Source: Deltaproteobacteria bacterium
GTDB taxonomy: Bacteria; Desulfobacterota; GWC2-55-46
DNA length: 64,000 bases
Reading direction: 5' to 3'
Assembly (NCBI GenBank): GCA_016219015.1
Contig: JACRCL010000026.1
Location: forward strand, 21,318-85,317
Below are positions 1-64,000 of the stretch, piece by piece. The position numbers and the translations under genes are program-made. A model generated the notes under the pieces. The model worked only from the letters and a program-made list of their open reading frames with translations. It made no database searches and was not told the origin of the DNA. Numbering within the stretch: the first letter of the stretch is position 1; every line of letters begins with the position of its first letter.

Positions 1-1224
1 CAGCTCGCCGGTGTGCCCTACCATGTCCCCGTTCGCGAAGTTCATGAGCATGAAGGAGTATCTGTCCTCTTTTAATTTCTCGACTGCGGCCCCTGCTATC
101 TCAAAGGCCCTCATCTCCGGCTTCTTGTCGTACGTGGCCACGTCCTTGACCGACGGTATGAGGAGCCTCTCCTCGCCGGGCAGCGGGGCCTCTTTCCCGC
201 CGTTGAAAAAAAACGTCACGTGCGCGTACTTCTCGGTTTCGCTCACCCTGAACTGCCTTATCCCGTTTACGCTCAGCACCGTGCCGAGCAAGTTCTTAAG
301 CTCTTGCGGCTTGAATATCACGGGCAGGTTTAGCTTCTGGTCGTACTCGGTCATGCAGACCAACCGCACCAGCCTTGGGCGCGCGGCCCTTTCAAAACCG
401 GTGAAGTCATCCTTCACGAAGGCGCCCGTTATCTCCCGCGCCCTGTCAGCCCTGAAGTTGAAGAATATGACCGCGTCGTTGTCGGAGATTAACGGGGCCG
501 GTTTACCCGGATTTTTTATGACCGTCGGCTGGACGAACTCGTCGGTCTCGCCCCTTGCGTACGCGTCTTTTATCGCCTGGACAGGGTCTTTCGCTTCTAT
601 CCCAACGCCTTTCGTCATGGCGTCGTAAGCCCTCTTGACCCTATCCCACCTGTTGTCCCGGTCCATTGCGTAGTAACGGCCCGATACGGTAGCCACCTCG
701 CCAAGACCGATCCCGGAAATGTATTTTACGAGATATTCCATGTAGCCGGCACCGCTTGACGGAGGGGTGTCCCTGCCGTCGAGGAAGGCGTGGATGTATA
801 CCTTCTTGAGCCCCTTTGCCTTTGCCGCGTCGAGGAGCGCGAAGAGGTGCGTTATGTGGCTGTGCACACCGCCGTCGGATAGAAGGCCCATCAGGTGGAG
901 CGCCGAGCCCTTGTCCCCCAGGTACGCGAACAGCTCGTCGAGCATAGGGTTTTTGAGGAACTCGCCATCCTTTACGGCTTTTGTGATCCTCGTAAGCTCC
1001 TGGTAAATGACCCTGCCCGCGCCCATGGTCAGGTGGCCGACCTCGGAGTTGCCCATCTGCCCCTCGGGAAGCCCGACCGACAGGCCGGAGGTGTCTATGG
1101 CCGCCGAGGGGTACTCCCTTGAAAGCCTCGACAGGTTCGGCGTGGAGGCAAGCGCGGTCGCGTTGCCGCCGTCGCCGGGGTTTATGCCCCAGCCGTCCAT
1201 TATTATCAGGCAGACGCGCTTAAT
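1..1224 (-). CDS. gpmI: 2,3-bisphosphoglycerate-independent phosphoglycerate mutase (C-terminus cut by window edge)
   Basis: Cytosolic glycolytic enzyme interconverting 3- and 2-phosphoglycerate. The track lists only antisense shadows; reading the minus strand gives an N-terminal LIIMDGWGINPGDGGNA block (metal-binding Asp), then MGNSEVGH with the catalytic Ser, GGVHSH, HAFLDGRDTPP, GRYYAMDRDNRW and, at the left edge, NFANGDMVGHTGEL. All are diagnostic of the family. The last part of the protein lies outside the window. No ATG, GTG or TTG lies between the upstream in-frame TAA and the essential DGWG strand. The best start is ATT at 1224, six bases after GGAG, giving (M)KRVCLIIMDGWG. It follows lapAB and a repeat element in a nadD-rsfS-rlmH-lapAB-gpmI cluster. 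Identity is sure; the start codon is an inference. Confidence 0.93.
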   Translation of the reverse strand, partial: MKRVCLIIMDGWGINPGDGGNATALASTPNLSRLSREYPSAAIDTSGLSVGLPEGQMGNSEVGHLTMGAGRVIYQELTRITKAVKDGEFLKNPMLDELFAYLGDKGSALHLMGLLSDGGVHSHITHLFALLDAAKAKGLKKVYIHAFLDGRDTPPSSGAGYMEYLVKYISGIGLGEVATVSGRYYAMDRDNRWDRVKRAYDAMTKGVGIEAKDPVQAIKDAYARGETDEFVQPTVIKNPGKPAPLISDNDAVIFFNFRADRAREITGAFVKDDFTGFERAARPRLVRLVCMTEYDQKLNLPVIFKPQELKNLLGTVLSVNGIRQFRVSETEKYAHVTFFFNGGKEAPLPGEERLLIPSVKDVATYDKKPEMRAFEIAGAAVEKLKEDRYSFMLMNFANGDMVGHTGEL

Positions 1225-1273
1225 ATCGATCTCCGTTTATTTTATCTACAGTTTGCGGAATTAAAAATCTCTT

Positions 1274-1398
1274 AGGCTGTCCAAAAAGCTCCAGATGCGA
1301 GGCGGCAAGGAGCGAGGAATGAGACGTACTCTTCTCGTACGTCGCAATGACGAGCGACAAAGACAACAAAGCAGATGGACTTTTTGGGCAGCCTGCTA
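1274..1398 (-). repeat. REP/MITE-like imperfect palindrome between lapAB and gpmI
   Basis: A 125-bp element with imperfect terminal inverted repeats: AGGCTGTCCAAAAAG at one end and CTTTTTGGGCAGCCT at the other. It has an internal palindrome around GACGTAC...GTACGTC. Its minus-strand first bases, TAGCAGGCTGCCC, supply the stop codon of lapAB. The same TAGCAGGCTG motif forms the short hairpin after rlmH. The gpmI start lies 50 bp beyond it. Confidence 0.75.
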
Positions 1399-2721
1399 AT
1401 TTTTCCCGGAACTTGAAAGAGAGCTGCTCATGGCGAGCGTATTCCACTCGCCGCATGACGGGCACCTGGCGGTCCAGGACCTGGAGTCGTGGCCGCAGTT
1501 GGAGCAGATAAAGGGCGGGTAGAACTCCCTGTCGAGGCCCAGAGCCTTCTGGAAGAGGTGGGCGGCCTTGTTGCCCTGCTTGCGCCGTAGATATGCCTCG
1601 CCGAGCAGTATCTGCGGGTAGAACGTGTCCTCCCCTTCGAGGTGGAGCCTCTCGAGCTCCTCTATGGCATTATCGACCATCTCGAGCCTCAGGTAAAGCC
1701 TCGACAGAAGGAGCCTCAGGTTAGTGTCGTTCGGGTGCGAGATTATCTCCCTTTTGTACCTCTCCAGTATCTCGTCGGGCGCGGACTCCTTTATGAAGGC
1801 GTCCTCTATCCTGAGCATCAACGGCTCGGAGTTAGGGTACCTGTAGTGCGCCTTGTCCCATACCTTTATGGCGTTGGAGACATTGCCCTGCCTGCAGAGT
1901 ATGTCGCCGAGGAGCATGTGCGCGGGCATGAAGGAGTCGTCGTTCTTCAATACGTCCTTTACCCTCGCCACGGCCTCGGAGAGGTTGCCCTCGCCGGCGT
2001 GCTGCGTGGCGGATTCGTAAAGCAGCCCCGTAAGGAGGCGCTTTTCCTTCCTCTTGAGCCCGTCGTCCCTCTCGCAGTCGGCAATGGATTTCTGCAGGCT
2101 CGCGGCCTCGGCCCACATGGATTTCCCGACCCTGTAGTCACGCAGCCTCTTGAGGGCGTATATGTTCTTAGGGTCGTGCTTGAGGACCTCTTCATAGGCC
2201 TTCGCGGCCCTGAACTCGTCGCCCGACTCGGCCGCGCACTTGGCCGTGGCTATAAGTATGCCGATGGAGTTCGGGTTATTGAGGAGCCCGGTCTCCAGCA
2301 CCTTCAACGCCTCCTTGGGCCTGTTCTCCCTTACATAGGTCTCGGACAGGCTTAAGGTCATGCCGGTATCGGCGGGCTTTGACATCAGGGCCTTTTCCAT
2401 CAGCTCCCTCGCCCCGGCGGTGTCGCCTTTGACGAGCAGCTCGGAGCCTTTCCTGAAGCTCTCCTCGGCCTGCGCCAGGAGCTTCCTTTCCCTCTTGGCC
2501 CTCATCTCCCTTATGGCCCTCTTCGCGTCCACAAGGAGCGAGTTGAATACCGCGAGCACCGCCCCGGCGAAGAAGCCGATGAACACGAGGAGGGTGACCG
2601 GCAGCTCGTAGGTGCGCTCTTTCGTGACCACGAAAGTAACGACCGTGGGGTTCTGGCTGTGGAGATAGAAGAACGCGCTCAGGATTATGATTACGACTAC
2701 GAGGAGGATTTTTGTGTACAT
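1396..2721 (-). CDS. LapA-LapB fusion: membrane-anchored TPR protein with C-terminal rubredoxin-like zinc ribbon
   Basis: A 441-residue protein. Residues 1-65 hold two membrane segments around a SQNPTVVTFVVT stretch, the layout of the LapA domain (DUF1049). A basic linker follows, then many TPR helices (about 85-395), and a C-terminal zinc ribbon ICSNCGHDSRSWTARCPSCGEW. TPR array plus rubredoxin-like tail is the LapB (YciM) architecture. In E. coli LapB adjusts LPS synthesis by controlling LpxC turnover, and lapA and lapB are separate adjacent genes; here both parts are in one polypeptide. Its role in LPS balance is inferred from the family. It lies directly after rlmH and before gpmI. Its stop codon is contributed by the repeat that follows. 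Confidence 0.82.
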   Translation of the reverse strand: MYTKILLVVVIIILSAFFYLHSQNPTVVTFVVTKERTYELPVTLLVFIGFFAGAVLAVFNSLLVDAKRAIREMRAKRERKLLAQAEESFRKGSELLVKGDTAGARELMEKALMSKPADTGMTLSLSETYVRENRPKEALKVLETGLLNNPNSIGILIATAKCAAESGDEFRAAKAYEEVLKHDPKNIYALKRLRDYRVGKSMWAEAASLQKSIADCERDDGLKRKEKRLLTGLLYESATQHAGEGNLSEAVARVKDVLKNDDSFMPAHMLLGDILCRQGNVSNAIKVWDKAHYRYPNSEPLMLRIEDAFIKESAPDEILERYKREIISHPNDTNLRLLLSRLYLRLEMVDNAIEELERLHLEGEDTFYPQILLGEAYLRRKQGNKAAHLFQKALGLDREFYPPFICSNCGHDSRSWTARCPSCGEWNTLAMSSSLSSSGKN

Positions 2722-2752
2722 GGTCTAAACCAGATTTTCCGGTTGTTTTTTT

Positions 2753-2774
2753 AGCAGGCTGCGAGCAGCCTGCT
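2753..2774 (-). repeat. Short perfect REP hairpin at the rlmH stop codon
   Basis: AGCAGGCTGC-ga-GCAGCCTGCT, a perfect 10-bp stem with a 2-base loop. On the minus strand it begins with TAGCAGG, so the rlmH stop codon is its first base triplet. The flanking run on the minus strand is A-rich, not T-rich, so it is not a classical terminator. The same core ends the repeat after lapAB. Confidence 0.75.
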
Positions 2775-3249
2775 AATGTGAATACGGCTCTCCCCTTGAT
2801 ATAGTAAAAGCCCTGTATACCTGCTCGGAAAGGGTGACCCTCGCAAGGTCGTGGGGGAGCGTCATCTTAGACAACGACAGGAGCGCGTCCGCCCTTTTTA
2901 TCACGTCCTTATGGAGGCCGAAAGGCCCGCCTACCACGAAAGAGAGCCCCTTTTTACCGCTCGCGCCCTGGAGAAGGCTCTCGATGAAGCCCGCGAACCC
3001 GGCGGAGGTGAACTCCTTGCCGTTCTCGGAAAGCGCTATCATGAAATCCGAGCCCTTTACCTTTTTAAGTATCCTCTCCCCTTCCTTCTTTATCACATCC
3101 GCCCTGGGCATCTTCGCCGGGGAAGGCTCCTCTTTTATCTCTACGGCCTCTACGGGGGAGTACCTTTTTATTCTTTTGAGGTAGCCGCCGGCCGCGTCCC
3201 TCATGCAGGGGTCCTTTATTGCGCCGACGGAGATAAAGGTTATCTTCAA
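2773..3249 (-). CDS. rlmH: 23S rRNA pseudouridine-1915 N3-methyltransferase
   Basis: 158 residues, the usual RlmH length. SPOUT-fold methyltransferase that modifies pseudouridine 1915 in helix 69 of 23S rRNA in 70S ribosomes. Visible family blocks: MKITFISVGAIKDP at the start, FVVGGPFGL as the knotted SAM-binding loop, and LSLSKMTLPHDLARVTLSEQVYRA near the end, closing with GEPYSH instead of the common GEPYH. The start is TTG, five bases inside the gap after rsfS. Neighbouring rsfS is also a ribosome factor, so the cluster has a translation theme. Confidence 0.95.
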   Translation of the reverse strand: MKITFISVGAIKDPCMRDAAGGYLKRIKRYSPVEAVEIKEEPSPAKMPRADVIKKEGERILKKVKGSDFMIALSENGKEFTSAGFAGFIESLLQGASGKKGLSFVVGGPFGLHKDVIKRADALLSLSKMTLPHDLARVTLSEQVYRAFTISRGEPYSH

Positions 3250-3253
3250 TGAG

Positions 3254-3631
3254 TTAGGCTTTGGGTTTCTTCGGGGCGGGCTTTGCCCTGTCTTTCACCT
3301 CGGTGGCGGTTGCCTCGGCCCAGAGCCCCTCAAGGTTGTAGAAGACCCTTACGGGCTCGAGGAATATGTGCGCTACCACGTCGTTGTAATCCATAAGCGC
3401 CCAACGCCCCTCTGTCCTTCCTTCGGAGCCGAGGGCGCGCAGGCCCTGTTTTCTAAACCCTTCCTCTATCGCGTCCGCTATGGCCTGCACCTGCCTTTCG
3501 GAGTCCGCGCTGCAGATAAGGAGATAATCGGATACCGAGGAGAGTTTTTTGATGTTGAGGATTATTACCTTCTCGGCCTGCTTCTCAAGGGCAAAACGCG
3601 CTATCTCTAATGCCTTTTTCCGGGAGTCCAG
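3254..3631 (-). CDS. rsfS: Ribosomal silencing factor RsfS (Iojap family)
   Basis: RsfS binds uL14 and blocks subunit joining in starved cells. The track starts at an internal GTG (3490) and misses about 47 residues. The open frame upstream reads DSRKKALEIARFALEKQAEKVIILNIKKLSSVSDYLLICSADSERQVQAIADAIEEG, the conserved Iojap N-terminus. The body continues with GRWALMDYNDVVAHIFLEPVRVFYNLEGLW. Between the in-frame TAG at 3655 and that GTG there is no ATG, GTG or TTG. CTG at 3631, ten bases after AGGAG, gives a normal 125-residue protein and is my choice. A lysine/proline-rich tail follows the domain. It sits between nadD and rlmH, the classic order. Confidence 0.88.
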   Translation of the reverse strand: MDSRKKALEIARFALEKQAEKVIILNIKKLSSVSDYLLICSADSERQVQAIADAIEEGFRKQGLRALGSEGRTEGRWALMDYNDVVAHIFLEPVRVFYNLEGLWAEATATEVKDRAKPAPKKPKA

Positions 3632-3667
3632 TTTTCGTATTCTCCTGTTGGTCTATTTTTTGCGCCG

Positions 3668-4306
3668 TTACCTGTAAAAGCCGCGCTTTTGGATGTACTC
3701 TATTACGCCGTCCGGCAGAAGGTATCTTGTGGAGCCGCCCTCCTTGACCCTCCTCCGTATCTCGGAAGAGGATATGTCCAGGAGGGTCGTGGACAGGTAA
3801 GTAAGAGAATTCCCGTAGGAATTCATGAACGAACCCGTACCGGAATCATACCAGAACTTTCTTGCCAATTCAACAGGAAGCGCCTCGCCCGGCTTTTTTA
3901 TCGGGTACCCCGGCCTCTCGACCACCACGAGGTCAGTTGATTTGAAAAGCTCCTCGTATTCGCACCAGGTCGTTATGGCGTTAAAGGAGTCGTTGCCGAG
4001 CACAAGGTGTATCCCCAGCCCCTTGTCCCTTTCCTTAAGCTCCCTTACGGTATCTATGGTATAAGATTGGCCGCCCCTTTTTATCTCGATGTCGGAGACC
4101 TCGAAATTCGGGTTGTCCCTGATGGCTATCTTGATCATCTCAAGGCGCGCCTCCGGGGAGATAGGCTCCTCTTCCTTCAAGGGGGTTATGAAGGTCGGGA
4201 TGAAAATGGCCTTGTCGAGCTTCAAGGCCTCCCTCACCTCTTCGGCTATCCTCAAGTGGCCGTAGTGTATGGGGTTGAATGTGCCGCCGAGAAGAGCTAC
4301 GCGCAT
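3668..4306 (-). CDS. nadD: Nicotinate-nucleotide adenylyltransferase
   Basis: 212 residues. Transfers AMP from ATP to nicotinate mononucleotide, giving deamido-NAD in NAD synthesis. The nucleotidyltransferase signature GGTFNPIHYGHL is at residues 7-18. The PTFITPLK loop and LVLGNDSF follow, and ISSSEIRRR with DGVIEYI lies near the C-terminus; all are standard NadD blocks. First gene of the minus-strand cluster, 37 bp before rsfS. It is divergent from rarA, so promoters for both should lie in 4307-4448. Confidence 0.96.
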   Translation of the reverse strand: MRVALLGGTFNPIHYGHLRIAEEVREALKLDKAIFIPTFITPLKEEEPISPEARLEMIKIAIRDNPNFEVSDIEIKRGGQSYTIDTVRELKERDKGLGIHLVLGNDSFNAITTWCEYEELFKSTDLVVVERPGYPIKKPGEALPVELARKFWYDSGTGSFMNSYGNSLTYLSTTLLDISSSEIRRRVKEGGSTRYLLPDGVIEYIQKRGFYR

Positions 4307-4448
4307 GAACGCCTTTCGGAAAAAATCTTTTTTATTCCGTGGATATGCTAACTGATTAGGGTTGGGGTGTCAATCGTTTTTGGGCCTTTTTTCAAGGTTC
4401 TCACCCGCTTCCTTGCTATTCCATGCCCTCGTATAGTAGAATTTCATC

Positions 4449-5759
4449 ATGGAGCTTTTTGAAAGGGATAAACCTGACCTGACGCCTTCCTCGCCGCTCG
4501 CGGGCAGACTGAGGCCAAAAACCATAGATGAGTTCGTGGGGCAGGAGCACCTCGTCGGCCCGGGCAAGTTCCTCGACCGGGTCATAAAAAAGGGCGAGCT
4601 GCCCTCCCTCATACTCTGGGGGCCTCCGGGCACCGGAAAGACGACCCTTGCCCGGATAATCGCCGAGGCCTCGAAGGCCGAGTTCGTGGAGTTCTCGGCC
4701 GTGCTCTCCGGGGTAAAGGAGATAAGGGAGGTCGTAAAGGCCGCCAAAGACAACCTGAAGCACGGGAAGAAGACCGTCCTTTTCGTGGACGAGATACACA
4801 GGTTCAACAAGGCCCAGCAGGACGCATTTCTCCATAGCGTTGAAGACGGTACCATCACTCTTATCGGCGCCACCACCGAGAACCCCTCCTTCGAGGTGAA
4901 CGCCCCGCTCCTTTCGCGTTGCAAGGTCCTCGTGCTCGAAGCGCTCTCAATGGAATCGATAAAAAAGATACTCGGCCGCGCCATCTCGGATAAACATCAC
5001 GGGCTCGGACAGTACGCCTCCAAAATAGACGAGGGCGTGCTCGACTTCATGGCAGACAGCTCCGAGGGCGACGCGAGGACGGCGCTGAACTGCGTCGAGA
5101 CCGCTTACATGATAACCGAGCCTGATTCAAAAGGCGTAAGGCATATCACGATGGATATCGCCGTGGAGGCGATGCAGAGAAAGGCCCTGCTTTACGACAA
5201 GTCCGGCGAGGAGCATTACAACGTCATCTCGGCCTTCATAAAATCGATGAGGGGGAGCGACCCTGACGCGGCGCTTTACTGGCTCGCCAGGATGATAGAG
5301 GCCGGGGAGGACCCGCTCTTCATAGCGCGCAGGATGGTCATATTCGCCTCGGAGGATGTCGGCAACGCCGACCCGAGGGCCGCAAGCGTAGCGATAGCCG
5401 TAAAAGACGCGGTGGATTTCATAGGCATGCCCGAGGGCTGGATACCCCTTGCCCAGGGGGTCACATACCTCGCCTCGGCCCCGAAGAGCAACGCCTCGTA
5501 CATGGCCTATCTGGAGGCGCTCGAGGATGTAAGGAGGGACGGGGCCCTGCCTGTGCCTTTGCACATAAGGAACGCGCCCACGGGCCTTATGAAAGGCCTC
5601 GGCTACGGGAAGGGCTACAAGTACCCGCACAGCTTCAAGGGCGCGGTCGTAGAGCAGCAATACCTGCCGGATAAGCTCAAGGGGAAAAGGTACTATAAGC
5701 CCTCTGACAGGGGGTATGAGAAGGAAATAGCAGAGAGGCTTAAAAAAACGCTCAAGTAG
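4449..5759 (+). CDS. rarA: Replication-associated recombination protein A (MgsA/RarA AAA+ ATPase)
   Basis: 436 residues, full length. AAA+ ATPase related to clamp loaders that acts at stalled forks and interacts with SSB. Visible: RLRPKTIDEFVGQEHLVGPG, Walker A GPPGTGKTT (about residues 58-66), Walker B LFVDEIHRFNKAQQDAFL, sensor 1 IGATTENPSFEVNAPLLSRC, and the C-terminal tetramerisation part with SMRGSDPDAALYWLARM and EDVGNADPRA. The end, YPHSFKGAVVEQQYLPD, matches the family. It is the only gene of its transcript that can be seen and is divergent from nadD. Confidence 0.95.
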   Translation: MELFERDKPDLTPSSPLAGRLRPKTIDEFVGQEHLVGPGKFLDRVIKKGELPSLILWGPPGTGKTTLARIIAEASKAEFVEFSAVLSGVKEIREVVKAAKDNLKHGKKTVLFVDEIHRFNKAQQDAFLHSVEDGTITLIGATTENPSFEVNAPLLSRCKVLVLEALSMESIKKILGRAISDKHHGLGQYASKIDEGVLDFMADSSEGDARTALNCVETAYMITEPDSKGVRHITMDIAVEAMQRKALLYDKSGEEHYNVISAFIKSMRGSDPDAALYWLARMIEAGEDPLFIARRMVIFASEDVGNADPRAASVAIAVKDAVDFIGMPEGWIPLAQGVTYLASAPKSNASYMAYLEALEDVRRDGALPVPLHIRNAPTGLMKGLGYGKGYKYPHSFKGAVVEQQYLPDKLKGKRYYKPSDRGYEKEIAERLKKTLK

Positions 5760-6080
5760 TTTCAGTTTCCGCCGAAATAAGAGAAAGGAGGGGTTTTACA
5801 AGGTAAAACGCCCGTTTTACCCGGCAAGGCCCATCAAGACCGCACCGACCATTTTTTCATCCCGCTGCCTTTCAGTACTTGTTTTTCCAATTCAAAATTC
5901 GTTCCAGAGCGCAAGAGGATATTATCAGGTTGCGGAAAAAAGCAACCTGGATTGCCAAATTGCGAGATGCAATCTTAGCAATTTGAGAGACTTGCACGGA
6001 TTCATTACGGGCAAGTCTTGGCTGAAAAGATCCGATTCTCCAATAATCGCCGTTTACGCGGCCCAAAAAAGGAGATGGGT
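5760..6080 (+). other. Non-coding gap with four hairpins upstream of the first ACT gene
   Basis: No convincing gene. One hairpin, GGTAAAACG-cc-CGTTTTACC (5802-5821), stands near the rarA end. Three more follow in series: CAGGTTGC/GCAACCTG (5926-5949), AAATTGC/GCAATTT (5957-5984) and AGACTTGC/GCAAGTCT (5988-6018). The ACT gene starts 62 bases after the last one. They may be a structured 5' leader or just repeats; I do not recognise a known riboswitch. Confidence 0.5.
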
Positions 6081-6590
6081 ATGAAGAAATACGCGCTTAC
6101 CGCTTTAGGCCCTTACAGGCCGGGCAATATAGTCCTCCTTTCAAAGGTCCTCTACGAGAACAGGTGCGCGATAGGGGATTTGAACATGGGGGTGCTTGAG
6201 AACGTATTCGCGGTAAGCCTGGTCTTCCTTGCCCCTGAAGACAAAAATTATCTTAAGAATATCAAGGAATTCGGCAGGTCATCGGGGTTGAAGTTATCCC
6301 TGAAGGAGGTCACCGGGAAATTTCCCGCGTGCAAGCCCGCCAATTATATAGTGACCGTCGCCGGCCCCAACAGGGCGGGGCTCGTCTACAGGGTCGCGTC
6401 CGGTTTGATAAAGACCGGCATGGATATAGTCGAGCTTGAGACAAAGCGGATCGAAGGCGGGGAAAGGGAGCTTTACATAATGGTATTCGAGGTCTACTCT
6501 CCCGTGTCCATAGGCAAGGCCAGGGAAAGGCTCGTCTTGATCGGCAAAAAGGCCGGCGTAAAGATCGAAATAAGCCCTGTCGAGATTTAG
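6081..6590 (+). CDS. Double ACT-domain protein, GcvR-like (copy 1)
   Basis: 169 residues made of two ACT domains. The first is MKKYALTALGPYRPGNIVLLSKVLYENRCAIGDLNM and the second is NYIVTVAGPNRAGLVYRVASGLIKTGMDIVELETK. The layout matches GcvR-type proteins, which in enterobacteria restrain GcvA and may sense glycine. The track starts at 6018, but AAGGAG ends at 6074, so ATG 6081 with a six-base spacer is the better start. It is a clear paralogue of the gene at 6949. In domain 1, the usual DRPGI is PYRPGN and the sequence has drifted more than in copy 2. Ligand and target are unknown. Confidence 0.85.
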   Translation: MKKYALTALGPYRPGNIVLLSKVLYENRCAIGDLNMGVLENVFAVSLVFLAPEDKNYLKNIKEFGRSSGLKLSLKEVTGKFPACKPANYIVTVAGPNRAGLVYRVASGLIKTGMDIVELETKRIEGGERELYIMVFEVYSPVSIGKARERLVLIGKKAGVKIEISPVEI

Positions 6591-6617
6591 AGTGGCCGCT
6601 GAAAGACTATCTTAGCC

Positions 6618-6732
6618 TGTCATTCTGAACGTGTGAGCCGAAGCCCTGAGCGAAGTGAAGGGGAAGAATCTCGGAGCTAATGGAACCAACAAATACGGGA
6701 TTCTTCGTCGCCTTCGGCTCCTCAGAATGACA
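6618..6732. repeat. Intergenic repeat with TGTCATTCTGA terminal inverted repeats
   Basis: Starts TGTCATTCTGA and ends TCAGAATGACA, a perfect 11-bp terminal inverted repeat. Inside are GCCGAAG and CTTCGGC, and two inverted AGAATC/GATTCT blocks. It belongs to the common class of short palindromic intergenic repeats that carry GAAGAATCTC and GATTCTTCG cores. No coding content. Confidence 0.7.
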
Positions 6733-6787
6733 ACTTTGTGTACTTTTAAGCCCTTTTTGACTTGAGGGGTTTTTTATGATTAGATTT

Positions 6788-6930
6788 AGGATGCATCAAA
6801 AATTAGGAATTTTTTCTGAAGTCAAGGAAGGGCGGAAATAAAAAGCGCAGCATATATGTTAATATGTGAGCATGTTTATTTTCGGCCTGACGCAGAGGTC
6901 AGGAAAAAGAACAATTTTTAGAGGCAGCCT
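6788..6930 (+). repeat. MITE-like imperfect palindrome, copy 1 (directly 5' of the second ACT gene)
   Basis: 143 bp. Begins AGGATGCATCAAAAATTAGG and ends CAATTTTTAGAGGCAGCCT, so the ends pair as imperfect inverted repeats. It contains the hairpin CCTGACgcagagGTCAGG. An inverted-orientation copy lies at 16226-16357. Both copies match almost base for base in the arms and differ only in the central loop. The gene-proximal end lies eight bases before the Shine-Dalgarno of the gene at 6949. Confidence 0.85.
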
Positions 6931-6948
6931 TTCCGCTCAGGAGGCATG

Positions 6949-7485
6949 ATGAGGAGATACGCGCTTACGGCCATAGGCCGCGACAGGCCCGGGATAGTGG
7001 CCGCGGTCACGAAGGCGCTCTACGAGCACGACTGCAATATCGAGGACTCGTCGATGACCATACTCGAAGACGAGTTCGCGATGATCCTCATCATGTCCAT
7101 GTCCGGGGCAGAAAGCCCGGACGCCCTCCTGAGGGAAATTAAAAAGACCGAAAAGGAGATGGGGCTCACCATCCACCTGAAGGAGATAGATAAAGAACCG
7201 GCTCCAAGGGGCGGGCAGAGCAATTACATAATAACGCTCCACGGGGGTGACAGGGCCGGGATAGTCTACAGGACGGCCTCGCTCCTCTCCAAGCTCGGCG
7301 TGAACATAACGGACCTCGAGACCACGGTCACCGGCGGGGCGGACAAGGTCTACATAATGGTGATAGAGGTCTTTGTGCCGGATTCCGTTGACGTGAAAGA
7401 GCTGGAAAAAGAGTTCAAATCCCTCGGAGAAACGCTCGGCGTGACCATAAAGATAAAGCCGCTTGAGTTCTACGAACCCCTCTAA
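6949..7485 (+). CDS. Double ACT-domain protein, GcvR-like (copy 2)
   Basis: 178 residues with two ACT domains: RRYALTAIGRDRPGIVAAVTKALYEHDCNIEDSSMTIL and NYIITLHGGDRAGIVYRTASLLSKLGVNITDLETTV. Both keep the D-R-x-G-I ligand-loop pattern expected of amino-acid-sensing ACT folds, unlike copy 1. AGGAGG (6939-6944) lies one base before ATG 6946 and four bases before ATG 6949, so I prefer 6949. It is 17 bp from def. The repeat just upstream must lie in its leader or promoter. Regulatory or sensor role is inferred from the family. Confidence 0.88.
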   Translation: MRRYALTAIGRDRPGIVAAVTKALYEHDCNIEDSSMTILEDEFAMILIMSMSGAESPDALLREIKKTEKEMGLTIHLKEIDKEPAPRGGQSNYIITLHGGDRAGIVYRTASLLSKLGVNITDLETTVTGGADKVYIMVIEVFVPDSVDVKELEKEFKSLGETLGVTIKIKPLEFYEPL

Positions 7486-7502
7486 AGAACACCTTTCCGA
7501 AA

Positions 7503-7988
7503 ATGCCGATCCTGGAAATCCTTAAGTACCCCGACCCGATGCTCAAAACGGTTTCAGAAAAGATTACTGAAATCGACGGCCCCCTCATATCTTTCGTCAA
7601 CGATTTGGTAGAGACGATGAAGGCGTCGCCGGGGGTCGGCCTTGCCGCCCCGCAGGCCGGAAGGCCGGTGAGGGTCATCGCCATCGACGTCACACCAAAA
7701 AACCCGGGCGCGGGCCTGATCGTGCTTATAAACCCGGAGATAGTCTCGGCGAGCGGCGGCAAGGTCGCCAGGGAGGGATGCCTCTCGGTGCCCGAATATA
7801 CCGCGAACATAAAAAGGGCCGCCGATGTAGTCGTAAAAGGCGTAAACATTGACGGCAAAGAGCTGGAGATAAGCTCAACCGGGCTCGAAGCGGTAGCCCT
7901 CCAGCACGAGATAGACCACCTCGACGGGATACTCTTTATTGACAGGATCGCCAACATGAAAAGGGACCTTTTCAAGAGGAGGACATAA
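7503..7988 (+). CDS. def: Peptide deformylase
   Basis: 161 residues, standard length. Iron/zinc hydrolase removing the N-formyl group from nascent proteins. All three motifs are present: GVGLAAPQ (about 45-52), EGCLSVP with the metal Cys (about 97-103) and QHEIDHLDG with the two metal His and catalytic Glu (about 138-146). It follows the ACT gene by 17 bp and probably shares its transcript. Confidence 0.97.
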   Translation: MPILEILKYPDPMLKTVSEKITEIDGPLISFVNDLVETMKASPGVGLAAPQAGRPVRVIAIDVTPKNPGAGLIVLINPEIVSASGGKVAREGCLSVPEYTANIKRAADVVVKGVNIDGKELEISSTGLEAVALQHEIDHLDGILFIDRIANMKRDLFKRRT

Positions 7989-8017
7989 GAACGCGATAAA
8001 TGTCTTTATACTTCGTT

Positions 8018-8050
8018 GAACACGCACAGCGAGCGCTTCCCCGCTGCTTG
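8018..8050 (+). repeat. Fragment of the GAACACGCACAGCGAGCGC palindromic repeat
   Basis: GAACACGCACAGCGAGCGCTTCCCCGCTGCTTG matches the start of the element at 35475 except for one missing A. The rest of the element is absent, and the BirA-like operator overlaps its last bases. It looks like a truncated copy. Confidence 0.65.
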
Positions 8051-8079
8051 TCAACCCTATTACTGCATTTTGTTGACAA
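8048..8079 (+). promoter_or_regulatory. BirA-type biotin operator
   Basis: TTGTCAACC, 14 bases, TGTTGACAA. The half-sites are inverted repeats with 8 of 9 positions paired, and fit the known bacterial BirA box (TTGTnAACC-N14/15-GGTTnACAA). It lies 31 bp before bioB and covers the -35 hexamer of the likely promoter, so biotin-loaded BirA would block transcription of the whole operon. Confidence 0.85.
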
Positions 8080-8102
8080 TCAACTTGCTTCCATGTTATT
8101 AA
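8073..8102 (+). promoter_or_regulatory. Putative sigma-70 promoter of the bio operon
   Basis: TTGACA (8073-8078), 18-bp spacer, TATTAA (8097-8102). The predicted transcription start is at about 8108-8110, on the bioB start codon, and no Shine-Dalgarno is visible. The bioB message may therefore be leaderless. Confidence 0.55.
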
Positions 8103-8109
8103 AACCCTT

Positions 8110-9093
8110 ATGGAAAAACTGCTCAAGACCGCCCTTGAAAAAGGGCTTTCCGGCGAAGGCATCTCAAAAAGCGAGGCGCTCGAGTTCTCGGCCCTGCCCG
8201 ATAGCGCCATATTCGATATCCTCCCGGTGACAGGCCGGATAAGGGAATTCCACAAAGGGAATGAGGTAAACATCTGCGCGATAGTGAACGCCAAGAGCGG
8301 GCTCTGCAAGGAGGACTGCTCGTTCTGCGCCCAATCGGTCAAATACTCCACCGGCGTGAACGAATATCCAATACTCTCCCCGGAAAGCATAGCCGGAGCG
8401 GCCGTCGAGGCCGAGGGCTTCGGCGCGAGGGAGTTCTCCATCGTGACGAGCGGGACACGGATAGAGAAGGAAAAGGACATCTCCGCGCTCGAAGAGGCGC
8501 TCAAATCAATGAGCAACGCCACTTCCGTGGAGCGGTGCGCCTCGCTCGGCATAATGAGCAAGGATACCCTTAAAAGGCTTAAAGCGGGCGGCCTTCAGAG
8601 CTTCCACCATAACCTTGAGACAGGCCGGAGCTTCTTCCCCAAGGTCTGCACCACGCACGGATACGACGAGGACGTAAACGCCATAAGGGCCGCCAAGGAG
8701 CTCGGGCTCTTCGTATGCTCGGGCGGGATATTCGGGCTCGGGGAGGCGTGGGAGGACAGGATCGAGCTGGCCGAGACACTGAAAGAGCTCGACGTCGATT
8801 CGGTCCCGGTGAACTTCCTCAACCCGAGGCCGGGCACCCCGCTCGAAGGCGCCAGTTACCTTACTCCCCTCACATGCCTCAAGATAATCGCGCTGCTGCG
8901 CCTCATGCTCCCGGTAAAGGACATCGTCGTCTGCGGAGGCAGGCAGGTGAACCTGAGGGACCTCCAGCCCCTTATCTTCGCTGCCGGAGCGAACGGGATG
9001 ATGGCCGGGAATTATCTGACAACGCCCGGCAGGGACCCTAAGGAAGACTTAAAGATGCTTTCAGACCTCGGCTTAAGGCCGCGGGGGCATTGA
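8110..9093 (+). CDS. bioB: Biotin synthase
   Basis: 327 residues. Radical SAM enzyme inserting sulfur into dethiobiotin. The 4Fe-4S motif is C66-KED-C70-SF-C73, followed by AQSVKYSTGVNEYP. Later blocks are SGTRIEKEKD, HHNLETGRSFFPKVCTTHGYDED, CSGGIFGLGEAWEDR, VPVNFLNPRPGTP and GGRQVNLRDLQ; the last Arg belongs to the 2Fe-2S cluster site. First gene of the operon, immediately after the BirA-type operator. The ATG has no ribosome binding site and may lie at the mRNA 5' end. bioF overlaps its stop codon. Confidence 0.97.
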   Translation: MEKLLKTALEKGLSGEGISKSEALEFSALPDSAIFDILPVTGRIREFHKGNEVNICAIVNAKSGLCKEDCSFCAQSVKYSTGVNEYPILSPESIAGAAVEAEGFGAREFSIVTSGTRIEKEKDISALEEALKSMSNATSVERCASLGIMSKDTLKRLKAGGLQSFHHNLETGRSFFPKVCTTHGYDEDVNAIRAAKELGLFVCSGGIFGLGEAWEDRIELAETLKELDVDSVPVNFLNPRPGTPLEGASYLTPLTCLKIIALLRLMLPVKDIVVCGGRQVNLRDLQPLIFAAGANGMMAGNYLTTPGRDPKEDLKMLSDLGLRPRGH

Positions 9094-10289
9094 CAGACTT
9101 TAAAAAAACGTCCGCCTTTTTATCATCTCATCCAATGCGCGCACATATACTTGAAGAGCTTTCAAAGCTGAAGGCCGCAGGCCTTAAAAGGAGCTTGAAG
9201 CTCGTCGAAGGGCCTCAGGGCCCGAGGGTATCCGTCGATGGGAGGGAAGTTATACTCCTTTGCTCGAACGATTACCTCGGGCTTGCCAACGACCCTCTCG
9301 TGAAGGAGGCGGCGAAAGAGGCTATCGACAGGTGGGGCCTCGGCGCGGGCGCGTCCCGGCTCGTCTCAGGCAACATGGAGCCGCACATGATGCTCGAAGA
9401 GCGGATAAGGAGGTTCAAGGGGGCCGAGTCCGTCCTTCTCTTCAACTCCGGCTATAACGCCAACCTCGGCGTTATATGCGCCCTTGCGGGCCGCGATGCC
9501 GAGATATTCTCGGACAAATTAAACCACGCCTCCATCGTGGACGCGTGCGTCCTGAGCAGGGCAAGGTTCAAAAGATACCCGAACAGGGACCTCGGTTCGC
9601 TTGAAACTCTTTTGAGAATGTCGAAGGCAAGAAAGAAACTGATAGTCACCGACGGGGTCTTCAGCATGGACGGCACCATCGCCCCCTTGAAGGAGATAAC
9701 GGGCCTGCTCGACAGGTACGACGCGACCCTGTTCGTGGACGACGCGCACGCAACCGGGGTGCTCGGCCCAACGGGGCGCGGCACGCTTGAGTATTTCAAT
9801 GTGACCCACCCATCGATAATCCAGATGGGCACGCTCGGCAAGGCCCTCGGCGCTTTCGGCGCGTTTATCGCCGGGCCGGTAGAGCTTACAGAACTCCTCA
9901 TATCAAGGGCACGGCCTTTTATCTATACCACTGCCCTGCCCCCCGCCGTCTGCATGGCGGCGATAAAGGCGATAGACATAATCGACCAGAGGCCCACGCT
10001 GAGGGAAAGACTCTGGAAAAACGTTTCTATCCTCAAAAAGGGGCTTGAAGGCGCGGGCCTCGACACAATGGGGAGCGAGACGCAGATAATACCGGTTCTT
10101 ACCGGCACCGCTGAGAGGGCCACGGCAATAAGCGCTAAATTGCTTTCGATGGGCGTATTCATACATGGCATAAGGCCGCCAACCGTGCCGGAGGGGAAGT
10201 CACGGCTGAGGATAACCGTGACCGCCGCGCATACTGAAGAAGACCTGATACTCGCACTGTCAGCCATAAAAGAGGCTTTCAATGGATGA
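9090..10289 (+). CDS. bioF: 8-amino-7-oxononanoate synthase
   Basis: 399 residues. PLP enzyme of the alpha-oxoamine synthase family joining pimeloyl-ACP and alanine. Visible: LLCSNDYLGLANDP, GLGAGASRLVSGNMEPHMMLE, NHASIVDAC, FVDDAHATGVLGPTGRG and the PLP-lysine block IIQMGTLGKALGAFGAF. The TTG start at 9090 overlaps the bioB stop (TTGA). ATG 9135, giving MRAHILEELSKLKAAGLKRSL, is an equally good start by family length. It overlaps bioH by eight bases. Confidence 0.95.
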   Translation: MTDFKKTSAFLSSHPMRAHILEELSKLKAAGLKRSLKLVEGPQGPRVSVDGREVILLCSNDYLGLANDPLVKEAAKEAIDRWGLGAGASRLVSGNMEPHMMLEERIRRFKGAESVLLFNSGYNANLGVICALAGRDAEIFSDKLNHASIVDACVLSRARFKRYPNRDLGSLETLLRMSKARKKLIVTDGVFSMDGTIAPLKEITGLLDRYDATLFVDDAHATGVLGPTGRGTLEYFNVTHPSIIQMGTLGKALGAFGAFIAGPVELTELLISRARPFIYTTALPPAVCMAAIKAIDIIDQRPTLRERLWKNVSILKKGLEGAGLDTMGSETQIIPVLTGTAERATAISAKLLSMGVFIHGIRPPTVPEGKSRLRITVTAAHTEEDLILALSAIKEAFNG

Positions 10290-11070
10290 GCCCCTTTTAT
10301 TCGTACACGGCTGGGCAACGGACAATTGGGTCTGGGAGGGAGTGGCGGAAAAGTTTGCCGGAAAGAGGGCTGTCCATAATAATAACCTACCGGGCCACGG
10401 GGGCAAAAAAAGCTGGAACGGGCCCACACTGGCCCCTGCAATTGCCGAGGTCTATGGGTACATCTCCGGCCTTCCGGAGAGGTCGGTCGTCGGCATAGGC
10501 TGGTCGCTCGGCGCGGAGATACTGATAGCCTCCGCCCTCAAGGATAGAAAGTTCAAGGCGCTCGTGCTCGCGGGAGCTACACCTTCGTTCGTGGAAAAAA
10601 AGGACTTCCCCTGGGGCCAGTCGAAGGCGCTGGTCAAAAGGATGATAATGGACATGAGGAAGGACCCGGCCTCGGCCTCGGAGCGGTTCTATCGATTGAA
10701 CTTCACATCCGATGAGATAAACCTCCCGGCGGCAAGGGCGTTTATCGAAAGGTACAGGTACCCGGGGCCGGTCTCGTGCGAGGGAGAAATCCCCGGATGT
10801 TTCCCGGCCTTCAGGTACGACGAGATGACCACGGCCCTCGAAGCATTACGCGATACCGATATGCGGCAGGGCCTGGGCGGGCTTGATATCCCCGTACTAA
10901 TCGCGCACGGGGAGGAGGATGTTGTCTGCCCGGCGGGTGCCGCGCGTTATCTCCATGAGCGTATAAAAAATTCACAGCTCGTCCTTTTCCGGGGCGCGGG
11001 CCACGCGCCGTTCCTGACTCAGGAAAAAAGTTTCAAAGAGGCCCTCGATAAGTTCCTTGCAGGGATATAA
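10282..11070 (+). CDS. bioH: Pimeloyl-ACP methyl ester carboxylesterase-like alpha/beta hydrolase
   Basis: 262 residues. Alpha/beta hydrolase with oxyanion segment FVHGWATDNWVW, nucleophile elbow GIGWSLGAE, acid in HGEEDVVCP and catalytic His in GAGHAPFLT. The GWSLG elbow and HGW opening are typical of BioH. Its place between bioF and bioC, next to the pimeloyl methyl ester maker, supports release of pimeloyl-ACP from its methyl ester. Analogous gatekeepers (BioG, BioV) are less likely because this protein keeps the BioH-type motifs. Translation is coupled to bioF by an eight-base overlap. Confidence 0.88.
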   Translation: MDEPLLFVHGWATDNWVWEGVAEKFAGKRAVHNNNLPGHGGKKSWNGPTLAPAIAEVYGYISGLPERSVVGIGWSLGAEILIASALKDRKFKALVLAGATPSFVEKKDFPWGQSKALVKRMIMDMRKDPASASERFYRLNFTSDEINLPAARAFIERYRYPGPVSCEGEIPGCFPAFRYDEMTTALEALRDTDMRQGLGGLDIPVLIAHGEEDVVCPAGAARYLHERIKNSQLVLFRGAGHAPFLTQEKSFKEALDKFLAGI

Positions 11071-11081
11071 GGGCTAAAAAA

Positions 11082-11917
11082 ATGCTGCCTGATAAAATAA
11101 AAATAAGAAGGTCTTTTTCAGAGGCCGCCTCTACCTATGACTCAAGCTCCGGGCTTCAGATGGAAGTCGCGGACGAGCTTGCGGCCATGGCTGCCGGGCT
11201 TGCCGCGAGGAAGGAATACGCCTGCCAGCCCTCCCTCGCGCCAATGCCGGTCTTCGCGGGTACGGACCATCTCGTCCTCGACATAGGCTGCGGCACGGGC
11301 AGGCTCATCGGCTCCCTAAAGAGGTCCTTCCCCGGCTCGATCGTATTGGGCTCCGACATCGCCCTGCCAATGGTAATGAAGGCACGGGAGAACCTGAAAG
11401 CATGCGGAGGTCTGACGGTATCTGACTGCGAGTCCCTGCCGTTCATGGATTCAATATTCGACATGGTGGTATCGAGCCTCACGTACCAGTGGACTGACAT
11501 AAGTGCGTCGATAAGCGAGGCGCAGAGGGTGCTAAAACCCGGAGGGCTCTTCTTATTCTCCACGCTCGGCCCCATGACCCTGCGCGAGTTAAGGGAGTGC
11601 ACCGGCGCTGGCGCGCCAGCCGCGTTCAAGGACGCCGTGGAGGTATCGTCAGAGCTTAAAAGGGCAGGGTTCGAGGAGGCCGCGTCCGGGCGCAAAACTA
11701 TCGTCAAAAGATACGGGAGCCTTAAGGAGCTTGCAAGGACGCTAAAAAATATCGGCGCCGCGCCCCGGCCTTCGGGTTGCCGCGATAAAGGGTTGTCGAA
11801 GGGGGCGCCCTTAAGAAGGGCCGGGGCGGCCTATGAAGAGCGGTTCCCCTCCCCTGAGGGCGGCATCGTAGCCACGTACGAGATAATCTTCGCCTCCGGG
11901 GTAAAGGGGGCGGCCCT

Positions 11918-11921
<4 letters not shown>
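11082..11921 (+). CDS. bioC: Malonyl-ACP O-methyltransferase
   Basis: 279 residues. SAM-dependent methyltransferase starting pimelate synthesis by methylating malonyl-ACP. The SAM motif is VLDIGCGTGRL; SDIALPMVMKARE is the acidic strand. VVSSLTYQWTDISASISEAQRVLKPGGLFLFSTLGPMTLRELRE matches the BioC core closely. There is an extra insertion before the SAM motif (ARKEYACQPSLAPMPVFAGTD). bioA starts at the bioC stop codon (TTGA). Confidence 0.93.
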
Positions 11922-13991
<2,070 letters not shown>

Positions 13992-14055
13992 GAGGAAAAG
14001 CTGAAAAGTTCGCCGGGATGCGTTACATGCGGCGCAATAGGAAGTTGGAATTACA

Positions 14056-14080
14056 GGGTTCAGGTTGCAAACCTGAACCC
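14056..14080. repeat. GGGTTCAGGTTGCAAACCTGAACCC palindrome
   Basis: Perfect inverted repeat, 11-bp arms around GCA, 65 bp after bioD. Its inner 23 bases recur exactly at the RHS module joints (61610-61632, 62800-62822). No T-run follows on the plus strand. Confidence 0.8.
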
Positions 14081-14133
14081 GCGTTGAGAGGGTGAGAGTT
14101 TTCCACTCCCTCGCCTTTTCACCCCCTCCCTAA

Positions 14134-14156
14134 CCCTCCCCCGTCAAGGGGGAGGG
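14134..14156. repeat. CCCTCCCCC/GGGGGAGGG hairpin
   Basis: CCCTCCCCC-gtcaa-GGGGGAGGG, a perfect 9-bp stem between bioD and the aconitase terminator. It resembles the short GC-rich intergenic palindromes common in many genomes. No T-run follows. Confidence 0.55.
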
Positions 14157-14189
14157 CATTAAGTGCGGCAAGCCTCAAGTATCTAACCC

Positions 14190-14233
14190 TAAAAAAAATA
14201 AAAACCGGCGGGGCCGGATGGCCCCGCCGGTTT
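14190..14233 (-). terminator. Rho-independent terminator of aconitase (possibly bidirectional)
   Basis: Stem AAACCGGCGGGGC / GCCCCGCCGGTTT with a six-base loop. On the minus strand it is followed by TTTTTATTTTTTTT, a textbook terminator 23 bp after the acn stop. On the plus strand TTTCTCAGTTTTCTCC follows, so it may also stop bio operon transcripts. Confidence 0.9.
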
Positions 14234-14255
14234 CTCAGTTTTCTCCAACCGAAAT

Positions 14256-16190
14256 CTACTTGCCCTTCGCGGTCGTGTAGTTTAGGGTGCCTCCGGCGAG
14301 TATCGTATCTATCTGCCTCGGCGAATACCCGTGCTTCAGTTTTATCTCCTTGCCCTTTGTCACGTTCTTGAGGACGACGGAATCGCCGGAAGTAATACCC
14401 TTCTTGAGGCCCGGCAGCTCCAGCTCGTCGCCGTCGGATATCCCGTCGTAATCGGCGGGGTCCTCGAACGTAAGCGGGAGTATGCCGAAGTTCACGAGGT
14501 TGTCCTTATGAATCCTCGCGAAGCTCTTGGCCACTATCGCCTTTATGCCGAGGTACATGGGGCAGAGGGCCGCGTGCTCGCGCGACGAGCCCTGCCCGTA
14601 GTTCTCCCCGCCTATGACGAACCCGCCGCCCGCGGCCTTCGCCTTCTCATGGAACCTGGCGTCTATGGCCGAGAAGACGGACTCCGCGTACTTCGGCACG
14701 TTAGACCTGTACTTGAGCCATGTGCCCGCAGGGGTGATGTGGTCGGTCGTGATGTTGTCGCCGAGCTTTATGAGGACCTTGCCCTTGAGGCTGTCGGAAA
14801 GCGCGCCCTGCTTCGGCAGCTCCTTTATGTTCGGCCCGCGGACGATATTGACCTTCGAGGGGTCTTTCGCGGGCGGCACTACCATCGAGTCGTCCACGAG
14901 GAACTTTGCCGGGAGCTTCACCTTCGGGTATTTCCCGAGCTTCCTCGGGTCGGTTATGACGCCGTAGATCGCGGCGGCCACGGCGACCTCGGGGCTGCAG
15001 AGGTAGACCTTGCCGTCCTTGGTGCCGCTCCTGCCTTCGAAGTTCCTGTTGAAAGTCCTCAATGATACGCCGCCGGACGGGGGCGATTGGCCGTTGCCGA
15101 TGCAGGGGCCGCAGGTGGCCTCCAGTATCCGAGCGCCCGCCTCTATCATGTGCGAGAGGCCCTTGTTCAACGATATCATGTCGAGGACCTGCTTCGAGCC
15201 GGGGGATATGGTCATGCTCACCTCGGGGTGGACCTTGAACCCGCCTTTCTTGAAGGTATCGGCTACGAGCATCAGGTCCCTGTAGGAAGAGTTGGTGCAG
15301 CTCCCCACGCAGACCTGGTCTACCTTCATGCCCTCTATCTCGGAGACCTTGCATACCGCGTCGGGCATGTGGGGCCTCGCTATCATCGGCTCTAACTTGC
15401 CGAGGTCGAGGTCTATCCTCTCGTCGTACTTCGCGTCCTCGTCGGCCTTCAATTCATTCCAGTCGGCCTCCCTGCCCTGCGCCTTGAGGAACTCCTTCGT
15501 GACGTCGTCGCTGGGGAATACCGAGGTCGTGGCCCCGAGCTCCGCGCCCATGTTCGTGATAGTGGCGCGCTCCGGGACCGTAAGGTTCTTGACGCCCTCC
15601 CCGCCGTATTCGATGACCTTGCCTACGCCGCCCTTGACCGTGAGCTTCCGTAAAATTTCAAGTATCACGTCCTTCGCGGAGACCCAGGGCTTGAGTTTCC
15701 CCTTGAGGTTGACGAGCACGACCTTGGGGTACGTAAGGCTGAAAGCCCCTCCGCCCATGGCTACCGCGACGTCGAGCCCGCCCGCCCCGATGGCGAGCAT
15801 GCCTATGCCGCCGCTGGTGGGGGTGTGGCTGTCGGAACCGAGAAGCGTCTTGCCGGGCTTGCCGAACCTTTCGAGATGGACCTGGTGGCAGATGCCGTTG
15901 CCGGGCCTTGAGAAGTATATGCCGTACTTGGAGGCAAGGGTCTGAAGGAACCTGTGGTCGTCGGCGTTCTCGAAGCCGCCGTACTGGAGCGTGTTGTGGT
16001 CTACATAGCTTACGGAAAGCTCTGTCCTGACCTTCGGCACGCCCATGGCCTCGAACTGCAGGTACGCCATCGTGCCCGTTGCGTCCTGCGTAAGGGTCTG
16101 GTCGATCCTGATATTTACTTCTTTACCCTGCTGAGCCTCCCCGGAAACGAGGTGTCCGTCGATAAGCTTCTGCGCGACGTTCTTTGCCAC
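14256..16190 (-). CDS. acn: Aconitate hydratase (monomeric, short type)
   Basis: 644 residues, matching the short 'Aquifex-type' aconitases rather than the ~890-residue AcnA. TCA-cycle enzyme converting citrate to isocitrate with a 4Fe-4S cluster. Visible: GIYFSRPGNGICHQVHLERF, GSDSHTPTSGGIGMLAIGAGGLDVA, cluster Cys in VGSCTNSSYRD and in ATCGPCIGNG, LGDNITTDHITPAG, and the swivel domain GGENYGQGSSREHAAL. GTG start at 16190 with AAGGAGG six bases upstream. A MITE-like repeat ends only 35 bp before the start, so leader or promoter must involve it. Confidence 0.95.
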   Translation of the reverse strand: MAKNVAQKLIDGHLVSGEAQQGKEVNIRIDQTLTQDATGTMAYLQFEAMGVPKVRTELSVSYVDHNTLQYGGFENADDHRFLQTLASKYGIYFSRPGNGICHQVHLERFGKPGKTLLGSDSHTPTSGGIGMLAIGAGGLDVAVAMGGGAFSLTYPKVVLVNLKGKLKPWVSAKDVILEILRKLTVKGGVGKVIEYGGEGVKNLTVPERATITNMGAELGATTSVFPSDDVTKEFLKAQGREADWNELKADEDAKYDERIDLDLGKLEPMIARPHMPDAVCKVSEIEGMKVDQVCVGSCTNSSYRDLMLVADTFKKGGFKVHPEVSMTISPGSKQVLDMISLNKGLSHMIEAGARILEATCGPCIGNGQSPPSGGVSLRTFNRNFEGRSGTKDGKVYLCSPEVAVAAAIYGVITDPRKLGKYPKVKLPAKFLVDDSMVVPPAKDPSKVNIVRGPNIKELPKQGALSDSLKGKVLIKLGDNITTDHITPAGTWLKYRSNVPKYAESVFSAIDARFHEKAKAAGGGFVIGGENYGQGSSREHAALCPMYLGIKAIVAKSFARIHKDNLVNFGILPLTFEDPADYDGISDGDELELPGLKKGITSGDSVVLKNVTKGKEIKLKHGYSPRQIDTILAGGTLNYTTAKGK

Positions 16191-16225
16191 TGTAATCCTC
16201 CTTTTTGGGTCGAAGACCTATCTTT

Positions 16226-16357
16226 AGGCTGCCTCTAAAAATTGTTCTTTTTCCTGACCTCTGCGTCAGGTCGAAAATAAAAATGGCCATTTGCTCCGCT
16301 TTTTATTTCCGCCCTTCCTTGACTTCAGAAAAAATTCCTAATTTTTAGACGCATCCT
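16226..16357 (-). repeat. MITE-like imperfect palindrome, copy 2 (directly 5' of acn)
   Basis: 132 bp, the inverted counterpart of 6788-6930. Read on the minus strand it starts AGGATGCGTCTAAAAATTAGG, runs through GGGCGGAAATAAAAAGC and CCTGACGCAGAGGTCAGG, and ends AATTTTTAGAGGCAGCCT. The arms are nearly identical to copy 1; the apical region differs (GGAGCAAATGGCC here). The gene-proximal end is the same one that faces the ACT gene in copy 1. Confidence 0.85.
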
Positions 16358-16540
16358 TTATTAAATCATTATAACTTAAAGCCCCTTTTATATTCCATGA
16401 AAAACAGGGACTTATGACGAGTGTGCGAGGGAATAAAGATTACATGAAGGGTGATTAAAAGTCAATACCAAACAATTGAAGGGCTCCGGGCGGCTATAAA
16501 AAAATGTAAAGGGGCAACGGGGCACGGCCATTTCATCTTG

Positions 16541-16578
16541 AAAAAAAAGGGGCCGCGGCTAAAGCCGCGGCCCCTTTT
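16541..16578 (-). terminator. Rho-independent terminator of the tRNA-Phe transcript
   Basis: GGGGCCGCGGCT-aa-AGCCGCGGCCCC, a 12-bp perfect stem, with TTTTTTTT following on the minus strand. It is 10-15 bp after the tRNA 3' end. Confidence 0.93.
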
Positions 16579-16588
16579 AGAATTCACA

Positions 16589-16664
16589 TGGTGCCCAGGG
16601 ACGGAATCGAACCGCCGACACGAGAATTTTCAGTCCTCTGCTCTACCGGCTGAGCTACCTGGGC
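16589..16664 (-). tRNA. tRNA-Phe (GAA)
   Basis: 76 nt, CCA encoded. The acceptor stem GCCCAGG pairs with CCTGGGC. The D arm is GCTC..GAGC, the anticodon loop is CTGAAAA with anticodon GAA, and the T arm is GGCGGTTCGATTCCGTC. It has its own promoter and terminator and appears monocistronic. Confidence 0.97.
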
Positions 16665-16684
16665 AAACCGTGCATAGACATATT

Positions 16685-16713
16685 AAAATAATTTAAACCG
16701 TCCGTATTGTCAA
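16685..16713 (-). promoter_or_regulatory. Promoter of tRNA-Phe
   Basis: Minus strand TTGACA (16713-16708), 17-bp spacer, TATTTT (16690-16685). The predicted transcription start is about 12 bases before the mature tRNA 5' end. Confidence 0.7.
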
Positions 16714-16834
16714 GAGTTTTGTAGCGGAAAGGTGGGTAAAAGAGCCTTAGTGAAGGCCGCCTAGCAGAAAGTTTTTCCGGCCGGGGAGCGCCTTACCACG
16801 GGAGAATGGCCAAGAGGGGGGATCTGTTCCCGCT

Positions 16835-17329
16835 TCAGTTCACCGCCAGCGGGATATTAGCCTGCTCCGCGCCCGATTCGTCCGTGAGGGTCATGAGATT
16901 GTCCGTTATATCGACTACCTTTATCTTCCCGTCTATCACGTCGCCCTTTTTAAGGATGAATATATCCGCTCCCCTTGATACGAACACCTTCCTGTCCGCG
17001 CCTTTCTCCACAAAGCCGATGAACTTCGCCTGAGCGGCGAACACCCGCAGCGCGGATGGCGGAGCGGGCGGGGGCGGAGCGGCCATGACCGGCGGCGCTG
17101 GCTTTTCCACCCTGGGCCTTTCTGCCGCGGTCTTGACGGGGCTGAATATGTCCTTTATGACGCCTTTGTATTGGGGCCGGGGCCTGTCAAGGAGGGCGAG
17201 CGTCAGTCCGTGGCCGTTCGCGTCCTTGCGCTCCGGGGCCTTTCTCGCGACGAACAGCTTAAGGTCGTACGCGATCACCCCTGCCCAGAGTATGGCGAGT
17301 ATTATAAGGAGCCGTTTCTTTCCGTCCAT
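16835..17329 (-). CDS. PilP/GspC-like inner-membrane linker protein
   Basis: 164 residues. One N-terminal membrane helix (LLIILAILWAGVIAYDL), then a proline-rich linker (APPPPAPPSA), then a small beta domain: LRVFAAQAKFIGFVEKGADRKVFVSRGADIFILKKGDVIDGKIKVVDITDNLMTL. That is the organisation of GspC HR domains and PilP, which connect the inner-membrane platform to the secretin in the periplasm. Last gene of the gspF-gspE-pilMNO operon, nine bases after the PilO-like gene. Family assignment rests on topology and context more than on sequence motifs. Confidence 0.72.
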   Translation of the reverse strand: MDGKKRLLIILAILWAGVIAYDLKLFVARKAPERKDANGHGLTLALLDRPRPQYKGVIKDIFSPVKTAAERPRVEKPAPPVMAAPPPPAPPSALRVFAAQAKFIGFVEKGADRKVFVSRGADIFILKKGDVIDGKIKVVDITDNLMTLTDESGAEQANIPLAVN

Positions 17330-17338
17330 ATAAGCCGT

Positions 17339-17830
17339 TTACCTGTAATAGGCCGAAAGCCTTATATTGAGCCCTATCGCGCCGTCTTCTCCCCTGCCGC
17401 TCGCCAGCGTTATCTCCTCTATGACCACCGGGCGCTTCGACGACTCTATCTCGTATATGAACCTTTTTATCTGCTGGTAGCGCCCCTCGACGGGCAGGGA
17501 GATCGTGTACCTTGAAATATCGGTATCCTTTACGGCCTCGGGGCTGTAGCTCCCGGCAGGCGCCTTGAGGTCGTTCCTCCTGGCCGACTCGAGCACCTCT
17601 TTTAAAATCCCCGTAAGCTCGTTGGCGTCAGGGAGGCCTTTTTTGAAGGAGTCTACCGAAGATGCCGCGCCGCTGCCGGGCCTCAGCCGGGACACCCTGT
17701 CTTCGAGAGAGGACAGCTCCGTCCTCTGCGCCCCTATGACCTTCAGGCCGAATATTATGTCCGCGGCGATAAGGAGGACGGAGAATACAAGGAGCAGGAC
17801 CGGGGGCTTTTTAAGGATACTCCGGCTCAT
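17339..17830 (-). CDS. pilO: PilO/GspM-like platform protein
   Basis: 163 residues. N-terminal membrane helix VLLLVFSVLLIAADIIFGL, a coiled-coil stretch, then a ferredoxin-like periplasmic domain ending YTISLPVEGRYQQIKRFIYEIESSKRPVVIEEITLASGRGEDGAIGLNIRLSAYYR. This is the pattern of PilO (LPVxGxYxxLxxFLxxIe...pRiv). PilO pairs with PilN to link cytoplasmic PilM to the periplasmic parts. The start overlaps the PilN stop by four bases. Confidence 0.8.
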   Translation of the reverse strand: MSRSILKKPPVLLLVFSVLLIAADIIFGLKVIGAQRTELSSLEDRVSRLRPGSGAASSVDSFKKGLPDANELTGILKEVLESARRNDLKAPAGSYSPEAVKDTDISRYTISLPVEGRYQQIKRFIYEIESSKRPVVIEEITLASGRGEDGAIGLNIRLSAYYR

Positions 17831-18366
17831 GGCGCCTTCCCCGCGCCGTAGGAGGCATGGATATTGAATATCACCATCCCCGCGCCCGAGGGCTTGCCTT
17901 CCTCGTGCTTCAAAAGGAATACCTCTTTGAAGTGTCCGGACGAGCCCATCGAATCTACCATCGCAAGGACGCCCTTCATGCCTTTGGCGGCCCCGGTGAT
18001 ATTTATCCTACTGTTCCTGAAATCCGGGCTTATCTGAAGTATCTGGACCCCGTCCGGGACGCTCTCCTCGAGGCCGCTTAGAAGCCCGGTCCACGAGAAG
18101 GCCTTTCTCGAGACGAAGCTGTTTATGAACTCGACGTCCCTTTTAATCAGTTTTGGGTCGCTCTCCCCCTGTTTAGCCCCCGCGCCGGCTTCAGCCCTTG
18201 AGAGCCTTTCAACGGAGCGGGCTATCTCCAGCCTGTTCATCCTGTACGACTGAAATGTATGCGCGGTATAGAGGACGGAAAAGGCGAGGAGGGCGAGCGA
18301 CACCAGCAGGAGGCTTGAGCCTTCCCTGTCTTTACGGCCTGCGAGGTTTATGTCTATCTTCTGCAT
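17827..18366 (-). CDS. pilN: PilN/GspL-C-like platform protein
   Basis: 179 residues. Short cytoplasmic start MQKIDINLAGR, matching the PilN INLLP-type tail that binds PilM. Then come a membrane helix (LLLVSLALLAFSVLYTA), a coiled coil and a PilN domain: WTGLLSGLEESVPDGVQILQISPDFRNSRINITGAAKGMKGVLAMVDSM. Four bases separate it from pilM, and it overlaps the PilO-like gene. Confidence 0.82.
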   Translation of the reverse strand: MQKIDINLAGRKDREGSSLLLVSLALLAFSVLYTAHTFQSYRMNRLEIARSVERLSRAEAGAGAKQGESDPKLIKRDVEFINSFVSRKAFSWTGLLSGLEESVPDGVQILQISPDFRNSRINITGAAKGMKGVLAMVDSMGSSGHFKEVFLLKHEEGKPSGAGMVIFNIHASYGAGKAP

Positions 18367-18370
18367 ATCG

Positions 18371-19213
18371 TCAGGAAGACGCGGACGCGATCGCGCCTAT
18401 CGCCGAGAGCATGTTTATGGGGATTTTTTCGAGGCCGGGACCCTTAAGCCTTACGAGGGAATCCGGGCTTACCGCGCTTAAGTCCATCGACCCGCGCAAG
18501 TCCCCGGCAAGGCCGGGGGCGCAGTTGAAAAGGAAGGCCTTCGTCAGGTTCACTTCGGGGTTCCTGCCCCTGTAGAAAAGGAAAGACGAGCCTGCCTCCC
18601 TTACCGCCTCGTTATCGTCGTTCACGCCCTTGCACCTGTAGAAATCGAGCGCGCCGTCCCTGAAGACCGCCGTCGAGATGTACTCCTCGCCCCGTACCAG
18701 TATGGAGAAATCCCCTTCAGGCGCTTTTGGGGCGAAGAGGTTATAGATGTCGAACGAATGGAGGCTTATCCTCTCAGCGTAAAGCCCCGCGGAGGAAAGC
18801 CCTTCCTCGATATGGGCCAGGACAGAGCCCTTTATCGCCACCGCGAGCGCCTTTACCTTCTTCCCTTTTGAAAGCACCATGAAATCGACCCTGTCCGAGG
18901 GGCCGGCGTTCATCTCCCTGCCCGCCCGGAGCCTTATTATCTCCCCGGCCTCGCGCGCCTTTGCCGGGAGCTCCTCGAACTCGAATACCGCGGCCTTTGC
19001 CATAGTGTCCGGGATAGACACGGCGACATGGCCGCCCTTTGCCCCGAACGACCTCACCGCCGCGGCCGCGCCTTCGGCCAGCGCTTTGGGGTCGGTAAGA
19101 ACGGCAGGCGCGCTCCCGTAGTCCGACAGGACCCAGCCGCCGCCGTTCCTGTGGGCCCTTACGGCGGATACCGCGTCCCGGCCTATGCTTACGCCTAAAA
19201 TCTTTTTAAGCAT
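18371..19213 (-). CDS. pilM: PilM-like actin-fold ATPase
   Basis: 280 residues. Actin-like fold seen from the ILGVSIGRDAVSAVRAHRNGGGW opening and the GHVAVSIPDTMAKAAVFEFEELP stretch, with a second subdomain around FSILVRGEEYISTAVFRDGALDFYRCKG. It is shorter than typical PilM (about 350) and the nucleotide-site motifs are weak, so ATP binding is uncertain. In this order (ATPase, PilM, PilN, PilO) it would sit at the cytoplasmic face of the platform. Confidence 0.75.
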   Translation of the reverse strand: MLKKILGVSIGRDAVSAVRAHRNGGGWVLSDYGSAPAVLTDPKALAEGAAAAVRSFGAKGGHVAVSIPDTMAKAAVFEFEELPAKAREAGEIIRLRAGREMNAGPSDRVDFMVLSKGKKVKALAVAIKGSVLAHIEEGLSSAGLYAERISLHSFDIYNLFAPKAPEGDFSILVRGEEYISTAVFRDGALDFYRCKGVNDDNEAVREAGSSFLFYRGRNPEVNLTKAFLFNCAPGLAGDLRGSMDLSAVSPDSLVRLKGPGLEKIPINMLSAIGAIASASS

Positions 19214-19214
19214 A

Positions 19215-20933
19215 TCACTCGACGAACGTCACCCTGTTTATCTCTTTCAATGTGGTCTCGCCCCTTAAGACGCATCCTATGGCGGCCTGCCTCAAGCTCG
19301 TCATGCCGCTCTCGACCGCCTTTTTCTTGAGAAGCGCCATGGCGTGCTTGCCCGCTATCATGTCCCTTATCTCGTCGGTCAGGTCAAGCAGCTCTATTAT
19401 CGCCTTCCTGCCCCTGTAGCCCGTGCCGTGGCACTCGCCGCACCCGGCGCCCTCGTAGAACGTGACGCCCCTGTATATTTCGGGGTCCATGCCGGATTCC
19501 TTCAGGGCGTCCGGCGGCGGCTCCACCTGCCTCCTGCACCCCTGGCAGACGAGCCTTATGAGCCTCTGGGCAAGGACGCAGTTAAGGGATGATACGAAGT
19601 TATACGGCTCTATGCCCATGTGGATGAACCTGCCGATGACGTCGAAGACGTTGTTGGCGTGGACGGTGGTGAAGACCAGGTGCCCGGTCAACGCGGCCTG
19701 TATCGCTATCTGGGCCGTCTCCGCGTCCCTTATCTCGCCGACCATTATCTTGTCCGGGTCGTGCCGGAGTATCGACCTCAGGCCCCTCGCGAAGGTCAGG
19801 CCCTTCTTCTCGTTCACCTGTATCTGCACGACGCCCTTCAGCTGGTACTCGACCGGGTCCTCTATGGTTATTATCTTGTCCTCGCCGGTATTTATCTCGG
19901 AAATCGCGGCGTAGAGCGTCGTGGTCTTGCCGCTCCCGGTGGGGCCGGTGACGAGCACCATGCCGTAGGGCTCGCGTATCATCTTCCTTAGGTGCGCTAT
20001 CTCCTTTTCCCCGAACCCGAGGCCCTCAAGCCTTAGCTCCTCGAGCTCCCTTGTTATGTGCTCCTTGTCGAGCACCCTTATGACGGCGTCCTCGCCGAAC
20101 ACGCTCGGCATTATCGAGACCCTGAAATCGATGGCCTTGCTCCTGAACCTCACCTTGAACCTGCCGTCCTGCGGGACCCTGCGCTCGGAGATGTCGAGCT
20201 CGCTCATAACCTTTATCCTCGATATTATCGAGGACTGGAAGTTCTTGTCTATCGGCTCCATGACCTTGTGGAGCGCGCCGTCTATCCTGTATTTGACGTT
20301 CAGCCCGTCCGGCCCGGTCTCGAGGTGTATGTCGCTCGCCCTTTTCTGGATGGAGTCGAAGAGGATGGTATCGACGAGCTTCACCACCGGGCTTGAGTCC
20401 TCGGCTATCTTTTCTATGGTGAGGGCCTCATCGGTTTCATCCTGCTCCCCGATGACCTCGATATTGAACCCGTCGGCCGCCTCTTTCAATATCCTCCTGG
20501 CCGAGCCGCCCCTGTTGAGTATCTTCTCTATGTGGCTCCGGGGAGCCACGGCGACCCTGCCCGGCCTCCCGCCGCCCTCCTCTATCATCCGCTCGATATT
20601 GTCGAGCGTGAGTATGTCCGTCGGGTCCGCTGTGGCGATGAGGGCCACGCCCTTGTTCTTTACCGGCACGAGCCTGGACCTGTGGAGGACCTCGACCGGG
20701 ATAAGGTTCAGGACCTCCTCGTTTATCACGGAGTTCTCGATGTCTATCACCTCGAGGCCGTACTGCTCGGCTATGGCCGCCGTGAACTGCCTCTCGTCTA
20801 TGAGCTTAAGCAGGATGCAGGCCTCGCCGAAGCGGACGCCCTTTTCCTTCGAGAGCCTCAAGGCCTCCCCCGCCCCCTCCCGCGTGAGGAGGCCCTTTTC
20901 CACCAGTATCTCGCCTATCTTCCTTGCGATCAT
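19215..20933 (-). CDS. gspE: GspE/PilB-family assembly ATPase
   Basis: 572 residues. Hexameric ATPase powering pseudopilus or pilus assembly. The N-terminus (about 1-75, KIGEILVEKGLLTREG...LKLIDERQFTAAIAEQYGLEVID) is an MshEN/GspE_N-type domain; some members bind cyclic-di-GMP. The core has ASDIHLETG, Walker A GPTGSGKTTT (330-339), TIEDPVEYQLKGVVQIQVN, ILRHDPDKIMVGEIRDAETAQIAIQAALTGH, and the zinc tetracysteine CQGC...CGEC. PilM follows it directly, so it belongs to a PilMNO-type machine. Sequence does not separate secretion from pilus use. Confidence 0.93.
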   Translation of the reverse strand: MIARKIGEILVEKGLLTREGAGEALRLSKEKGVRFGEACILLKLIDERQFTAAIAEQYGLEVIDIENSVINEEVLNLIPVEVLHRSRLVPVKNKGVALIATADPTDILTLDNIERMIEEGGGRPGRVAVAPRSHIEKILNRGGSARRILKEAADGFNIEVIGEQDETDEALTIEKIAEDSSPVVKLVDTILFDSIQKRASDIHLETGPDGLNVKYRIDGALHKVMEPIDKNFQSSIISRIKVMSELDISERRVPQDGRFKVRFRSKAIDFRVSIMPSVFGEDAVIRVLDKEHITRELEELRLEGLGFGEKEIAHLRKMIREPYGMVLVTGPTGSGKTTTLYAAISEINTGEDKIITIEDPVEYQLKGVVQIQVNEKKGLTFARGLRSILRHDPDKIMVGEIRDAETAQIAIQAALTGHLVFTTVHANNVFDVIGRFIHMGIEPYNFVSSLNCVLAQRLIRLVCQGCRRQVEPPPDALKESGMDPEIYRGVTFYEGAGCGECHGTGYRGRKAIIELLDLTDEIRDMIAGKHAMALLKKKAVESGMTSLRQAAIGCVLRGETTLKEINRVTFVE

Positions 20934-20934
20934 C

Positions 20935-22140
20935 CTACACCCTCGCGCCGAGCTGGAATATCGGCAGGTACATGAGTATCACTATGGTGCCGATCACGAT
21001 CCCCATTATTATCATGAGCGCCGGCTCTATGAGGTCGGTCAATATCCCGACCCTATGGTCGACGTCCTGGTCATGGTAGTCGGCTATCTCTTCGAGTATC
21101 GCGGGAAGGCTCGCCGAGCGCTCCCCGGCGCTGAACATCCTTAATGATATCTCGTCCATGAACTCCTCGGAGTACATCGCCTCGGTGATAGACCCGCCTT
21201 CGACGGTCTTTTTTATGACCCGGCCGAGCTTTTCTTCGAGGACGACGTTGCCGAGGACCCCCCCGGACATCTGTAATCCTTGCACCAGAGTAAGGCCTGA
21301 CTTCAGTATCATCGCGAGCGTCCTTGAGAACTTGGCGACCGCGTACCCCCTGTATATCTCCCCTATCTGGGGGACCCTGAGCTTTACCGCGTCGAGGCCC
21401 CGCCTGCCCTTTTCGGTCTTAAGCGCGCGGCGCGCGCCGAACGCGACAGCCAGAATAGCCGCCATGAAGACGACCAGATGGCCCTTTATGAAATCCGTAA
21501 AGCCCAGTAAGGCGCGTGTGGCCACGGGCAGCTCAGCCCCTGTGCCAACGTATATCCTTGCGAAGGACGGGACTACGTACGCGATGAGGAATATTACTAC
21601 CGCCATGCTTGCGAAGGCGAGCACAACGGGGTATGTGGCTGCCGAGACGACCTTTTTCCTTATCGCCTCCATCCTTTTCTGGAACTCTATGTAGCCCCTT
21701 ATCGACGGGATGAGGTCGCCAGTCCTTTCGCCCGCCGCTATGGAGGCCGTGAAGAGCGGCGGGAAGACCCTCGGGTGCTCCCGCATGGCCTCGGAGAGGG
21801 TCTTGCCGGTACGGACCTGCCTCAGTACGTCTTTCAATACATCGGAAAGGACGGTGTTACGGGAGCTGTTTTTCAGGGCATCGAGGCTGTCGATCACGGG
21901 AAGGCCGGCGTTCAGGAGGGTGGAAAGCCCCTGGTTGAAGACCAACAGCTCCCCGGGCTTTATCGAGCCCCCGGCCTTGAGAAAAGGCAAAAGGCTCAAG
22001 CGTCCTTTTGAGCGCACCTCTATAGGGTACAGGCCCTCTTTTTCGAGCTTGCGGGCAAGGTCTTCCCTTGTCGAGGCCTCGACCTCTTTATACATCACCT
22101 TGCCTTCGAGCGTCCCTGCCCTGACCCTGAAGACCGCCAT
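20935..22140 (-). CDS. gspF: GspF/PilC-family inner-membrane platform protein
   Basis: About 401 residues. Two T2SSF domains with membrane helices near 165-190, 215-235 and 370-395. Family marks are VFNQGLSTLLNAGLPVIDSLDAL, FPPLFTASIAAGERTGDLIPSI, SGLTLVQGLQMSGGVLGN, MFSAGERSASLPAILEEIADYHDQDVDHRVGILTDLIEPALMIIMG. The track uses GTG 22146, but AGAGG at 22150-22146 sits five bases before ATG 22140, which I prefer. It leads the operon and has its own promoter. Confidence 0.92.
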   Translation of the reverse strand: MAVFRVRAGTLEGKVMYKEVEASTREDLARKLEKEGLYPIEVRSKGRLSLLPFLKAGGSIKPGELLVFNQGLSTLLNAGLPVIDSLDALKNSSRNTVLSDVLKDVLRQVRTGKTLSEAMREHPRVFPPLFTASIAAGERTGDLIPSIRGYIEFQKRMEAIRKKVVSAATYPVVLAFASMAVVIFLIAYVVPSFARIYVGTGAELPVATRALLGFTDFIKGHLVVFMAAILAVAFGARRALKTEKGRRGLDAVKLRVPQIGEIYRGYAVAKFSRTLAMILKSGLTLVQGLQMSGGVLGNVVLEEKLGRVIKKTVEGGSITEAMYSEEFMDEISLRMFSAGERSASLPAILEEIADYHDQDVDHRVGILTDLIEPALMIIMGIVIGTIVILMYLPIFQLGARV

Positions 22141-22159
22141 AGCCACCTCTCAGGCGATG

Positions 22160-22188
22160 ATTTTAGCAAAAAACGCCTTAAATTTCAA
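22160..22188 (-). promoter_or_regulatory. Promoter of the gspF-gspE-pilMNOP operon
   Basis: Minus strand TTGAAA (22188-22183), exact 17-bp spacer, TAAAAT (22165-22160). The predicted start is near 22153, just before the AGAGG ribosome site, giving a leader of only about 13 bases. Confidence 0.7.
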
Positions 22189-22250
22189 TATTTTTTAAGA
22201 ATTTTCATTTTATATTGAAAAAATGAACCTAAGTGGGCTTTTTTCAAGAC

Positions 22251-22292
22251 TTTTAAAAACAAAGGGCCTTGCCTGGGAAGGCAAGGCCCTTT
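22251..22292 (-). terminator. Rho-independent terminator after the PilZ gene
   Basis: AAAGGGCCTTGCC-tgggaa-GGCAAGGCCCTTT, a 13-bp perfect stem, with GTTTTT following on the minus strand. It separates the PilZ gene from the gspF promoter. The 170 bases between it and the PilZ stop show nothing else I recognise. Confidence 0.85.
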
Positions 22293-22466
22293 AAGATTCC
22301 ATTACCCCGCGATTAAATGGCGGGGATTATCGGCAAGGCACTTGCCTTTAATATAGCTCGGCTTTAACCCGCCCTAAAAGGGCGTAATGACGCCGAGCAC
22401 CGATTGAAGTCCTGACCGATACGGAGCTGCCAAGAGATAAAAAGGAGAGAAAAAGTTCAGCTTTGC

Positions 22467-22745
22467 TTAAATGAGGAATTGCAGGCCGACCCTGTAATCG
22501 CTGTTCTCGGACCTTGACCAGACGACCTCCGCTATGCACGGGATCCGTATGTCAGCGTCCTTCAGGTCGACGTTCAGCCTTATAACCCTGCCCGATTCGA
22601 GCACCCTTGACGTCCTTATGCATGCCCCGCCGTGGCTCATGTCGAGTATCTCCGCGTCAAAGGTCCCGGAGGCGCCCATGAGGTTACTGATTTCGTATGT
22701 GCCTGCCTTCAGGAACTTTACACGGGGATAGGTTCGTTTTTCCAT
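22467..22745 (-). CDS. PilZ-domain protein (cyclic-di-GMP receptor candidate)
   Basis: About 92 residues, a single PilZ domain. Both cyclic-di-GMP motifs are intact: R-x3-R in EKRTYPRVKF and DxSxxG in LDMSHGGACI. It ends VVWSRSENSDYRVGLQFLI, the usual closing strand. The track starts at GTG 22757; ATG 22745 begins right at MEKRTYPR and is preferred, though neither has a clear ribosome site. The gene lies between the two secretion operons, suggesting cyclic-di-GMP control of the machine; that link is inference. Confidence 0.88.
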   Translation of the reverse strand: MEKRTYPRVKFLKAGTYEISNLMGASGTFDAEILDMSHGGACIRTSRVLESGRVIRLNVDLKDADIRIPCIAEVVWSRSENSDYRVGLQFLI

Positions 22746-22810
22746 TACAGGGCCCACTGAAAGAATTTTTTACAGGTTGTAGTTTTATAACCCATGTTTC
22801 AATCCTTGTC

Positions 22811-22830
22811 AATCCCTCTTTAGAGGGATT
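22811..22830 (+). other. Small hairpin in the PilZ/LuxR divergent region
   Basis: AATCCCTC-ttta-GAGGGATT followed by TTAGGCTTTTTATTGCTTTT on the plus strand. It may be an attenuator or terminator-like element. No operator or promoter in 22746-23005 could be assigned with confidence. Confidence 0.35.
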
Positions 22831-23005
22831 TTAGGCTTTTTATTGCTTTTGTAACACCTTGATATTGCATGGCTATTTACGGGAGCTGCCTTTATCAGCT
22901 TGACTTTGGGGGCTGAGATGGATAAATTACTTAAAACCTCAGTGAATAACCGGCTTCGCTCGGCGCCAAGCACATCTTGCAGCCAATATTCCCTACAGTA
23001 AAAAT

Positions 23006-23581
23006 ATGAACTCGTTTGAAGAAATAATGCAGAAGCGGACGATACCGGGGATACTGGTACTCAATAGTAAAAAAGAACTACTCTACTTGAGCGATGAGGC
23101 CAAGGCGGTCCTTGAGTCCATAAAGAGGCACAAGGCCGCGGAAGACCGCCCGCAAAAAGGCGGCCCTGTGCCGGACGAGGTCTACGAGCTCTGCGAGCGC
23201 GTGAAGGACGTATCCGGCGGCAAAGAGGCTGAAAGGGCGTCGAGCTACTCCAGCATATTGTTCAAAGACGACCTCTACACCCTCAGGGCTGTCCCCCTTT
23301 TCAGGTCGGCCGACACTGCCAGGCCCTCGCACGTCATGATAATAATGGAGGAGCACCGGATACGGCAGAACAGCTTCAACCTTGAGACGGCCAGATCGAC
23401 GTTCGGCCTCACGGAGAGGGAGACGCAGGTCGTGAGCGAGCTGATAAAAGGCTCCACGAACCAGGAAGTGGCGGAGGCCCTGTCGATAAGCGAGCATACG
23501 GTAAAGGACCATATAAAGAAGATCATGAACAAGCTCGGCGTCAAAAACCGCGCGCTCATTATCTGCACCGTGCTCAAGTAG
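23006..23581 (+). CDS. LuxR-family (GerE helix-turn-helix) transcriptional regulator
   Basis: 191 residues. N-terminal PAS-like half (GILVLNSKKELLYLSDEAKAVLESI), then a C-terminal LuxR-type DNA-binding domain: FGLTERETQVVSELIKGSTNQEVAEALSISEHTVKDHIKKIMNKLGVKNRALI. No receiver domain is present, so it is not a classical response regulator. It lies between the two halves of the secretion system and its stop codon overlaps the last pseudopilin stop on the other strand by eight bases. Control of these operons is plausible but unproven. Confidence 0.85.
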   Translation: MNSFEEIMQKRTIPGILVLNSKKELLYLSDEAKAVLESIKRHKAAEDRPQKGGPVPDEVYELCERVKDVSGGKEAERASSYSSILFKDDLYTLRAVPLFRSADTARPSHVMIIMEEHRIRQNSFNLETARSTFGLTERETQVVSELIKGSTNQEVAEALSISEHTVKDHIKKIMNKLGVKNRALIICTVLK

Positions 23582-24041
23582 CCTGACCGCCCCTCGACGG
23601 CACGTATACGAACCCCCAGTCCCTGTAGCTACCCCTGTCCTCGAACCCGGCAAGCTCCCTCGGAAAATTCTTCTTTTTCATGGGCTCGGCCTCGCTTACG
23701 CTCCTTACGCCCATTATGCCGCCGTCCGGGGCCTTTATCGGCTCCCAGTCCGGCTTTCCCGTAAAGGGGTCCTCGTAGAGCCTTCTAAGGTACCTCTTGG
23801 CCACCGGGTATCTGTTGTCCTTCAAAAGATCCTCAAGTGCCCTGGGGTAGGCCTTCGCGCCGGGGCTCTGCTCGTAGTACATGCCTATAGCGCTTTGTAT
23901 CTGCATCCCCCTGAAAAGGAGCTCTTCCTCGGCCTCCCTCCTGGCAGCCGTGCTCCATACACCGGCTGCGGCCGTAACGGTTATCCCCATCACGGCTATC
24001 AGGAAAAGAAGAGATATGTATGTAAAGCCCCTGTTCCCCAT
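23574..24041 (-). CDS. Type II secretion-like pseudopilin (third in operon)
   Basis: 155 residues. Prepilin start MGNRGFTYISLLFLIAVMGITVTAAAGVW: cleavage expected between G5 and F6, but the +5 residue is Ser (F-T-Y-I-S) instead of the usual Glu. Lack of Glu5 is typical of minor, tip-located pseudopilins (GspK-like). The body has YYEQSPGAKAYPRALEDLL and RRLYEDPFTGKPDWEPI, as in GspG-like proteins. Last gene of the secretin-pseudopilin operon, three bases after the previous pseudopilin. Confidence 0.82.
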   Translation of the reverse strand: MGNRGFTYISLLFLIAVMGITVTAAAGVWSTAARREAEEELLFRGMQIQSAIGMYYEQSPGAKAYPRALEDLLKDNRYPVAKRYLRRLYEDPFTGKPDWEPIKAPDGGIMGVRSVSEAEPMKKKNFPRELAGFEDRGSYRDWGFVYVPSRGGQAT

Positions 24042-24044
24042 GCC

Positions 24045-24437
24045 CTACCATTCGTTATAAGGTATGCCGTTCGAGCCCACCGCGGCGCTCAGGCTCCTTA
24101 CGTCAAAGACTCCAGCCCCTTCGTCCGGGGGGACCTCGCCCCATTTATCCAAGCCGGTGAACGGGTCGATCGGGACCGTCCTTATGTATTTTTTAGAGGC
24201 TATCTCCTGGAGCGCCGGGGGGTACTCGCCCCTGTCGGCGTAGTACTTGTCGATCGATTCCCGCATGAGGAACAGGTCTTCCTTGAGGGTGGCCTCCTTT
24301 GCCCGTATGACGGAATTACGGTACATCGGCACGGCTATGCCCGCGAGTATCCCGATGATGGTTATTACAACCATCAGCTCGATGAGGGTAAAGCCCCCCT
24401 CGCGGAAACTACCAGCTTTTATAAAGCGTGCCGTCAA
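24045..24437 (-). CDS. Type II secretion-like pseudopilin (second in operon), GspG-like
   Basis: About 130 residues. Leader MTARFIKAGSFREGG then FTLIELMVVITIIGILAGIAVPMYRNSVIRAKEATLKEDL: a classic prepilin site G/F with Glu5. The C-terminal part YYADRGEYPPALQEIASKKYIRTVPIDPFTGLDKW is GspG-like. The track starts 108 bases too early. GAGGAG, seven bases, then TTG at 24437 gives a proper leader and a 29-base overlap with the upstream pseudopilin. Probably the major pseudopilin. Confidence 0.85.
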   Translation of the reverse strand: MTARFIKAGSFREGGFTLIELMVVITIIGILAGIAVPMYRNSVIRAKEATLKEDLFLMRESIDKYYADRGEYPPALQEIASKKYIRTVPIDPFTGLDKWGEVPPDEGAGVFDVRSLSAAVGSNGIPYNEW

Positions 24438-24882
24438 TGGCCGTCTCCTCGCTCCTCGAATAGACGTCGAAAACGTCGTCGCCCTCACTGGGGTCGTCCG
24501 GGTCGCTGGCGTAACTCCTGAGATTCCAGGTCCCCTCCGGAGCAAGGGTGGCGTCAGCGTTCATAGGGTCCCTCGGGACCCTCCTTAAAAACCTTACCTT
24601 CTTCCCTGACCGGGGGGACTTCAAGTCCTCGGCGCCTTCGACGAGTATCTTAAGGTCCGGAGGATAGCCAGAGCTGGCGGCGTCCATCCTTATCAAGCCG
24701 TCGTCCGAGGCCTTCTTGTATTCGTCTATGGCCGTGCGTATGACCCGGAGACTCTGCCGGAGCTCGCTCTCCTTCGACCTCTTTACGGACAACTGGGAAA
24801 GCGGCATCACGGCCGAGGCGAGTATGATGAGGATCGTTATGGTGATGAGCAACTCTAAGAAGGTAAAACCCTTGTTTCCCAT
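24409..24882 (-). CDS. Type II secretion-like pseudopilin (first in operon)
   Basis: 157 residues. Leader MGNKG then FTFLELLITITILIILASAVMPLSQLSVKRSKESELRQSL, with Glu5 present. The body YPPDLKILVEGAEDL, VRFLRRVPRDPMNADATLAPEGTWNLRSYASDPDDPSEGDDVFDVYS resembles the GspG calcium-loop region. It begins eight bases after the secretin stop and overlaps the next pseudopilin. Confidence 0.85.
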   Translation of the reverse strand: MGNKGFTFLELLITITILIILASAVMPLSQLSVKRSKESELRQSLRVIRTAIDEYKKASDDGLIRMDAASSGYPPDLKILVEGAEDLKSPRSGKKVRFLRRVPRDPMNADATLAPEGTWNLRSYASDPDDPSEGDDVFDVYSRSEETAIDGTLYKSW

Positions 24883-24890
24883 GGGCGCTC

Positions 24891-26786
24891 TTAGTGCATA
24901 GGGGGTTCAGGCGGCTGCTGGATAAAGGGCTGGGCAGGATAAGGCTCAGGCTGCGTCTGCATGGGCGGGGCGGGCATAGGCTGAGGCGCCTCCATCGCGG
25001 GCGGAGGCGTCTTCAAGGGGAGCCCGGCCTGCTCGTCGGGCGCGAAGCCTTCCAGTAGAGGCCTTGCCGAAGGGTTCTCGTCCCTTCCAGATAGGAAGCC
25101 CGCGGCCGCGTCATCGGGCACCTCGAGCTTTCTTATGACCCGCGGCGTTATCGACAGCAATATCTCGGTCTTCACGTCGCTGTTGTCGGACCTGGCGAAG
25201 AGCTTTCCTATGACGGGCACTTCCCCGAGGAGCGGTATCCTGGCAACGGTTTTTCTCTCCTCGTCGTTTATGAGTCCGCCGAAGACCTGCGTCTCCCCGT
25301 CGTGGAGCCGGAGCACCGTCTCCGTGTTCCTCGTGCCTATCTGGTATACGACGCTCCCGCTCGATGTAGTGGTCTTCGTGCCGAGCGAGCTTACCTCCAG
25401 CCCGAGCTTGAGGTCTATGTCCTCGTCCTGTCTCACTGTGGGCTCCACGGAAAGCTTGAGCCCCACGTCCTGGTACTGGACGTTTTCCGTGCTGACGCCC
25501 TGATTGACGGTGGTGGTTATTATGGGTACCCTTTCGCCGACGTGTATCTTCGCCTTGCCGTTGTTCCTGACCCTGATCCTCGGGTTGGCGAGGATATTGG
25601 CGTCCAGGTCCTCTTTCTTTATGTTGAGTATGGCCGTGGGCAGGCCTATCAGGAGGTCGCCGCTGGCGAGCTTCCTTAAGTTACCCAGGGTTATCGTCCC
25701 GTTCGTCGTGGGCACGGCGGCTGTTATGGTGTCCGGCGAGAGGTCTATCCCGAGGTTCGACGCCTTGTTCCTGTTTATCTCCATTATGTTCACTTCGAGC
25801 ATGACCTCGGCGTCGGCCAGGTCGGTGGCGTCGAGTATCTTCTGCGCAAGCTCTATGGCGTCGGGCCGGGCCCTCAATACTATCGCGTTCAGCTCCTCGT
25901 GCACGATGATGTCGCGCGCCCTCAGCATGGTCCGGAGCAGGTTCACGGCCTTCTTGGCGTCGGTATTGGCGAGGTAGAAGACCCTTATCATCGTCTCCTC
26001 GTACTGGGCTGACTTCTGCGGGGTGGCGGGGTAGATGATGATGGTATTCTCGCTCACCACCTTCCTCGAAAGCCTGCTCGTCATCAGCACGAGGTCGAGC
26101 GCCTGCTGGAACGTCGCGTTCTTAAGGAATACCGTCGTCCTGTCGTCCTTTACGTCCGAGTCGAAGATGAAGTTTATGCCGGATAATTTCGAGATGACCT
26201 CGAATACCTTTTTAATGCCCGCGTCCTTGAACTCCAGCGTAATGGGCGACTGGGACCTTATGTCAAGCTCGTAGCCGTCCATCACGACCTTCTGCTGCTT
26301 TTTGAGCCTGTCGATCTCGATGGCGGCGGCCTGGTTCTCGCGGTTGAGGGATACGGCCTTTTTGAAGGCCGACTTGGCGTCCTTCTCGTCGCCGTTCTTG
26401 AGGGCGTCCATGCCTTTGCCGTAGTAATAGAGCGAGTCCATCTCCTTCTTGGCCTTCCGCATGGAAGACTTCGCCTTTTCAAGCGAGGAGTCGAGAAGGA
26501 GCGCCGCCTGGAACTCAAGCATCGCGGATTCGTGCTCGCCTTTCGCGAGCGCCTCCTCCCCTCTCGCGAAGTGTATCTGGGCGGCCTCGGACTTCGCCCT
26601 GGTGTACTTCATCCTGTAGCCGAGGTTCCCGGGGTCCTTCTGATAGACGTCCCGGTAGGTAAGCACGGCCTCGTCCCATTCACCGCGCGCGGCCATCTCG
26701 TCCGCGGTCCTGACCATTTGGGCCGAACACCCGGCGAATATAAGGGCGGATAAAAGGGATAATAGGAGACGGGTATATCTCGGCAT
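24891..26786 (-). CDS. Lipoprotein secretin with N-terminal TPR repeats (GspD/PilQ family)
   Basis: 631 residues. Signal with lipobox LIFAGC (Cys20), so the protein is probably a lipoprotein and could pilot itself to the outer membrane. TPR-like helices (about 27-165) come next, then an N0/STN domain (ITLEFKDAGIKKVFEVISKLSGINFIFDSDV), an N1-type domain (FYLANTDAKKAVNLLRTML), and the secretin barrel: ANPRIRVRNNGKAKIHVGERVPI, QYQDVGLKLSVEPTV, GGLINDEERKTVARIPLLGEVPVIGKLF, EILLSITPRVI. A proline-rich tail closes it. Forms the outer-membrane gate. First gene of the operon with three pseudopilins. Confidence 0.93.
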   Translation of the reverse strand: MPRYTRLLLSLLSALIFAGCSAQMVRTADEMAARGEWDEAVLTYRDVYQKDPGNLGYRMKYTRAKSEAAQIHFARGEEALAKGEHESAMLEFQAALLLDSSLEKAKSSMRKAKKEMDSLYYYGKGMDALKNGDEKDAKSAFKKAVSLNRENQAAAIEIDRLKKQQKVVMDGYELDIRSQSPITLEFKDAGIKKVFEVISKLSGINFIFDSDVKDDRTTVFLKNATFQQALDLVLMTSRLSRKVVSENTIIIYPATPQKSAQYEETMIRVFYLANTDAKKAVNLLRTMLRARDIIVHEELNAIVLRARPDAIELAQKILDATDLADAEVMLEVNIMEINRNKASNLGIDLSPDTITAAVPTTNGTITLGNLRKLASGDLLIGLPTAILNIKKEDLDANILANPRIRVRNNGKAKIHVGERVPIITTTVNQGVSTENVQYQDVGLKLSVEPTVRQDEDIDLKLGLEVSSLGTKTTTSSGSVVYQIGTRNTETVLRLHDGETQVFGGLINDEERKTVARIPLLGEVPVIGKLFARSDNSDVKTEILLSITPRVIRKLEVPDDAAAGFLSGRDENPSARPLLEGFAPDEQAGLPLKTPPPAMEAPQPMPAPPMQTQPEPYPAQPFIQQPPEPPMH

Positions 26787-26819
26787 GACAGCCTCTTAAA
26801 TAGGTACTTTCATTTATAG

Positions 26820-26825
26820 ATTATA
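26820..26825 (-). promoter_or_regulatory. Candidate -10 element of the secretin operon
   Basis: TATAAT on the minus strand, 34 bases before the secretin ATG. No good -35 is found 16-18 bases upstream (TTAGGG is the best), so this is tentative. Confidence 0.35.
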
Positions 26826-26862
26826 CCTACGGAATAGTCAATCCCTAAAAAGTATGGTATGC

Positions 26863-26893
26863 AACCTTTTATTTATAAAGTAAATAAAAGGTT
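26863..26893 (-). other. AT-rich hairpin downstream of cysN
   Basis: AACCTTTTATTTA-taaag-TAAATAAAAGGTT, a perfect 13-bp stem about 90 bases after the cysN stop. A second small hairpin, CGTAC-tttttcg-GTACG, lies at 26907-26923. There is no clear T-run, so termination is only possible. Confidence 0.4.
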
Positions 26894-26979
26894 TGCTATT
26901 GCGGGCGTACTTTTTCGGTACGTCCTTAGGATTTTCCTTAGGAGCGCAACGAAGTATAAAGACATCTCCTGCGTTCGTA

Positions 26980-28203
26980 CTATATTATTATGCCGCCCGC
27001 CACCGGAAACCCCGCATGCTCAAGCACGAACCTGCCCAGTTCCGGGACGTCCGAGAACTTATCGACCGTGACCGGAGAATCGAGCTTTATATCGACCTCG
27101 GCTATCTCGGCGGGCTTTATTATCGAGGCGTTGTTCTCGACGATCTCGACCGAGGCCGGGTCGAACCTCCTGTGTATCTTCTCTATCCTCCCCTTAACCT
27201 CCTGGGTGGCGCACTTGAAAGTGACCGGGATGCCGAGCTTGTAGTCCTTATCGACCATCCAGAAGATGTTCGCGCGTATCGTGTCCGTTATATCGGATTT
27301 TACCTCGTCCGTCAGTATCTGCCCCCTCTTGAGCCCGGCGCCTTCAATGAGTATGCCTACGCAGTCGCCCGTGGGCGCCTCGGTGATGCCATCGGCGAGG
27401 AACTTCCTTATCTCCACCACCTTCGACCTTCTCTTCTGGGGAAGGACGAAGACCTCCTGGCCTTTCTTCAACGACCCCGCCTCTACCCTGCCGACGGCGA
27501 CCTCCTCCCCGTCGAATGAATAGATGTCCTGCACGGGGAACCTCAGGCCCTTGTCCTCTATGCTCAAGGTCTCGAAGCTGTCGAGCGCCTGCAGCACGCT
27601 CGGCCCGTTATACCAGGAAAGCTTTTCGGTCCTTTTGGCGACGTTCTCCCCCTTGCTCGCGGAGATGGGGACAACGTACGCGGGCTTTATGTTGAGGCTC
27701 GAAAGGACCTTCCTGATGCCGGAGTCGACCTCCCTGAATGAGGCCTCGGAATAATCGACGAGGTCCATCTTGTTCACCAGCACCGCTACCTGCTTTATGC
27801 CGAGGAGGCTCAGGATATGGCAGTGCCTCAAGGTCTGCTCCTGTATGCCCCTGCTGATATCTACGAGGAGCAGCGCGGCCTCGGCCTGCGAGGTGCCGCT
27901 TATCATGTTCTTCAGGAACTCCTTGTGGCCGGGCGCGTCTATGATGACGTACCTTCTTTTCTGCGTCATGAAGAAGGTGTGGGCGATGTCTATGGTGATG
28001 CCCTTTTCGCGCTCCTCCTCCAAATTATCCATTACGTAGGCGAACTCCAGCTCCTTGCCCATCGCCTCGCACGTCTTCTTTATCTCCTCGAGCTTCTCCG
28101 GCGGGAGCGACCCGGTGTCGAAGAAGAGCCTGCCGACGAGGGTCGATTTGCCGTGGTCTACGTGGCCGACTATTACTATATGAAGTGATTTCTCTTCCAT
28201 CAT
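26980..28203 (-). CDS. cysN: CysN-like GTPase subunit of sulfate adenylyltransferase (divergent)
   Basis: 407 residues. EF-Tu-type GTPase: G1 [10 protein letters not shown]2 region [16 protein letters not shown]3 DAPGHKEF, G4 NKMDLVD, G5 SASKGENV, then two beta-barrel domains ([30 protein letters not shown]). It lies directly after cysD, as expected for the CysDN ATP sulfurylase, where GTP hydrolysis drives APS formation. The G3 stretch [19 protein letters not shown] differs from the usual DTPGHEQYTRNMATGAS, so specificity may differ. No APS kinase domain is fused. The track start is too early; AAGGAGG lies just before the two ATGs at 28203 and 28200. Confidence 0.85.
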
Positions 28204-28210
28204 CCCCTCC

Positions 28211-29014
28211 TTACATGTACCCGAGCGAGCGGAGCTTCTGCATGGTGTAGGCGTCTTCCTTGTCCTGCGCCCTGCCCGCGCGTTCGGATGTGTGCGTCGT
28301 TTCAAGCTCGTGGATTATCTCGTCTATGTTAGAGGCCTTCGATTCGACCGGGCCGCAGCACGGGAGGCACCCGATCGACCTGAACCTCTTGCCTTCCTTG
28401 CTGAAGTAAAGCTCCGAGATGGGGATGTTCTCCCTCCTTATGTAGTTCCAGATGTCGAGCTCGGTCATGTGGAGGATGGGGTGTATCCTGAAGTGGTTGT
28501 CCTCCTCGGCGGTCGATTTGTACTGGTCCCAGAGCTCGGCGGGCTGGTCCTCGTAGTTCCATTTGAAGTTCCCGTCCCTCGGGGAGAATACCCTCTCCTT
28601 CGCCCTTATGCCGTGCTCGTCCCTCCTGATGCCAAGCAGGAGCGCCTTGAACCCGTTCTTCTCTATGACCTGCTTCAATGCGTTCGTCTTCAGCTCGTTG
28701 CAGCAGTCGAGCTTCGAGCCTTTCTTCGGGCCCATGCCCGCGGCGACCTGCCCTTCGTTCCTGCCCACGATGAGGTCGAGCCCCCACTTCTTGGCGTACT
28801 CGTCCCTGAACCTGTACATCTCCGGGAACTTGTAGGTCGTGTCTATGTGGATGACCGGGAACGGGACCTTGCCGAAGAAGGCCTTCCGCACGAGCCAGAG
28901 CAGGGTCGTGGAGTCCTTTCCCACGGACCAGAGCATGGCGATGTTCCGGAACCTGTAGTACGCCTCCCGTATGATGAATATGCTTTTGTTCTCGAGTATC
29001 GAGAGATGGTCCAT
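28211..29014 (-). CDS. cysD: Sulfate adenylyltransferase subunit 2 (CysD, PP-loop ATPase)
   Basis: 267 residues. PP-loop [17 protein letters not shown] at about 31, [62 protein letters not shown], and [19 protein letters not shown]. The C-terminus [24 protein letters not shown] is CysD-like. It adenylates sulfate with CysN. No cysC, cysH or sat is nearby, so the use of APS is not visible. It starts 11 bases after the phosphodiesterase gene. Confidence 0.92.
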
Positions 29015-29024
29015 AATGCCTCCT

Positions 29025-30374
29025 TTAAGCCTCCCTGTAATTGGAAAGTATTATTTCCGCCAGTGATTCTATATGCAGCCGCCCGGGCGCGCCGATGGAG
29101 CCGGGCAGCAGGCAATGGGCGTCGTGCCTGGTGTGCATGCCCCTGAAATGGCTGTTGCCGAAGACGTCCTGCCTCTTCATGTTCCCCTTGAGGTCGAACC
29201 CGTCGTGGGCGAGGCAGACGAGGTCCGGGCCTTTGATCGCGGCCGGGCCGCTGTAAAGCTCGCTCTTCTCGAATATGCTCTTTACTACGGGCCTTCCGTC
29301 GCGGGTCAGGGAGCCGAGGGCCTCTTTTATCTCGGCAACGGCCTTTTCCCTCCCGGAATCTTTTACCGCCCCGAAGGGGTACTTGCCCTCGAGGTTTATG
29401 TATATCCGCGCCGGGTCCATGGCAAAGGCGCGCGTGCCGGAGTCTATCTGCTCGAAGTACTCGCGCGAGCCGTTGACGTTCAGGAACCCGCTCTCCCGCA
29501 GGAAGTTGTTTATGTAGACCTCCTTGTCGATAACCGTGAAGCCGTGGTCCGACATGGTCATAAAGAGGCCCTTGCCGCCTGTAGCCTCCATGAAGCGGTT
29601 GAAGAGCCTGCCTATCACCTCATCGGCTTTTTTATAGAAAAGCATGAATTTTTCGTGGAACCGGTTGCCGGGGTCGAGGGCCGCGTCAAAGAAGAAGTGA
29701 TGGAGCCTGTCTGTCTCGGTTATCACCCCGATAAAGAGGTCCCAACTTTCGCTTTCGAGGAAATGCATGTAGGCCTCGGCCCTTCTATCGAGCGAGAGAA
29801 AGACCTCGTCGAAGAACGCCTCGGGGGCGCTTGCGGCCTTTGCCGCGTCCACGTCCGGCATATACCCCACGGACTTGAGATAATCGTAGGCCGATTCGGG
29901 GTAAGTCCCCTTCCGCAGGTCCGGGCAGACAAAGCCCGCCGTGAGTATGCCGTTCATGGCAGGGGCCGGGAAGGTCTGCGGGATGTTGAGGACGATAGAC
30001 CTGAACCCGCCGGGGACCTTGCCGTTGAACTTATCATAAAGGCTCGAAGACCTGTTGTTTACAGTGTTGCCGAGGATGTCCCAGACCGGGGGCGCCTGGA
30101 CGTCGTTCAAGTTCGGGAATGCCATCTTGTAGGTGTTCGGGCGAAGCTCCATGAAGCCGAATATCCCGTGCTCGCCCGGGTTTACGCCTGTCATGAAAGA
30201 GGTCCACGAGGTGGAGGATACGTCCGGGATGGACGCGTCCATCTGCCTCAGGCTGTAGCCCTGGGAAAGTATCTCCTTCAGGTTCGGCAGTATGCCTTTT
30301 TCGAGGTAATCGTTCAAGAGCGTGCATGGGACCCCGTCGAGCCCTATGACAAGCGTCTTTTTTGATGCGTCCAT
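29025..30374 (-). CDS. AlkP-superfamily phosphodiesterase/nucleotide pyrophosphatase
   Basis: 449 residues. Alkaline phosphatase fold: VIGLDGVPCTLLNDYLEKGILPNL gives the first metal Asp, SSTSWTSFMTGVNPGEHGIFGF the nucleophile loop, ITETDRLHHFFF and FMTMSDHGFTVIDKEVYINNFL the second and third metal sites, and FRGMHTRHDAHCLLPG the last His. No signal peptide, so likely cytoplasmic. Being six bases after the Mo enzyme and 11 before cysD, it may act on an adenylated or phosphorylated compound of this pathway. That substrate is unknown. Confidence 0.82.
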   Translation of the reverse strand: MDASKKTLVIGLDGVPCTLLNDYLEKGILPNLKEILSQGYSLRQMDASIPDVSSTSWTSFMTGVNPGEHGIFGFMELRPNTYKMAFPNLNDVQAPPVWDILGNTVNNRSSSLYDKFNGKVPGGFRSIVLNIPQTFPAPAMNGILTAGFVCPDLRKGTYPESAYDYLKSVGYMPDVDAAKAASAPEAFFDEVFLSLDRRAEAYMHFLESESWDLFIGVITETDRLHHFFFDAALDPGNRFHEKFMLFYKKADEVIGRLFNRFMEATGGKGLFMTMSDHGFTVIDKEVYINNFLRESGFLNVNGSREYFEQIDSGTRAFAMDPARIYINLEGKYPFGAVKDSGREKAVAEIKEALGSLTRDGRPVVKSIFEKSELYSGPAAIKGPDLVCLAHDGFDLKGNMKRQDVFGNSHFRGMHTRHDAHCLLPGSIGAPGRLHIESLAEIILSNYREA

Positions 30375-30379
30375 GTTGT

Positions 30380-32584
30380 CTAATGCTCCTTTTCGATATC
30401 GCAGAGAAGCCCTCTAAGCTGATACGAGCCGAAAGCCGGGTCATAAGGGGGCGCGTTGTCAGTAAGGACGTTAGCGTTCGATTCCCATACCCCGTAATCG
30501 GGCCCTTTCCTCTCCGGGAACCACCACCCGTGCTCCACGGCTACGACGTCCGGGTGTATATCCTCAGTAACAAGAGCCCTCATCCTTATGGAGCCGCGGG
30601 GGGACGAAACCCTTACCCAGTCGCCGCTCCCTATCCCGCGCTGTCCCGCCACCTTCGGGTGCATCTCGACTAAAGGGTCGGGATGGAGCTTCCTCAGGGA
30701 CTCTATCTGGCGGTGCTCGCTGTGGAAGAACTCAAGCCTCCTGCTCCCGGTTATGAGTATGTAAGGGTAATCCCTCGCCACATCCGGAGAGGCCGCCGGG
30801 CTTTCGGGCGGCTCCTTGAACGTCGGCAGCGCGCCGTAGCCCATGCGCTCAAGCGATTTGCAATACAATTCCACTTTCCTCGAAGGCGTCCTGAAGCCGT
30901 GCCTCTCGTATCTTCCGTACTCGTGGGCCGGGAACTCAAAGGCCCTCTTTTTCAACTCGTCAAAAGTAATCCCGAGGGGCTCGAGCTGGCAGTTCATGAC
31001 ATGGGTGAGGTCCTCCGAAGCCCCCGGCAGGCCGAGCCTCTTCGAGAGCTCGTCCATTATCCACTCGTCCTGCCTGCACTCCCCTGTCTGGGTTATCTTC
31101 TGCTGGGCCATGACCATGTTCTCGACTACCAGCGGATAGCCTATCACCTGATCGACCTCTGTCCAGAACGCGGCCGGCAGGACGTAGTCGGCCATGGCCG
31201 CGGTAGGGGTCATGAAGAGGTCGGTCACCACAAGGAGATCGAGGCGTTTAAGGCTCTCGAAGACCTCCCTTGAGTTCGCCACGCTCGTAAGAGTGTTGTT
31301 CCCGAACACAAGGAGCGCCCTTATCCTGTAAGGCTCGCCCGTCCTCATCGCCTTGAAGAGCGCCGGGATGTGCGCCGAAGGCATGAAGGCGCGCCACCCG
31401 CCGAGCAGTTTATAGGTATCCCCCCCGAGCCTTTTCCTGGCCGCGCCTTCGGGGAGCTTGTCTTTCAAAGTCGGGTAGCTCTTTATAATGTTCATCCCGA
31501 GTATGTCGCCGCCCGGGACGTCGATGTTCCCGGTTATGGCCCGGAGTACCGCTATGGCCCTCACCGTCTGGAGCGAGTTGTGGTTCTGCTCTATGCCGAG
31601 ACCCCATTCGAGTATCGCGGGCTTGTTGAGGGCGTACTTCCTCGCGGCCTCTATTATCTTCGACGCGGGGACCGTCGTTATCCCCTCGGCCCACTCAGGG
31701 GTAAACCCCTCTACGTGTTTCTTCAATTCCTCGAACCCGAAAGTCCACCTCTCCACGAACTCCCTGTCGTAGATGGCCTCGCTTATGATGACGTTTATCA
31801 TCGCGAGGGCGAGCGCCGCGTCCGTGCCCGGCCTTACGGCAAGCCAGAGGCCGCACCGTTTAGCGGTCTCCGTCCTCCTCGGGTCCACGGCAATGGAGGC
31901 GCACCCGTCGTCGAGCGCCCTTTTTACCGAGACCGCAAGCTCGCCGTCGGGGCCTGTAATAAGCGGGTTATGCCCCCAGAAGAGTATGCATTTGGGCCGG
32001 ACCGCGCCGTAGTAATCCCCTACTACGAACCCGCCGTAAGTCAGGTTGCTTACGGTTATCCTCGGTATGAAGCACTGCGCGAGGCCCGGCTCATACCAGT
32101 TGGGCGTGCCGAGGGCGTTCGCGAACCTTACGACGTGCATGTAGTGGTGCCTGCCCGTGCCCTGCCCGAGGGCGATGGACTCCGGGCCGGATTCAATCCT
32201 GAGCTTATCGAGCCTCTCGGCTATCTCCCCGAGGGCCGTCTCCCAGCTTATCTCCTCCCACTCGCCCTCGCCCCTGCCTTTTTTGCGCTTAAGCGGCTTT
32301 TTGAGCCTGTCCGGGTGGTTGGCTATCTCCGGCGAGAATACGCCCTTTACGCACATCCACCCTTTGCTCATGGGAGAGGCCGGGTCCCCCTTTACCTTCA
32401 CGACACGGCCGTCCTTTACATGGACATATACCCCGCACCCGCCGTGGCAGACCCTGCAGACGCTTCTGTAAACCTGTTCGCTTCCCGTCAAAGACCGCTC
32501 CATCCTGTATGTAATCCTCTTAGGGACTTTTTTCCTGCCAAGAGGAAGATATATCCCGGCAGTTTTATCCCCGAAAAGCCTCAT
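30380..32584 (-). CDS. Molybdopterin-dependent oxidoreductase (DMSO reductase family)
   Basis: 734 residues. 4Fe-4S motif CRVCHGGC...SKGWMCVKG (about 43-80), then the bis-MGD binding domains with RHHYMHVVRFANALGTPN, ILFWGHNPL, VDPRRTETAKRCGLWLAVRPGTDAALALAMINVI, VFGNNTL and the C-terminal cap VRVSSPRGSIRMRALVTEDIHPDVVAVEHGWWFPE. Cys in GLAQCFIPR lies where the Mo ligand is expected. No twin-arginine signal and no iron-sulfur or membrane subunit beside it, suggesting a soluble cytoplasmic enzyme. First gene of an operon with a phosphodiesterase, cysD and cysN. Substrate unknown. Confidence 0.88.
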   Translation of the reverse strand: MRLFGDKTAGIYLPLGRKKVPKRITYRMERSLTGSEQVYRSVCRVCHGGCGVYVHVKDGRVVKVKGDPASPMSKGWMCVKGVFSPEIANHPDRLKKPLKRKKGRGEGEWEEISWETALGEIAERLDKLRIESGPESIALGQGTGRHHYMHVVRFANALGTPNWYEPGLAQCFIPRITVSNLTYGGFVVGDYYGAVRPKCILFWGHNPLITGPDGELAVSVKRALDDGCASIAVDPRRTETAKRCGLWLAVRPGTDAALALAMINVIISEAIYDREFVERWTFGFEELKKHVEGFTPEWAEGITTVPASKIIEAARKYALNKPAILEWGLGIEQNHNSLQTVRAIAVLRAITGNIDVPGGDILGMNIIKSYPTLKDKLPEGAARKRLGGDTYKLLGGWRAFMPSAHIPALFKAMRTGEPYRIRALLVFGNNTLTSVANSREVFESLKRLDLLVVTDLFMTPTAAMADYVLPAAFWTEVDQVIGYPLVVENMVMAQQKITQTGECRQDEWIMDELSKRLGLPGASEDLTHVMNCQLEPLGITFDELKKRAFEFPAHEYGRYERHGFRTPSRKVELYCKSLERMGYGALPTFKEPPESPAASPDVARDYPYILITGSRRLEFFHSEHRQIESLRKLHPDPLVEMHPKVAGQRGIGSGDWVRVSSPRGSIRMRALVTEDIHPDVVAVEHGWWFPERKGPDYGVWESNANVLTDNAPPYDPAFGSYQLRGLLCDIEKEH

Positions 32585-32621
32585 CCCTTAAAAAAACCAA
32601 TTAAATCAATAACTTTATTAC

Positions 32622-32637
32622 TGGCACACCGATTGCA
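32622..32637 (+). promoter_or_regulatory. Sigma-54 (-24/-12) promoter
   Basis: TGGCAC-accga-TTGCA matches the sigma-54 consensus TGGCAC-N5-TTGCA exactly, with a T-rich run after it. The predicted start at about 32648 leaves a 70-base leader to the EF-hand gene. That leader contains AAAGGCCC...GGGCCTTT (about 32658-32690). Confidence 0.88.
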
Positions 32638-32720
32638 TTTACCTCAAGACATCTGGAAAGGCCCTTAGTAATATAAAACATCGGGCCTTTTAATTCAAAC
32701 CCTTTAAAGGAGGCAGAGAC

Positions 32721-32966
32721 ATGAGCGTAATCGGCTTCATAAGGAACCATTGGGTTCCAACCCCGCAACAGATGAACCAGTCATCGGCAAGGGTCATCAA
32801 AAATTCCGATTCAGATGGCGACAAGCTTTTGACCCAGTCCGAGCTCGGCATCAGGCCCGAAAACTTCTCGAAGGTCGATAAGAACAACGACCAGCTCGCG
32901 GACGTCAAGGAGCTTAACGCCTACACGCCGTTCAGGCAGATATTCAAGGAGGTGAAGGGCTCATAG
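32721..32966 (+). CDS. Small double EF-hand calcium-binding protein
   Basis: 81 residues, no signal peptide. Two 12-residue EF-hand loops: DSDGDKLLTQSE (about 31-42) and DKNNDQLADVKE (about 52-63). Both have Asp at 1, Asp/Asn at 3, Asp at 5 and Glu at 12, with spacing like a calmodulin-type pair. AGGAGG seven bases before ATG. Preceded by a consensus sigma-54 promoter. Calcium binding is a strong prediction; partner and role are unknown. Confidence 0.85.
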   Translation: MSVIGFIRNHWVPTPQQMNQSSARVIKNSDSDGDKLLTQSELGIRPENFSKVDKNNDQLADVKELNAYTPFRQIFKEVKGS

Positions 32967-32975
32967 CCCTTCACC
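32951..32975. terminator. Bidirectional hairpin between convergent genes
   Basis: GGTGAAGGGCT-cat-AGCCCTTCACC, a perfect 11-bp stem that overlaps the end of the EF-hand gene and stops one base before the PpiC stop codon. TCTTTTCC follows about a dozen bases later on the plus strand. Weak T-runs, but the position suits a shared terminator. Confidence 0.6.
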
Positions 32976-32976
32976 T

Positions 32977-34146
32977 TCACGGCGTCTTTTCCTCCGTCAG
33001 GATCAATACCTCTTTGGCCTTGGCCTGAACAGGGTAGGTATGCATGACCGGTCCGTCAAAGAGGATTTTTATGCTCTGGCCTGCCTTCAGGTCGTCGAAC
33101 CCGGCCCCGGCCTTCGCTTCCCTGCCCTTGAAGATGCGGGTCGCAGCGGTGACCCTTACCGAGGCCCTGCGGAAGCCGGGGTCCGCCCCGGTTATGTCCA
33201 TGAGGAACGTCCCGACGATACCTTCTCCCCCGTCTTTCGACACCGCAGTTATCTTCCCCTCGAAATAATCTTCCTTTTTCACCCCGGACGCTTTTTCCGC
33301 CTCGTCGCTTTGAAAGCTTACCTTGTATTTCGAGAACAACCCGGCCTCGGCGGCCTCGAACCCGGCCTTTTCCTTCTCCTGCTTTAGCAACCCGATAATA
33401 TCCGCCTTCGCTTCCGCGTATCCGAGGTCCCTTTCAGGGGACCTCTGCTCGACCTTGAAGACCACGAAGCCGTCGCGGACCCTGAGCACGGGGCTAACGT
33501 CCCCGTCCTTCAGGGCGAATACCGACTCTTCTATCTCAGGCACAAGCCTTCCGCGCGAGAATTGATCGACGCTTCCGGTCATATTGTCCTGAGAGAGGTT
33601 GGACAGGTCCTCCCCCTTCAAAAGCCTTTCGCGCGCATCTTTTGCCTTCGCCTCCTCTTTTTCCAATGCTTGCGGAGACGCCTCCGGGGCGACCCTTACG
33701 AGGACCGACTGCGTTTTCATCCTCTCCGGGACCTTGAGCTCATCCCGGTGCTCCCCGTAGTATTTCTTCGCCTCGTCCTCGGAGACGTTCACCTTCGAAA
33801 GGATGTGCTTTACGTACTCGGCCGCGAGCAGGGACTTTGTGAGCTCGGCTATCCGCGCCCGGAACTCTTTGTCCGTGTGCAGCCCGAGGGCGCGGGCCTC
33901 CTGCGAGAAGACCTCTATCCTTACCATTTCCTTTAACAGCTCTTCCCTGCCGCCCTCCTTGCTGAATACGTCCCTGTAGCCCTCGGGCAGGTTTTGAAGC
34001 CTCCTGTCGACGTCCGCGGAGGTGACCGCGTGAGAGCCTATTGTCGCCATCACGCCCTTTTCAGCGGCGAAGGCCGCGCCGGGCGAAAATATGCGCAGGA
34101 TAATCGCCGCCAGGATGACCGGGAAGAGCCGTTTTACCTGTACCAT
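32977..34146 (-). CDS. Secreted PpiC/SurA-type peptidyl-prolyl isomerase with extra C-terminal beta domain
   Basis: About 389 residues from ATG 34146 (GAGGTAAAG before it); the track's longer start reads through a repeat. Signal peptide VKRLFPVILAAIILRIFSPGAAFA then AEKG. SurA-like N-terminal chaperone part (TIGSHAVTSADVDRRLQNLPEGYRDVF), then a parvulin domain (LVRVAPEAS...GGSVDQ-like FSRGRLVPEIEESVFALKDGDVSPVLRVRDGFVVFKVEQ). The last 90 residues (YFEGKITAVSKDGGEGIVGTFLMDITG...VTAATRIF) form a separate OB-like domain resembling DUF3221/DUF5666. Probably a periplasmic outer-membrane protein chaperone. Confidence 0.83.
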   Translation of the reverse strand: MVQVKRLFPVILAAIILRIFSPGAAFAAEKGVMATIGSHAVTSADVDRRLQNLPEGYRDVFSKEGGREELLKEMVRIEVFSQEARALGLHTDKEFRARIAELTKSLLAAEYVKHILSKVNVSEDEAKKYYGEHRDELKVPERMKTQSVLVRVAPEASPQALEKEEAKAKDARERLLKGEDLSNLSQDNMTGSVDQFSRGRLVPEIEESVFALKDGDVSPVLRVRDGFVVFKVEQRSPERDLGYAEAKADIIGLLKQEKEKAGFEAAEAGLFSKYKVSFQSDEAEKASGVKKEDYFEGKITAVSKDGGEGIVGTFLMDITGADPGFRRASVRVTAATRIFKGREAKAGAGFDDLKAGQSIKILFDGPVMHTYPVQAKAKEVLILTEEKTP

Positions 34147-34158
34147 CTTTACCTCGTT

Positions 34159-34273
34159 GAAGATCCCCGCAGCTTTTCTGCGGGGAATCTTCGACACATA
34201 CGGAAGATTAGATTTCGATTCGCTCGCTAAACCCCGCTGCAAGCAGCGGGGTTTGCGCTCGCTGTGTGTGTTC
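34159..34273 (+). repeat. Palindromic repeat, copy A (flanks the protease gene)
   Basis: 115 bp composed of two hairpins: CCCCGCAG...CTGCGGGG and AACCCCGCTGC-AA-GCAGCGGGGTT, ending GCGCTCGCTGTGTGTGTTC. Copy B (35475-35585) is the same element inverted, so the GTGTTC ends face each other across the protease gene. Confidence 0.85.
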
Positions 34274-34296
34274 AGGTTTTTAATGCGTATCGCGCC

Positions 34297-34335
34297 TCAA
34301 GAAAGCGCATGGGAGGCGCCACGGCCTCCCATGCG
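34297..34335 (-). terminator. Hairpin terminator of the protease gene
   Basis: GCGCATGGGAGGC-gccacg-GCCTCCCATGCGC, a perfect 13-bp stem, followed on the minus strand by TTTCTTG. It starts 17 bases after the protease stop. Confidence 0.7.
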
Positions 34336-34352
34336 CGCAAAAAGTTCACGCC

Positions 34353-35402
34353 CTACTTCAATACGGCCTGGTCTTTCAGGTTCTTTACCGAGGTATCGAA
34401 ATACGGCGAGAAGAGCTCGTTTGGCTGGACCGTATAGATGTAGCTGTTGACCCCGTTTATGTAGTTGTTGGCCCCTCCCGATGTCGTGCCGGGGACGAAG
34501 GAGAGTATCCTCGGCCCTCCGCTGCATCCGCCTGTCTGGGTGGTGCCTATGCCGACCGTATAGGGCGAGCAGCCGGGGTTGTCGCTCCTGCTGTAGGACG
34601 CCTGTGTTTCAGTAAGCCACATGCCGTTATAAGGCGCCTCGGCCGGGTAGCCGAACATGTTCCAGTGCTGGACGACGCTGTAGTTCCACGCGAACCCGAG
34701 CCAGCCGACCGTATTCGCCAGGGTCACCCCGTTAATGTCCGATACGGCCGCGTAGCCCACGTCCCTGCAGAAACTCCCGAGGGTGTGCCATGACGAGAAG
34801 GACCCGAGCGTAAAGGCCGACCATGTGCCGTAAGGCGCGCTGCCGTTCTGATAAGCCGGCACGAAGGTCCAGTTCCTGTTCCAGGAGCCCGCCCCGTTCG
34901 ATACGCAGTGGCCCGCGGTAAATACCGCCCTGTTGCCCACGGCCGCGCCCGAGCAGGAGTAGTTGAAGGGCCCCTGCGAGAAGAACACCCTGCCGACGGT
35001 CGAATACGGGTAAGATGTATACAGGCTGGTCAGGACGTAAAAAGTCGTATGGGGAGGCGGGTACGCGTACCCGGTCGGCTGAACCGCCCCGGATATGGCC
35101 GCGGCTATCGTCTCGTTGCCCGATGCGAGGAAAGACTGCCCTTTTGCGCCGCCCCTGTTGAAGCTCGGGGTTTGCCCGGCGCCCTGGTCCGGCAGCGTTC
35201 CGATCGGCGAAGGCGTCCCGCTGAGCTTTATTAACGGGAAGGCCTTGGCGTTCAGCATCCTTGTCTTTGTCCAGTACGGCGCCGCGGCGGCGGTTGGCGC
35301 GATATCGCCGGAAGTCACGATCTGCTCAGCGTTGGCATTCGCCGAAATCCCGAGCGCTACCATTGTAGACAAAACCGAGTAAGCGAATAGTCTCTTCAGC
35401 AT
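34353..35402 (-). CDS. Secreted trypsin-like serine protease (S1/glutamyl endopeptidase type)
   Basis: 349 residues. Signal peptide MLKRLFAYSVLSTMVALGISANANA then EQI. Triad: His in VFTAGHCVSN, Asp in CRDVGYAAV, Ser in TGGCSGGPRI. Overall fit is to V8-like secreted S1 proteases, with a 100-residue N-terminal segment that may be a propeptide. It is an obvious candidate substrate for the type II-like machine at 16835-26786. AAAGGAC lies seven bases before ATG. The gene stands alone inside a pair of inverted repeats, which may mark a mobile or inserted cassette. Confidence 0.85.
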   Translation of the reverse strand: MLKRLFAYSVLSTMVALGISANANAEQIVTSGDIAPTAAAAPYWTKTRMLNAKAFPLIKLSGTPSPIGTLPDQGAGQTPSFNRGGAKGQSFLASGNETIAAAISGAVQPTGYAYPPPHTTFYVLTSLYTSYPYSTVGRVFFSQGPFNYSCSGAAVGNRAVFTAGHCVSNGAGSWNRNWTFVPAYQNGSAPYGTWSAFTLGSFSSWHTLGSFCRDVGYAAVSDINGVTLANTVGWLGFAWNYSVVQHWNMFGYPAEAPYNGMWLTETQASYSRSDNPGCSPYTVGIGTTQTGGCSGGPRILSFVPGTTSGGANNYINGVNSYIYTVQPNELFSPYFDTSVKNLKDQAVLK

Positions 35403-35474
35403 GTTAACCGTCCTTTCGTTTTCTTTTGATGGCGTATTTATGGAGCATTTGTTTTATATGCGGACATGGCTTAT

Positions 35475-35585
35475 GAACACGCACAGCGAGCGCATTCCCC
35501 GCTGCTTGCGGCGGGGTTTAGCGAGCGAATCGAAATTTTTTCCTTTTGTGTCGAAGATTCCCCGCAGCTTGCTGCGGGGAGATTC
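35475..35585 (-). repeat. Palindromic repeat, copy B (flanks the protease gene)
   Basis: 111 bp, inverted relative to copy A. Begins GAACACGCACAGCGAGCGCATTCCCCGCTGC and ends CCCCGCAGCTTGCTGCGGGGAGATTC. Shared blocks with A include TTTCGATTCGCTCGCTAAACCCCGC. A truncated third copy is at 8018-8050. Confidence 0.85.
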
Positions 35586-35649
35586 AATATCCTTTCGGAA
35601 AAATAGCCGGGAAAAGCTCCCCTATCCAAACGAGCCGCTTCCGAAAGCC

Positions 35650-36660
35650 TTATTTCCGTGCTGCAATGAACCTGCCGTCCGCCCTTGTCATCGTTAAGGC
35701 CCCCCGGAGCGCCCCGAGCCCTATCGCCCCCGCCCTCAATAGAAGGAGAAAGGGCATGAATACGCCTATCCCGGGGTCCTTCCTGAAAGCAAAGATAATT
35801 AAAGGGAGCATGACCGCCAGCAATACCGCGCCCTCCGCCGCAAGGAGATAGACGCCTTTGGCAGGGAATATCGCGGCAAAAGGGAGCGTGCCCGCCAGGA
35901 TAAAGAGCATCAATATCTCGACCTTGAGGCTCCTGGGCGTATAGGTGTCCTTCATCATCTTATCGGGAAATCTCTTGTATACGACCATCCTCCAGAAACC
36001 TCTCGAGAACTTGAGGCGCGCGTACCTCCTTACGGAGTCCGGGTGGTTCAGGTGGCAAACTATCGCCCCGGGGGTAAATACCATCTTGAGCCCGGCCTTT
36101 GACATCCTGTAGGAAAGCTCGGTGTCCTCGTTATTGGCGGCCGGGAAGCTCGTATCAAAGCCGCCCATCCTGAGAAAGACGTCTTTCCGGAACCCGGCCG
36201 AGTACGTGTCCACCATATCTATGGAGGCGGCCTTTTTAAGCATCTCGAACCTCTCCTCGAACTCGACCTGCGAAAAGCGCGCCACTATTCCCCTCTGCCC
36301 CGTCCTGTAGGCCCCCTTCACGGCCGCCACCCGGGGGTCCGAGAAGGGCTTTAACATCTCGCTCATCCAGTTTGTTTCAGGGACGCAGTCGGAGTCGGTA
36401 AAGAGGATTATCCCCCCGGCGGCCTCGCCTACGCCCCTGTTCCGCGCCGACGCCGGGCCGCTGTTCGATTGCCTCAGGTATCTTACAGGGAACTTCTTTA
36501 CGATATCCCCTGTCCTGTCGGGCGAGCCGTCGTCGACGACGATTATCTCGTACGCCCCCTTCGGGTAGTCCTGGCCGAGCAGGGCGGTAAGGCACCTCTC
36601 GATGGTCTTTTCGGCCCTGTACGCCGGGACTACTACGGAGACGCCAACGCCTTTCAGCAT
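35650..36660 (-). CDS. Family 2 glycosyltransferase with C-terminal membrane helices
   Basis: 336 residues. GT-A fold: VSVVVPAYRAEKTIERCLTALLGQDYP, EIIVVDDGSPDRTGDI, SGPASARNRGVGEAAGGIILFTDSDC (DxD-type metal site), and GGFDTSFPAANNEDTELSYRMSKAG with the catalytic ED. Two hydrophobic segments near 250-305 place it in the inner membrane. Sugar donor unknown. It overlaps the radical SAM gene by seven bases and is the last gene of the glycan locus. Confidence 0.9.
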   Translation of the reverse strand: MLKGVGVSVVVPAYRAEKTIERCLTALLGQDYPKGAYEIIVVDDGSPDRTGDIVKKFPVRYLRQSNSGPASARNRGVGEAAGGIILFTDSDCVPETNWMSEMLKPFSDPRVAAVKGAYRTGQRGIVARFSQVEFEERFEMLKKAASIDMVDTYSAGFRKDVFLRMGGFDTSFPAANNEDTELSYRMSKAGLKMVFTPGAIVCHLNHPDSVRRYARLKFSRGFWRMVVYKRFPDKMMKDTYTPRSLKVEILMLFILAGTLPFAAIFPAKGVYLLAAEGAVLLAVMLPLIIFAFRKDPGIGVFMPFLLLLRAGAIGLGALRGALTMTRADGRFIAARK

Positions 36661-38129
36661 CTGTCCGCGCCCGCCTTCCCGATGTCCGAGCCCTTAAGGA
36701 GATACTTCAGGAACGTCCTTCCCGCCTTGAAGGTCCTTCTTATCTCCCTCGGCTTCGTTATAAGCTGGCCAAGCTTGTATAGTATGTACCCCGGCCTCAG
36801 GTAGAACTCCCTCCTCGCGTCGTCGCAGAACTTCACAAGCTCCTCTGAAGAGAGGTCCTCCGTGCGTATCACGGTATTATGGAGCCCTTCAGGGGTTATC
36901 CACTTCGAGAAATCCGAGCTCCTTATGAGGTTCCTCTCCTTGTACCACTCGTAGGCCTCGGTCCCCGGATATACCATCACGGGGTAGAACTGGACGGTAT
37001 CGGGGCTAAGGTCCTTGGCGAGCTGCAAAGTCTCCTTAACGGTATCCTTCGTCTCGCCGGGCAATCCAACCATGAAGCAGCCGTGTATCAGAAGGCCCGC
37101 CCTCTTGGCGTTTTTCATGAACTCCTTCATCTCGGCGGGCTTCGTCTTCTTCTTCATGTTGTCGAGTATCTTCTGGCTCCCGCTCTCAAAGCCTACGCAT
37201 AAAGACCTGCAGCCGGCCTCTCTCATCTTTTTCATGGTCTCGTAGTCGAGGCCGATCCTCGAGTTCGCCGTCCATGTAATTCGGAGGCCTCTCCTCAATA
37301 TCTCCTCGGAAAGGGCCTTGCACCTCTTTTTATCCACGGTAAGGGTGTCGTCCTCGAAAAATATCGCCTTTGCATGCGGGAAGGTCTCCACTATATATTC
37401 CATCTCTTTTACGACGTTCTCGACGGAGCGGGACCTGTACCCCCTGCCCATCAGGGTCTGGGGGTATACGCAGAACGTGCACGGGAAAGGGCACCCCCTG
37501 CTCGTCGTTATCGTGACCATCGGAAATAGCGCGTTCGGGTTGAAGTAGTTCTCAATCCTCAGGAACTTCTTGTAGACCTTGCTCACGAAGGGGAGCTTGT
37601 CGAGGTCTTCGATGAAAGGCCTCCTCGCGTTATGGACGATCCTCTCGCCGTCCCTGAATACCAGGCCCGCGACCTGCGAGACGTCCCCTTTGGAATCGAG
37701 CGTCCTGGCGAGTTCGAGTATGGTCATGTCGTACTCGAACCGGGCCGCGGCCCCCACCCTGTTGTCGAGTTTCAATACCTCCTCCGGCAGGGCGGAGACG
37801 TGCGTGCCCACCACGGCCAGGAAAGACCCGGGGCACGCGTCCTTCAGGCGGGCCCCGATGGCGATGTCGTTGTTTATCGACGGCGTGGACGTGTCAATCA
37901 CGATAAGATCGGGGGCGAACTTCTTCGCCCGCTCCTCGACGTCTTCCACCGTAAGCCCGTCGGCAGGGGCGTCGATGAAGTCTACCTCCATGCCGTTGTC
38001 CATGGCCACGCCGGCTGCGTAGGCGAGCCACATCGGGAAGTAGAGCGTGCCGCTCTTGGTCACGGCCGGGCTCCTCTGGGGCCTGGAGAATTTTTTAAGG
38101 AACGGGGGGTTCAAAAAGAGTACCTTCAT
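36654..38129 (-). CDS. B12-binding-domain radical SAM protein
   Basis: About 491 residues. N-terminal cobalamin-binding-like domain (VLFLNPPF...TVEDVEERAKKFAPDLIVIDTSTPSINND), radical SAM cluster CPFPCTFC in TTSRGCPFPCTFCVYPQTLMGRGYRSR, then FEDDTLTVDKKRC, GFESGSQKILDNMKKKT and GCFMVGLPGETKDTVKETL. Similar enzymes occur in hopanoid, lipid and glycan clusters. ATG 38129 shares ATGA with the DUF362 stop and has AAGGTG before it; the track's GTG 38138 is less likely. Product unknown. Confidence 0.87.
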   Translation of the reverse strand: MKVLFLNPPFLKKFSRPQRSPAVTKSGTLYFPMWLAYAAGVAMDNGMEVDFIDAPADGLTVEDVEERAKKFAPDLIVIDTSTPSINNDIAIGARLKDACPGSFLAVVGTHVSALPEEVLKLDNRVGAAARFEYDMTILELARTLDSKGDVSQVAGLVFRDGERIVHNARRPFIEDLDKLPFVSKVYKKFLRIENYFNPNALFPMVTITTSRGCPFPCTFCVYPQTLMGRGYRSRSVENVVKEMEYIVETFPHAKAIFFEDDTLTVDKKRCKALSEEILRRGLRITWTANSRIGLDYETMKKMREAGCRSLCVGFESGSQKILDNMKKKTKPAEMKEFMKNAKRAGLLIHGCFMVGLPGETKDTVKETLQLAKDLSPDTVQFYPVMVYPGTEAYEWYKERNLIRSSDFSKWITPEGLHNTVIRTEDLSSEELVKFCDDARREFYLRPGYILYKLGQLITKPREIRRTFKAGRTFLKYLLKGSDIGKAGADRC

Positions 38130-39361
38130 GCTATGCACCTTGTTATTTTATCGTATTGCCTCAACTGCTCGGCCATGAAGCCGAGCTTGCCCTTGAACCC
38201 TATCGCGTTAGCCGGGCATACGAGGAAGCAGTACTGGCAGCCTATGCAGCCGTTATCTTTCCTTGCGAGGTCATCGGGCAGCTTTAGCCCCACCGGGCAG
38301 TACTCCGCGCACCTGGCGCAGCCCGGCGGGCATTTTGTCTTATCAAGCGTGAACCCTTCGAACTCCATCTCTTCTTTTATAAAGTTATCCTGCCTGAGGC
38401 CGGTCAAAAAAAGCATATGGCCGAAAAGCCTCGTGGAGCAGAGGTAATTGAAAAACGCGGTGTTCCGCACGGCGAGGAAGTACTTCTGCCGCCTGGGGCT
38501 GTGGATGAACGAGGCGAAGAAGTTCGCCTTCGGCTCCTTGAACTTCCTCGCAAACCCGGACAGGTCGAGCGAGCCTGCGTAGTCGTGGTGCGCCTTCGTA
38601 AGCAGGCCAGCGTCTTCCGCCGCCCTCAGGGTCTTCACCTTCCTGTAGTCGAACCGGGCTATCCTGCTGCACACGAGGTCGATGAGGAAAGGGTCGGTGC
38701 CCGCAATTATAAGCCCGGTTTTTACGGGGGTCCCTCTCGTGGGCCCCAGCCCCTCCATGGAGATGAGGCCGTCTACTATGTGGAGGTGGGGCTTTACCCT
38801 CCTGTTTATATTGACCACGTTCCTGGCAAGGCTCAGGTGTGTCTTTTTCTTGTTCTCCTGCCCCACGAGGCAGCCCATGAGGTTCTTGAGGCAGACGCTC
38901 ATGCCGGCCTCGAAGTGGGTCTTTATCTTGGGCATGTTTATCAGGAACTCGGCATCGAGGACGTCTTTTGCGACCCCGGCCCTGACTCCGCCCTCGAACT
39001 CGATATACACGGGCTCGGAGTAGTTAAGGTCCTTTACGCTCACCCCGTAATGCCTGCACAGCTCATCGACCTTGAGCCGTGAGATGACGCTTATGTTGCT
39101 CCTGTAAAAACCGCTGTTCGTGCCCTCGCCTATCGTTATGTCCCGATACCCCCTCTCCTTCAAGGACTCTATTACGGAGGCAAGGAGCCTCAGGTCGGTA
39201 GTATTCCCGGTAAGGCTGTTCATATTGCTGTTGAGGTTAGGCTTGATGAGTATCCTGGCCTTCTTTGAGGAGGGCAGTACCCCGGCATGGGAATCAAGCG
39301 CCCCGGATACGCATCCGCGGATATCCCCGATGGAATCGGCCCTCATTATGTCTACTCTCAT
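38126..39361 (-). CDS. DUF362 protein with C-terminal two-cluster ferredoxin domain
   Basis: 411 residues. DUF362 core: ILIKPNLNS, ITIGEGTNSGFYRSN, FLINMPKIKTHFEAGMSVCLKNLMGCL, HIVDGLISMEGLGPTRGTPVKTGLIIAGTDPFLIDLVCSRI. C-terminal 2x[4Fe-4S]: CPPGCARCAEYCPVG and CIGCQYCFLVCP. DUF362-ferredoxin proteins are electron-transfer or redox proteins of mostly unknown role. Translational coupling with the radical SAM gene suggests it may supply electrons to it. Confidence 0.87.
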   Translation of the reverse strand: MRVDIMRADSIGDIRGCVSGALDSHAGVLPSSKKARILIKPNLNSNMNSLTGNTTDLRLLASVIESLKERGYRDITIGEGTNSGFYRSNISVISRLKVDELCRHYGVSVKDLNYSEPVYIEFEGGVRAGVAKDVLDAEFLINMPKIKTHFEAGMSVCLKNLMGCLVGQENKKKTHLSLARNVVNINRRVKPHLHIVDGLISMEGLGPTRGTPVKTGLIIAGTDPFLIDLVCSRIARFDYRKVKTLRAAEDAGLLTKAHHDYAGSLDLSGFARKFKEPKANFFASFIHSPRRQKYFLAVRNTAFFNYLCSTRLFGHMLFLTGLRQDNFIKEEMEFEGFTLDKTKCPPGCARCAEYCPVGLKLPDDLARKDNGCIGCQYCFLVCPANAIGFKGKLGFMAEQLRQYDKITRCIA

Positions 39362-39371
39362 GCCTGACTCC

Positions 39372-39434
39372 TAACAGATGTTGAAAAAGTCCATCCATGG
39401 ATTGCATATCAGGGTGTTTTTCAACACCCTGCTA
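39372..39434 (-). repeat. REP-like element at the beta-propeller stop codon
   Basis: Outer inverted repeat TGTTGAAAAAG / GTTTTTCAACA around TCCATCCATGG, plus the hairpin CAGGGTGTT-tttc-AACACCCTG (39410-39431). On the minus strand it opens TAGCAGGGTGTTGAAAAA; TAG is the stop codon of the preceding gene. Related to the TAGCAGGCTG elements at 1274 and 2753. Confidence 0.75.
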
Positions 39435-40982
39435 ATGCCTTATAGTGACGTTCACGCTGTCGCCGAATGACTGCCCGCTGTTGAAGACGCCGTCCATGCT
39501 CATGTCTATATCGAACCGGAACGTGTATGCCCCGGCCGGCAGTGCGGACGTATCCATGACCGTTACGGGGCCCATGGCCCCTACCGGGCCCTGGCGCGAA
39601 ACGCTCAGGCCCCTGACCCATTGGTTAGCGCTTACATTATACGAATACAGGCCGAAAGGTGTCTCGGCCCTTATCCACCAATCCGCCCTCTCGCCAATCC
39701 TGTCCCCGGGGTCGAGCGAGACGTTTACCGTAAGCGGGCTTCCGGACGATGTTGCCACCGGGGCGTCCGAGCCGTTCACCTTTATGTCGGGGACAGGGTT
39801 CCCCGGCGCCGATGGGCCGAGCTTTATAAGCAATATATCGAAATTCCCCGAGCCCGCAAGGTGCTTTTCGCCTACTATGATAAAACCCTTGTCAGGGGTC
39901 TGTTCGGCCATGTTAGCGGTCTCGTAATAATCCGGGGTCCCGTAGGTCCAGTCCCATTGCATATTGCCGTTGGAGTCGGTCTTTACGGCCCAGATATCGT
40001 ATAGCCCCGCCCCGAACGATTCCGTAAACCCTGTAAGGAGATACCCTCCGTCCGAGGTCAGGACAAGGGACCTTGCGAGGTCCTCGCCCGGCCCTCCGAA
40101 GGTCCTGTCCCAGAGCTTGTTCCCAAGCGCGTCCGTCCTTATCAGCCAGTAATCGGCGCCGCCGTTGCCGTACGAGCTTGTATACCCCGCTATGATAAAC
40201 CCACTGCCCGGCAGCTCCTCCACGGCCCTGCCGCGGTCCTCGCCCGGCCCTCCGAAGGTCCTGTCCCAGAGCCTGTTACCCTCCGCGTCCGTCTTTATGA
40301 GCCAGAGGTCGTAATCCATCGCGCCGGTACGGTCGGTCTCCCCGGTGATCACATACCCTCCGTCCGAGGTCTGCTTCACATAAAAGCCGTAATCGCGGTA
40401 AAATCCCCCGAAGGTCCTTGTCCACGAGGCGTTCCCCGCCGCGTCCGTCTTTATGAGGTATACGTCGTCAGACCCCGCGCCGTAGGAGGCGGTGTACCCC
40501 GCAACGATGTACCCTCCGTCGGAGGTCTGCCGGACCGAGCGGCCGTAGTCCCAATCCGCGCCGCCGTAGGTCCTGTCCCACTGCTCTACCCCGTCAGCGG
40601 CGATCTTTATGAGCCATACGTCCCTGTGCCCGGCCCCGTAGGAGCGCGTCGCCCCGGCCACGATATAGCCGCCGTCCGAGGTATTCTGTATGGAGCGGGC
40701 GAAATCAGCCGCCACCCCGCCGTATGTCCTGTTCCAGAGCTCGTTGCCGCCCTGGTCCGTCTTTATTATCCAGACGTCGTAATCTCCGGCCCCGAACGAC
40801 GCGGTAGTCCCCGCTATGATGTAGCCTCCGTCGGGCGTCTGTGCGAATGCCGTGCCGTTCTCGCTGGCAGCCCCTCCGAAGGTCCTCTCCCATTCAAGCG
40901 CCGGCGCCGCGCAAAGGCCCGTCCCGGCCCCCGCAAATGCAAGGGCTAATGCCGCCAAGAATATCCTCAGGCTTTTCCGCAT
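39432..40982 (-). CDS. Secreted seven-repeat beta-propeller protein
   Basis: 516 residues. Signal peptide MRKSLRIFLAALALAFAGAGTGLCAA. Seven tandem repeats of about 52 residues, consensus W-xRTFGGxxxDxGxSxxQTSDGGYIxAGxTxSYGAGxxDxWLIKTDxxGNxx, which should close a seven-bladed propeller. The last ~120 residues (PDIKVNGSDAPVATSSGSPLTVNVSL...) look like an Ig-type domain. Proteins with this repeat are exported and of unclear function; binding to the glycan or cell surface is possible. Confidence 0.8.
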   Translation of the reverse strand: MRKSLRIFLAALALAFAGAGTGLCAAPALEWERTFGGAASENGTAFAQTPDGGYIIAGTTASFGAGDYDVWIIKTDQGGNELWNRTYGGVAADFARSIQNTSDGGYIVAGATRSYGAGHRDVWLIKIAADGVEQWDRTYGGADWDYGRSVRQTSDGGYIVAGYTASYGAGSDDVYLIKTDAAGNASWTRTFGGFYRDYGFYVKQTSDGGYVITGETDRTGAMDYDLWLIKTDAEGNRLWDRTFGGPGEDRGRAVEELPGSGFIIAGYTSSYGNGGADYWLIRTDALGNKLWDRTFGGPGEDLARSLVLTSDGGYLLTGFTESFGAGLYDIWAVKTDSNGNMQWDWTYGTPDYYETANMAEQTPDKGFIIVGEKHLAGSGNFDILLIKLGPSAPGNPVPDIKVNGSDAPVATSSGSPLTVNVSLDPGDRIGERADWWIRAETPFGLYSYNVSANQWVRGLSVSRQGPVGAMGPVTVMDTSALPAGAYTFRFDIDMSMDGVFNSGQSFGDSVNVTIRH

Positions 40983-41019
40983 CCTACATCCTCATGAGGC
41001 CGCGTTTTCCCGCAGCCCG

Positions 41020-42174
41020 CTAAACGCGCCGGTTTAAGATATCTTCCGCCGCCCGCATGACGTCGTCAGCCTTTATCGCGTCCATGCACTCGTTATGCGC
41101 CTCGCTCAGGCATACGTCCTCATCGCAGGAGTACCGGCAGGCAAAGTCCTTCTCGACCACCCGGTGCATGCCCCCGTAGGGCCCGGTCTCCATGCTCTTA
41201 GAGGGGCCGAATATCGCTACCGTCGGGGTGCCTGCGGCGGCCGCGATATGGAGCGGGGAGGTGTCGTTGCATACGAAAAGCCTGCACCTTTTGATTATCG
41301 CCGCCATCTCCCTCAACCCGGTCTGCCCGGCCAGCGAGACCGGCCTGTTCCTCATCGCGCCCATGACCCTGTCCACGAGCGGCGCCTCGTCAGGCGAGCC
41401 GGTAAAGACCACGGCGGCCCCGTGCTCATCCATAAGCCGGTCGGCTACTTCAGCGAAGCCCCTGTACGACCAGCACTTGAGCTCTTTTCTCGACCCAGGG
41501 TGTATGGCTACGAGGTTATCAAGGCGTGCGCCCTTTCTCCTCAGCAGCTCCAGCGCCCTTTTCTCCTCGCCTTCATTCAGGTGGATGCCCCAGTGGAGCC
41601 CCGGGTCTTTTGCCCCGAGGAAGCGGACGATGTCGAGGTGGTACTCGACCTTGTGCTTAAGCTCCCTGTACGGCACGACATGGGTCAGGAGATAGCCTCC
41701 GCCCCCGACATTGTAGCTTACCCTGTGCCTCGCCTTAGCCATGCGGGCAAGCAGGGCTATGTCCCTTATATCGGCCCGCGCCTCGATAACGAGGTCGTAG
41801 CGGACCTTCCTGAGCTCTTTCAGGAACCCCAGGTATCGCCTTATGGCCGCCGCCCTTGGCGCCGGGTAGAACCAGAACGCGTCGTAGGCAAGGACCTCGT
41901 CCACATAGGGGTTGCCGGCAAGCACGTCCTTTGCCTTCTCTGCCGTAAGGAACGTTATCCTCGCGCCCGGGTAGAGGTCTTTCAACGGCTTCAATACCGG
42001 GAGCGTCATTATGACGTCGCCAATGTAGGCGGTCCTTATTACGAGTATCTCTGAAACGCCGCTTATCCCGCCTTTCTTCCCGAAGAGGCGGAAGGGGGCG
42101 GAGAGCAGATACCCTAAAATATCGAGGGCCCTGGTGACGGCCCTTTTTTTTCTGTTTATTATCTTATAGTACAA
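41020..42174 (-). CDS. Family 9 glycosyltransferase (heptosyltransferase-like)
   Basis: 384 residues. GT-B fold: ILVIRTAYIGDVIMTLPVLKPLKDLYPGARITFLT at the N-terminal domain, VAIHPGSRKELKCWSYRGFAEVADRL, and FVCNDTSPLHIAAAAGTPTVAIFGPSKSMETGPYG, the ADP-heptose site region. A cysteine-rich end (CRYSCDEDVCLSEAHNECMD) matches the HCxxDVxxxxC pattern seen in GT9 tails. It probably adds a core or glycan sugar. Confidence 0.9.
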   Translation of the reverse strand: MYYKIINRKKRAVTRALDILGYLLSAPFRLFGKKGGISGVSEILVIRTAYIGDVIMTLPVLKPLKDLYPGARITFLTAEKAKDVLAGNPYVDEVLAYDAFWFYPAPRAAAIRRYLGFLKELRKVRYDLVIEARADIRDIALLARMAKARHRVSYNVGGGGYLLTHVVPYRELKHKVEYHLDIVRFLGAKDPGLHWGIHLNEGEEKRALELLRRKGARLDNLVAIHPGSRKELKCWSYRGFAEVADRLMDEHGAAVVFTGSPDEAPLVDRVMGAMRNRPVSLAGQTGLREMAAIIKRCRLFVCNDTSPLHIAAAAGTPTVAIFGPSKSMETGPYGGMHRVVEKDFACRYSCDEDVCLSEAHNECMDAIKADDVMRAAEDILNRRV

Positions 42175-42191
42175 AACAATATCTTCTTTTA

Positions 42192-43157
42192 TCAGCCCGC
42201 CGTTTTGAGCCTAAACCCCGCATTGTCGGCGAAAAGGGGCTTTATGAGGCCTTTTCTCGCCTCCTCCCTGATGCTGTACAGGGTCATGCCGTAATGGTCC
42301 GGGTGCTCGAGCACGTGTTTTTCCATTATCCCGATAAATTTTTCCAGGTTGAGCCTGAGCATCTCGTCCTTATCGGCGCATTCGATAAGCTCCATCTTCG
42401 GCTCCAATATTAGCCTGTGCCTGCCGTCCGGGCCTTTAACGGCGATCGAGGGTATGATGGCCGCCCCTGTCTTCATGGCAAGGCTTATGATGCCGGTTGA
42501 GAACTCCGCGGTCCTGTCGAAGAACTTCACGGGCACGAGGTTCGCCCCCTCCCTGCCGTCTATGGCTACCCCTATTATCTCGTTCCTCTTAAGCGCCCTC
42601 ACCACGCTCAGGAAATCCTTTGTGCCGAGCACGGTGAAGGGGTACGCGTCCTCTTCCTTTTTCCTTAGCTCGAAGAGCTTGTTCTTTATATAGCTGCTCC
42701 CCGCTGTCAGCGGTGTCCCCGTGAGGGCGTTCGCCCTGTAGCCCCTGAGACCGAGCCCGAGCATGAAGAGGAAGTACGACCCGAAGTGGAGCGTGTTGAC
42801 GATAGCGCCCTTTCCGTTGCCGAGCGCCGAGTCCATGTTCGACAGCCCTTCGAAATACGCCATCTCCTCCAGGTTATCGGCCGTGACCTTTCCGTAAAAG
42901 AGGTTCTCGTAGACTTTTTTAATAAAATTATCGAAGCTCGCCCTCGTCATCCTCCCGAGCTCTTTTTCGCTGAACCTGCTCCCGAAAAGAAGCCCGAGCT
43001 CCTCGCGGACGCCCTTTCTCCTGTTGGGCAGCGCGATGTAAAAGAACAGGGCGAGCGCGCTCAAGGCGGGGTCCACGACCGCCCTCGGCATCCTGACCAT
43101 CACGCCCCTTAGAGGGACCCAGACGAGCCACATGAAAAAATCGATTATAATCTTCAT
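42192..43157 (-). CDS. LpxL/HtrB-like acyltransferase, catalytic acid missing
   Basis: 321 residues. N-terminal membrane segment, then a lysophospholipid acyltransferase-like fold: GKGAIVNTLHFGSYFLFMLGL (His124), IIGVAIDGREGANLVPVKFFDRTAEFSTGIISLAMKTGAAIIP. The family motif HX4[D/E] reads H-FGSY-F here, so the acid is replaced by Phe129. It may acylate a glycolipid or be altered in activity. Paralogue-type gene at 52563. Confidence 0.75.
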   Translation of the reverse strand: MKIIIDFFMWLVWVPLRGVMVRMPRAVVDPALSALALFFYIALPNRRKGVREELGLLFGSRFSEKELGRMTRASFDNFIKKVYENLFYGKVTADNLEEMAYFEGLSNMDSALGNGKGAIVNTLHFGSYFLFMLGLGLRGYRANALTGTPLTAGSSYIKNKLFELRKKEEDAYPFTVLGTKDFLSVVRALKRNEIIGVAIDGREGANLVPVKFFDRTAEFSTGIISLAMKTGAAIIPSIAVKGPDGRHRLILEPKMELIECADKDEMLRLNLEKFIGIMEKHVLEHPDHYGMTLYSIREEARKGLIKPLFADNAGFRLKTAG

Positions 43158-43163
43158 CGCGCT

Positions 43164-44816
43164 TTAAAGATATCCGAGGTCGCCCAGGCGCTTGCTTATC
43201 TCCTCGGCCTCCTTGTCGCTGTATATTACGTTATTGCCTCCCTCGGACCCTCCCGTGCTGTAATAATCCGGCGGCCTCCGGGCTATCTCGGGGGCGAGCA
43301 TGGCCGAGAGCACCTTGCCGTCCATGTCATCGGGTATGCGTGCGGCCATCAGGTGGAGTATCGTGGGCGCGAGGTCGCAGATGTTCGGGCCCTCGAAGCG
43401 CCCCTTCTTTATCCCTCTGCCCGTGGCCATGACGATCCCGTGGTCCCTGTGCATGCCGCCCAGTCCGGCCCTCGGCACCTCTTCCAGAACGCCTCTCGCG
43501 AGCAGGCTGTCGCCGGGCAGGTACGGCCGCTCGCCGAAATCGAGTATGAGGTCGGGCGCGTACTTGACGAACGGGCCCTGGTAGGCCTCCTCCCGCCTCC
43601 ATATCCGCTCAAAGACGTTCTGCCCGGTATCCGGGTCCTTGAGGGCGGAAAGCTTTCTGATAATGTCGTCCCTGACGCCTTCGTACTCCCGCGGGGAGAC
43701 GTTGCCCTGCCCTTCCCTGCCGCTCAGGTTTATGTGTATCCCGTACTCGCCGACCCTGCCTGAGTAGGCCTTTGTCCTGTGCCATTCCACGAGGTTCTTC
43801 CTCGCGAACGCCATCCTCTTCTCCCTTGTCTTGAAGCCTATTACCCTCCTCAGCCCGAGGACGTCGAACCTGGAGGCCACGTTCATCATCGACCTGAGGG
43901 CGTCTTTCATGAATATCATCGACGACACCCTGCGGCTGCCGTAGCTGTCGTTTATAGCGAGTAGCCCTTCTTCCTGAAGCCATTTGTTTATCTGGACGAC
44001 CTTCCTTACGGGGCCGGCGCCGTGGTCCGACATTATTATAAGGGCGGTGTCCTTATCCATTACCTCGAGCCGTCCGCCGATGATGCCGTCGAGGGCCGCG
44101 AAGCACTCTTCTATCAGGGGCATGAAGCTGTCGGCGTCCTTCTGCCTGAAGTTCGGGTGCCCGGGGTCCATGCACCACATGAATATGTGCTGGAGGATAT
44201 CGGGTATCGCGAAGAACGATACGTTCAGGTCGCACGGGTACCTGGCAAGCAGATATTTGTTCGCGCGCTCCTGCCTTTTAAGCTGCTCCGCGGCGTAGCG
44301 CAGGAAGTGCTTTGTCCTCGATATCTGCCTGAAGGGCTCCGCCTTGAAGCCCGGCTCGAACTTGAGTATCTCTTCCTTCAACCCCTCCGGGTGGGTATAG
44401 GGCGCCTCCTCGCTCGGGGCCTCCCTTCCTGAGATGACGAACCCGTTCACCTTCTGGGGCGGCCACGTAAAAAGCATATTCGCCACCCCGGCCTTCATCC
44501 CCTGCTCGGAGATGACCTCCCAGAAGGTCTTCGATTCAAGGAAAGAGGCGTTCACCGGCGTACAGTCGTAATTCTCCGGCCTGTTCCTGAAAAAGTCGTA
44601 TATCCCGTGCTTTCCGGGGTATTTCCCGGTTGCGAAGGTGGTCCATGCCGGTCCGGAAAGGGGAGGCAGAGTGCTGCGGAGCCTTCCCCAGGCGCCGCTT
44701 TCGCGGACCCTGGCGAAGTTGGGCAGCCTGCCCTTTTTAATAAGAGGGTCGAGTATGTCGAACGTCGCCCCGTCAAACCCGAGGACCATTACCTTTATCT
44801 TTTTTTCCTGTGCCAT
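43164..44816 (-). CDS. AlkP-superfamily phosphodiesterase of the glycan locus
   Basis: About 550 residues. VMVLGFDGATFDILDPLIKKGRLPNF, STLPPLSGPAWTTFATGKYPGKHGIYDFF (nucleophile Thr), FFAIPDILQHIFMW, LIIMSDHGAGPVRKVVQINKWL, and GGMHRDHGIVMATG are metal- and nucleophile-site blocks. It ends EEISKRLGDLGYL, a tail found in many sulfatase-like proteins. No signal peptide. AGAAGGA lies five bases before ATG 44816, better than the track's TTG 44840. Probable phosphodiester or phosphoglycerol chemistry on a glycan intermediate. Confidence 0.82.
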   Translation of the reverse strand: MAQEKKIKVMVLGFDGATFDILDPLIKKGRLPNFARVRESGAWGRLRSTLPPLSGPAWTTFATGKYPGKHGIYDFFRNRPENYDCTPVNASFLESKTFWEVISEQGMKAGVANMLFTWPPQKVNGFVISGREAPSEEAPYTHPEGLKEEILKFEPGFKAEPFRQISRTKHFLRYAAEQLKRQERANKYLLARYPCDLNVSFFAIPDILQHIFMWCMDPGHPNFRQKDADSFMPLIEECFAALDGIIGGRLEVMDKDTALIIMSDHGAGPVRKVVQINKWLQEEGLLAINDSYGSRRVSSMIFMKDALRSMMNVASRFDVLGLRRVIGFKTREKRMAFARKNLVEWHRTKAYSGRVGEYGIHINLSGREGQGNVSPREYEGVRDDIIRKLSALKDPDTGQNVFERIWRREEAYQGPFVKYAPDLILDFGERPYLPGDSLLARGVLEEVPRAGLGGMHRDHGIVMATGRGIKKGRFEGPNICDLAPTILHLMAARIPDDMDGKVLSAMLAPEIARRPPDYYSTGGSEGGNNVIYSDKEAEEISKRLGDLGYL

Positions 44817-44947
44817 TCGATCCTTCTCTATCAAATTCAAAAAAAATTATTTCGCCGGGAGCGAAAGGCAAAACTCCCCTGAGCGCCCGCAAAAGGCATA
44901 AAATACCCTCTCAGGCGTCAAGCCACATTACCTCTTATCGGCAAAAA

Positions 44948-45466
44948 CTACTGTATCGTAAAGCACGAAGGGGCCGAGGCGTTGATATCCGGCCAGCCGA
45001 AGACGACATCCCCTACCTTTGCCGCCCAGTCGTACGAACCCGGCTTCAAATTAACGGGCGCGACATAATTGACCAGCAGATAGTCCCCCGCCGGCAGGAA
45101 CGGTATGGTCCACCTGAACGAACAGGTCTTAAGGATATTCGCCTCGTTCCCGCATGACCAGGCGCGGTTGTACTGCCTGGGGAGCGTGCCGCCGGTATGG
45201 TGGTAATCGACCACGAAGGCGAGCGTGCCCTGCCCGGAAGTGAAATCGTTGACCCTCGAGTACGGGTTCACGAACGGGTCGTTGGTCGTCCACGCGTCAA
45301 GTATCTGCGGCACGTCCGTGGCGGCTGGCGCGGGCCCCTGCGTGGCAGGTATGACCTCCATAGTGTACCCGCATGAGTTTACGCCGACGTTCTGTGCCAT
45401 TGCCGCAGTGACGAAGAACATTGCGCCTAACAGTGATAGAGCCGATGCCGCGATGAGCCTTTTCAT
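44948..45466 (-). CDS. Secreted protein of unknown function
   Basis: 172 residues. Signal peptide MKRLIAASALSLLGAMFFVTAAMA then QNV. I do not recognise the family. The mature part has four cysteines (NSCGY, AWSCGNE, LKTCSFR, PSCFTIQ), enough for two disulfides, and many aromatic residues and beta-type strands (TLAFVVDYHHTGGTLP, YDWAAKVGDVVFGWPDI). It stands between a radical SAM/SPASM gene and the phosphodiesterase; a surface or matrix role is a guess. Confidence 0.7.
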   Translation of the reverse strand: MKRLIAASALSLLGAMFFVTAAMAQNVGVNSCGYTMEVIPATQGPAPAATDVPQILDAWTTNDPFVNPYSRVNDFTSGQGTLAFVVDYHHTGGTLPRQYNRAWSCGNEANILKTCSFRWTIPFLPAGDYLLVNYVAPVNLKPGSYDWAAKVGDVVFGWPDINASAPSCFTIQ

Positions 45467-45538
45467 CCTTTACCTCCTTTTCTGGTTTAGTTTAATACGC
45501 GGGTTTTTCCCGCTTTCCGCCTCCGCCTCATCAAACGC

Positions 45539-46585
45539 TCAATGGACCTTCTCCGTGAACGCCTTGCAGCCTCCCTTCAAAGAATCCCTTTGGGCCATCG
45601 TATGTCTGAACTTTTCGTTGTTCATGATGCACTCGCCGCAACCCTTCTCCAATTTCACGAAATCTCCGTTGACCTTCTTCAGTATGTCCGAGAGGGCCTC
45701 CTGCCTGACGTTGCCGAAAAAGAACGGGACGGCCGGGCACGGGGAGACGTCCCCGTAAGGGTTTATGTAGGCAAGGCCCTTGCCGGCCGGGCAGTCCGTC
45801 TCCTCGTCCGGGAACTCGAGTATCACGAACGGCGGGTCAAACAGAGTCCGCACCCGCTCCCTCTCTTCCATTGTGAGCATGTCCTCCTTGCTGCAGAACC
45901 AGTTGCCGGACGCTATCGGGAAAAGGATCACCACCTTCTTGACCTTGAGCCTCCGTCCCACGGCTATAAGCTCCCTTAAGTCCTTCAGGTCCCGGTCCGC
46001 CACGTCGCGCTTGCTCACGTAGCTCCAGATGCTGCACCTTATCCCGGCGTCTACGAGGTTCCTTATCCCCTCCGTGGCGGCCTTGAACCCGCCGCTGTAG
46101 TTCCTCAGGGAGTCGTGCCGGTCCGCGGAGGAGCTGTCGAGCGAGACGTTGCAGAAGGAAAGCCCCGCTTCGCGGAGCTCCCTTACCCTTTCCCTGGTAA
46201 GGAGTATCCCGTTGGTATAAAGCGATGTCATAAGGCCGATCGAGCTGGCGTACCTGATATGCCCGGTAAGGTCCCTGCAAAGCAGCGGCTCGCCGCCGAA
46301 AAACGTCACCTCGAGGAAACCCATCTTCCTGGCCTCGGTTATGGCGCTTCGGACCTCGTCCCTTGTAAGCTCGTTTCCCCCGGCGTTCAGGTAGGGGCCG
46401 ACGCAGCAGTGGACGCACTCGCACTGGCACCTGTAGGTCACGCCTATCCAGAGCTTCTGAGGCACCCAGGGGTTGACTATTTTTATGAGCCTCCTCCTCA
46501 GAAAAAGCCACTTCGTCTTGAAGGAAGTGTCCGAGAGGTACCGCCTGGCGTTCAAGATATTTCTTTTCAGGAATTTCCCGGTCAT
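45539..46585 (-). CDS. Radical SAM/SPASM-like protein
   Basis: 348 residues. Cluster motif C-QCE-C-VH-C in GVTYRCQCECVHCCVG, then TFFGGEPLLCRD, SLYTNGILLTRERVREL and CNVSLDSSSADRHDSLRNYSGGF. The C-terminal region DCPAGKGLAYINPYGDVSPCPAVPFFFGNVRQEAL...KGCGECIMN is SPASM-like and holds auxiliary cluster cysteines. It starts inside the stop of the polymerase gene (ATGA). SPASM members modify peptides or sugars; no precursor peptide is obvious, though the secreted protein downstream is the nearest candidate substrate. Confidence 0.85.
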   Translation of the reverse strand: MTGKFLKRNILNARRYLSDTSFKTKWLFLRRRLIKIVNPWVPQKLWIGVTYRCQCECVHCCVGPYLNAGGNELTRDEVRSAITEARKMGFLEVTFFGGEPLLCRDLTGHIRYASSIGLMTSLYTNGILLTRERVRELREAGLSFCNVSLDSSSADRHDSLRNYSGGFKAATEGIRNLVDAGIRCSIWSYVSKRDVADRDLKDLRELIAVGRRLKVKKVVILFPIASGNWFCSKEDMLTMEERERVRTLFDPPFVILEFPDEETDCPAGKGLAYINPYGDVSPCPAVPFFFGNVRQEALSDILKKVNGDFVKLEKGCGECIMNNEKFRHTMAQRDSLKGGCKAFTEKVH

Positions 46586-48024
46586 TTAGCCCTGTCACTA
46601 AGGTTGAAAGTGGATACGGCCAGCCCGAAAAAAAGCCAGATGACGCTTTTAAAGTAGTACTGGTCCACGGTGGAGTGGATCCCGAGCGCCAGGAGCCCGC
46701 CCGAGAACGCTATCGTCATCACCTGGAGATAAGTAGTCTGCTCCCTGAAGTTCCTGATAAAGCAGGTCACTATCTTTTTCCCGAACGCCAGAAAAAGGAC
46801 CGAGGCGTATACCAGGCCGACGGCCCCGAAATCGAAAAAGAAGGAAAGGAACAGGTTATGCGAATGCGGGTAACCGGTGGTGTAGTCGAAACCGCCCGGC
46901 CCGAGCCCCTTGACCTTGTCCCCCCTGAGCTTCATCTGCGCCAGCCCGGCGCGCCACATCTTGAACCTGTCGTCGAGGGAGATGACCTGCCCCCTGTAAG
47001 AGACGTTCAGCAGCCTCGGGGTCCTTTTCTCCTGCGTGTATATGAGCGAGAGGACGAACACGAGCACTATGGCCGCAATGCCCAGGATCGCGTTCCTTAT
47101 TATCCTTTTCCTCAGCCTTGCGTAAACGACGAGGAAAACGCACCCGACGATTATCATGGAGCCTATGCCGGCCTTGGACATCGTAAGGAAGTTCGCGAAG
47201 AGCATGAACATGAGGGACGCCCACAGCAGCCTGCGGATGAGTTTCTCCTTCTCGAAAAGCAGGAGCCCCACGTTCACGCTCATGGCCATATTGAGAATCG
47301 TGGATGCCGCGTTCGGGTGCCCGAGCGCGTGGCCGCGGACCTTGACCTTCGTCGAGTTGTTGTAGATGAAGGTAAGCAAGTCTGCGACCTTCCTGTAGAA
47401 GAACTCCTCCCTCGGTATGTCGAATATCGAAAGCGACACGAGCGCGGCCGTTATGACCCCGGCCAGGACCCAGCAGAGCATCAGCCTCCTGTGGAGGGTC
47501 TCGCTGTTGACCAGGCCTATGATGAAATAGCAAAGGACCATGTTCAGCATGATGATGACAAGGCTTACGAGCCCGTAATCCAGGGACGGGGCCCAGCTGA
47601 GCGAGACGGCCGCGTAAATGACCAGGAGTACCGACGCCGCCCCGAGGAAATACCCGCCCTTTATCCCCTCGTGGAGCCTGGAGAGCTTCTTTAAGAGCAG
47701 GGCCAGGGCTCCGGGTATGAGGAACACCATGAAAAGAGGGAATATCTTGTTGGTGCGCACCCCTATGTTCGACTCGTTCAGGTAGAACCCCACGTAATTG
47801 AAAAAGGTCGGTACGAGAAAGACCATCAGGTACGCGGCGGCCTCGGGCCTTACAAGGAAGATGACGGAGGAGAAGAGTACCACCATCAAAGGGAGCGAGA
47901 CGTACCAGCGCGAGTACAGGAAAAGGGCCGCCCAGATCAAAAGGAGCGAGGCAAGGATCACCCACCTGACGGGCGATACGCGCGCGGAGAAAATGCTCCT
48001 GCCTTCTGTCCCGGTCATGCCCAT
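46582..48024 (-). CDS. O-antigen ligase/polymerase (Wzy_C family)
   Basis: 480 residues, about 11-12 membrane helices. The Wzy/WaaL loop is near residue 370-420: SYRGQVISLDDRFKMWRAGLAQMKLRGDKVKGLGPGGFDYTTGYPHSHNLFLSFFFDFGAVGLVY. The conserved HSHNxFL histidine motif is included. It polymerises repeat units or ligates glycan at the periplasmic face. ATG 48024 and ATG 48018 are both possible starts. Confidence 0.87.
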   Translation of the reverse strand: MGMTGTEGRSIFSARVSPVRWVILASLLLIWAALFLYSRWYVSLPLMVVLFSSVIFLVRPEAAAYLMVFLVPTFFNYVGFYLNESNIGVRTNKIFPLFMVFLIPGALALLLKKLSRLHEGIKGGYFLGAASVLLVIYAAVSLSWAPSLDYGLVSLVIIMLNMVLCYFIIGLVNSETLHRRLMLCWVLAGVITAALVSLSIFDIPREEFFYRKVADLLTFIYNNSTKVKVRGHALGHPNAASTILNMAMSVNVGLLLFEKEKLIRRLLWASLMFMLFANFLTMSKAGIGSMIIVGCVFLVVYARLRKRIIRNAILGIAAIVLVFVLSLIYTQEKRTPRLLNVSYRGQVISLDDRFKMWRAGLAQMKLRGDKVKGLGPGGFDYTTGYPHSHNLFLSFFFDFGAVGLVYASVLFLAFGKKIVTCFIRNFREQTTYLQVMTIAFSGGLLALGIHSTVDQYYFKSVIWLFFGLAVSTFNLSDRAK

Positions 48025-48027
48025 CCC

Positions 48028-49734
48028 TTAAAAGCCCCTCTCGTCAAAGTAATCGCGCCAGACAACGTAGACGGCCTTGCCCGATTTTTTCGTGAACCTG
48101 TAGGCGTAGATATTGTCTTTCCCCTCGGATAGCGCCTTCACGCCGGTCCAGTCGCTCCCTTCGAGCATCCCGGTCATGAGCTTATAGCTGTAATAGGCGA
48201 GCTTCCTGACCCCTCTGCCCTCGTCGTCGCCGGACTTGCCGTCGTAGATGAAGCCGGTATGGTCGAAGTAGGAGTCGTTGTTCTTGAACCCTTCCATCAT
48301 GCCCCATGCCCAGAAGACCTTGCCGACCCCGTTCGCCAGGCCCCAGACGTACCTCTTGACCGCGTCCCCGGCCTGCATCTCCTCGGTCTGGAAGGGCGGG
48401 TCCCACGGCTGGAAGGAGAGCTTTACCGGGTCTCCGCTGTACGTGCTCATCTCGGTTATCCAGACCGGCATGCCGGCCGGGTAGCCCATAGAGCGCAGCT
48501 CGTCTTTAAGGTGCGCGTAGATGTCCCTGTACCCCCTGTAGTTCCCCTTCGCGTCCCCTCCCCAATGGAAATCTATTACGTCTATGTATTTGCCGTTCAG
48601 CTCCCTGAGTATCTTCAGGAAGGTCGAGTCGAACCTCGAACGGTCCTCCATCACCGCCCTCAGTGCCCCGCCTATCACGACCTTCGCCGACGGGTCGGCC
48701 TTTTTTATGGCAACGCTGGTTATCCTCACGAACTCCGCGAAATCCGCCATCTTCGGGTGAGGCTCGTTCCCGATCTGCCAGTATTTTATGGGTTTTGCGA
48801 GCCCCGGCATGTCGTCCACGCCGTCGCCGTCATACCTCTCGACGCAGGCCGTAACAAAGTCCGTGTACGCCTTCTCGTCCGCCGGCATATACGAGTTCTT
48901 CCTCGCGTACTTCCTGAGCTCGCCCTCCATCCGCCGGGCCCTCATGGAGGCCTCGTCCTGCCTGTCCGTATAGGGCGGCGAGGCGATGATATTGTATAAA
49001 AGGTTCAGGTCCTTCGCCTCTTTCACCTCTTTATCGTAAAAAGACCAGTCGTACGACCTGCTCGATATGTCTTTCTGGACGAGCATCCATACGAAGTACC
49101 TCATGGGCCTGTGCCAGCTCACCCCTATGTCGCGCGCGTACCTGTACGGGTCGTCCTCGCCCTCCACCTTCGCGGGATGGAAGCCGAAAGGCGAATCCTC
49201 CTCGGGCTTTAGGCGCGGGAACTTCTGCGGCGGCCTCTCGTCCGTAATGAAGACGGGCTGGACGGCAAGCGGCACCTTGAGCTTTCCGTCTTCCGCGGTC
49301 AACGGTATCGCCTCCACCGCCCCGTCGAAATCCGTTATGTCCCTGCCTTTTTTATATTTGGCCTTGACCCTGACGGCATAGGCCTTCTTCAAACCGAGGT
49401 CGAGGCTTACGACCCTTTCAGGGACGTCCGGCGAAGCGCCCTCGCTCACGGGCGCGCTCTTTACGGCCGCGCCGGGGCCGAGCATCGCCTCTATCTCGTC
49501 GAGGAGCATGGACGCGCGCTCCATGTCCCGGCCCCTGAACGCCGCCCTCGCCTCCTCGGCCTTTTTCACGGCCTCCGATACGTCAGCGCCCTGCTCCTTC
49601 TTGTTCCTTATGAGCTCTCTTACCCTGTCGGCCTTGTCCATGAACTCCTGGCGCGAGGGACCACCCTGCGCAAAGGAGCCCGCGGCGAGGGAAAGGGCGA
49701 AGATTAACGCGATTAAAAGGCTTAAAACTTTCAT
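48028..49734 (-). CDS. Secreted glycoside hydrolase (clan GH-A, GH39/GH5-like)
   Basis: About 568 residues from ATG 49734 (AAGGA before it). Signal peptide MKVLSLLIALIFALSLAAGSFA. A helical N-terminal segment with a coiled coil (about 25-95) precedes a (beta/alpha)8-type catalytic part: YDWSFYDKEVKEAKDLNLLYNIIASPPY, acid/base Glu in IKYWQIGNEPHPK, VIDFHWGG, nucleophile Glu in MPVWITEMSTYSG, and FWAWGMMEGF. It may trim the exported polysaccharide, a common role in such loci. Substrate unknown. Confidence 0.85.
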   Translation of the reverse strand: MKVLSLLIALIFALSLAAGSFAQGGPSRQEFMDKADRVRELIRNKKEQGADVSEAVKKAEEARAAFRGRDMERASMLLDEIEAMLGPGAAVKSAPVSEGASPDVPERVVSLDLGLKKAYAVRVKAKYKKGRDITDFDGAVEAIPLTAEDGKLKVPLAVQPVFITDERPPQKFPRLKPEEDSPFGFHPAKVEGEDDPYRYARDIGVSWHRPMRYFVWMLVQKDISSRSYDWSFYDKEVKEAKDLNLLYNIIASPPYTDRQDEASMRARRMEGELRKYARKNSYMPADEKAYTDFVTACVERYDGDGVDDMPGLAKPIKYWQIGNEPHPKMADFAEFVRITSVAIKKADPSAKVVIGGALRAVMEDRSRFDSTFLKILRELNGKYIDVIDFHWGGDAKGNYRGYRDIYAHLKDELRSMGYPAGMPVWITEMSTYSGDPVKLSFQPWDPPFQTEEMQAGDAVKRYVWGLANGVGKVFWAWGMMEGFKNNDSYFDHTGFIYDGKSGDDEGRGVRKLAYYSYKLMTGMLEGSDWTGVKALSEGKDNIYAYRFTKKSGKAVYVVWRDYFDERGF

Positions 49735-49741
49735 ACGGTCC

Positions 49742-51076
49742 TTAAAGATAGCCGAGGTCCTCAAGCTGCTTTTTTATCTCATCGTCTATGCCGGTCTCCA
49801 GGGCGGGGAGGCACTCGAGCGTGAACTTACCGGCGATCTCGTTCATCTCCTTCATCATCGAGGCGTATACCGCCTTTTCCCTCCCGGCGAGGTTATCCCT
49901 CTCGGCGGGGTCCCTGGAGAGGTCGAAGAGCTTGTCCGGGAGGAAATGGATGAACCTCGTAAGGAGCTTCCTCTTCCATGACTTCGCCACGGGGTTGAAG
50001 ATATCCCTGTAATTGTCGAGCCTCGAATATTTGGTTATGAGCTTGTACCTGTCGTTCCTCAATGCTATGTACGGGAAGCCTTCGGACACGCAAGGCCTTT
50101 TGGCCACCTTGCCTCCCCTGAAATAAGGCATCAGGGACGCCCCGTTCATGGCGCTTTTGGGGCGCAGCCCCGCGAAGTCGATTATCGTCGGGCAGAGGTC
50201 CATAAGCATCACCGGGTCCGCCACCCTCGCGCTGTGCCTCCCGTTATGCTCCATTATGAGCGGCACGCGTATAAGCTCGTCGTAAAGGGTCAGCCCGTGG
50301 CCTATGACCTTATGCTCCATGAACGCCTGCCCGTGGTCGGCTATCAGGATGAAGAGATAATCCCGGCTGTTCTCCCTCAAGGCGTTATACAGCTCGCCCA
50401 CTATCTTATCGGTGTAATATATCCCCGCGTCGTACGCGGCAAGGAGGTATTTGACCTGCCGTTGGCTCAGCCTGGCCCTTTTGGTGTTTATCTTCGCGAG
50501 GACCTTCCGTATGTTCTTGCTCGTTATGGTCCTCGACGTAAGGGAATCGACTATAGGGTTCCCGGCCTCTCCGAGAAGCCCGTCGTCATCGAGGAACATC
50601 CTTACGTATTCCCTGTCCGCCATGAAAGGCTCATGGACGTACTCGCCTATGTGCATAAGGAGGAAGGAGTCCCTGCCCGCCTTGACCCAGCCGCCCAGGT
50701 TCTCCGGGAGGCCGTCCTTTATCTTGAGCTGCCTCGCCTCCTTGAAGTGGCTGCAGAAGCTCGTAGGGTTAAGCAGGCCCTTGAACGACGTCATAAGCCC
50801 GGTCCTGTAGCCCGACCCGGCGAGCAGCTCGGGGAGGACCATGAACTTCTCGTTGACCTTCTGGTCCCACCAGGATATCTCGACGCTCGAAGGGTACATC
50901 CCCGTCATCATCGAGTATAAGGACGGGTACGTCCAGTTCGACTGGGATACGGCGTTCTCGAAGACCACGCCCCTCGAGGCGATGGAGTCGATGTTCGGCG
51001 ACGACGCCTTCGGGTAGCCGTAGCACCCGAGGTGGTCGGCCCTCAGGCAGTCGACCAGTATTATGCAGACATTCAT
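49742..51076 (-). CDS. Sulfatase-fold enzyme lacking the formylglycine residue
   Basis: 444 residues. Sulfatase fold: NVCIILVDCLRADHLGCYGYPKASSPNIDSIASRGVVFENA, LFILIADHGQAFMEHKVIGHGLTLYDELIRVPLIM, and FDLSRDPAERDNLAG. At the C/S-x-P-x-R site the sequence is T49-Y-P-S-L, so no formylglycine can form. It is better viewed as a phosphodiesterase or phosphotransferase with Thr nucleophile. It ends IKKQLEDLGYL. No signal peptide seen. Confidence 0.85.
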   Translation of the reverse strand: MNVCIILVDCLRADHLGCYGYPKASSPNIDSIASRGVVFENAVSQSNWTYPSLYSMMTGMYPSSVEISWWDQKVNEKFMVLPELLAGSGYRTGLMTSFKGLLNPTSFCSHFKEARQLKIKDGLPENLGGWVKAGRDSFLLMHIGEYVHEPFMADREYVRMFLDDDGLLGEAGNPIVDSLTSRTITSKNIRKVLAKINTKRARLSQRQVKYLLAAYDAGIYYTDKIVGELYNALRENSRDYLFILIADHGQAFMEHKVIGHGLTLYDELIRVPLIMEHNGRHSARVADPVMLMDLCPTIIDFAGLRPKSAMNGASLMPYFRGGKVAKRPCVSEGFPYIALRNDRYKLITKYSRLDNYRDIFNPVAKSWKRKLLTRFIHFLPDKLFDLSRDPAERDNLAGREKAVYASMMKEMNEIAGKFTLECLPALETGIDDEIKKQLEDLGYL

Positions 51077-51095
51077 CGGTCTTTCCCCGGCCCCC

Positions 51096-52529
51096 TCAGG
51101 AGCTCCTTATCGAGTTTTTGAAAAACAGCAGGTCCTCGGCGGAGAACGTCTTCAGGAAAAAGAGCGCCACGAAATAGACCACAAGCCCCACGGCCAGCGA
51201 GGTTACGCTGTCGGCCCTGCCGAAGCCGAAGGTGAAAAGCCCGAGCGCGGCGGCGGAGCAGGCCGGCGCGAGGAACGCCTTCTGCCACGAGGTCTTCCTG
51301 AACTGCCTGAACAGAAGGACGTAGTTCACGGCGAACTGGACTATTATCGCCCCGAGCGTGCCGTAGCTCGCCCCCACGAAACCGTACGAGGGCACCAGGA
51401 TTATGTCGAGTATGAGGTTGCAGAGCACGCAGATGGTGTCGGACACGACTATGAGCCTCTGCTTCTTAAGCGCTATGAAGAGATACCTGTAAAGGGTCGT
51501 AAGGCAGAGGAACGGGAAGGCCCAGAGAAGTATCTGGAGCGAATCGGCGGCCTTGATGAACGCCTCCCCGAAAAGGAGCCTTATAATCCTGTCCGAATAC
51601 GCCACTCCGAATATTGAGATGGGCAGCGCGAAAATGAGTATGAGCTTGAATGTCTTGGATACGAGCTGGTTGAAGCTCTCCATCGTCTCCTCGGAGCCCA
51701 CGAGCCGCGAATAGACGGGCAGGAAGACTATGAAAAAGGCCATGGGTATCATCTGAAGCCGCGTCAATATCTTGTGCGGCCCCTGGAAAAGCCCTATGTC
51801 CGCGTTGCTCGCCATGAACTTGAGGACGAACACGTCCACGTAAAGGAACGCCTCCACGAGAAGGAGCGATATGGTGACCGGCAGGCATTCCATGAACAGG
51901 TGCTTTATCTGCCGCCAGTCGACCCTTATCCTGAGGACGGCGAATATCTTCCTGAAGAGCACGAGGCATACGATGAAGCCGAACGCCTCGGCGAGGAAAG
52001 AGGCCGTGAATATCGCCGTGAACCCGAGGTCGAAGGCGACCACCGCGTATATGAGCGCGACCTCCGCGACCCTTGTGACAACCGTGACGAAGGTAAGGTG
52101 CCTCATGTCCTCGTAAGCGATGATTACGCCGAAGAAGTTCCTTATGAAGGCCCTCGGTATGAAGGCGGCTATGGTCAGGAAAAGGGCAATTATCCCGGTC
52201 CTGTCGAGGCTGAAGATAAGGATTATGAAAAGGGAGGCGATGACGAGCGGTATCGTCATGAGAATGTTCAATATTATGCCGCCGCCTATGGCCGACGCCG
52301 CGTTGTCCTTGTCGAGGGCCACGTCCCTGGCCAGTATCTGGTTGAGCCCCAGGAATACCAGCGGGGAGAGCACCCAGATGGCGGCGATGATGAAGGAATA
52401 CACGCCGAACCCCTCTATGCCGAGGTAGCGCGCCACAAGCGCGAAGACCGCGAGGTTCAGGGCCGCCTCGATGACCCGGGCCGCGAGCACAAAGACCGCG
52501 TTTTTGGCTATCCGCCTCGCGCCGGTCAT
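51096..52529 (-). CDS. Polysaccharide flippase (Wzx-like, MOP superfamily)
   Basis: 477 residues with about 12-14 membrane helices. ARRIAKNAVFVLAARVIEAALNLAVFALVARYLGIEGFGVYSFI and LGLNQILARDVALDKDNAASAIGGGI are typical of the family N-terminus. It moves undecaprenyl-linked repeat units across the inner membrane, to be joined by the Wzy-type protein. Confidence 0.9.
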   Translation of the reverse strand: MTGARRIAKNAVFVLAARVIEAALNLAVFALVARYLGIEGFGVYSFIIAAIWVLSPLVFLGLNQILARDVALDKDNAASAIGGGIILNILMTIPLVIASLFIILIFSLDRTGIIALFLTIAAFIPRAFIRNFFGVIIAYEDMRHLTFVTVVTRVAEVALIYAVVAFDLGFTAIFTASFLAEAFGFIVCLVLFRKIFAVLRIRVDWRQIKHLFMECLPVTISLLLVEAFLYVDVFVLKFMASNADIGLFQGPHKILTRLQMIPMAFFIVFLPVYSRLVGSEETMESFNQLVSKTFKLILIFALPISIFGVAYSDRIIRLLFGEAFIKAADSLQILLWAFPFLCLTTLYRYLFIALKKQRLIVVSDTICVLCNLILDIILVPSYGFVGASYGTLGAIIVQFAVNYVLLFRQFRKTSWQKAFLAPACSAAALGLFTFGFGRADSVTSLAVGLVVYFVALFFLKTFSAEDLLFFKNSIRSS

Positions 52530-52562
52530 CTCTCCGCCTTTACGGGATATCCCGTTACCGTG

Positions 52563-53510
52563 TCAATTCGCATAGCCGGGGGTTTGAGCCTCTTTTTCAG
52601 GAGAGGCTATCCTTCCATCGAACTCGTCCCAGAAGTGCCAGAGGTGCGGGTATCTTACCACATAGGATTCCATTATCTTAACAAAATCTGAAATGACCGT
52701 TTCCGTGCCGTTTTTGTTCAACGGCTCATGGATCACGGTCCTGTACCTGCCGTTCTCAAGGACCGTGAACATGGGCAGTACCACGGCGCCGGTCTTCTCC
52801 GCGAGTATCCTTGAGCCGGTAGTAAAAAAGACGTCGTTTCCGAGGAACCTCTCAACCGAGAGTTTCCCGATAAGTTTTCCCTTCCCCGCGCCGTCGCCTG
52901 TCATAAGGAGCACCCCGTTATTCTTGAGCGTTTCGAAGAGCGGCCTTAAAAATGACGTGGCCGGGATGATCCTCGCCTTTATTTTCGATTCGTATTTCAG
53001 CCTGAGCCTGAAGGCCACGCGCCTGCCGATGAAGCTCAGGCCCTCGTCGGTCGGCAGGCCCAGCTGCACTACCTGATAGCCGAGCACCCCGAGTATATGG
53101 AGCGGCATCTGTGAAGGCCCGAAATGTGAATGGAGCAGTATGCAGCCCTTATTTTCTTTTAAAGAGGCGTCCAGGCGCTCAAGCCCCTCGAACTCATGGA
53201 CCTTCCCGACGTTACGCCTGTTGAGCCTCGGGAAGATGAATATCTGGAGCTGGTTTACGTAATGGTTCCTGTAGTAATCCCTTACGGCCTCTTGAACCCC
53301 GGCGCGGGTAAAGCCCTTTTGCCCCAGCCCGAGCTCGAAGTTCTCGAAAAGACGGGCGTTCTTCCTGCCTGAGATAGCGTAATGGAGGCTGCCCAGGGCC
53401 CTTAACGACGGGTACGCCGCCCGTAACGGGATGATGGTCAGGAACCACCTGACGGGATACCAGATTATAAGCCTCAGGACATCCCTTGCGATGCTCTCCC
53501 TTACGACCAC
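52563..53510 (-). CDS. LpxL/HtrB-like acyltransferase, second copy
   Basis: 315 residues. Lysophospholipid acyltransferase-like: NKGCILLHSHFGPSQMPLHILGVLG, GVLLMTGDGAGKGKLIGKLSVERFLGNDVFFTTGSRILAEKTGAVVLPMF. The HX4[D/E] motif again lacks the acid: H-FGPS-Q. Two adjacent-locus enzymes with the same loss suggest a distinct subfamily. It lies one base from the Wzc-like gene. Possible acylation of the glycan or its lipid anchor. Confidence 0.75.
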   Translation of the reverse strand: MVVRESIARDVLRLIIWYPVRWFLTIIPLRAAYPSLRALGSLHYAISGRKNARLFENFELGLGQKGFTRAGVQEAVRDYYRNHYVNQLQIFIFPRLNRRNVGKVHEFEGLERLDASLKENKGCILLHSHFGPSQMPLHILGVLGYQVVQLGLPTDEGLSFIGRRVAFRLRLKYESKIKARIIPATSFLRPLFETLKNNGVLLMTGDGAGKGKLIGKLSVERFLGNDVFFTTGSRILAEKTGAVVLPMFTVLENGRYRTVIHEPLNKNGTETVISDFVKIMESYVVRYPHLWHFWDEFDGRIASPEKEAQTPGYAN

Positions 53511-53511
53511 C

Positions 53512-55578
53512 TCAGGCTTTTACCCTTGCGCCGTTGAACAGGACACCGGCGACGCTCACGCCAGCCTGCGTAAGCCCGTTTATAAACCCTTTCAAGGACT
53601 TCTCGGGGGTCTTGCCCTTCTTCACTATCAGCAGGGCCCTCTTCGCGTAGGCCGAGAGTATGAGCGCGTCGCTCCCCTCGGACAAGGCCGGCGTGTCCAC
53701 TATCACGTAATCGTAAGCCTGCGCGAGGTCGTTCATGAGCTCGGCGCACCTGCCGGACTGAAGCAGCCGCTGCGGCTCCTGCTGGGGTCCGCCCGCGGTC
53801 ACAAGGTCGAGCCCCGGCAGGGAAGTGCGCGTTATCACATCGTTGTACCTGAGATCGCTTGAAAGGTAATCCGAAAGCCCCTTCGCGGCCGAGACCCCGA
53901 AGGCCTTCTGGACGGACGGGCTCCTTAAGTCCCCGTCCACCAGCGCCACCTTCCTTCCGGTCTGCGCAACAAGCCTCGCGAGGTTGCAGGCCACGGTGGA
54001 CCTGCCGTCCCCCTTGGAATGGCTTATTATTGACACGGTCTTGTGCTCCCTGGCCCTTATGGTCCATATATTCGTGACTACGTCGTAGAGACTGCCGTCA
54101 AAAATGGCGTCGCCGCCCCCGACCATCGAGGCCGGAAGCTCTTTTGCCCAGGGGAGAACGCCCGCGACCTCCTGGCCCGCCAACCTCTTTACGTCCTCCG
54201 GGGTCTTGACCGTGCCGTCGATGTAGTCGAAGACAAAGGCGAAGAACAGGCCGAAGCAGAGCCCGCCTATAAGGGCCGCGGCCAGGAAGACCTCGTTGTC
54301 CTCGGGCGGGAAATACGCCTCCGGCTCGTCCGGGGGCTGTACCACCACGACGTTGGCGAGGCTTATCTCCTCGGCGCTCTTTACGTTCTCAAGGTCTATG
54401 ACAAGCGCGTTATAGACGTTTTTCAGGTCGTCCGATTCCCTCGTAAGCTCGTTGAGCCTTCTTTCCTTCGCGGGTATTTCCCTGAGCTCGCCCTTCTTGT
54501 TCATTATCTGTTTCGCGAGTATCTTGTCCTTGGCCTGGGACCCGGCTAAAGCCGACAGGTCATTGGCGTAACTTATGGCGATGTTGTCGAAGAAGGGGCT
54601 CCTGCCGGTCACCTGGGAGGCGAAGCTCTTCGAGACCTCGTTCTTGATATTGTCCTTCACGAGGTCTATCTGCTGCTTCGTGACCTTTACGTCCGGGTGC
54701 TCCTGGGTCTTTTCGGCCGTAAGCTTCGCCAGGGAGCTTTCGAGCGACAGCAGCTGCCTTTTATAGTCGTCGAGGAGGGCGTTGCTTTCTATGTTGGCCT
54801 GGATATCCTTGAACGCCTTGGGGTTATTGGTCCACGCGGCCTGCTCTATGGCCCTGAGGCCCGCCTTGGAGGACTCCGTCGAACGCGAGTTCTTGTCCCT
54901 TTCGCTCTCAAGGTCGTTTATCTCCCCCACAAGGCCGCTTATCTGGACAGCCGGGTTGTAGAGCTGGCTGTCGTACTTGTATCTGGCCACGCTCTCCTCG
55001 ACCTTGGCGAACTTTACGGCTACCTCGCCAAGCCGCTTCTCAATGGCCTTCTTGGCCTGGGCCATCTCCTTCCTGTACCTGTTGTTGAACTCGCTCAGGA
55101 GGTTGGCTATGACCTCTTCGGGTATCCTTTTGGCCTTGGCGGCTGTTTTGGCGTAGCCGATTATCTCAAAGGACTCGGAGGCCTCGAGGTTGGATATATC
55201 GACGCCGGCGCCCTTCGTGAATATCTTGAGGACGAACGGGTCGACGAAGTCGTCCATCTTCAGGTACTTCCCGTCGCCGTCCCTGAGGTCGATGTCGTGG
55301 ATGGCCTTGTTTATAACCGGAGAGCTCTCGATCATCTCCTCGACCGTGCCTATCAGGTTATCGGGGTTGACCACTGTCATCTGGCCCAGCGAGTTCGGCA
55401 CTCCCGAGATGAAGGTCTGTTGAAGGTTGCTCGACCTGAACATCACCTTGGCCCTGCTCTTGTACACCGTGGGGGTGAGCTCGAGCAGCAGGAAGGTGAA
55501 TACGAATATCAGGACAGCCGAGCCTAATATGAGCCATTTTCTCCGGTAGACTATTTCCCAGTACTTAGCCAGTTCCAT
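53512..55578 (-). CDS. Wzc-like polysaccharide co-polymerase with degenerate tyrosine-kinase domain
   Basis: 688 residues. Two membrane helices (about 15-33 and 430-452) bracket a large periplasmic coiled-coil Wzz domain. The C-terminal half is a BY-kinase-type domain: Walker A ISHSKGDGRSTVA with Arg526 where Lys is expected, Walker A' KVALVDGDLRSP, Walker B YDYVIVDTPALS. The end, NGARVKA, has no tyrosine cluster. It likely controls chain length and export; kinase activity is doubtful. Confidence 0.88.
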   Translation of the reverse strand: MELAKYWEIVYRRKWLILGSAVLIFVFTFLLLELTPTVYKSRAKVMFRSSNLQQTFISGVPNSLGQMTVVNPDNLIGTVEEMIESSPVINKAIHDIDLRDGDGKYLKMDDFVDPFVLKIFTKGAGVDISNLEASESFEIIGYAKTAAKAKRIPEEVIANLLSEFNNRYRKEMAQAKKAIEKRLGEVAVKFAKVEESVARYKYDSQLYNPAVQISGLVGEINDLESERDKNSRSTESSKAGLRAIEQAAWTNNPKAFKDIQANIESNALLDDYKRQLLSLESSLAKLTAEKTQEHPDVKVTKQQIDLVKDNIKNEVSKSFASQVTGRSPFFDNIAISYANDLSALAGSQAKDKILAKQIMNKKGELREIPAKERRLNELTRESDDLKNVYNALVIDLENVKSAEEISLANVVVVQPPDEPEAYFPPEDNEVFLAAALIGGLCFGLFFAFVFDYIDGTVKTPEDVKRLAGQEVAGVLPWAKELPASMVGGGDAIFDGSLYDVVTNIWTIRAREHKTVSIISHSKGDGRSTVACNLARLVAQTGRKVALVDGDLRSPSVQKAFGVSAAKGLSDYLSSDLRYNDVITRTSLPGLDLVTAGGPQQEPQRLLQSGRCAELMNDLAQAYDYVIVDTPALSEGSDALILSAYAKRALLIVKKGKTPEKSLKGFINGLTQAGVSVAGVLFNGARVKA

Positions 55579-55612
55579 CTAACTTGACCTCCGTCGTGAT
55601 TCTGCCCCAACC

Positions 55613-56773
55613 CTATATCCTTACGATGATCTTTCCGTCGATTCTTTTGCTTGAGCTCTTCAACGCCTCTACAGCCGATGGGAACGTGTATCTCGATGTT
55701 ATGATCTTCTCCAGACTGAGCCTTCCCGAGGATATGAGCTTTATGATGTTCGGGAATATCCCATACCCGGTATGGCCCCTCGCCCCGACGAGCTGGTTCG
55801 CGCCTGTCACGAAGGAATCGAGGCTCATGGGCGCGCTCGCGTCAGACCTGCCGAGATATATTATCTTGCCCTGCCCGGAGAGCGACTTTTCCATCTCGGG
55901 CACGGTCAGGGGCGCCGCCCCGGCGGCCTCTACCTGCATATCGGCCCCTTCGCCGCGCGTAAGCTCGAGGACCTTTTCGGCCGGGGCCGCCCCGCCGAGC
56001 TTATTGATATTGAAAGAAAAGTCCGCCCCCATCTCTTTCGCTATCGACATCCTTTCATCGACCACGTCAAACGCGACTATGAGGCTGGCGCCTGAGGCCC
56101 TCGCCAGCGCCACGGCCCCGAGCCCAATGGGCCCCGTCCCGTAGACCACGACAGCGGCGCCGGGCTTGAAACCCCCGCCCGCTATGAACATGCCGTTATA
56201 GGCGCACCCCACAGGCTCTATGAGCGAACCCACGTCGAAGGCGTCCTCTTCGCCGTACGCCTCGAAAAGCGGATTGATGTCCCAGCAGTACTTCGCGGGC
56301 ACGGCTATGTACTCGGCGAACGCCCCGTTATGGCTCAAGCCCAGGAGTTCCACGTTCCTGCACTGGTTGGGGGCGCCGCTCCTGCATGAAAGGCACATCC
56401 CGCACCACATCACGCTCTCTACCGCTACGTGGTCGCCCTTCTTGAGGGCGCTTACCCCCGGGCCGGCCTTTTCCACCACCCCTGAGAACTCGTGTCCGAG
56501 TATGCACGGCAGTTTCGTAAGCCCCGAGAACTTTATGTACCCTTCCCCGTCCTTCTCGTAGAGGTGGGTATCCGAGCCGCACACGCCGCAGGACCTGACG
56601 CGTATCAGCACCTCGCCCTCCTTCGGGGCGGGGACGTCCACGTCCCTCAGGTCAAAGGTCGTGTTCCTCCATACCTGGCTCCCGGTCCGTGCCCTTTTGC
56701 AGGCAGTCTCCTCACGGGTGACCGGATAGCCCTTCCTGGGCATCCACTCGCCGTCGGCAATAAGAGCCTTCAT
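55613..56773 (-). CDS. Zinc-dependent medium-chain dehydrogenase (sugar/polyol type)
   Basis: 386 residues. GroES-like part with catalytic zinc residues in RSCGVCGSDTHLY and ILGHEFSGVV, four structural zinc Cys in SVMWCGMCLSCRSGAPNQC, and Rossmann GTGPIGLGAVALARASGASLIVAFDVVDER. The Asp after the second strand (FDVVDE) favours NAD. Likely oxidises a sugar, inositol or polyol linked to glycan synthesis; scyllo-inosose-type dehydrogenases are the closest I can name, tentatively. It overlaps the ligase gene by four bases. Confidence 0.85.
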   Translation of the reverse strand: MKALIADGEWMPRKGYPVTREETACKRARTGSQVWRNTTFDLRDVDVPAPKEGEVLIRVRSCGVCGSDTHLYEKDGEGYIKFSGLTKLPCILGHEFSGVVEKAGPGVSALKKGDHVAVESVMWCGMCLSCRSGAPNQCRNVELLGLSHNGAFAEYIAVPAKYCWDINPLFEAYGEEDAFDVGSLIEPVGCAYNGMFIAGGGFKPGAAVVVYGTGPIGLGAVALARASGASLIVAFDVVDERMSIAKEMGADFSFNINKLGGAAPAEKVLELTRGEGADMQVEAAGAAPLTVPEMEKSLSGQGKIIYLGRSDASAPMSLDSFVTGANQLVGARGHTGYGIFPNIIKLISSGRLSLEKIITSRYTFPSAVEALKSSSKRIDGKIIVRI

Positions 56774-58281
56774 GCGCGCTCCAGAAGAAGGGCCTTTTTG
56801 TTGAGCTTCCCGCTCCCTATCTTGGGCAACGATTCCCTTATCTCTATTATCCTGGGGAGCTTATAATGCGCTATCCTCTCCCTGCAATGCTTAAGCACGT
56901 CCTTCTCCGTCAGCGCCTTCCCGTCACGGGGGACTATTATCGCCTTCGGGACCTCGCCCCGCGACCTGTCCTTGACCGGTATCACCGCGGCCTCTTTTAT
57001 GTCCGGGTTGTCGAGCAACGCGAGCTCTATCTCGAGAGGGAACACCTTAAGGCCGGCCACCTTCATCATCCCGCTCTTCCTCTCGACGAAGTAGAAGTTC
57101 CCTTCCCTGTCCTTTCTCCCGAGGTCGCCGCTGAAGTACCAGCCGTCCCTGAAAGAAGGGCTGGAGCCCCCGTTATCCTCGTAATAGCCATTTACGACCG
57201 CCGGCCCCCTGAACGCCATCTCCCCCACCTCGCCCGGGGCCGCCTCCTCGCCGAACTCGTCCGCTATCATCACTTCGTAAGACTCGCACGGCCGTCCTAT
57301 CGACCCCGGGACCATCTCCCTGCCCGGGCGGTTCGCTATGGCTATGCCCGAAGTCTCGGTGCTCCCCCAGACCGGGATTATGTCGACCCCGAGCGTCTGC
57401 CTGAACCTGTCCATGAGAGCGGGCCTGGTGAACATCCCTCCGCTTTCGGGCACCTTCAGGGAGCCGAGGTCGAATTCGCAGTTATAGCCGAGGAGATCGA
57501 GGAGGTTCTCATAAAGCGGGGCAAGCCCCATCATGCAGGTGACCCTGTTGTCGGAGATGGCCTTTGCGATGGATTTGGGATATATCCTGTCGACCAGCAC
57601 CATGGTCCCGCCAAGGAGCAGCGGGCGCGCGAATATCTCGTGCGGGTGGGCGAACGGGGCGAACATGCACAGGTGCACGTCTTCATGGCCCATGTCCAGG
57701 GCTTTGACGGCTGCCGCGGTATTCCAGTATACGTTGGAATGGGTAGTTATCGCGCCCCTCGAATTTCCGGTCGAGCCCGATGTGTAATTGAGGTAAAAGA
57801 CGTCGTCCACGGATGGCGCGGGCGGAAGGCCGCCCCCCGCGCTTACGAGGTCCCGCCAGCTTAAAAGGCCGCTCCCCTTCGCCTCCCCGGTAACTATGAC
57901 CTTTACGCCGGAATGGGCGGGCAGGGCCTTTTTCAGGCTGTCCACAAAGGCCGGGTCGGAGATTATGAACTTCGGGGAGGTGTTCTCTATTATGGACCTT
58001 ACGTCCTGCGGGGCGAGCTCGAAATTGATGGGCATGGCTGCGCCCCGCGCCCTGGACGCCGCGAGGAAGCTTACAACAAGCTCCGGCGAGCGCATGAGCA
58101 TCACGCCGACGCGGTCGCCTTTTTTAAGCCCGAGGGAATAAAGCGAGGAGGCGAGGTTATCCACAAGCGCCCCGAGCTCCCCGTAGGTCATAATGCTTTC
58201 GTGGAAGGCTATCGCGGCCTTACCGGGGTTGGCCCGGACGCTATTGTAAAGCATCTCTAAAAGAGTCATCGGCGGCTGCAT
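56770..58281 (-). CDS. AMP-forming acyl/amino-acid ligase (ANL superfamily)
   Basis: 503 residues. A3 motif YLNYTSGSTGNSRGAITTHSNV (Arg replaces the common Lys), A5 VWGSTETSGIA, A7 YFSGDLGRKDREGNFYFVERKSGMMKVAGLKVFPLEIE, and A10 Lys in SLPKIGSGKLNKKALL. It adenylates a carboxylic acid and may form a CoA thioester. No carrier protein is in the locus. In this setting it may activate an acyl group for decoration of the glycan, with the LpxL-like enzymes as candidate transferases; inference only. Confidence 0.85.
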   Translation of the reverse strand: MQPPMTLLEMLYNSVRANPGKAAIAFHESIMTYGELGALVDNLASSLYSLGLKKGDRVGVMLMRSPELVVSFLAASRARGAAMPINFELAPQDVRSIIENTSPKFIISDPAFVDSLKKALPAHSGVKVIVTGEAKGSGLLSWRDLVSAGGGLPPAPSVDDVFYLNYTSGSTGNSRGAITTHSNVYWNTAAAVKALDMGHEDVHLCMFAPFAHPHEIFARPLLLGGTMVLVDRIYPKSIAKAISDNRVTCMMGLAPLYENLLDLLGYNCEFDLGSLKVPESGGMFTRPALMDRFRQTLGVDIIPVWGSTETSGIAIANRPGREMVPGSIGRPCESYEVMIADEFGEEAAPGEVGEMAFRGPAVVNGYYEDNGGSSPSFRDGWYFSGDLGRKDREGNFYFVERKSGMMKVAGLKVFPLEIELALLDNPDIKEAAVIPVKDRSRGEVPKAIIVPRDGKALTEKDVLKHCRERIAHYKLPRIIEIRESLPKIGSGKLNKKALLLERA

Positions 58282-58302
58282 GGATACAGAGACGCTGCCC
58301 CG

Positions 58303-59094
58303 CTACGGGGCAACGGCCGTGGTCCCCCTTTGCGATTCGATCTGCTGGCCTATGAAGTAGCCGGTTTCGATCGAGAGTACGGGCGAAATAATCGTGGAGA
58401 GGTGGTTAAAGAACCTGTCCACGTTAGAGATGAAGGTCCTCGGCACGTATAGTATGTCCCCGCGCTGAAGGAGCACGTTCTGCCTCAAGTCCCCTTCCTT
58501 CAGGGCTTTTTCCATATCGAGCGAGATAAGCTCGGGCTTTTTCATCCCTCCCCTTATGAGGAGGACGCTCTTACGCTGGCCGTCGTTGGTGACCCCGCCC
58601 GCCCGTGAAATGGCCTCGAACACGGTTACCGAGGTATCGGCCTGGAAAAACCCGGGGTTCCTTACCTCGCCAAGGACTATGAACTTCTGGCTCTGGATGG
58701 AAACCACGCCCACGGTGACCTGGGGGTCGATTATGTATTTCGCAAGGCCCGTCTGGAGCCTGTCCCTCAACTGGAATATGCTTGTCCCGGAGGCCTGGAT
58801 ATCGCCCACAAGCGGGAAGCTGATCTTCCCGGTGGGGTCTATCTGGATCGTCCTTTTAAGGTCGTCATTACGGTATACGGTGATATCGAGCTTGTCGCCA
58901 GGGCCGAGTATGAACTCGGTGACCTTCGCGCTCTCGGGTTCCACGGGGCCGGGCTCGTCTTTTTTCGCCTCCTGAGGGGGCTGGTTTTCGGGCTTGACGC
59001 CCGCGGCGGTATTCACGGATGAGCACCCCTGCACCGCCAAAAACAGCAGCAAACCCATCAGGAAGACCAGATTCTTCACGTCTACTTTTCTCAT
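58303..59094 (-). CDS. Wza-like polysaccharide export lipoprotein
   Basis: About 263 residues from ATG 59094 (GGAG six bases before it). Lipoprotein signal with lipobox LAVQGC. Poly_export domain FILGPGDKLDITVYRNDDLKRTIQIDPTGKISFPLVGDIQASG, then an SLBB domain FIVLGEVRNPGFFQADTSVTVFEAISRAGGVTNDGQRKSVLLIRGG. A C-terminal helix, FFNHLSTIISPVLSIETGYFIGQQI, fits the membrane-spanning helix of Wza. It forms the outer-membrane pore for polymer export. Confidence 0.92.
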   Translation of the reverse strand: MRKVDVKNLVFLMGLLLFLAVQGCSSVNTAAGVKPENQPPQEAKKDEPGPVEPESAKVTEFILGPGDKLDITVYRNDDLKRTIQIDPTGKISFPLVGDIQASGTSIFQLRDRLQTGLAKYIIDPQVTVGVVSIQSQKFIVLGEVRNPGFFQADTSVTVFEAISRAGGVTNDGQRKSVLLIRGGMKKPELISLDMEKALKEGDLRQNVLLQRGDILYVPRTFISNVDRFFNHLSTIISPVLSIETGYFIGQQIESQRGTTAVAP

Positions 59095-59113
59095 GCTCGT
59101 CTCCAATGCTTTT

Positions 59114-60862
59114 TTAATAAGCCCCTGCTTTCTTGAATACCACTTTTATCGTCTTGAAGAGTATCTTCATGTCCAGCCATATGGACTGGTTCTTTACATA
59201 GTAGACGTCGTGCCTTATCCAGTCATGGAAGGACGCCTCGCTTCTTCCCTGGACCTGCCACAGCCCGGTTATCCCCGGCTTCACCTTGAGCCTTATCGAC
59301 CTCCAGCTCGGGCTGAACTTCATCTCGTCCATTATAAGCGGCCTCGGGCCCACAAGGCTCATCTCCCCTTTGAGCACGTTGACGAGCTGGGGCAGTTCAT
59401 CGAGGCTGGTTTTCCTCAAGAACAGACCGAACCGGGTGATCCTCGGGTCGTTCGCCAGCTTGAACATAGGGCCGTCTATGCCTGAGGCGTAGTTCTTCTG
59501 GAGCCTGTCGGCCCCCGGCACCATCGTCCTGAATTTGAGCATCTCGAAGTCCTTGCCGTCCTTGCCGCACCTTTTCTGCCTGAAGAACACGGGGCCTTTC
59601 GAATCGAGCTTTATAACGGCCGCCAGCAGGAGCATGAGCGGGGCTAACGCGGCGAGCACCGCAAGCGAAACACCTATGTCCATAAGCCGTTTTATCGCGA
59701 GGAATGCCTTCCAGTTGAGGCTGTCGATGCCGTTGTTTTCCGCCCCCGCTATCTTCTTCGGTTCATTGTTCGATGGCGCGATGTTCAAGTCCGCGGGCGA
59801 AAGGCTTTCCACCACGACCTTGTCCCTGTAGGAACTCCCGGACTTTATTTTTACGCCGGGCCCGACGACCGAATAAAGGACGCCGGATTTCCTGCCGACG
59901 GAGGCGTCGTTCCAGACGACGCTCTCCCTGACCATCGCGCCCTTCCCTATCCTGCAGCCGTTGCCTATGGAGACCGGCCCTATTATCTGCGCGTCGTCTT
60001 CTATGACCGAATTACGTCCGATTATGACCGGCCCCAGGAGGTACGACTGCGGCGATATCGACACGTTATCGCCTATCCATATCCCTTCCGCGATCTCGGA
60101 CATCCCCGGCGGGGCGTAGCCGTCGAGGAGCCCTTCCCTGTGTATGCTGTAGTAATCCTCTATGCTCTCTATCGCCCTGCAGCGCCCCTTCAGGTCGAAT
60201 ACGTAGGCCGGCAGTGAGGCCTTCTTTAGGGCCGGGAGAAGCTGCTCCTTTATGTCGAAATACCCTTTCTTGTCTATGTACTCGAGGGCCTCGGGCTTGA
60301 ATACGTATATGCCAGCCGTCCTTAACCGGGACCTCCGTTCCCTGGAGGAGTGGATAAAGGAAAAACCGTTCACAAGGCCGTCTTCCGTGGCGTTGATGCT
60401 CTCGGCCGCGCCTGCCCCGGACTTCTGCACCCCGATGGTCACGTACGAGTCCTTCGCGTAATGGAAGTTGAGCATGTCATCGAGGTTGACCTCGCTCACG
60501 AAGGTGTTGCAGTTTATCGCGATAAAGCTCTCGTCCTTGAAAAAATCCTTCAGGTCGCGGAGTATCCCGGCCGTGCCCCTGGGTTTTTCGTCCTCCACGT
60601 ACTCTATCCCTACGTGAGGGCCGTTGTTCGCCCTTACGCGGGTTATGCTTTCCGGGATGCCCGAGTCCTTTGAAGCGGCTATTACGATATTTTTTATATC
60701 CTGGCCCGCAAGGAAATCTATGGCGTACTCTATGAGCGGCCTGTTGAAGACCGGGAATAGGTAGAACGGGCTGTAATTCGTCAAAGGGCTCAAACGGGTT
60801 GACTGCCCCCCCGCGAATATGACGGCTTTATTGACCCGTGTCCTTGCAAATGCTAAATTCAT
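59114..60862 (-). CDS. Fusion of sugar nucleotidyltransferase and phosphoglycosyltransferase (initiating enzyme)
   Basis: 582 residues. N-terminal NTP transferase KAVIFAGGQSTRLSPLTNYSPFYLFPVFNRPLIEYAIDFL (about 1-235), followed by left-handed beta-helix repeats (IWIGDNVSISPQSYLLGPVIIGRNSVIEDDAQIIGPVSIGNGCRIGKGA). The C-terminal sugar transferase (about 385-582) has a membrane hairpin, then PVFFRQKRCGKDGKDFEMLKFRTM, TSLDELPQLVNVLKGEMSLVGPRPLI and KPGITGLWQVQGRSEASFHDWIRHDVYYVKNQS. This is the WcaJ/WbaP catalytic core that loads the first sugar phosphate onto undecaprenyl phosphate. First gene of the glycan locus. Confidence 0.9.
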   Translation of the reverse strand: MNLAFARTRVNKAVIFAGGQSTRLSPLTNYSPFYLFPVFNRPLIEYAIDFLAGQDIKNIVIAASKDSGIPESITRVRANNGPHVGIEYVEDEKPRGTAGILRDLKDFFKDESFIAINCNTFVSEVNLDDMLNFHYAKDSYVTIGVQKSGAGAAESINATEDGLVNGFSFIHSSRERRSRLRTAGIYVFKPEALEYIDKKGYFDIKEQLLPALKKASLPAYVFDLKGRCRAIESIEDYYSIHREGLLDGYAPPGMSEIAEGIWIGDNVSISPQSYLLGPVIIGRNSVIEDDAQIIGPVSIGNGCRIGKGAMVRESVVWNDASVGRKSGVLYSVVGPGVKIKSGSSYRDKVVVESLSPADLNIAPSNNEPKKIAGAENNGIDSLNWKAFLAIKRLMDIGVSLAVLAALAPLMLLLAAVIKLDSKGPVFFRQKRCGKDGKDFEMLKFRTMVPGADRLQKNYASGIDGPMFKLANDPRITRFGLFLRKTSLDELPQLVNVLKGEMSLVGPRPLIMDEMKFSPSWRSIRLKVKPGITGLWQVQGRSEASFHDWIRHDVYYVKNQSIWLDMKILFKTIKVVFKKAGAY

Positions 60863-61210
60863 TGTTAATTGCTTCTCTCTTCTGGTATCAGGATTTTAAA
60901 CAGTAAGTGATAGTAGATTCGCAATTTTTAGCACTTGCTTTTTTAAAGCATCTCGCCGATCCTTTTATTAAAGAATTGTTTAAAGACAGGAAAAGGTCTC
61001 GAAAAGGATTTATCCGCAAATTATCCTAAGTGAGACCCTCTCACTTTAATCAGAAAGCCATCGTCAGCTTTAGCATACTTATCATACCACCCTGCAAGTG
61101 TCAATCCCTCGAAAGTGGGGTTCGAGGAGGAAGGACCCATAAAAATACCAATAAAAACAGATAGTTTCTCTATTCGAGAACCGGGGTTTTATCTTTATTT
61201 TTGAGTATTA
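60863..61210 (-). other. Gap upstream of the glycan locus
   Basis: No gene found. A perfect hairpin AAGTGAGA-ccc-TCTCACTT lies at 61028-61046. The promoter of the locus should be here, but no -35/-10 or -24/-12 pair was convincing. The sequence is AT-richer than the flanks. Confidence 0.5.
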
Positions 61211-61612
61211 TTACTTGGAACTCATTGAGAGATGACAGCAGCGATAAAGAGGAGTAGACGGCATGACGGGGGTTAGTCCGTAGGCCGTGTACCTGTAACT
61301 TTCAACAACCGTTTGCTGGGAGTCCGTTAGCTCCGTAACGGAGCCCAGACCGTCGGCGTGGTAGTAGTATGTCTGACCGTTCCTTTCAAGAGACAGTGGC
61401 TCGTCCACACCGGGGCCGTGGACGTAGCGGATCGTCTCGGTAGTCGGCGCGCCGTTGTTTACTGTGGTGTCGATGGTCTCAAGCACCACGTCCTCGTTAT
61501 CGTAAACATAGGTAAATACCTTCGTCACAGGCAGGCCGTTTACCGTCGTATCAAACCTCTTCTCGATCCTCCTGCCGAACGGGTCGTACTTGAAGGCCCG
61601 AAATGAAAAGGT
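61211..61612 (-). pseudogene. Truncated RHS core fragment (module 3)
   Basis: The open frame runs from the in-frame TGA inside the palindrome at 61610 and reads RAFKYDPFGRRIEKRFDTTVNGLPVTKVFTYVYDNEDVVLETIDTTVNNGAPTTETIRYVHGPGVDEPLSLERNGQTYYYHADGLGSVTELTDSQQTVVESYRYTAYGLT. It then leaves the RHS sequence (PVMPSTPLYRCCHLSMSSK). It lacks the RxxGREYDxxxGLYYYRARYYDP core end and any toxin, so it is a remnant. It has no standard start apart from the GTG at 61528. It is very close to module 2 up to the break. Confidence 0.85.
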
Positions 61613-61632
61613 TCAGGTTGCAAACCTGAACC
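61610..61632. repeat. RHS junction palindrome (joint of modules 2 and 3)
   Basis: GGTTCAGGTT-gca-AACCTGAACC, identical to 62800-62822 and to the core of 14056-14080. It stands exactly between the immunity gene of module 2 and the RHS fragment of module 3. On the minus strand TTTTCATTT follows the stem, so it may also end transcription. Confidence 0.88.
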
Positions 61633-61670
61633 CGCGAAGAGGAAGAGGGGATTTTGCAACGAATTTTAAA

Positions 61671-61898
61671 TTAAGCTTTTTTGAAAATAGCGACCACCCC
61701 TTTTAAGGAATTCTCTGTTAATATATCGTAGTCATCTAAATGAATATGTCCTTTTTCAGGCTTATCAAGCAGTATTTTGCAGTAGCCGATTAATTTCTTT
61801 AAGCCTGCTTCTGTAGCATAGATACAAACTTCGTTATCAACAAATCTTAATTCAACGTCTCTATTTTTAAAATCGGGTTCAGCGAATTTCTTATCCAT
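61671..61898 (-). CDS. Small putative immunity protein of RHS module 2
   Basis: 75 residues from ATG 61898, with AAGGAGG five bases upstream; the track start is inside the toxin gene. Sequence MDKKFAEPDFKNRDVELRFVDNEVCIYATEAGLKKLIGYCKILLDKPEKGHIHLDDYDILTENSLKGVVAIFKKA: two or three strands around a helix, with HIHLDDYD near the centre. Ten bases after the toxin stop and clearly lower in GC than the core fragment. I do not recognise the family with certainty; Imm32-type proteins would be the first comparison. Role as immunity is inferred from position and size. Confidence 0.7.
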   Translation of the reverse strand: MDKKFAEPDFKNRDVELRFVDNEVCIYATEAGLKKLIGYCKILLDKPEKGHIHLDDYDILTENSLKGVVAIFKKA

Positions 61899-61908
61899 AT
61901 CGACCTCC

Positions 61909-62802
61909 TTACCATTTCCACCAATGTGGATGCCCCCATCGTTTCCCATGGTGAGCAGGATCTATCCTGAATCCCCTCCGCAGTTTTTTACTTATTATTT
62001 TGAGAACATTTCCTTTTGACAAAACATTGACCTCAATTTGCAGCGCTTGTTCAGATAGTCCAGCCCCAAGCGCTGCTTCCAGCGCGTATCCTGACCACTT
62101 GCCTGCCGTATAAAAATCTGAGCACTGGTTCGCAGCATCTTCGCCCCACCCGTAAGCTTCATTCCACTGCTCACGAATTAACTTCGTTCCGCCAAAAGTA
62201 AGTGTATCGCCCATTCCAGCGGAGAAATCAGCAAGGTCATCAATCCAATCGAGGCCAAGGGGATCTATACGATTGACGGGGTTATTCCCGGTGTAAAGGT
62301 ACAGGTTCACCCCTCCCGCAAAGCCTATCGGGTCCTTCGTGATGAACCTCCCCGTACCGGGATCATAGTACCTTGCCCTGTAATAGTAAATCCCTATCTC
62401 AGGGTCGAACTCACGGCCCGTGAAGCGGAAGTTGTTGTTGACGATGTCCCCGGTCTTGGTCGTAAGTCCGTAGGCCGTATACCTGTAGGACTCTACCACA
62501 TTTTGCTGGAAGTCAGTGAGGGCGGCTATCGAGCCCAGGCCGTCGGCGTGGTAGTAGTATGGTATTCCATTTTTTTGGATCAGTAAAGGCTCGTCCACAC
62601 CGGGGCCGTGGACGTAGCGGATCGTCTCGGTCGTCGGCGCGCCGTTGTTTACGGTCGTTTCCACTATTTCAAGGATTATGTCCTCGTTGTCGTAAACATA
62701 GCTAAATACCTTCGTCACAGGCAGGCCGTTTACCGTCGTATCAAACCTCTTCTCGATCCTCCTGCCGAACGGGTCGTACTTGAAGGCCCGAAATAAAAAG
62801 GT
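61909..62802 (-). CDS. Orphan RHS tip with C-terminal toxin candidate (module 2)
   Basis: Open from the TGA in the palindrome; first usable start is GTG 62718 (269 residues). The RHS core includes YVHGPGVDEPLLIQKNGIPYYYHADGLGS, FRFTGREFDPEIGIYYYRARYYDPGTGRFITKDPIGFAGGVNLYLYTGNNPVNRIDPLGL, the standard end of the encapsulating shell. The variable tip (about 110 residues) ends ISKKLRRGFRIDPAHHGKRWGHPHWWKW, with four His close together, possibly a metal or nuclease site. No shell N-terminus, so it is a displaced tip module. Confidence 0.82.
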   Translation of the reverse strand, partial: TFLFRAFKYDPFGRRIEKRFDTTVNGLPVTKVFSYVYDNEDIILEIVETTVNNGAPTTETIRYVHGPGVDEPLLIQKNGIPYYYHADGLGSIAALTDFQQNVVESYRYTAYGLTTKTGDIVNNNFRFTGREFDPEIGIYYYRARYYDPGTGRFITKDPIGFAGGVNLYLYTGNNPVNRIDPLGLDWIDDLADFSAGMGDTLTFGGTKLIREQWNEAYGWGEDAANQCSDFYTAGKWSGYALEAALGAGLSEQALQIEVNVLSKGNVLKIISKKLRRGFRIDPAHHGKRWGHPHWWKW

Positions 62803-62822
62803 TCAGGTTGCAAACCTGAACC
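62800..62822. repeat. RHS junction palindrome (joint of modules 1 and 2)
   Basis: GGTTCAGGTT-gca-AACCTGAACC between the periplasmic immunity gene of module 1 and the RHS fragment of module 2. Immediately after it, on the minus strand, come TTTTTATTTCGGGCCTTCAAGTACGACCC, almost the same as at module 3. Confidence 0.88.
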
Positions 62823-62852
62823 TGCGAAGGATGCACCATCCCATCATTTTCC

Positions 62853-63371
62853 CTATCTTTTCAAGAAATAGATATCAGAAATTTCTCTGTATTTTTTATT
62901 TGTTTTTGCCTCGCGAAAAACCCGATCAATCTTGGAACCGTCCTCGAAGAGCGGATTTCGCAGCATGTCGAGGAGTAAGACTCTTGTAGGCTTATCAAAC
63001 CTGAGTAATCCGTCCAAAAAGCACTTTGATTTTTGTATGCATAACTGCTCGACAGTCTGGCTGAAATATTCCTCAAACTCAGCATTGCCAGTTGCATGTG
63101 ATCCTCTTATAAGTTTAACCAATCTCAAAAAGGCGGCAGTATCTTTCACTGAATCGCACTTCTGCGCCTTAGACGCCGCATTATGCAATATCTCCCAAAA
63201 GAGCGGGTAGTTCTCCTGGTACAGCTTATCGAAATTGTCTTGAAGGCACACAAGGTTAGCTTCTCCAAGACATGGATTCTTAGAATAATTTTCAGCAGCA
63301 TTACCAAATGAATATGTGAGACATACCATCACGAAACTCAAAAAAAGCAAAATGAGCCGAAAAGCCATCAT
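62853..63371 (-). CDS. Exported putative immunity protein of RHS module 1
   Basis: 172 residues. Signal peptide MMAFRLILLFLSFVMVCLTYSFGNAA then ENYSKN, so periplasmic. The mature part is helical with four or more Cys (NPCLGEANLVCLQ, AQKCDSV, EQLCIQKSKCF). Its start overlaps the toxin stop (CGATGATGG) and AAGGA lies seven bases before it. GC is lower than the neighbours. I do not recognise the family; location and export fit immunity against a periplasmic toxin. Confidence 0.75.
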   Translation of the reverse strand: MMAFRLILLFLSFVMVCLTYSFGNAAENYSKNPCLGEANLVCLQDNFDKLYQENYPLFWEILHNAASKAQKCDSVKDTAAFLRLVKLIRGSHATGNAEFEEYFSQTVEQLCIQKSKCFLDGLLRFDKPTRVLLLDMLRNPLFEDGSKIDRVFREAKTNKKYREISDIYFLKR

Positions 63372-64000
63372 CGCGTAATCCTTACTGTACCCGTTTCATT
63401 AGGCTGCAGGACATTCCAAACATCCTGACACTGGCTCGGCTCAATGGTGACACAACCAGCTGAGCCGCGATTTGTTTGACTATAGCCACAGTGGATATTA
63501 ATACCGTTGGCATTGCTTTGGCCTCCTTGTGCAGGATTAGGGCCATTAGTTGGAACGTTGCCGCCGTTATTAACCCTGACTCCTGGCTGAGTCCCTTGGT
63601 GACCAATCGGGCTGTACGTCCCAGGATATGTCCCCGGTGCAACGCCTGGACTTGGATTTGTTGGATTAGGCCAGCTACTGCCTGGAACCGTAATCGTTTG
63701 CCCATTATTTCCAGTTACGGTAATAGTACCGCCATAAGTAGATCCGTTTCGCCCTCCAGTATCATTAACGGTAATTTTAAATAATCCCCACGGATCAATC
63801 CAGTTCACCGGGTTCCCCTCCACATACCCATACAGGTTCACCCCTCCCTCAAACCCCACCGGGTCCTTTGTGATGAACCTCCCCGTACCGGGGTCGTAAT
63901 ACCTTGCCCTGTAGTAGTAAATCCCTATCTCCGGGTCGTACTCCCGGCCCGCGAAGCGGTAAGGGTTGTTGACGATATCCCCTGTCTTGGTCGTAAGTCC
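63368..64000 (-). CDS. RHS protein C-terminus with L,D-transpeptidase-like tip (module 1, N-terminus beyond window)
   Basis: The frame is open to the right edge: GLTTKTGDIVNNPYRFAGREYDPEIGIYYYRARYYDPGTGRFITKDPVGFEGGVNLYGYVEGNPVNWIDPWGL is the RHS shell end. The tip has a Gly/Pro/Asn-rich linker and then GINIHCGYSQTNRGSAGCVTIEPSQCQDVW. The H-x12-C pattern with SxGC resembles L,D-transpeptidase folds, including Tlde1/DUF2778-type effectors and DUF5675 proteins. It would act on peptidoglycan in the periplasm. Whether a complete RHS gene lies upstream cannot be seen. Confidence 0.8.
   Translation of the reverse strand, partial: GLTTKTGDIVNNPYRFAGREYDPEIGIYYYRARYYDPGTGRFITKDPVGFEGGVNLYGYVEGNPVNWIDPWGLFKITVNDTGGRNGSTYGGTITVTGNNGQTITVPGSSWPNPTNPSPGVAPGTYPGTYSPIGHQGTQPGVRVNNGGNVPTNGPNPAQGGQSNANGINIHCGYSQTNRGSAGCVTIEPSQCQDVWNVLQPNETGTVRITR

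Follow-up and report, generated by a model that had tools for sequence, protein, structure and literature searches.

Genomic context of the EF-hand gene

The window (the whole 64,000-nucleotide stretch of DNA that was analyzed) carries, at 32721-32966 on the forward strand, an open reading frame encoding a leaderless EF-hand-pair protein of 81 amino acids, with loops at residues 30-41 and 53-64. The frame begins 83 nt past a sigma-54 (-24/-12) promoter, TGGCACACCGATTGCA, located at 32622-32637 on the same strand. It possesses a strong GGAGG ribosome site, and its GC content by codon position (46/33/77%) is the coding signature of the window's genome. A foreign origin was considered and is not supported by composition, since the third-position GC equals that of the adjoining genes (77-89%), though the distribution of the gene is patchy.

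The placement of the gene between a molybdenum operon and a chaperone, described in an earlier note on this DNA, was borne out, with a divergent molybdopterin oxidoreductase operon on one side and a convergent PpiC/SurA-type isomerase gene (32977-34146) on the other. A link between the molybdenum operon and the EF-hand gene was also considered, with nothing found for it beyond their divergent position. The oxidoreductase, annotated to start at 32584, may begin at codon 28 (window 32503-32584), where a better-placed ribosome site, AAGAGGA, is read from the sequence; such a start would leave a divergent regulatory region of roughly 217 bp. Matches to the isomerase in 10 related genomes are just about 22-32% identical, and the locus may therefore be lineage-specific.

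Two inverted repeats accompany the gene. The 5' leader contains a perfect 8-bp repeat, AAAGGCCC-N18-GGGCCTTT, at 32657-32690 on the forward strand, which may serve as a leader element or an operator, or act as a weak terminator. A perfect 12-bp repeat surrounds the stop codon at 32950-32976, between the convergent genes, and is probably a terminator. No Rfam element or riboswitch was detected in the leaders of the EF-hand gene and its relatives, the only hit being an unrelated group II intron at one relative's locus (L102).

Sequence and predicted structure of the 81-residue protein

Both loops, DSDGDKLLTQSE and DKNNDQLADVKE, present the acidic ligands 1, 3, 5, and 12 of paired helix-loop-helix units. 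The earlier description of two complete EF-hand loops holds for these ligand positions, but not for the remainder of the motif, as Gly6 is missing from both loops (lysine in one, glutamine in the other) and loop 2 has alanine at position 8. The closest relatives also carry Ala8, and position 6 of their loop 1 is mostly lysine or glutamine. Individual database scores are low, with the protein falling below the Pfam cut-offs (EF-hand_1 15.8 bits against a cut-off of 25.4, E = 0.01) and the NCBIfam thresholds. Judged through its relatives rather than its own Pfam score, the protein clearly belongs to the EF-hand superfamily (PF13499/PF00036), and no signal peptide was found, both in agreement with the earlier classification.

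The structure predicted from 50 aligned units consists of a confident EF-hand core at residues 20-70 (pLDDT about 80-90) and a disordered start, with a mean pLDDT of 71.9. Structural neighbours in the PDB are almost all EF-hand proteins, with lanmodulin (8dq2) at the top, with none of the matches reaching E 0.001 (E-values of 0.15 and above). Lanmodulin shares the EF-hand pair and the short inter-loop linker. Proline at loop position 2 is a lanmodulin hallmark; the window loops, DSDGDK and DKNNDQ, lack it, and the window protein also differs in having a single pair and no signal peptide, scoring 14.6 bits against the lanmodulin family NF053806 (cut-off 135, E = 0.026). EfhP of Pseudomonas aeruginosa, CaBP of Caulobacter, and calsymin of Rhizobium are likewise bacterial EF-hand calcium-binding proteins, but differ from the window protein in architecture or localisation. 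We know of no sigma-54/FlbD control for these three, and to our knowledge most bacterial EF-hand proteins are orphans with no assigned pathway.

Distribution of the protein family

The family comprises leaderless proteins of EF-hand pairs with an 11-residue linker. Most relatives hold at least two EF-hand pairs and no signal peptide, and the window protein, a single unit, is the smallest member found. A characteristic start, M-S-[IV]-x-[GAS]-[IVLFM], occurs in 37 of 88 relatives versus 0 of 13 EF-hand proteins with signal peptides, and is fitted by the MSVIGF start of the window protein.

Scanning 84,980 genomes with the single protein yielded no confirmed homologue, while a profile scan gave five loci; named genomes with relatives are a MAG, bacterium V2_metabat1_scaf2bin.005, and Deltaproteobacteria bacterium RBG_13_43_22. 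Within the class, 2 of 63 genomes carry a relative, and the other genomes searched of the window's genus, family, and order carry none; a phylum-wide sample of 395 genomes gave relatives in 35 (E <= 1e-5). The statement that calcium sensors in bacteria are few proved inaccurate, given how common EF-hand proteins are; one family within the phylum, probably a Desulfovibrio-like one, has relatives in 87 of 247 genomes. No plasmid homologues were found, and no gene neighbourhood is conserved across genera, the EF-hand genes standing alone.

Sigma-54 promoter and genome-wide sites

The window's genome (2.24 Mb, 33 contigs, 97% complete) encodes a single copy of rpoN and 13 full enhancer-binding proteins (EBPs). 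The promoter of the EF-hand gene is an exact consensus match, displaying the -24 GG, the -12 GC, correct spacing, and orientation toward the gene. A sigma-54 pattern with at most one mismatch is expected by chance at 1 site per 64 kb, and the one-mismatch pattern is at background in this genome (33 sites versus 45 for the control); exact sites alone were therefore used. The exact pattern occurs at 12 sites genome-wide versus 0 for the reversed-pattern control, and all 12 are correctly oriented and lie just upstream of or at gene starts. The genes behind them, whose functions come partly from searches and otherwise from reading by eye, are flgF, fliL, fliK, lpxC, two response regulators, and a pilin-type gene, together with two secreted proteins, a DUF4388-like protein, a TPR protein, and the EF-hand gene itself. 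A chance promoter was rejected on this 12-to-0 excess, and with the matching gene placement the site at 32622-32637, recognized as exact in the earlier note, is very likely a real sigma-54 promoter.

Sigma-54 control across the family

Upstream regions of the relatives were scored for the best -24/-12 site within 300 nt before each predicted start, with a score of at least 18 as a pass; the weights were set by hand, and forward/reverse comparison, neighbour genes, and signal-peptide proteins served as controls. The relatives' starts are predictions of a rule based on ribosome sites, and a few are certainly wrong; L084, for one, likely begins at a GTG farther upstream. A passing site precedes 54 of 87 leaderless relatives versus 6 of the 146 genes that neighbour them at these loci, a positive outcome of the search for homologues with the same promoter. 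Clusters of sequences with a passing median score number 27 of 40 in the forward direction versus 1 of 40 in reverse, and no passing site precedes any of the 13 signal-peptide EF-hand proteins. The promoter mostly lies 40-145 nt before the relatives' frames, and the closest relative with upstream DNA (L051/L084) carries TGGCATTTATTGTGCA before its likely start. Sigma-54 control is thus a trait of the leaderless EF-hand family, and the earlier assignment of the window gene to sigma-54 is well supported.

Two subgroups show different upstream regions. The MQISSS-type subgroup (13 members) has no convincing sigma-54 site; its loci include L091, L093, L120-L123, L128, L129, L132, L161, and L163, and its genus has the site on its other EF-hand genes. 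A second subfamily, MRINP, starts with MR[IV]NPKxANLQY (L155, L157, L159, L162, L167, L174, L135) and conserves a sigma-54 site 48-50 nt ahead of that start, without an FlbD box. Its conserved upstream element, GGCAAGGG..TTTCTGCC, is unlike the FlbD box, and these genes are possibly driven by another activator.

FlbD-type boxes in the relatives and candidate boxes in the window

Footprints within genera revealed, in addition to the sigma-54 site, a GGCAA-N3-TTGCC inverted repeat some 40 nt downstream of it. Among the 87 upstream regions, 21 contain the pattern GGCA-N4/5-TGCC, versus 1.9 in shuffles; of the 19 among them with a good sigma-54 site, 16 have the box at +40 to +42. The wider box GG[AC]A-N4/5-T[GT]CC is found in 48 of 87 relatives versus 8 of 146 control genes, at preferred offsets of +40, +27/28, and -23/-24. 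Of the 62 regions with a sigma-54 site, 43 contain this box, versus 5 of the 25 without. In the closest relative (L051/L084), a GGAA-N5-TTCC box lies at -88 from the sigma-54 site. DVU1063, an FlbD-like flagellar regulator of Desulfovibrio vulgaris, binds GGCA-N4-TGCC, and the Caulobacter FlbD box is CCCGGCA-N5-TGCCGGG (PMC3333781). DVU1063 sites are often placed 40-70 bp past the sigma-54 promoter; a small number of all activator sites have this position, most of them belonging to DVU1063 (PMC4641369). The family resembles the FlbD/DVU1063 flagellar regulon of Caulobacter and D. vulgaris in its sigma-54 promoters and GGCA-N4/5-TGCC boxes, placed at +40 in many relatives, but the window's boxes differ in being degenerate and upstream of the promoter.

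The search for an upstream activator site, proposed in the earlier note, revealed a candidate that is probably present at 32522-32571, within the 5' end of the divergent oxidoreductase gene as annotated. Three candidate boxes were delineated on the forward strand. Box 1, AGGGACTTTTTTCCT (32522-32536), lies at -100, counted from where the sigma-54 site begins, and is the second-best matrix match; box 2, AGGAAGATATATCCC (32543-32557), at -79, is the best match and also fits the pattern GG[AC]A-N5-[AT][GT]CC; box 3, CGGCAGTTTTATCCC (32557-32571), at -65, is a pattern match resembling the fliL box CGGCAATAAAATCCC. Boxes 2 and 3 form a tandem 14-bp repeat, and boxes 1 and 2 are spaced by 21 bp, compared with 19-20 bp in the box pairs upstream of the flgB, flgF, and fliK sigma-54 promoters. 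The window's boxes are imperfect palindromes, with ATCC in place of TKCC.

The matrix was trained only on the six flgB/flgF/fliK boxes, with p values taken against random 165-bp stretches. The held-out EF-hand promoter, whose boxes are degenerate, gave p = 0.007 for the best and 0.003 for the second box, and the likewise held-out fliL and pseB promoters gave p = 0.010 and 0.005 (fliL) and p = 0.001 (pseB). Nine non-flagellar sigma-54 promoters ranged from p 0.05 to 0.94, none with p < 0.05. The box hypothesis was formed on the same data, its main independent support being this held-out test and the fixed +40 offset. The genome contains a gene for an FlbD/FlrC-like activator at C12:119516-120925, which adjoins flgB and carries the GAFTGA motif.

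Proposed role and alternative explanations

The best reading of the locus, and probably the correct one, is that the EF-hand gene belongs to the sigma-54 flagellar regulon. Sigma-54 RNA polymerase would transcribe this minimal single-unit gene from 32622-32637, with a flagellar-type EBP, most likely the FlbD/FlrC-like regulator at C12:119516-120925, presumably binding the boxes at 32522-32571. The protein would be made together with the flagellum, may bind calcium, and might either affect flagellar or motility functions from within the cytoplasm or leave the cell through a type III route, as its longer relatives with serine-rich starts may do. The regulated calcium response suggested in the earlier note finds no support in that form; the box type is flagellar (FlbD/FlrC), and expression with the flagellum is therefore likelier than expression in answer to calcium. 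The gene thus probably has a flagellar context and not that of a calcium response standing by itself. Against the flagellar reading, the window's boxes are imperfect, some relatives have sigma-54 sites without boxes, the MQISSS subgroup lacks the sigma-54 site, and the EF-hand gene lies away from the flagellar genes and is missing from the other genomes searched of its genus, family, and order.

In a competing view, the sigma-54 promoter is real but answers to another EBP, of stress, nutrient, or cell-surface type, leaving the gene unconnected with flagella. The presence of 13 full EBPs, the degeneracy of the window's boxes, and the box-free sigma-54 promoters of the MRINP relatives are consistent with it, but the held-out matrix test groups the EF-hand promoter with the flagellar ones and the relatives' boxes are enriched at a fixed offset; this view is rather unlikely, at about one chance in four. 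Much more improbable is a secreted type III effector-like calcium-binding protein of the XopAW kind (NF041410). XopAW has leaderless repeated EF-hands, 29 of 30 scanned family members match its model (best 8.9e-40), mostly weakly, many relatives have serine-rich leaderless N-termini, and the D. vulgaris type III secretion genes are also under sigma-54 (PMC4641369). The match is mostly generic EF-hand, however, with 0 of 10 individually scored members reaching the 120-bit cut-off (best 104.7), and the window protein lacks the serine-rich start and is unmatched at E <= 0.001 (E = 0.022, 14.5 bits).

The least probable account, with a very slim chance, holds that the sigma-54 transcript is mainly a small RNA ending at the hairpin at 32657-32690, with the open reading frame read from elsewhere. 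An 8-bp GC-rich stem followed by TTTTAATT directly past the promoter would suit such an RNA, but the loop spans 18 nt, the T run is short, the hairpin was not picked as a forward-strand terminator, and folding of the leader gave no significant stability (z = -1.33). The strong ribosome site downstream of the hairpin and the promoter's mostly retained distance from the relatives' frames also argue against it.

Returning to the flagellar regulon, there is a slightly better than even chance that the widespread leaderless EF-hand family as a whole represents an unrecognised output of the sigma-54/FlbD flagellar programme in the phylum, linking calcium to flagellar assembly or function. If so, its members would be calcium-responsive cytoplasmic modulators or calcium-binding flagellar-exported proteins, and a conserved promoter code, comprising a sigma-54 site and an FlbD box at a fixed offset, would place the whole family in the flagellar programme. 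In the literature library searched, no paper linking EF-hand proteins to the sigma-54 flagellar regulon was found, and two D. vulgaris regulome papers make no mention of EF-hand or calcium. In a Bradyrhizobium study, an EF-hand gene is listed among those down-regulated in an rpoN mutant (PMC13207237). The window's organism is probably uncultured, and the calcium-motility link would become directly testable in tractable Desulfovibrio.

A further observation concerns the gene for a PseB/FlmA-like sugar dehydratase (G000:C12:77796, L195), in which a perfect GGGAAATTTTTTCCC box accompanies a sigma-54-like site, a combination that suggests that the glycosylation genes at the pseB spot also belong to the flagellar regulon.
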